A DNA stretch of 22,803 bases from Spirogloea muscicola (taxonomy: Eukaryota > Streptophyta > Zygnematophyceae > Spirogloeales > Spirogloeaceae). The translations under genes and the position numbers were made by a program. The notes below the pieces were generated by a model. The model did not search any database. It was not told the origin of the DNA and saw only the letters and a list, made by a program, of their open reading frames with translations. Within the stretch, counting starts at the first letter, position 1. Every line of letters begins with the position of its first letter. Shown one piece after another: positions 1-22,803 of this stretch. Location: contig WELB01000029.1 of NCBI GenBank assembly GCA_009602725.1, positions 779,892 to 802,694 on the forward strand, written 5' to 3'.

Positions 1-18
1 CCGCCGCCGCCGCCGCCG
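1..18. repeat. (CCG)6 microsatellite
   Basis: Six perfect CCG triplets stand at the left edge, followed by TCGCCG. The true length is unknown because the window starts inside the repeat. Confidence 0.8.
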
Positions 19-511
19 TCGCCGAGCTCGCCATGGCGGCCGCCGCGGTGCGTTTCCGCCCCCCGCCGGCTCTCGCGACCCCGCTCCTGCCGCCGCCTCG
101 CGTCGGTCGCGCATGGGCCACACCGAGTGGAGAGCCTTGCTCGTTGACCTGGGGCTGCTCCAGCGGCCTTGCGCGGCCAATTGGCGAGGCACGCCGTCTT
201 GCCGCGAGGCGGCCGCCGCCACCAATGCACGGCATCTGTCGGCAGAGGCAGCTCATGCGGGCATCCCGCAGGCGGCGCCAGCCTGAGGCGGCGCCAGCCG
301 GTGCTACCGGATGCTGTTCAAGCAACGGTGGCAGTCATTGCTCATCATCGGTGTCAAGTCCAAAGCGCGCAGCTAGCACGCCTCCCATTGCTCGTGGTCG
401 CACCTCGGTCCGCGGTTCGGCCGCCTGCAGAAGCTGCGTTGCAGATCAGGCTCTCTGGCAGGCCGAGTGGTCATTTGTCAGCTTCGCGACAACAGTTGGA
501 AAGGCGTACTA
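1..511. other. GC-rich leader upstream of the NOI-like gene
   Basis: This stretch opens with six CCG triplets (1-18) and is very GC-rich. Open frames run through it, but none shows a recognisable domain and their composition looks like frame-shifted GC-rich sequence. It lies directly upstream of the first ATG (512) of the NOI-like gene, so it may hold that gene's promoter and 5' UTR. It could also contain the end of a gene that starts outside the window. I can support no gene here. Confidence 0.4.
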
Positions 512-3500
512 ATGTCGGGAAGTGGCACGGACTATCCAAAGGTTGCAGCGGCAGTCGGGCTGACGTCGGCAAGGCCGCCGGTGTTGTTTCGCAGGCCACC
601 TCTGGGCAGGCGCAGCGGCATGCGGTTCCAAGGTTCGGCCAGTGGTCGGACCCTGCCACCGGGCCGGCCAACTACACCGCCGTCTTTGAAATTGCGAAGG
701 CCGGCAGGCCGCGCCCTGGGTGGGACCTGCCCGACCTGCAGCCGCCTTTGGATAGCGGCAGCGGCGGCGGCGAAGGCGGCGGCCGTGGCGACCAGCGGGG
801 GCCCGTTCCCACCATGGAGCGGCAAGGTGCCAAGGGGGCAGCCGATGCCTCGCCCCTGTCGCCGCAGTTGATGGCAATGCCGGAGGTGTACAAGCGCGGG
901 GACCTGCTGCCGGGAGACCTGCTGCGCAAGGTTCCCAACCTCTCGCGTGACGCCGGCCACGCTACTTCCGGCCGGCCTCCTCAGCCCCCGCAGGTGCGTC
1001 CGCGCGAGGCCCAGCGACGGCGGTATCGCGAAGGTGGAGACGGCGCCGCACAATCCCCTCAGAGAGAGGCCTTTGCTCCCCCGTTGTCATATCGAGAGGA
1101 CATCCGAAGGACCGCCAGCGATGGCGACGCCCTGGGTGACGTGCTCAGCGGCCGTGGACACCCGGGCTCACCTGACTTTGGCTACCAACGCCGGCGGCAC
1201 CAAACAGTGCCGTCGCATCATGACCCACCACCGCAGAGCCGCTGGCAGGCCCCCGAGGAGGGCAGCGGCGACGGCGGCGATGCTCGCAGGGTGGACAGGG
1301 ACGACGATTACCTCGGGAGCCAGCGCGCCTTTGACGATGTCGTCGGCAACCTGGGCTTCCGTGACGAGCACCGGGGCGGTGGTGGCAGCAGGGGGGGCGC
1401 CAGCTCCCAGTCGCCAGCGCGCGCACGACAGAGTCCCCGGGAGGTAGAGCTCGAGCGCCAGCGCTCGCGCAGCCGCGAGCGGAGCGACCTGGAGCAGCTG
1501 GCGGAGCGAGCCGGCATCCCAGCAGACCTCGCCGCCATGGACCTCGGCGACGACAGCCCGCGCCGAGCCCGCACCCCTCCGCGCCCGGCCCCGCACTACG
1601 GCGGCAACAACGACGGCGGGGGGCTTTCTGGTGATCTCGACAGCAGTGGTGGCAGTGGGGAGCAGTTTACGATGCCGCTAAACCGTGCGCGCGCCTTCCT
1701 GGAGCAGCAGTCGGCGTCAAGGCAGGGCAGCATCCGGGAGCGGGCATCGCTCCGCGCTTCTGTGGATAGTCCGACGCGCGATGCCCCCTTCCGATCCTTC
1801 TCGCCGGTGAGGGGCGAGGAGCAGCGGGAGCAGCGCGGGAGCTTGACGCCGACGCGGCGGGCCGTCATCGCTGCCTACAAGGGAAGCGCCACCAACGGTG
1901 GTTCTGGCGGCAGCGGCAGCAGCGGCAGCTCGAGTTCGTCATCACCCAAGCGGCTCGCTCCCCCGGCCGGCTCATACCACCATGGCCACTCTCGCCTTGG
2001 ACCAGCGGGCGGCGGGGGCGGAGGCGGTGGCGCCGGCGGCGCCGTGGCAATGCGCCAAGGTGCATGGCAGGGAGGGGCCCCGATTACGCCGCCGCCGCGC
2101 ACGCCACCGCAGGCACGCCACGAGGCGTCCCCAGGTGGCCTGCTCTACAGTCCCGACTCCAGCCGCGGGTCGCAGTCGCCTGGCTCGCCGTCCTCGGCAC
2201 GCGACTCCCCCTTCCGGCTCGCCACGCCGCCCAATCGCCGGCCTTACCACCAGCCACCGCTGCCATCGCCGCCGCCGCCGCCGCCGCTGCAGCAGCCACC
2301 ACCGCGGCAGCAAGACTTGCAGTACCAGCAACTGCTTGCCAGCTTCGAAGGTGTGCAGGGCTTGGAGGACCTGAGCCACTCTGTGGTGTACCACCCGACA
2401 TACCTGCGGCAGCGCGCGCGGCAGCATGCTGAGCAAGAGCGGCAGCGCGAGCTGGAGATGGAGGTGGAGCTTGGGCGCGAGCGCGAGCTGCGGCAGGGCC
2501 GCTCGGGAGGCCGCCGGGACGAGCGGGCGCCGTACGTCGGCTCCGACCCGCCATCGGATGTATCGCTGGAGGCCACGGGCATCCCAGCTGCCGTCAAGGC
2601 CATGGTGGGGTCTGGCGCCAGCCCCCCGGCCTCGTGCTCGGCCTCCGCCAACTCCAGCTTCGAGTTCACGCCACAGGACGTCGCTGCGCACTATGGGAAG
2701 CCGAAGGCTGCCGAAGGCGGTTATGGAGGCCGCTTCGGCCATCCGAGCGACGAGCGCAGCTCCGGGCCGCCGCCGAGCCGGCCCCCTCCCATGTCACCGC
2801 CATCTGCCGTTGCTGCTTCGTTTGCTGGGCCGGCTGCCGCAGGCCGGCCGCCCCTCCGCCGTGCACCCCTCCCACCAGGCTCGCCCTCAAGGGCGCCGCC
2901 GCTGGCAGCACCTTATGCCCCTGGCGGAGACGCGGCGGAGTTGGAGCGTGACAAGGACAAGGCTGTAGCGCAGCGCAGCGCTGTGGTAGTGCCACTTGAT
3001 GGGCAGTCCTCTGGCGACGAAAGCCGTGAGGAAGCCGTTGCTCCTGTCAAGGACGTGTTGGAGGTACCTGCCCCACCGGCGCAGACAACATACTACCAGC
3101 CGGTATGTCTCCTCCCCTGCAAGCTTGCTCGCGGTACTCCATCTTGCGATGGACTTATCATGCTCACTGTGGTCATTGTGTGTGCGTGTGTTGCTGGTCG
3201 CTTGAAGCTCCTGTCTCGCTAGTGACTAAGTGAGATCTGGCTGTTTGCCTGCTCTGTCTGTGACACTGTACAGCCTGCTGACACTGCGGTGCCCTTGACA
3301 ATGCGGTTCGATGCTGCCCGTAAGCACCACGGGCCGACCCCCACCATGGCCGATGTCGGCCTTCAGTCGCATGTGAGTGATCAGACTGCAACTATCACTT
3401 TGTTTAAGGTCCGCTGGGTGCCAGAACGTGTCGCTGTTGTCTGCCTTTTGTGACAAGACTGTCTAGCTTATGATTAGTTCGCCGGTGCCAGTGACCACAT

Positions 3501-3672
3501 GAGCAGTGCTGAATGCTGAGCACGGCCATTCTGAGACATGTATCTGCAGTTAGTTGACTCTGCTCGCAGTACGAGGCTTGCTGAGCTTCTGGGTTGAGGC
3601 GTCATTTGTGTGCAGGTACCCAAGAAGAAGCAGAGCTCGTGGTTGTCCTGCTTCTGTCCTTTTTCAGAATGA
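512..3672 (+). CDS. NOI/RIN4-like intrinsically disordered protein with cysteine C-terminal tail
   Basis: Model: exons 512-541, 595-3102 and 3616-3672, phase 0 at both junctions, about 864 residues. Residues 21-27 read VPRFGQW, followed by YTAVFEIAKAGR around residues 37-48. This matches the NOI (nitrate-induced) motif of land-plant RIN4-family proteins: VPxFGxW, then YT-x2-F-x2-A. The last exon encodes only PVPKKKQSSWLSCFCPFSE-like residues, a lysine run before two cysteines, as in plant NOI proteins whose tails are acylated and hold them at the plasma membrane. Between lie about 800 low-complexity residues: RS-rich stretches, polyglycine, polyproline near residue 566, and a charged, probably helical segment near 615-650. 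The motif E-A-x-G-I-P-A-x3-A-M occurs twice (GIPA at about residues 317 and 672). In plants the family scaffolds immune signalling; the role here is unknown. Intron 1 is only 53 bp, so the start is the least certain part. A direct ORF from 169 is less likely because it reads through that intron. Confidence 0.72.
2266..2288 (+). repeat. CCG triplet run encoding polyproline
   Basis: A run of CCG triplets inside the large exon of the NOI-like gene encodes consecutive prolines, flanked by further proline- and glutamine-rich sequence. It is part of the disordered region. Confidence 0.7.
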
Positions 3673-4667
3673 GCAAGCAGGGCTGTGCACTAGCTCAACC
3701 ATGGGGCCACTTTGGCGCTGCTCATGCGGCGTGTCGCAGATTACTGACCCTCAGGGGTTGCGCTCTGCTACATGCTGCCGATGTCTGAAGGCGCTACCTG
3801 CCGACTTGCACCAAACATTGCAGTCGAGCAAAGAGTGCAAGTAACCTCTCCTTCGCGGCCAAATCATCTACAGCACCAGCTTTGCAGAAGAGGCGGCAAG
3901 TTCACAGTCCATCTCCAGTAATTTGATGAGGTAATTGGCTATCGTGCTTACAGTTGTTGGCGAGCATGACGGGAGATTGAAGTTCATGTTGTTGAGGCTT
4001 CAGCCTCTGGCTAGCTTAGATTCAATAAAAGGGCCATGTCCACCCCCCACACATCCGGCTCCTGCAAAGACGGCCTGGCTTGACAGGCCGGTGCCTGCAG
4101 ACCCCGTTGCCCACGTCAGGCACCCCTTGTGCAAGCTCCAATGTCTGCTTCCAACGCCTAAGCATATGGCTGCTGCTGCCCCTTGGTGGGTCTGTATTTA
4201 CCACTTTATATGGCTAAAGAGCTCTTATAGCTCAATGCTTGTGAGTTGCAACCAAGTACAGTGCTTCAGAGCATGAGAAATACGCTTACTCTGCTCAATG
4301 CAGAGTTCGCTGATTGTCTATCGAAAGATCCATCATATGACCTTGCTATCTGACGTCATTGACGTGATAAGACTGGTCTCAGATGACGCTGTGGATGTCA
4401 TAGTGAACAAGACTCGTGTTGACTGAAAATGAATTTGGCTGAGTAATAGAAGCATTGCTGGAGAAGTGTAGATGCAGGTGTCTGCATCTACTCCACTCTT
4501 TGCCACTGCAGATGTTGCATGTGGAGCTCACAGATGTCCAAGAACTTCTGCCCTCTGTTGTTACGAGCTTGGGTGCTCAATGCAAGCATCCCATACTATT
4601 CTATTGCACGTCAGGTAGTAAAGGTGCACTGAGTAACCACGACTAAGATCTTGTCACGACCACTCTC
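3673..4667. other. Convergent 3' intergenic region
   Basis: This lies between the stop codons of the NOI-like gene (+) and the ligase gene (-). It should hold both 3' UTRs. The small ORFs here lack recognisable domains and none joins to a neighbour by plausible splicing. The only clear structure is the hairpin at 4468-4491. I see no RNA gene. Confidence 0.6.
4468..4491. repeat. Perfect inverted repeat (hairpin)
   Basis: GTAGATGCAG and its exact reverse complement CTGCATCTAC flank a 4-nt GTGT loop, giving a 10-bp stem. Flanking bases could extend it imperfectly. It sits about 180 bp beyond the ligase stop codon, probably in the ligase 3' UTR. The function is unknown. Confidence 0.6.
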
Positions 4668-7600
4668 TCATTCGTCGCCCTCGCCGTTGGCATCAGCTTG
4701 GCGGTGGACGCCTTGAGCTCGATACAGCTCAGCCACCTGGAACATCCAGGCACAGATTATCACCTCACACAGGACAAGCTCCTCCAAACACCCAATCTTT
4801 TGAAGGTCTTGAAGAACATGGGGTCTTATGGCTGTGGCTATGACGAGGGCTTGCTGTCTTTGAGTCTACCTGCTCTGCTGATGTCGCTTGCTCTGGCTGC
4901 TTATCTTCCCGCACCCGCAGGAACCTCGGAAACCTCAGCGCGATGCCCTGTGGTGCAGTGTTTGAAGAGCCAATTGAGTGAAATTGTGTCGCTCACCACA
5001 CTGCCACTCATTCTAGGCCACACAGAGACAGGAGCGCATCACATTCAGGACTTTGCACTCCTGTCCACTACCCACAAGACAGTCAGTGCCCTGTGGTGCG
5101 ATGTATGAAGAGGACATTTTGTAGCACGCATGCGGTTACCTTCACAGGGTCCACAGCACCGCAGGCGGCCTTGTGCATGGGGCTGATGGACAGGTCTGCG
5201 GCCTTCACTTCCCACACTTGGCTTGGCAAGAACCAAACATCCACGGGCAACGTCTCGCCGTACCGGTAGTAGGGCTGAGAAGGACAAGGCCAGTAAGTAA
5301 GACCAGCAAGCCTTCTTCATCATTGCATCTAGGAATGAGGCACTTGGGCTTGAGTCTAGGGGTTACATTACAGGGTGCGAGACTCATCATTAGGCTTTGA
5401 AGCGCAGGTCAGGCTACGCAGCAGCCTGGCATGCAGCATAAGCTGTCATGCTCTCACAAGCCGCTGCACATTCCAAAGAATCGAGAATGGGCCTTGCATA
5501 GCTGCATGTGCAACTGAGTCGAAGTAACAAGAGCATCTTTGATCTCCTCACCGGAGGCCTGGGTATGACGTGTTGTTTCAACGAGGCAGACAGCTCCTCC
5601 AAGATGGCCTCCGAGAAGCCGGTTCCTGCACAGCAACAACGTAGCTATTGGCGACAACATCCTCACCCTTTCTCGTAAGCCAGCTTTTGTGCAGCTAGCA
5701 CGCTTGCTGATCAAGGGGTGCTCCATACTGGGTCATGGATGTCATATGCGAAGTCGGTCAATTTCTTCTGCAGGTTATGGGCTGACCAAGACGCAGCGAA
5801 ATCTATCGTCGGACCGAGATGACAGCCTCAAGGACTTTAGATGGTGCTCCGCATCTACGCAGGATGGTGTAGTCATGCGCTTCTTGCAATTTCAGATCAG
5901 AGACTCTTGTTATAGCTAGAGCTACGAGCATTGACTACATGTGCGTCAAAGCAGGATTGAGCCCAGTGACTTTTATATTTGTGCAATACCGATCTTAGTG
6001 ATGCTCTGGTACTCCTCCGAGGTGTCATCATAGCAGGCCAAAAGAAAAGCCCCGAAAACTCCTGCACGTGCCAGAGTTGGGATGTGCTGCATCAGATGGC
6101 TAGTTTATAGTTGTTGACTTGCCAAGACGGATACTCTCACCCACTCCGACATCCGTCCATAGAGGGCACAAGCTGATTGAGAATGTCGCAGAACCCTTAT
6201 TTGAAGCTAACTTGGAGATGCTGAGACTCATAATATCAGCTTGGCGAGCAGCAAGGCATGACCAAGGCGTAGTCTCTCGCATGCTTCCTCAGAGGCAGAG
6301 TACCAGACAGACCTGCCCGCTTGCCCCGGCCATGGAAGGCGCCGATGACCACCAGGTCCAGGGAATCGCCCAAGCTGTGTCAAAGAGATGTGCAAAGGTG
6401 GAGCACATTGCTTCTAGATAAACACGTGAGAGGAATGGCACAGGAACGACGACTGAGACGGCACATTAACCACATTTGACGGAGTCACAGATGCGTCCAG
6501 AGGGTAGAGCGAGTGAAATGGGGGAGTTGAAGGTGCGTGCTCACTTGTCCATGTAGTCCTTCTTGAGCTTGAGCCAATTGTTGGACCGCTTGGCGGGCTC
6601 GTACGTGGCATCATGCTCCAACGTCTTCACCATCAGACCCTCGCAACTGCGAGTCAAGCGAGGCACGCGGTGCCCACACTAAGCATACGCACTCTTGCAG
6701 CAAAGCTCCAGATGCAACCTGCCTTTGCATCACGACTAAGGCTTCTTGGCACATCCCTTGAGACCCGGGACGAAGGCCCTTGCAGTAATCACCTCTGCTT
6801 CACAGCTTCATTGAGGAAGGACTGAATCTCCTCTACATCGCTGGCGGTAATTGCTGTGGCGAATTGGAACTCGCCTTCGACCTCTTGGAAGGACTCATAC
6901 AAGGCCTGCGAGCTCATACCATTATCATGTGCCAATCAAGGAGCCACAACACACGGCTGAGAGTATTCAGTCAGGCCAGCCACCAATCAAGTGACTATCA
7001 CGTCGCGACAGAGGCAACCTTCGAGATGATGAAAATCAGAGCAGCATGACAGGGGTGGGTACCTGACACTGTGCAGGTCATCACCTTGCGGCGGTCGGTC
7101 AGCTGCTCGTGCAGTAGCTCGCGGCCATTGATGTAGAGCAAGTCGAACGCGAAGATGCACACCTGCACCTTGATGTCGCCGACTATGACGCCCTTCTTGG
7201 CACGCGTGCTCAGGACCTGACAAGGGCGAGACCCATGTGCATGCTCAGATGCCATGGAGCAGCTAGTGTGATCCACTGGGAAACAGGAGAGCACCATGTG
7301 TAAGGGCGTCAAAGTTGATCAATGACTTCGAGAGTGCCACCTTGTGGCTTTCAGATGCTGCAAGGAGGTGACTGGTCAATGAGTGCTTGTTTGGCTGCGC
7401 AACCTGGAATGGAAGGATGCGCTTCTGCTCGCGGTCGTACGCCACCGCCTCGCAGTCCAGCACGAAGGATGTGATGCCCTCTTTCTTGTACCTGCCATGG
7501 CCACGGCGTCAAGTCGCAAGATTGACAAAGCAGCGCTTGTAAGGTATACCTGCTTACGGAAATTAATACCATCAGTGAAAGTTGATGTACCAAGTCATAC

Positions 7601-10600
7601 TCCGAGCTGCCTTTCAGGAGTGCAGACACATGGGGAAAGGGAGAGCCTGGCAACACTTCCTGAGACTCAAACAAATTTTTGACTCGCTGCAGCCAGCTTG
7701 GGCCGCAACAGGATGCTGCCAAGCCCATGCATGTGCAGCGACCTCTTCATGGTGGCGACAATGTCTGGGTACTTCTGGGTGTTGCGCTCCGCGTTGCGGC
7801 TGTAGATCTCGACGCTGCCGTCCTCCAGGCAGTGTATCTGTGGAGCCCGGGCGCAGGGGATGGGGGTCAATCAGTGGCCCTCGATGAGGGTACCATGACC
7901 ACCGACCCTAGCGCTGCATAATCTAGCAGCATTCTGCAGACCTTAAGGTCATCATTGAAGTGATAAAGTGGGTGGTCAATCAGTGTGCATGTTGATTGGC
8001 ACAATCGCGTAGATGACTCACCTGCGCGCGCTCGCCATCGTACTTGTACTCGCACGTGAAGACGGAGTTCTGGAACTTGTCAAGGACCTCGGAGATGCCG
8101 CGTGTGGGCTTGGCCAGCATCGGCCCGACGGGCGTGCCCGGTGTAAAGCGGCAGCGCTCGGGCAGCGCACGAATGCCGCCGGGCTCCAGCAGCGCCGGCA
8201 CGACAATGTCATAGTTGGGCAGCACCGAGAACACCTGCTTCATGATTCGCACGGCCTGCCACATTGAAAACATGAATGCAGCGAGATTGTCAGGTCCGTG
8301 TCAGGCAGCTTGGCCAAGGCGCCAGAGCGATGCCGAGCTCATTAACACACTTTGTCTGAACGTTCTGGCAAGATCCTAGGGAAGTGGTTGCAATGTATAT
8401 AGTGACTCCTGTGAGGGGCTTTATTCCTTAGATTGATTCAATGAGCTCGGCAGCTGGGTTTGCACTGATCACCTCCTCCAGGCGTGCAGGAAGATCGGCT
8501 GTGGAAGGCGGAGGGCGCTCGGCGAGCACAGCCGCCTGCGCGAGCGCCGCAAGCACCGTCTGCTCAGCAAGCCCAATGCGCATCTTGCCCTGCAGCAGGC
8601 GCACGATGAAGAGCGGCTCCACGTCGCGCGCCGCCACAATGAGCTGCTTCATCCGCGCTCGCTTCTTGTCCACGCTCTCTTTCCCAGCCTCCTGCACCGC
8701 ACAACGATGACCGCCTGGTGGCCGGATTCAGTTTTTAGCAATACAATCTTAACAGTTTGGATTATGCCTCAGGGTCTATCTGGCAGGTGTGCATCGACAA
8801 GCGAGGATGCCAGCTCAATACCGCCCAAGCGGTATTCCCAGGCCGGCTGACCTTGGCTATGAAGCGGAATGCCTCGAGAACTTTGGCACAGGCCAGCGGC
8901 GGGGCCGGGAACATGGTGCGCTGCGTCGTGCGGCTAGCCCGTGCAACGAGCCCCAGGTCACCACATTCCTGACAACCTCCGTCCGCCGCCGCTGGCGTGT
9001 CAGCGTGATGTGGGGGCGCTCCCCGAGCCAACTGGTGAGTGGAGGCGGCGTTCATCAGCAGCGCTCACTCACCTTGTATTCGGCCTTGATCTGAGCCTCG
9101 CGGCGGCCGGTCGCATCAGCAAGCGCCTTGACGATGGTCGCGTCGCCGATCCCAAGCTCCACGCCCTCGTGCGACGGCGCCACCTTGTTGGCCGCGAGGT
9201 ACACCACTGCCAGAAGGTCTGACGGCGTCGTCGCCATGACGGCTAGGAACAACTTGCACATGATCTCGCCGATCGCCAGCCGGCCCGACTCCTTGGCCAC
9301 CTCTGCAAGCATGGCAGTCATGCAAGGCTCAGCCTGCTAACGCGCAAAGCACCGCATTGAGACCAAGAAAGACTGAAGTGGTTGTTAGGGTTTAGGGTGT
9401 AAAGTTCGGTTGGGGGGTTTGGGGTTAGGATTTTAGGGTTGGGGTTAGGTCAAAGTGTGCGGAGCTCACCCTCAAAGGCTCTGGCGAGGGCGAGGAATGG
9501 CACGGGCTCGCCCGGCTGCCAGGAGGCAGCAGCCATGGGATCAAAGCTGGTGAGGCGCGCGGCGGCCGCGGCAGCTCCGTCTGCACCGCCCTTGGCCTTG
9601 GCCTTGGCCTTGGCCTTGCCACCAGCGGCAGTGGCCAGCGCCCTGGCGCCCTCCATCAGCCGCGCCTCCGCCGCGTCCCCAGGAGCTGCCCCCGCAGCTT
9701 CGCTGTCGCTGCTGGCCGCGTCGCTGCCGTCGTGGTCCGCATCCTCGCTGCTCGCCGGGCCGCCCGCTGCGACTGCGCCGTCGGCAAGCGCCGTATCTGC
9801 TGCCGGTATCACCGCCTGATCTTCCTCCATTGCCGCCACAGAGGTTGGTTGCCCGTTGGTGCTCAAGCGCTGCAGCGACGGCCCCCGGCCTTGTCTGCTG
9901 CTGGCGGCGGCGGGGCCGTCGTCCTCGTTGTTGTCATCATACAGCACCTGGCGCCGCTTGCGGCGCAGCGGCCGCCGGGCATCTGCTCCCTCTGCAGATG
10001 TCCTTGGGGACGGCCCAGCCTCCGCGGCCACCGTCTCGCCGACCCGCCTGGCCGTCTCGCCTCCGGCCACTTCCTCCTTGGAGCCAGTCGCGACCTCTGA
10101 TGCTGGCGCGTTGACGTGCTTGCCAAGTACAAATGCGCAGGGCTTCTCCTGCGGCGTCGCTGCAGCCGGTGTCCTGGTGGCGGCTTCCACCTCGCCATGC
10201 CCCTCGGCAGCTGCCAGTTCACCGTCCATTGGCGCCTTGGCTGCACAATCAACATGGGTGCGCGGGTCACAGCTAGACACACAATGCCGGCTAACGCCCA
10301 GGTAAGGACTCCGCTAATGACTTTGCTAATTAATTCTCCTATACGGAAAAGGAATTGAAGCTCAGCCTTAGACGCAAATGCACTCGGCCGGGGCGGCAGA
10401 CTGTCACCTGGCGACTTGGGTTCACGGCGGACAAGCCGCCGGTGACGCTTCCGGGCGAGCAGGGGGTCGACAGCACTCGGCGCCTCGCTCAGGACGGCGC
10501 CTTCCGCGGCGTCGGCCTCGCTGCCCGGCGCAGCCGCAGGCGCAGCGGCGCCCACCGACGACGGAGCAGCTGCGGCGTTGCATCGCCAGGAGCAGCGCCT

Positions 10601-10910
10601 CCGTCAAAGTCCATCAAAGGGCCAACGTGCGGATTGAACAAGGGTCTCATGAAAAGAATTGATTAGAATCTAAGACTTCCAGCCGAGAGGGCTTGCCTGC
10701 CGGAGAGTCGTGCGCGGCCGCCGCCGGGGCTTCACCGGCCACGTTGGCTTCGCTGCCGCCGCCTTGCGCCTTGGCGGCGGCTGCCGCCGCCGCCGCCGCC
10801 GCCGCCGTGGTGACTGGCGCAGCTGCCGGGCGGTGGTTCTGGAAGAAGGCCCCGATGGACGTCTGCCGCGACGGCGGCGCCGGCCCTGGCGCCGCTGCCG
10901 CCGGCCTCAT
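4668..10910 (-). CDS. LIG1: ATP-dependent DNA ligase I
   Basis: Joins Okazaki fragments and seals repair nicks in the nucleus. The 18-exon model gives about 988 residues and every junction keeps phase. Exons: 10910-10697, 10569-10408, 10240-9470, 9302-9073, 8968-8852, 8691-8473, 8255-8022, 7837-7743, 7491-7404, 7216-7085, 6905-6793, 6646-6545, 6374-6313, 6061-5990, 5625-5552, 5274-5140, 4947-4870, 4736-4668. Residues 16-23 are QTSIGAFF, a canonical PCNA-binding PIP box. A polyalanine run and basic clusters follow ([17 protein letters not shown]; likely nuclear localisation). The DNA-binding domain starts near [18 protein letters not shown]. The adenylation motif [11 protein letters not shown] puts the AMP-accepting lysine at about residue 642. 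Further nucleotidyltransferase motifs are [10 protein letters not shown] and WLKLKKDY, and the OB fold ends with [13 protein letters not shown] and [15 protein letters not shown]. Intron 1 is modelled as GC-AG and is the only uncertain junction. The ATG lies 11 bases from adapter sequence, so the upstream region is not genuine context. Confidence 0.96.
9303..9469 (-). repeat. Interstitial telomere-like repeats in a ligase intron
   Basis: The intron between ligase exons 3 and 4 carries degenerate TTTAGGG/TTAGGG/TTGGGG-type units on the + strand, concentrated at about 9385-9450. TTTAGGG is the usual telomere unit of plants and many green algae. The units are diverged and lie inside a functional-looking intron, so this is an interstitial array, not a chromosome end. 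Confidence 0.75.
9590..9619 (-). repeat. 6-bp tandem repeat encoding Lys-Ala dipeptides
   Basis: Five near-perfect CCTTGG units on the + strand encode alternating lysine and alanine on the minus strand within ligase exon 3. They lie in the variable linker before the DNA-binding domain, where length changes should be tolerated. Confidence 0.8.
10782..10807 (-). repeat. GCC triplet run encoding polyalanine in ligase exon 1
   Basis: A run of GCC triplets just after the PIP box encodes about a dozen consecutive alanines in the disordered ligase N-terminus. Confidence 0.7.
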
Positions 10911-10920
10911 CGCCGCCGCC

Positions 10921-10935
10921 AGATCGGAAGAGCAN
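10921..10935. other. Illumina adapter remnant and single N: artificial sequence join
   Basis: AGATCGGAAGAGCA at 10921-10934 is an exact match to the start of the standard Illumina TruSeq adapter. It is followed at 10935 by the only ambiguous base in the window. On one side is the start of the ligase gene. On the other a LOV-domain exon stops in mid-domain. The adapter must have been left untrimmed at a read or contig end and then joined to unrelated sequence. The two flanks should not be assumed to be neighbours in the genome. Confidence 0.93.
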
Positions 10936-11728
10936 GCAGGGCCGCTCCTCCCTGGCAGCCAACAAGCAGTCAAATGCTGTTGTCAACCTGGATGAACTTT
11001 CTCCTGGAACAGATTAAGCTGGATGGAGACAAGTGCAGCTTGCATAGTGCAGGAGGTAATAGTCGAAGTCATGCCAACGGGTGACCAGCAGTTATCAACC
11101 TGATGGCATCTCTAATCTCCAGTACTGTCCTCCTGTCTGTGTCGGGCCCCTGAAGAAAGCGGCAGTTCCTGCCGATGACCTCGTCTGCCGAGTAGCCGGT
11201 CATCATGCAGAAGCCCTCACTCGCGAACACGATGGGATGGTCCGTTAGGCGAGGGTCACTGCCAGAGACAGGGAGGAGCACTTGAGCTTGGCAGTTCCCG
11301 GCTGCCTGACGCAATTGCACGCAGTCTGACAAGTTAGCTGCTGCCGGACACGGCGCAGCAGTTGCAGGCTGAGGGCGACAAGAAGGTACTAGAATGCTCT
11401 CGCGAGCACAACTGCTGGTTGCACTGGCCGCAACTACTTCTTCTTAACAACGGCCGTATGCAAGGACGCCAGTAACTAGGTGCTCTTGTGGGCCAATCGC
11501 CAGCTTACGACGAGCACGACCCACACCTTCCAGCAGTCTTGACACTGGCACAGACCTGATGACGAAGTTGTACTGGTGGCGCGTGACAGCGTCAGCGACG
11601 AGGACGTCGTAAGGAACGCCCAGGCTGTTGTGCGTGCCGTTCCGAGGGGACACCGGTTTGCCAATGGCCGCCGCCGCCGCCGAGCCGCCGCCAGTCCTGG
11701 AGCTGCCCGACGCCGCGCTCACCGCCAT
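10936..11728 (-). CDS. LOV-domain blue-light photoreceptor, 5' part only
   Basis: Exons 11728-11556, 11258-11100 and 10951-10936 join in phase to encode about 116 residues. Reading through the junctions gives HQYNFVISDPRLTDHPIVFA, then SEGFCMMTGYSADEV, then GRNCRFLQGPDTDRRTVLEI, then RDAIREERPC. This is the first two-thirds of a LOV (PAS-family) domain. GRNCRFLQG holds the cysteine that forms the light-driven adduct with FMN, and the neighbouring R, FLQ and N residues are typical flavin contacts. The reading frame ends at the N and adapter at 10935, so the rest of the LOV domain and any output domain (kinase, F-box, bZIP, histidine kinase) are unknown. It is therefore not possible to say which LOV class this is. 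The proposed ATG (11728) lies antisense to the first visible homoserine dehydrogenase exon, so the true start is uncertain. Confidence 0.88.
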
Positions 11729-14194
11729 CGCCGACCTCAAGCGCTCGGGCAGGCCCCTGGCGGACCTCGATGCCGGTGCGCGCCGGGCCGTCCACCGCTG
11801 CCGCCGAGCTCTGGCTGGGCGAGCGCCGCGATTTCCGGCGGGCCGTCCGGCGCAGCTCTCGCTTGCCGGTCCTCCGGCCACTCACCTCCAGCATGGGAGC
11901 TGCCGGCGCCAGGGATTGGCGGCGTGCGGCTGCAGCACTTGGGGGCCGGCGGTGCCGCCTTGGACGACGTCCTCGCGGCCGTGCAGGCCGCCACCCCAGG
12001 TGACGCCGGCGGGCCTCCGAAGCAGGGTTCAGGTTAGGGTTTAGGTTGAAAGCCTAAACCCTAGATCCCAAATCCTTAAACTCCTGAACCTGAACCCTAA
12101 GTCCTGAACTCTAGGCCTAAATGTAAGCCCTAAATCTTAACCCTAATGTAAACACTAAAGCCTATGATATAGGAACTTAGGTCGTAAGTATCAAATGGTG
12201 TAGAATATAATGCCGGTCGCTGCCTTGAGACGCAGCCGTGCTTGAGCGGTCGTGCAGCAGCGCCTGCTCTCTGCCAGGCTGCAGCGGTCGGGGCGCCGGG
12301 CCTGGCTCCGGCTTTGTACAGGCCGGCGGCATGTCTCTCCACTACCACCTGAACCGCTTAACCCTTAAGTCCAAACCCTAAAACCCTCTCCTGATGGCGG
12401 CTGGCGTGTGGTGGCAGGCCTTGTGGTGGTGGACTGCACGGCGAGCGACGCAGTGGGCCAGCTCTGGGCCGCCGCTGCCGCGCGCGGCGCCTGCCTCGTG
12501 CTTGCCAACAAGAAGCCCCTCACTGCCGTGCTGGTTCGCCGCTGCCCCTCCTCAGCACCGACTGCGAGCAGCCCGCCGTGCCGCTCCCAGTCATTGCTGA
12601 CGGCTTGCACGCATTGTTTACAACAGGCCGTGTACGACGGCATCACTGCAGCGGGCCGCCGCTTGCGCTGCGAGTCCACGGTGAGCTCCAGCCCCTGCAA
12701 TTTACTTCTTGAGTGTGTCTTAGGATTCAGATCGTAACCCCAAGCCAGCGACGGCGCGCTGACGCTGGCCCGCCGCCATGGCAGGTGGGTGCGGGCCTGC
12801 CCATCATGGCCGCGCTGGCGCGGCTGGTCGCCGCCGGCGACCCCGTGTGCAGGATCGCCGGCCTGCTCAGTGGTGCGGGCGCGCTTCCCTGGTCGGAGCT
12901 TGCCCCTCGGCACAGGTGGCGCTATCGGCGAGCTCATGGCGGTGCCGCTTCCTCTGTGCTGCCAGGCACGCTCGGGTACGTCATGAGCGAGGTGCAGGGC
13001 GGGCGGCGCATCAGCGACGTCGTGCGGGCCGCCAGGGCGCTCGGCTTCACCGAGCCCGACCCCCGCGACGACCTCAGTGGCATGGACGTTGCCCGCAAGG
13101 TTGACATCGAAGGACATCCCCAGTCACTCCTATGAATCCTGCACCATAGTGGATCCTGCATCCTGTTGTGTGGATACCCAGGAAAGAGTGACGCGCTGAC
13201 TGGCGCTGCGCTGCAGGCGCTGATCATGGCGCGCCACCTCGGCTGGCGCATCAGCCTGGAGGACGTTGAGGTCGGTCAGCCCTCCATTCGCCCAGAGGAC
13301 GCTCGCTGACCACAGTGTGAGACTTAAGTGGCACAAATTGAGCCCTGAAGCAGAACCCTATATCTTTACATTCACGTTACATGTGCAGAATGCTCCAGGC
13401 GGTATTAAATTCTGCTGAATGCACCAGCCTCAAATGCGAAGGCCTGACCTGGTTCATGGACGGCGCACTGCGTGGCAGGTGGAGAGCCTGTATGACAGCA
13501 GCATGGACCCAGCTCGAATGCCCCTGGACCGCTTCATGGAGGACGGCCTGAGCACCTTGGACGAGAGCTTTGCACGCCGTGCAGAGGCGGCGCAGACCCG
13601 GGGCTGCGTCCTCAGATACCTGGCGAGCATCGAGGGCGGCAGGTGCAATCACGGCCACCAGCGCAAATTGAGTGTGCAAGCTCTGCCACAATCCGTCACA
13701 TACAAATGGCAGACGCATCTGAGCTTGCCATTGCAGCAGGCGGCCACTTCATGACAAGACCTAGCTTGGATGCGGCTGTTGGCCAGGTGCTGCGTAGGCG
13801 TAATGGAGGTCCTTGTGTCCAGCCCCCTAGGGCTGCTGCGCGGCAGCGACAACTTGGTGCGCAGCCCGCCCCCTCTTTGCCAACATTGCGCCTCTGTGCA
13901 CCACCTCTGACCACTACCTGCGCCACCAAAATTGGAGGCAGATGTCTGCCTCCATGCATGCTTCAAGAGTGTTGTGTTAGCTGCTCCACTTGTAATTATT
14001 TGTAATACACGTGCAACTGGGTGCTGTGCTCTAACAGGCAGGCACTTCTTTTCCTTTGTCAGGTGGAGATTTGGTCGAGCTGCTACCAAACGACGCCACT
14101 GGTCATCCAGGGTGCCGGTGCCGGCGACAAAACCACAGCTGCTGGCGTGCTCGCTGACATCCTCGATCTCCAAGACCTCTTTGCGGTGCGCTGA
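11664..14194 (+). CDS. Homoserine dehydrogenase, monofunctional, N-terminus missing
   Basis: Reduces aspartate 4-semialdehyde to homoserine with NAD(P)H, on the route to threonine, methionine and isoleucine. Exons: 11664-11775, 11913-11999, 12418-12527, 12627-12680, 12785-12872, 12966-13099, 13217-13270, 13479-13642, 13787-13856, 14063-14194. All phases agree and give 334 residues. Signatures in order: VVVDCTASDAV, LANKKPLT (conserved lysine), LRCESTVGAGLPIM, GTLGYVMSEV, FTEPDPRDDLSGMDVARK (catalytic Asp/Lys block), VESLYDSSMDP, SPLGLLRGSDNL and PLVIQGAGAGDKTTAAGVLAD. The order and spacing match the plant and yeast monofunctional type; there is no aspartate kinase domain. The protein begins near LPDAALTAIADLKRSGRPL, so roughly 50 N-terminal residues with the GxGxxG dinucleotide-binding loop are absent. 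The ATG at 11664 may only be internal; an acceptor-like AG at 11693-11694 would suit a missing upstream exon. I found no GxGxxG exon on this strand back to 10936. Confidence 0.93.
12001..12417 (+). repeat. Degenerate telomere-like repeats in a homoserine dehydrogenase intron
   Basis: The third visible intron contains TTAGGGTTTAGG (from 12034) that switches to CCTAAACCCTAG, followed by diverged CCCTAA units to about 12170. Another short block, CCAAACCCTAAAACCC, stands near 12372-12387. GGGTTTAGG (12037-12045) and CCTAAACCC (12053-12061) form a perfect 9-bp inverted repeat with a 7-nt loop, so the telomeric units meet head to head. The intron borders fit the flanking coding phase exactly. Confidence 0.8.
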
Positions 14195-15282
14195 GATTCA
14201 TTTCCTGGCAGCCAACGAGCTGCTTCCTCTTCCCTATCAGGGTCTTTGGTAGAGGCTCTTACCCCGCAGTCAGCTGAGACACACCTACTAGAAATCAAGG
14301 CACTTGAGACAGGCGACAAAGCTCACTCCAAGATTCTGCTATGGCGAGCTATGGGCATCAGAGATCTCTGGCTATCTGCTTTGGCTGCTATGTTACCATC
14401 ATGAGCGCTGATCATATACCCGTGGGCCCACTGAAGCAGCATCGAAACCCAGTTGCTGCTTCACTAGAGCAACAAGTCGACCTCTCCAGGAGCCGCTCAT
14501 TGGAAACTTGATCTTAGAAGAGTATTCCTGAGGCCCCGCTGAGGGCAAAAGCGGCAGGAAGCGTTGCCGGGCTTGCAAGCATTGCAGCCCTGCGTTCACA
14601 TCTCTCTGCTGCAAAATCAGGAGCCCTCCACATGCTAGCACCTACCTTCCTTCTCCTCGTCAAAAGACTCAAGACTTGACCCTAGCAAGCTCGAACTGTG
14701 CTCCATATGGGTCTTCTTGGCATGCCATCTCTTTCGTCTGGACCACAACATGCATACTTCGACCCCAACTTCCAACCTCTTCACAGTGACCTGGAGATGT
14801 TGAGCCTAATGAAATAGAGTTGGGGTCTGGCTTTTGAAGTCAAAGGGTCAGTGCTCAGTGCTGTAATGCAGAGTCCCTAAACCTGGGCTTACAGATTGCT
14901 GCTTGCTCAGTTGAGCTTTGCCAGAGTGGTATCCCCCTGTGCCCACCTGCGTTGTCTGCCAGTGTGCAAGGTCGCAGCATACCTCGGCAGGTCCAATTTG
15001 GCAGGTGTGCTTGGTACCTAAGAACTGACTGCCCAGCCTGCAGTCTGCGGTTAACGAGGCTATAACCTTGAAGGATTTACCAGCCCCTGCTACTCAGTTC
15101 ATATTGAGAATGCGGAGGCCATACCAGCATTGGCGAATACATCCTGTACGGCACATGCCATTCCAGCAAGTCATTGAGCGAGACCACGTCCTAAAGTTTA
15201 TGGTCACCCGGCAGAACGATGTCTCTTAGCAGCAAGTAAGCCTCAGAGCTTGCAAAGCTGAGCCAGACCAAGAAGACAAAGA
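14195..15282. other. Convergent 3' intergenic region
   Basis: This is the gap between the homoserine dehydrogenase stop (+) and the PIN gene stop (-). No ORF here has recognisable content, and I see no tRNA-like or repeat structure. TGTAA, the usual chlorophyte polyadenylation signal, occurs on the + strand at 14862-14866 and on the - strand at 14889-14893. They suit the two converging transcripts, but a 5-mer is weak evidence. Confidence 0.5.
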
Positions 15283-18075
15283 TCAAGTCATGACCCTACG
15301 TGTCAGGACTCTCTGCCCAGAGGGCTTGCGCTGCTTCTGCTCTGAGGACTCAGGCACAGGTGGTGCTTCAGAGGGAGCGTAGGAATGGCTTGGTCTTGGT
15401 AGAGTGGCATTCAGGTACTCCAGCAGTGATACAGCCTTCAGCTGGTGTATCATTGCCTTGACCTGCAGAGCATGGGGTCAAGCGATTCTCATATTAGGAC
15501 CTGCTGCTAGAAAGCCAGGCTGCTAGTGCTTGTTTGCACAGTCCCCGTTATTCTCTTCAGGCATTTGGCATGCTTCCAGCAAGTCCGCAACTTGTGCTGC
15601 CTGCAAGGATCACTGACAACTCTGATACTGCAACAGAGACGATGACATTGATAACAAGGACGGCACTCAGTGTAATGAAATGTACAAAAATGTGCATGGG
15701 TGCAACAAGGACACCTAGACTGCACAACTACAAACCATTTATCCAGAAAGCCACGTGCAGATGCAGAAGGCTCAATGACCACTGCAAAAAGCATGGCATG
15801 CTACCTGAAGGGCCTTGTCATTTGTAAGTAGGGTAACGGCTCCGTGAGCTGCAAAATGCAGACAGCACTCAACAATAGCATCGTCTGCTTGTTTCAGTCC
15901 TCGTGTTTGGGCAATCACCTCCCTCCTCCAGGTGCGTACGCAAGAGCCCTCGTCAGTGCTTGAGCTGCCAAGATCCAAAGTAGAGTTTGTGCAGGTCAGA
16001 GCTTCCTGGAGCCAATGCAAGAAGCCGCATCCACAATGTTGTTTGCTCTACAACCCAAGTTGTACATTGATACAACTTGTGCATGAAGGTGGCAGACTCA
16101 GTGCGGATTGCTTTCATAAGACTGCCTGCTACCTTGAGCTTGAACAAAGCCATCCAAGGACTCAATGAAATCACTGAACAAGTGTGTAACAACTCTGACT
16201 AATGAAAATCTAAACAGACTGCAGTCATGACTTTTTCCATATTCTAGCCGTCAGAATGATACCTGCTGCTACTATCATTTGCATGGCTGTCTGACATGAA
16301 ATCGTGCCGACCTGCACAGAGTTGCTGTCAGCAAAGATAGTACTTGGAGCTTTTGCTAGCAATCAAAATGAGTATTACGTATCAAAGTGCCCTACGCTTG
16401 AGCAGAGGTGAGCAGGATACTTCATCAGGGTGGTATTGAGATTGAGAAGTGAGCACCTTGTACAAGGCAGCGGAGCTCTGTGCGTTGCTGGCCCCTGAGC
16501 CAGCCAGCACCTCCTGCCATTTGCTGAGCAAGGTACCGGACCGACTGTGCACGCAGAACACGGAAAGCCGTGTCCTCATTATTGTCTCATTCATCAATTT
16601 GGTGTGACCTGAGAATACTGAGGGATGGTGCAGACAAAAACTGCTTGTAATTGAACATGAGGAAATTTCTAAAATACCAACATGGAAAGACACAAAAAGC
16701 CAGCTTAGAAATACATATGAGACTACTGGGCAACCTGCAGGAGCTCGTACTTCTAGTGGCTATCTCACCTTGCGAGCAGCAAATGCTGTGCTCTTGTCGG
16801 CATTCTGCTGCAGCCCGTCAAGTTCCTCCAGCACTGAAAAGAAATTCATAGATGTATACAGTCACATGATAACAATGAATGTGAAATTTAATAGGAACTT
16901 CTCGAATTACTGAGATACTTCCTGGCTGAATGTTGTTGCATTATTGTAGACATTTTCCTTGCAAAATAGGCCACAGAAATCTATCCGAAAGTACTCAAGC
17001 TAGTGCAGATTACCTTATAGAGGAAAGTCTGGTTGCTCAAGCTAGATAGAAATCGATTAGACAGAGTGTCGTACACAGGTGCAGGTACTCTTTGACTCAT
17101 ATGGTCAATGATGCATCAATGCTTACCAGCCAAAGGCACAATGGTCTGCACCCTTTCCAAGTCCTTCAGGAGTAGGACATGCCGAAAGTGTCGCAAGTAA
17201 CAGTTGGTATCAGGGACCACGAATGTTGTCCTTGGAGTGGTAGGAGGCATCTGCACTGGTCTGGCTGCTCTGGAGGCCTGCTGACTCTTGACACGCCTGG
17301 GCTCGGAGACTGTATGTGAGACTCTTGCAGCACCCCGTCTTCCCACGTTCACAGGCACAACAGCTCCTGTAGCGTCCTTAGGCATCTCACCTTTGGTGCC
17401 TTCCAACTTTGCTCCAACCTCTGCGACTGGCCTATCAATGCGCCGCCGCTGCTGCATTGGCTGCGGAGCAGCAACGTGCTCTGGATTGCTCAAATGGGCA
17501 GGACTGCCCTTGAGCTGTGTAGTAACCTCTTGAGCACTGGCAGGGACTCGCATATCCATCAAGGGGTTGTCAAGTATTTGCAGCTGCGACTTCAGGTGGA
17601 GGTTGACCTTGCCAAATTCAGCAGCCTCGGGCAAAGGGAGGCCAGTAAGCAACTGGCGTGAATGATCTGCTCCTTCACAAGAGGCAGGTGGCTGCTCCTC
17701 ACTGACCATTGACTGTGCCGACATGTCAAGGCTCGCGCTTCCGAGCTTCCTCGTGGCTGGAGGAAGTTTGACGCTGACGCGGCCTGCGGGCGCCTGCCAT
17801 TCTGCAGTCTCCTTCATTCCCAAGCTTCCGACAAACTTGCATGCATCCCTGCTACCTGGAGCAGCCACCTTGGACGGTTCCGTTGCTTGCTCACGCAGGA
17901 CGGCCTTGCTCCGCAGAGCCTCGAGAACAGCGTTCTTTTGCGTGTCCAAGTCGCGCCCCTGCAACAGCTCTGCCAAAGTGACCTCCTGCTGCCTCAACTC
18001 CTTCTGAAGCTTCTCCATAGCCTCCTCACTCCGCATTCTCTGCTTGGCAGGAACGCGAGCCAAGAAACTAATCAT
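15283..18075 (-). CDS. PIN-domain endoribonuclease, SWT1-like
   Basis: Exons 18075-17127, 16833-16769, about 16585-16457, 16005-15805 and 15462-15283 give about 507 residues. The N-terminus (residues 10-60) is a charged, coiled-coil-like segment. A poorly conserved linker follows, then a PIN fold built from four exons: FVVPDTNCYLRHFRHVLLL (first acidic residue), VLEELDGLQQNADKSTAFAA, LKQADDAIVECCLHFAAHGA and TLLTNDKALQVKAMI. The conserved acidic residues that hold the metal in PIN nucleases are all visible. The layout, late PIN domain with DTN, ELDGL, DD-I and TNDK blocks, resembles SWT1-type nuclear RNA surveillance nucleases. A related PINc protein of the EST1/SMG6 type is an alternative. 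The third exon's acceptor is uncertain: the best-looking AG (before 16608) breaks phase, while a weaker AG before 16585 keeps it. Confidence 0.75.
16056..16079. repeat. Perfect inverted repeat in a PIN-gene intron
   Basis: CAAGTTGTA and TACAACTTG flank a 6-nt loop, giving a 9-bp stem. It lies in the intron between the third and fourth PIN exons. No function can be assigned. Confidence 0.5.
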
Positions 18076-18265
18076 GCCTTCTCCTTACAACATGACCGCA
18101 GCACGCTAAGTAATGCAAAATACAACTCTGCATTAAGATCATGGAAAAGAGGCTATGTGCATTGCTGGACACTTTCCTTCAGAGGCGCAATGCACCCTTA
18201 TACCCATCAAGGTAAGCAGCACGGACTTGAATGAGAGAGGACCGGAGCGTTGCATATGGACCATG

Positions 18266-19276
18266 TCACAGTACCTGCTTGTCCGCAACTGAGATGAGCT
18301 CCTGAAGGTTCTCCATGACCTCGCGGCGCCTCCTCGCGACCAGCCCCGTGCCCACAGCGCCGAAGAGAAAGGCAGCTTCCAGCCACGCAGAAGGCCTGAG
18401 CAGAATCGTCAGGCACTCCCTCCCGCCACAGCCGCTCCTGAGCTTCCGCGTCAGAGTGACGACAGGGTCGCCAGACTCTGTCCAACCTTCGCCAACCGCA
18501 ACAGATGCCAACTGGTAGTCGTTCGAGGACGAAGGGACGAGTCCACCGCTCTTCTGCACCTGGCTGACCAGCAGAGGAGGTGCTCCTGCCGAGGCCAGAC
18601 CACGGGCATTGCCATGCTGAGCCATGGACCCGGGCCGTGCTTGCCATGCGGCAAACTCTTCATTGGTCGGCCCAATGGTAGGCAGCCAGATGCCAGCCTG
18701 TGCCGGCGGGGCTGCTTCACTGAGCAGCGCAGCTGCCACAATACCAACTGCTGCACCGGCGCAGAGCCTCATGCAGATACTAGTCAGCGGCAAGCCACTA
18801 GTTGCAGCGCTTGCATCAACCCCAGGATGTCCGTCGGCCTCCGGTGGTTGGCAAGGACGCGCCTGGGACCTCACACAGCCCTGCGCTCGCTGGCAGTGCA
18901 TGTCACTGCGGTTGGCTCTCGCAGATACTGCACATAAAAAGATGTAGTTGTGCATTAGATGTCTGAGACCAGTCGAAGTGATGACAGCGTTAACAATCTT
19001 ACCAAGTCCTTGCAGAAGCAATGAATTTATGATCCTGAAGCTGCTGTTCCGTGCTTGTGTCTGAACATAGCGGATACATGAAGTTACAATGTACGGTCTG
19101 AGGCGACGAGATTACATACCTCCTTGGACAGGCGTGGACGGCCGCAGCTTGACGGCAGAGGCATGCGACGGGGCAAGGCCTGACGGAGTCCTGGCCTCGC
19201 TTCCAGCAGCGAGACGGTGGCGCTCTCTCAACGACCCTTTGAATGGCGAGGCGGCTGACGTGGAAGCGGACATCAT
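18266..19276 (-). CDS. Predicted thylakoid protein of unknown function
   Basis: Exons 19276-19120 and 18927-18266, joined in phase (GTATGT donor, TGTGCAG acceptor), give 272 residues. Residues 1 to about 100 are rich in Ser, Ala and Arg and poor in acidic residues, as in a chloroplast transit peptide. Residues 105-122 form a hydrophobic segment ending in PPAQA-G (cleavage after about 130), which resembles a thylakoid-lumen transfer signal. The mature part starts GIWLPTIGPTNEEFAAWQ and includes LRSGCGGRECLTI. It ends with a likely membrane helix (about 234-250) followed by ARRRREV, a stromal positive-inside flank. I infer a lumenal domain with one C-terminal anchor, or a two-span protein if the first segment is not cut. 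I do not recognise the family. The last codons before the stop, CAG GTACTG TGA, could instead be a splice donor, but little room remains before the PIN gene. Confidence 0.62.
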
Positions 19277-19448
19277 GCTGGCACCACCACGAGCTCCTTG
19301 CCAACTAGCGCACGACGTCGAGAGGCTCGTAGCCAAGCGGAGCAGCACACGGCGGGTCCTGAGATGTGCCCCCGGTCAGGGCCCCCAGGGACGGGTACGC
19401 CGTCGGCAAGAGGCCCTGCCGGCAAGCAAGCGCCGCATTGGCGCGCTC

Positions 19449-19483
19449 TCGCTCCGAGCGAGGTCGGAGCGACGCTCCGAGCG
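19449..19483. repeat. Cluster of GC-rich palindromes
   Basis: TCGGAGCGACGCTCCGA at 19464-19480 is a perfect inverted repeat around a central A. Just to its left, TCGCTCCGAGCGA (19449-19461) has 5-bp arms around CCG. The same CGCTCCGAGCG core recurs across the cluster, upstream of the thylakoid-protein gene. Confidence 0.55.
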
Positions 19484-19707
19484 ACTCCCCGGGCCTGCGG
19501 GCGCAGCAGTGGACAGCTCCACCACGAGCTCCTCCAAGAGCTAGCTATTCCAGGCTGGCAAGCTTGAGGTGCCGCAGTTGTGCTCCGCTCCAACACAGCG
19601 CCGCAGCACATGCGACAAAGAGCTGCGGTGCGAAGTGCCGCGCATGCAGTGGACGAGACTGCACGAAGCGGGCCGCTATCGATGTCGACGACGGCAGCGG
19701 CAAGGAA

Positions 19708-19772
19708 GCTGCGGCTGCGGCGGCGGCGGCGGCGGCGGCGGCAGCGACTGCGGCGGCGGCTGCGGCGGCTGC
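19708..19772. repeat. GCG/GCC triplet repeat
   Basis: Long imperfect runs of GCG triplets read as polyalanine, polyglycine or polyproline depending on the frame. Such repeats make every frame open and do not show coding by themselves. Confidence 0.7.
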
Positions 19773-20483
19773 AGGAAGGGCACCCTCGGCAGGCGGAGAC
19801 CCCATTCACATACGTGTAGTATTTGCCACGTCGAAAGGCGGGTTGAGATCGGTCTGTCGAGCATGCAATCAGGACCCAGCACAAATCCAGGTCAGATTCC
19901 ATGAGCACACTTACAGATTACGCGCCCCCGAAAGGCAGCCGTGTGCTGCACCGCGGCTCGCTCGCGGCCGCCACGTGTGCACCACGGGGGGATTGGGCTG
20001 CGGGGGGGGGGGTAGCCAGAATCTGGAGATGGGCTGTCTCTTCTTGTTCTCTGGAAAGTAATGCGTACCATTGGAGGATCCTTTGAGACCGTCCGGACAT
20101 GAAGGCTGTTGTTCCTCTTCAAGCGCCACGCCGTCGCTGCTCACGACGCTTTTCGTACGTCTCCAGGCAAGAATGGTCCGGGAGATTGACCATGCTGGTT
20201 CCGAACATTACCGGATTTGTAGTTCTGGTACCTTGGATCTGCTGGTCCGCCGCATCAACTCTGAAAGCGCGAGCCTGCCCAGTTCATTGATTTCAATCAT
20301 CTACAATCGAACAGGGAATTAGCAGATTACTTTGATATTGCCGGCTAGGGCGTCCCCGGCGGCGGCGGCGCAGATCGCGGCGTCCGTCGCGGCGGGGACG
20401 GCGGCGCGAGCTGCGGAGCCAAGACCAGCGCCAACGGCTCGCCCACACGTCTGCGCCGCAGCTCGTCGGGGGACCCGGCTGCG

Positions 20484-21253
20484 ATGCCGTATACGGGCAA
20501 GAGCACGCTGGCCCTGGTGAGCGAGCGAGCCCTCGCCACCTTTGCCGCGGCGTCGCAGCCCGATCCGCGGCCTCCGCGCGGCCGCTTGCGACGCGTAGAT
20601 CGCGGCGCGCGCTGCGGTTCCTCTGATCACAGCCGGAGCCGCCGCGCCGCCGCGCCGCTGCAGGTCGCCCGGGTGTCCGCAGTGGTGGTCGGCGTCGCTT
20701 ACGGCGCCACCAAGCTGGCATATCTCAAGGTGCGCCAGCATCTGGCTCTCCGTTGACGACGGCCCTCGGCGGCTCGCACAACGCCTGGGGCCCACCATGA
20801 GCGCCTGAGGCGGCTGGCCGCCACAAGCTTGAGATCGCGGCAGCTGCGTTGCATGCAACGGGAGCGGCGGAAGGACCGCGGCCTCAGGGCCGGCGGCTGG
20901 CATGGCCTGGAGTTGTTGGCCACTCAAAGGGACCGTGTCATTCACTGGCGTAGCTGCACCTGACGCTCCGCCTCGTTGTCCTGCATCGTCAGCATCGCCG
21001 AGTCACAGTTGGCATACAAGACGGAGAGCGGCAGCGGCGGGCATGCTCAGCTGAGCTGCGGTGTCCATTGTGCTGGTCGCAGGCGAGCTCAGCAGCGCAC
21101 AGAGTGGCGGGCGAAGCCAGCGCGCTGGCGCATAAGGTGTCGGACACAACTGCGGGGGCAGCTCACAGCACCAGCGAATCTGTCAAGGGGGCCGCCAAAA
21201 CAACGGCGGACGCCGCCAAGGCTGCAAGCGAGAAGGTGACGAGCAAGCACTGA
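20484..21253 (+). CDS. Small membrane protein resembling mitochondrial ATP synthase subunit e
   Basis: Exons 20484-20516, 20664-20729 and 21083-21253 are all phase 0 and encode 89 residues. Residues 12-33, VARVSAVVVGVAYGATKLAY-LK, form one short membrane helix with a G21-x3-G25 motif followed by YLK. This matches the core of ATP synthase subunit e (RxSAxxxGxAYG, then YLK), a small inner-membrane protein that uses the GxxxG motif to help dimerise the F1Fo complex. The size is also right. The C-terminal 56 residues (HRVAGEASALAHKVSDTTAG, then AKTTADAAKAASEKVTSKH) are rich in Ala, Lys, Ser and Thr with an amphipathic LEA-like period, unlike the charged Glu/Lys helix of animal subunit e. The three short exons were assembled by phase and splice consensus only. 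A different small LEA-like organelle protein is the alternative. Confidence 0.6.
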
Positions 21254-22426
21254 GGCCAGCCCACTTGGCGTGCGGCGCAAGTCGCATCCCAAAGACAAGG
21301 CGAGACCTCCAAGTTGCTGCCCTCAACAACTGATGCAGAGATGAGCAATGCAGCAAGCTCGTGCTGTCAGCACTGTCTGGTTGCACAGCAACCACACTTT
21401 CTAATGCCAAGACGGTGAACAGTAAGAGCGAGCTATGGCATAGCTCCAGCCAGCTACCCTTGGGACACAGCGCAAGTGCGTCCATGCTGACCTGCTGGTG
21501 CACCCTAGCGAGTGGCAGGGTCCAGCAATGATTAAGCTTGTGTCTCAGCTGCTCAGTGTGTGAGGTTGTGAGAGCGTGACTTCACACTATCTACGACGCA
21601 TAATGAAAGGGGGTGGGAAGGCGAGATGTGTGGCGGCGAGGTGTTCCCTTGCCCGAGGCATAAACATAATATGACCCATTTGGCCGTTGACTTGTGGAGA
21701 ACTTCAATCCCTACAGTCTCCAGGAAGTTGGGCAGCGGTTCTGAGCCAGTTTTGAGGTGGATATGCAGACTTAGCAAAGAGTCCAACACAAGTAGCTCCG
21801 AGAAGTCCCTGATGTTGGCCAAGTCTTGTGTCCACCAGGTCGGGTGAGCAGCTGCAACAGAGGGAACAATCATTGCTTCCCGTGTATTGTGCTCAGTAAA
21901 TGGAACTCAGCAATGAGGAGGCTGCTGTAGCCAGCTTGACCACACTTTGACATGGAACGGGCCGGTACACAAATCCGGCACGCATGTACAGGCGCCCGAC
22001 AGGACAGCGGACAGGTGCTGACTGCCGCCCGCTGCAACAAGAAGGGCTGCTGATGGGAGTGCAGCCAGTACTTCCAGTTACAACATTGTGCCGACGCCAG
22101 GCAAAATGGCAAGTGATATAGCTCAGGACGCCAGGCCGAGCACAAAACCTCAACTCGGCCGACGATGGGCAAAATTGCGGCTCCCAAGACCCGCTCAAAG
22201 CTCTACCTGGGACTAGACTGAGAGCCTGGGCAGAATTGCGGCTCCCAAGGCCGGCTCGAAGCTCTACCTAGCGCGATGCTGAGAGCCTGGCGACAGCCGT
22301 AAAGCGAGTGGCTGGGCATTCCCGACTCCGCCAAGCTGGCTGTCGAGGCCCAAAATGTCAGCTGCAGGATTGGACGAGATCGCGCGTTTTGGCAGCTTGC
22401 CTTGCTGCCGCTGTCAGCGCCGTCTC
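21254..22426. other. Convergent 3' intergenic region
   Basis: This lies between the stop codons of the subunit e-like gene (+) and the LPA2-like gene (-). Small ORFs on both strands show no recognisable domain. The one clear structure is a 61-bp tandem duplication near the right end. Confidence 0.55.
22166..22289. repeat. 61-bp tandem duplication, two diverged copies
   Basis: ATTGCGGCTCCCAAG begins at 22174 and again at 22235. Both copies continue with GCTC-AAGCTCTACCT and end in CTGAGAGCCTGG. The copies differ at several positions, so the duplication is not recent. It stands in the probable 3' region of the LPA2-like gene. Confidence 0.8.
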
Positions 22427-22803
22427 TCACCGGCGGCCTCCAGCCACGGACTTGTAGAGGCCGTAAGCGATAGCCAGTGCGAAGAAGGCGGCGACGGTGG
22501 GCGTGAAGTTGGGGTACACCGACTGCATTGCAAAGTTGTCGAGGTCCTCGGGGAGGAAGCCTGCGCGGCGCGGCGCGGCGGAGGTCTGACATCACGACTG
22601 CGGCGGCGATGGCAGCGGCGGCCTGCAGTCACAGGGCCCAGGCGGCAACGATAAAAAGATTCCTCACCGGAGGCGGCGAGGAAGAGGCCCTCGCCGAGGA
22701 TGACGGCGAAGAGCACGGCGAGGCCGCCGACGGCGGCGGTCTCCAGCCCGCGCTCGCGCTCGCCGCCCAGCGTCGTGGCGTCGATCGCCGGCCGCTCCGG
22801 CGC
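22427..22803 (-). CDS. LPA2-like photosystem II assembly factor, 3' part
   Basis: Exons 22803-22668 (open at the window edge) and 22560-22427 join in phase and show the last 89 residues. The order is a hydrophilic stretch (PERPAIDATTLGGERERGLE), a membrane helix (GGLAVLFAVILGEGLFLAAS), a lumen-like loop GFLPEDLDNFAMQSVYPNFT, a second helix (TVAAFFALAIAYGLYKS) and a short basic end. Two C-terminal helices separated by a GFLPE-LD-F-Y-FTP loop are the pattern I associate with LOW PSII ACCUMULATION 2, a thylakoid membrane protein helping CP43 assemble into photosystem II. The assignment rests on recalled family pattern, not a search. The transit peptide and N-terminal region are outside the window. 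Confidence 0.62.

Follow-up and report, generated by a model that had tools for sequence, protein, structure and literature searches.

The window, i.e. the whole stretch of 22,803 nucleotides of Spirogloea muscicola DNA that was analysed (C29:779892-802694 in a 153-Mb genome), contains the 5' part of an ATP-dependent DNA ligase gene on the minus strand (7001-10909), and the 5' part of a homoserine dehydrogenase gene on the plus strand (11694-13132). The ligase is identified by profile matches to DNA_ligase_A_M in the frames 7001-7318 and 7983-8300, and to DNA_ligase_A_N in the frames 8431-8727 and 9058-9336; similar copies are present on C135 and C189. Its ATG is at 10907-10909 (minus strand). 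The 28 N-terminal residues that we translated include QTSIGAFF, which we take to resemble the PCNA-binding box of ligase I. Homoserine dehydrogenase is recognized by a match to positions 20-72 of the 173 of Homoserine_dh in the frame 12713-13132, and the preceding part (11694-12712) probably belongs to the same gene. Between the two 5' ends lie an adapter remnant, a single N, and a piece of a LOV-domain gene on the minus strand.

An adapter remnant and a lone N next to the ligase gene

The 14 bases at 10921-10934 (plus strand), AGATCGGAAGAGCA, are those with which the Illumina TruSeq adapter begins, and appear to be a tail left by read-through at the right-hand end of the left contig. Directly after them comes an N at 10935 (no strand). 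The window has no other N, and this one is best read as the remnant of an assembly gap, with N runs being found here in the homologous copies. Inspection of the letters and a scan for N thus confirm what a sequence-only reading of this DNA had noticed, including the distance of only 11 bases between the ligase ATG and this adapter-marked edge. That reading had also held a chance match to be unlikely in 23 kb, with which the numbers agree. Under a first-order Markov model, 0.0002 occurrences of the adapter 14-mer are expected in 22.8 kb, counting both strands. The 13-base adapter core has one match without mismatch in the window, and two when two mismatches are allowed (versus 0.59 expected). 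The Markov estimate, like the Markov and composition estimates given below, was built from a 100-kb genome sample. On C135 (L042/L063), the homologous copy carries the same adapter tail after the same base as in the window, and poly-A and N come next.

The LOV piece is identical to a locus on another contig

The segment at 10936-11693 (minus strand), which starts with the base directly after the N, is part of a LOV-domain gene. An open frame at 11072-11443 (minus strand) encodes the first half of a LOV/PAS domain, corresponding to positions 9-54 of the 103 in the Pfam profile PAS_9, and this is all of the domain that the window contains. Of the exon that follows, ∼16 bases (10936-10951) are left before the N, with the splice site set by eye, in keeping with the earlier view that a LOV exon is cut in mid-domain. 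This exon is unbroken in two related loci, on C324 and C143, where PAS_9 positions 55-100 and 54-98, respectively, are matched in a further open frame, with scores (22.8 bits, E = 1.1e-4, and 21.3 bits, E = 3.4e-4) that are below the Pfam cut-off of 27 bits.

All 758 bases of the segment are identical to C324:101346-102103 (758/758, 100%, introns included), and there is 89% identity to C143:237955-238721. The C324 and C143 loci align with each other over ∼4.1 kb at 85.5% identity and stay collinear past both ends of the segment. The C143 stretch of this alignment contains no N, and the C324 stretch contains one, 309 bases beyond the segment. As judged from these alignments, the LOV-domain gene on C324 is the apparent home of the 758 bp, which we refer to below as the filler. 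Another PAS_9/LOV-like piece is present downstream on C324 (L065:1847-2152), in the same direction and with a score of 24.0 bits (cut-off 27), so that two LOV domains may be present in the home gene.

Homologous copies place homoserine dehydrogenase next to the ligase

All of the left flank of the N (9700-10920) matches C135, at 92% identity, and its first 1104 bases match C189, at 84%. The right flank (10936-12100) is composite, with bases 1-758 matching C324 (100%) and C143 (89%), bases 732-1076 matching C135 (91%), and bases 848-1080 matching C189 (89%). When longer stretches were compared, C135 was found to be collinear with the window over 7414-10934, adapter included and with a short break at 9384-9467, and again over 11667-14411 (where the stretch compared ends), with poly-A and 603 N between the two blocks. 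In C189, collinearity stops at 10803 and resumes at 11783, the two blocks being separated by 985 N. Both runs of N were measured in 7-kb stretches holding both run ends. Neither C135 nor C189 aligns to 10940-11659, and the alignments of C324 and C143 to the window around the filler are confined to 10936-11693. When the left flank was used to look for an unbroken version of the ligase-dehydrogenase intergenic region, only C29, C135, and C189 were returned, and all three are interrupted there. Because C135 and C189 both read N at the site of the filler, neither shows the true sequence, and such N runs may stand either for gaps or for sequence that was withheld. The ligase ATG in C135 is at the same distance from the gap edge, by identical letters, and its position in C189 is inside the N run.

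The ligase and homoserine dehydrogenase genes are head-to-head in the three copies, with an N-bearing stretch between them. As predicted from this comparison of sequences, the true right-hand neighbour of the ligase gene is the homoserine dehydrogenase gene. The sequence-only reading had warned that gene order and any shared promoter could not safely be read across the join, which was sound, since the LOV piece is foreign and homoserine dehydrogenase is the real neighbour. A literature search found no paper that combines algae with a promoter shared by ligase and homoserine dehydrogenase genes. Regional copies that agree in order and are about 80-92% identical, as on C29, C135, and C189 and on C324 and C143, suggest that diverged haplotypes, or the parts of a polyploid or hybrid genome, were assembled into scaffolds of their own.

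The filler ends in a GCC repeat

At its right end, the last 27 bases that the window has exactly in common with C324 (11667-11693, plus strand) are a GCC repeat, after which the two sequences diverge. This 27-mer has exact matches in the genome at C29 and C324 only, and a similar GCC repeat is found at the corresponding place in C135, which places the switch from one sequence to the other within 11667-11693. There is neither N nor adapter at this join. An ATG at 11664-11666 (plus strand), in frame with the right-hand open frame 11613-12041, consequently falls inside the filler and is probably no reliable start codon. As far as alignments can tell, there are two false joins, a marked one at 10935 and an unmarked one within the GCC repeat. 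The earlier claim of a chimeric join between the ligase and LOV genes thus holds for the marked join, by way of copies elsewhere in the genome; it had missed the second join, and the foreign part is only 758 bp long.

Adapter remnants are found at many other sites in the genome

We searched the whole genome for the 13-base adapter core and found 63 matches (45 on the plus and 18 on the minus strand), against 4.7 expected from base composition and 4.6 from the first-order Markov model. The reversed 13-mer, used as a control, had no match in the whole genome. Sequence context was inspected for all 63 sites, window included. At least 14 adapter bases are present at 58/63 sites and at least 16 at 43/63. 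By type, 34 of the 63 are read-1 and 24 are read-2 sites (both with at least 14 bases), and five are bare 13-mers. An N is found no more than 150 bases downstream at 56/63 sites (a single N at 27 and longer runs at 29), and at 20 sites it directly follows the adapter match. As background, 20 stretches of 5 kb (the 100-kb sample) contain two single Ns per 71,852 known bases; five of these stretches are all N and two more have longer N runs. Seven of the 63 sites have no nearby N (L005, L053, L057, L009, L010, L040, and L043). At L005 and L053, genomic sequence seems to match the adapter core by chance, L057 is at a contig end, and at L010, L040, L043, and perhaps L009 the adapter remnant continues into other, continuous sequence.

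Eight pairs of similar sites have the adapter after an identical base (window/L042, L008/L018, L010/L043, L019/L023, L020/L047, L026/L049, L034/L058, and L036/L052), one of which, L020/L047, has in addition a common departure from the adapter sequence. These pairs suggest that the same adapter reads were reused at several sites. At L003, L004, L006, L011, L012, and others, the adapter tail passes into poly-A or poly-T, as viewed over its first 60 bases, and then into N, which looks like read-through beyond the adapter that was built into scaffolds.

We also considered whether an adapter mark proves a chimera as a general rule, and rejected this. Two of the 62 other sites (L001 and L008) were compared with homologues on both sides. 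At L001 the order is that of C116, where 39 bases separate the matched flanks. At L008, the order is that of C2 and C36 with different spacing, the matched flanks being ∼2.7 kb apart in C2 and 4.4 kb apart in C36, and separated in L008 by 402 unmatched bases, the adapter, and N. Since both sites keep the order of their homologues, an adapter mark alone is no proof of a chimera, and on these comparisons it is the apparent edge of a gap that it marks. The counterpart of L008 (C14:317146) in C2 is C2:1549688-1552406, and the 402 unmatched bases include a dispersed repeat with dozens of occurrences among the matches listed. At L002, where one side was searched, matches were mostly to a dispersed repeat.

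Discussion

These findings point, with a probability that we put at about 95%, to a short-read assembly artefact in which a gap beside the ligase gene was mis-filled with a piece of a LOV gene. The gap would lie between the divergent 5' ends of the ligase (minus strand) and homoserine dehydrogenase (plus strand) genes, as in the three copies found. The left contig would have been lengthened during gap-filling with an adapter-bearing read, of which AGATCGGAAGAGCA remains. The right contig would have been lengthened leftwards through the GCC repeat, where it would have switched to reads of the LOV gene whose home is on C324, and this path would have run on for 731 bases past the repeat until only a single N remained of the estimated gap. 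It was probably a gap-filler rather than a scaffolder that placed the filler, and the GCC repeat probably caused the switch to LOV reads; we infer both the filling program and the order of these steps. Several observations count against an artefact. The Ns in C135 and C189 hide the true sequence and the right join bears no mark. Elsewhere, some adapter remnants sit in continuous sequence, and L001 and L008 are non-chimeric by the same comparison. Finally, the second half of the LOV domain scores below the Pfam cut-off in C324 and C143.

The right join, lacking N and adapter, would also suit a real event of very recent date, in which DNA of the C324 locus was duplicated into one copy of the ligase-dehydrogenase intergenic region and only the left end of the insert is unsequenced. 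A common 27-bp GCC repeat is likewise what a repair-type insertion could leave, and because C135 and C189 read N at the site, the LOV piece is not shown to be absent there. However, such a duplication would have to begin exactly at an adapter-marked N and to coincide exactly with the site of the N runs in both homologous copies. It would also have to be 100% identical to C324, introns included, and its length is about what N runs of 603 and 985 call for in a gap. We therefore regard it as very unlikely that a LOV fragment was recently copied into the 5' region of ligase and dehydrogenase in one of three copies, and equally so that a new ATG was thereby placed upstream of the dehydrogenase frame.

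Two other explanations concern the marked join itself. An adapter and an N at the join would be expected if the whole contig had been wrongly scaffolded there, with all the DNA to the right of 10935 belonging elsewhere, which also fits the wording of the sequence-only reading. From about 11667-11694, however, the window again matches the ligase-bearing stretches of C135 and C189 in the same order, so that only 758 bp are foreign, and a scaffolding error of this scale, which would have to be repeated identically in all three copies, is extremely unlikely. Least credible, to the point of being negligible, is that 14 genomic bases match the adapter by chance and happen to lie next to an ambiguous base of unrelated origin. 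Two of the 63 sites (L005 and L053) do resemble ordinary genomic sequence, but only 0.0002 matches are expected in the window, the N directly follows the adapter, and the same tail is found after the same base on C135.

If the gap was mis-filled with a foreign LOV piece, as we propose, the pairing of ligase and photoreceptor carries no biology. The false pair of ligase and LOV photoreceptor genes, and the false truncated LOV gene, could be removed from the annotation of the genome and replaced by a ligase gene and a homoserine dehydrogenase gene arranged head-to-head. A simple screen for errors of this kind would look for the adapter 13-mer beside N, followed by a self-search of the filler. 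Among the papers searched, none was to the point on adapter contamination combined with misassembly; there are precedents for each of the two elements.

In the available part of one study, adapter is described at contig ends, in forward orientation at the ends and as reverse complement at the beginnings (PMC11536531, BMC Genomics 2024). The adapter remnants found there, as here, adjoin portions of the forward- or reverse-specific adapter. That study, in the same part, deals with microbial genome databases, whereas ours is a 153-Mb genome with introns in which, unlike in the cases described there, the tails are mostly inside scaffolds at N, and often followed by poly-A or poly-T. Wrong gap fills are known as well, and long-read gap closers have been benchmarked (PMC8848313, GigaScience 2022). 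The likeness to the present case, going by the portion of that report available, is that gaps are closed with untrue sequence; the difference is that it covers long-read tools, whereas the filling in S. muscicola was probably done with short reads.
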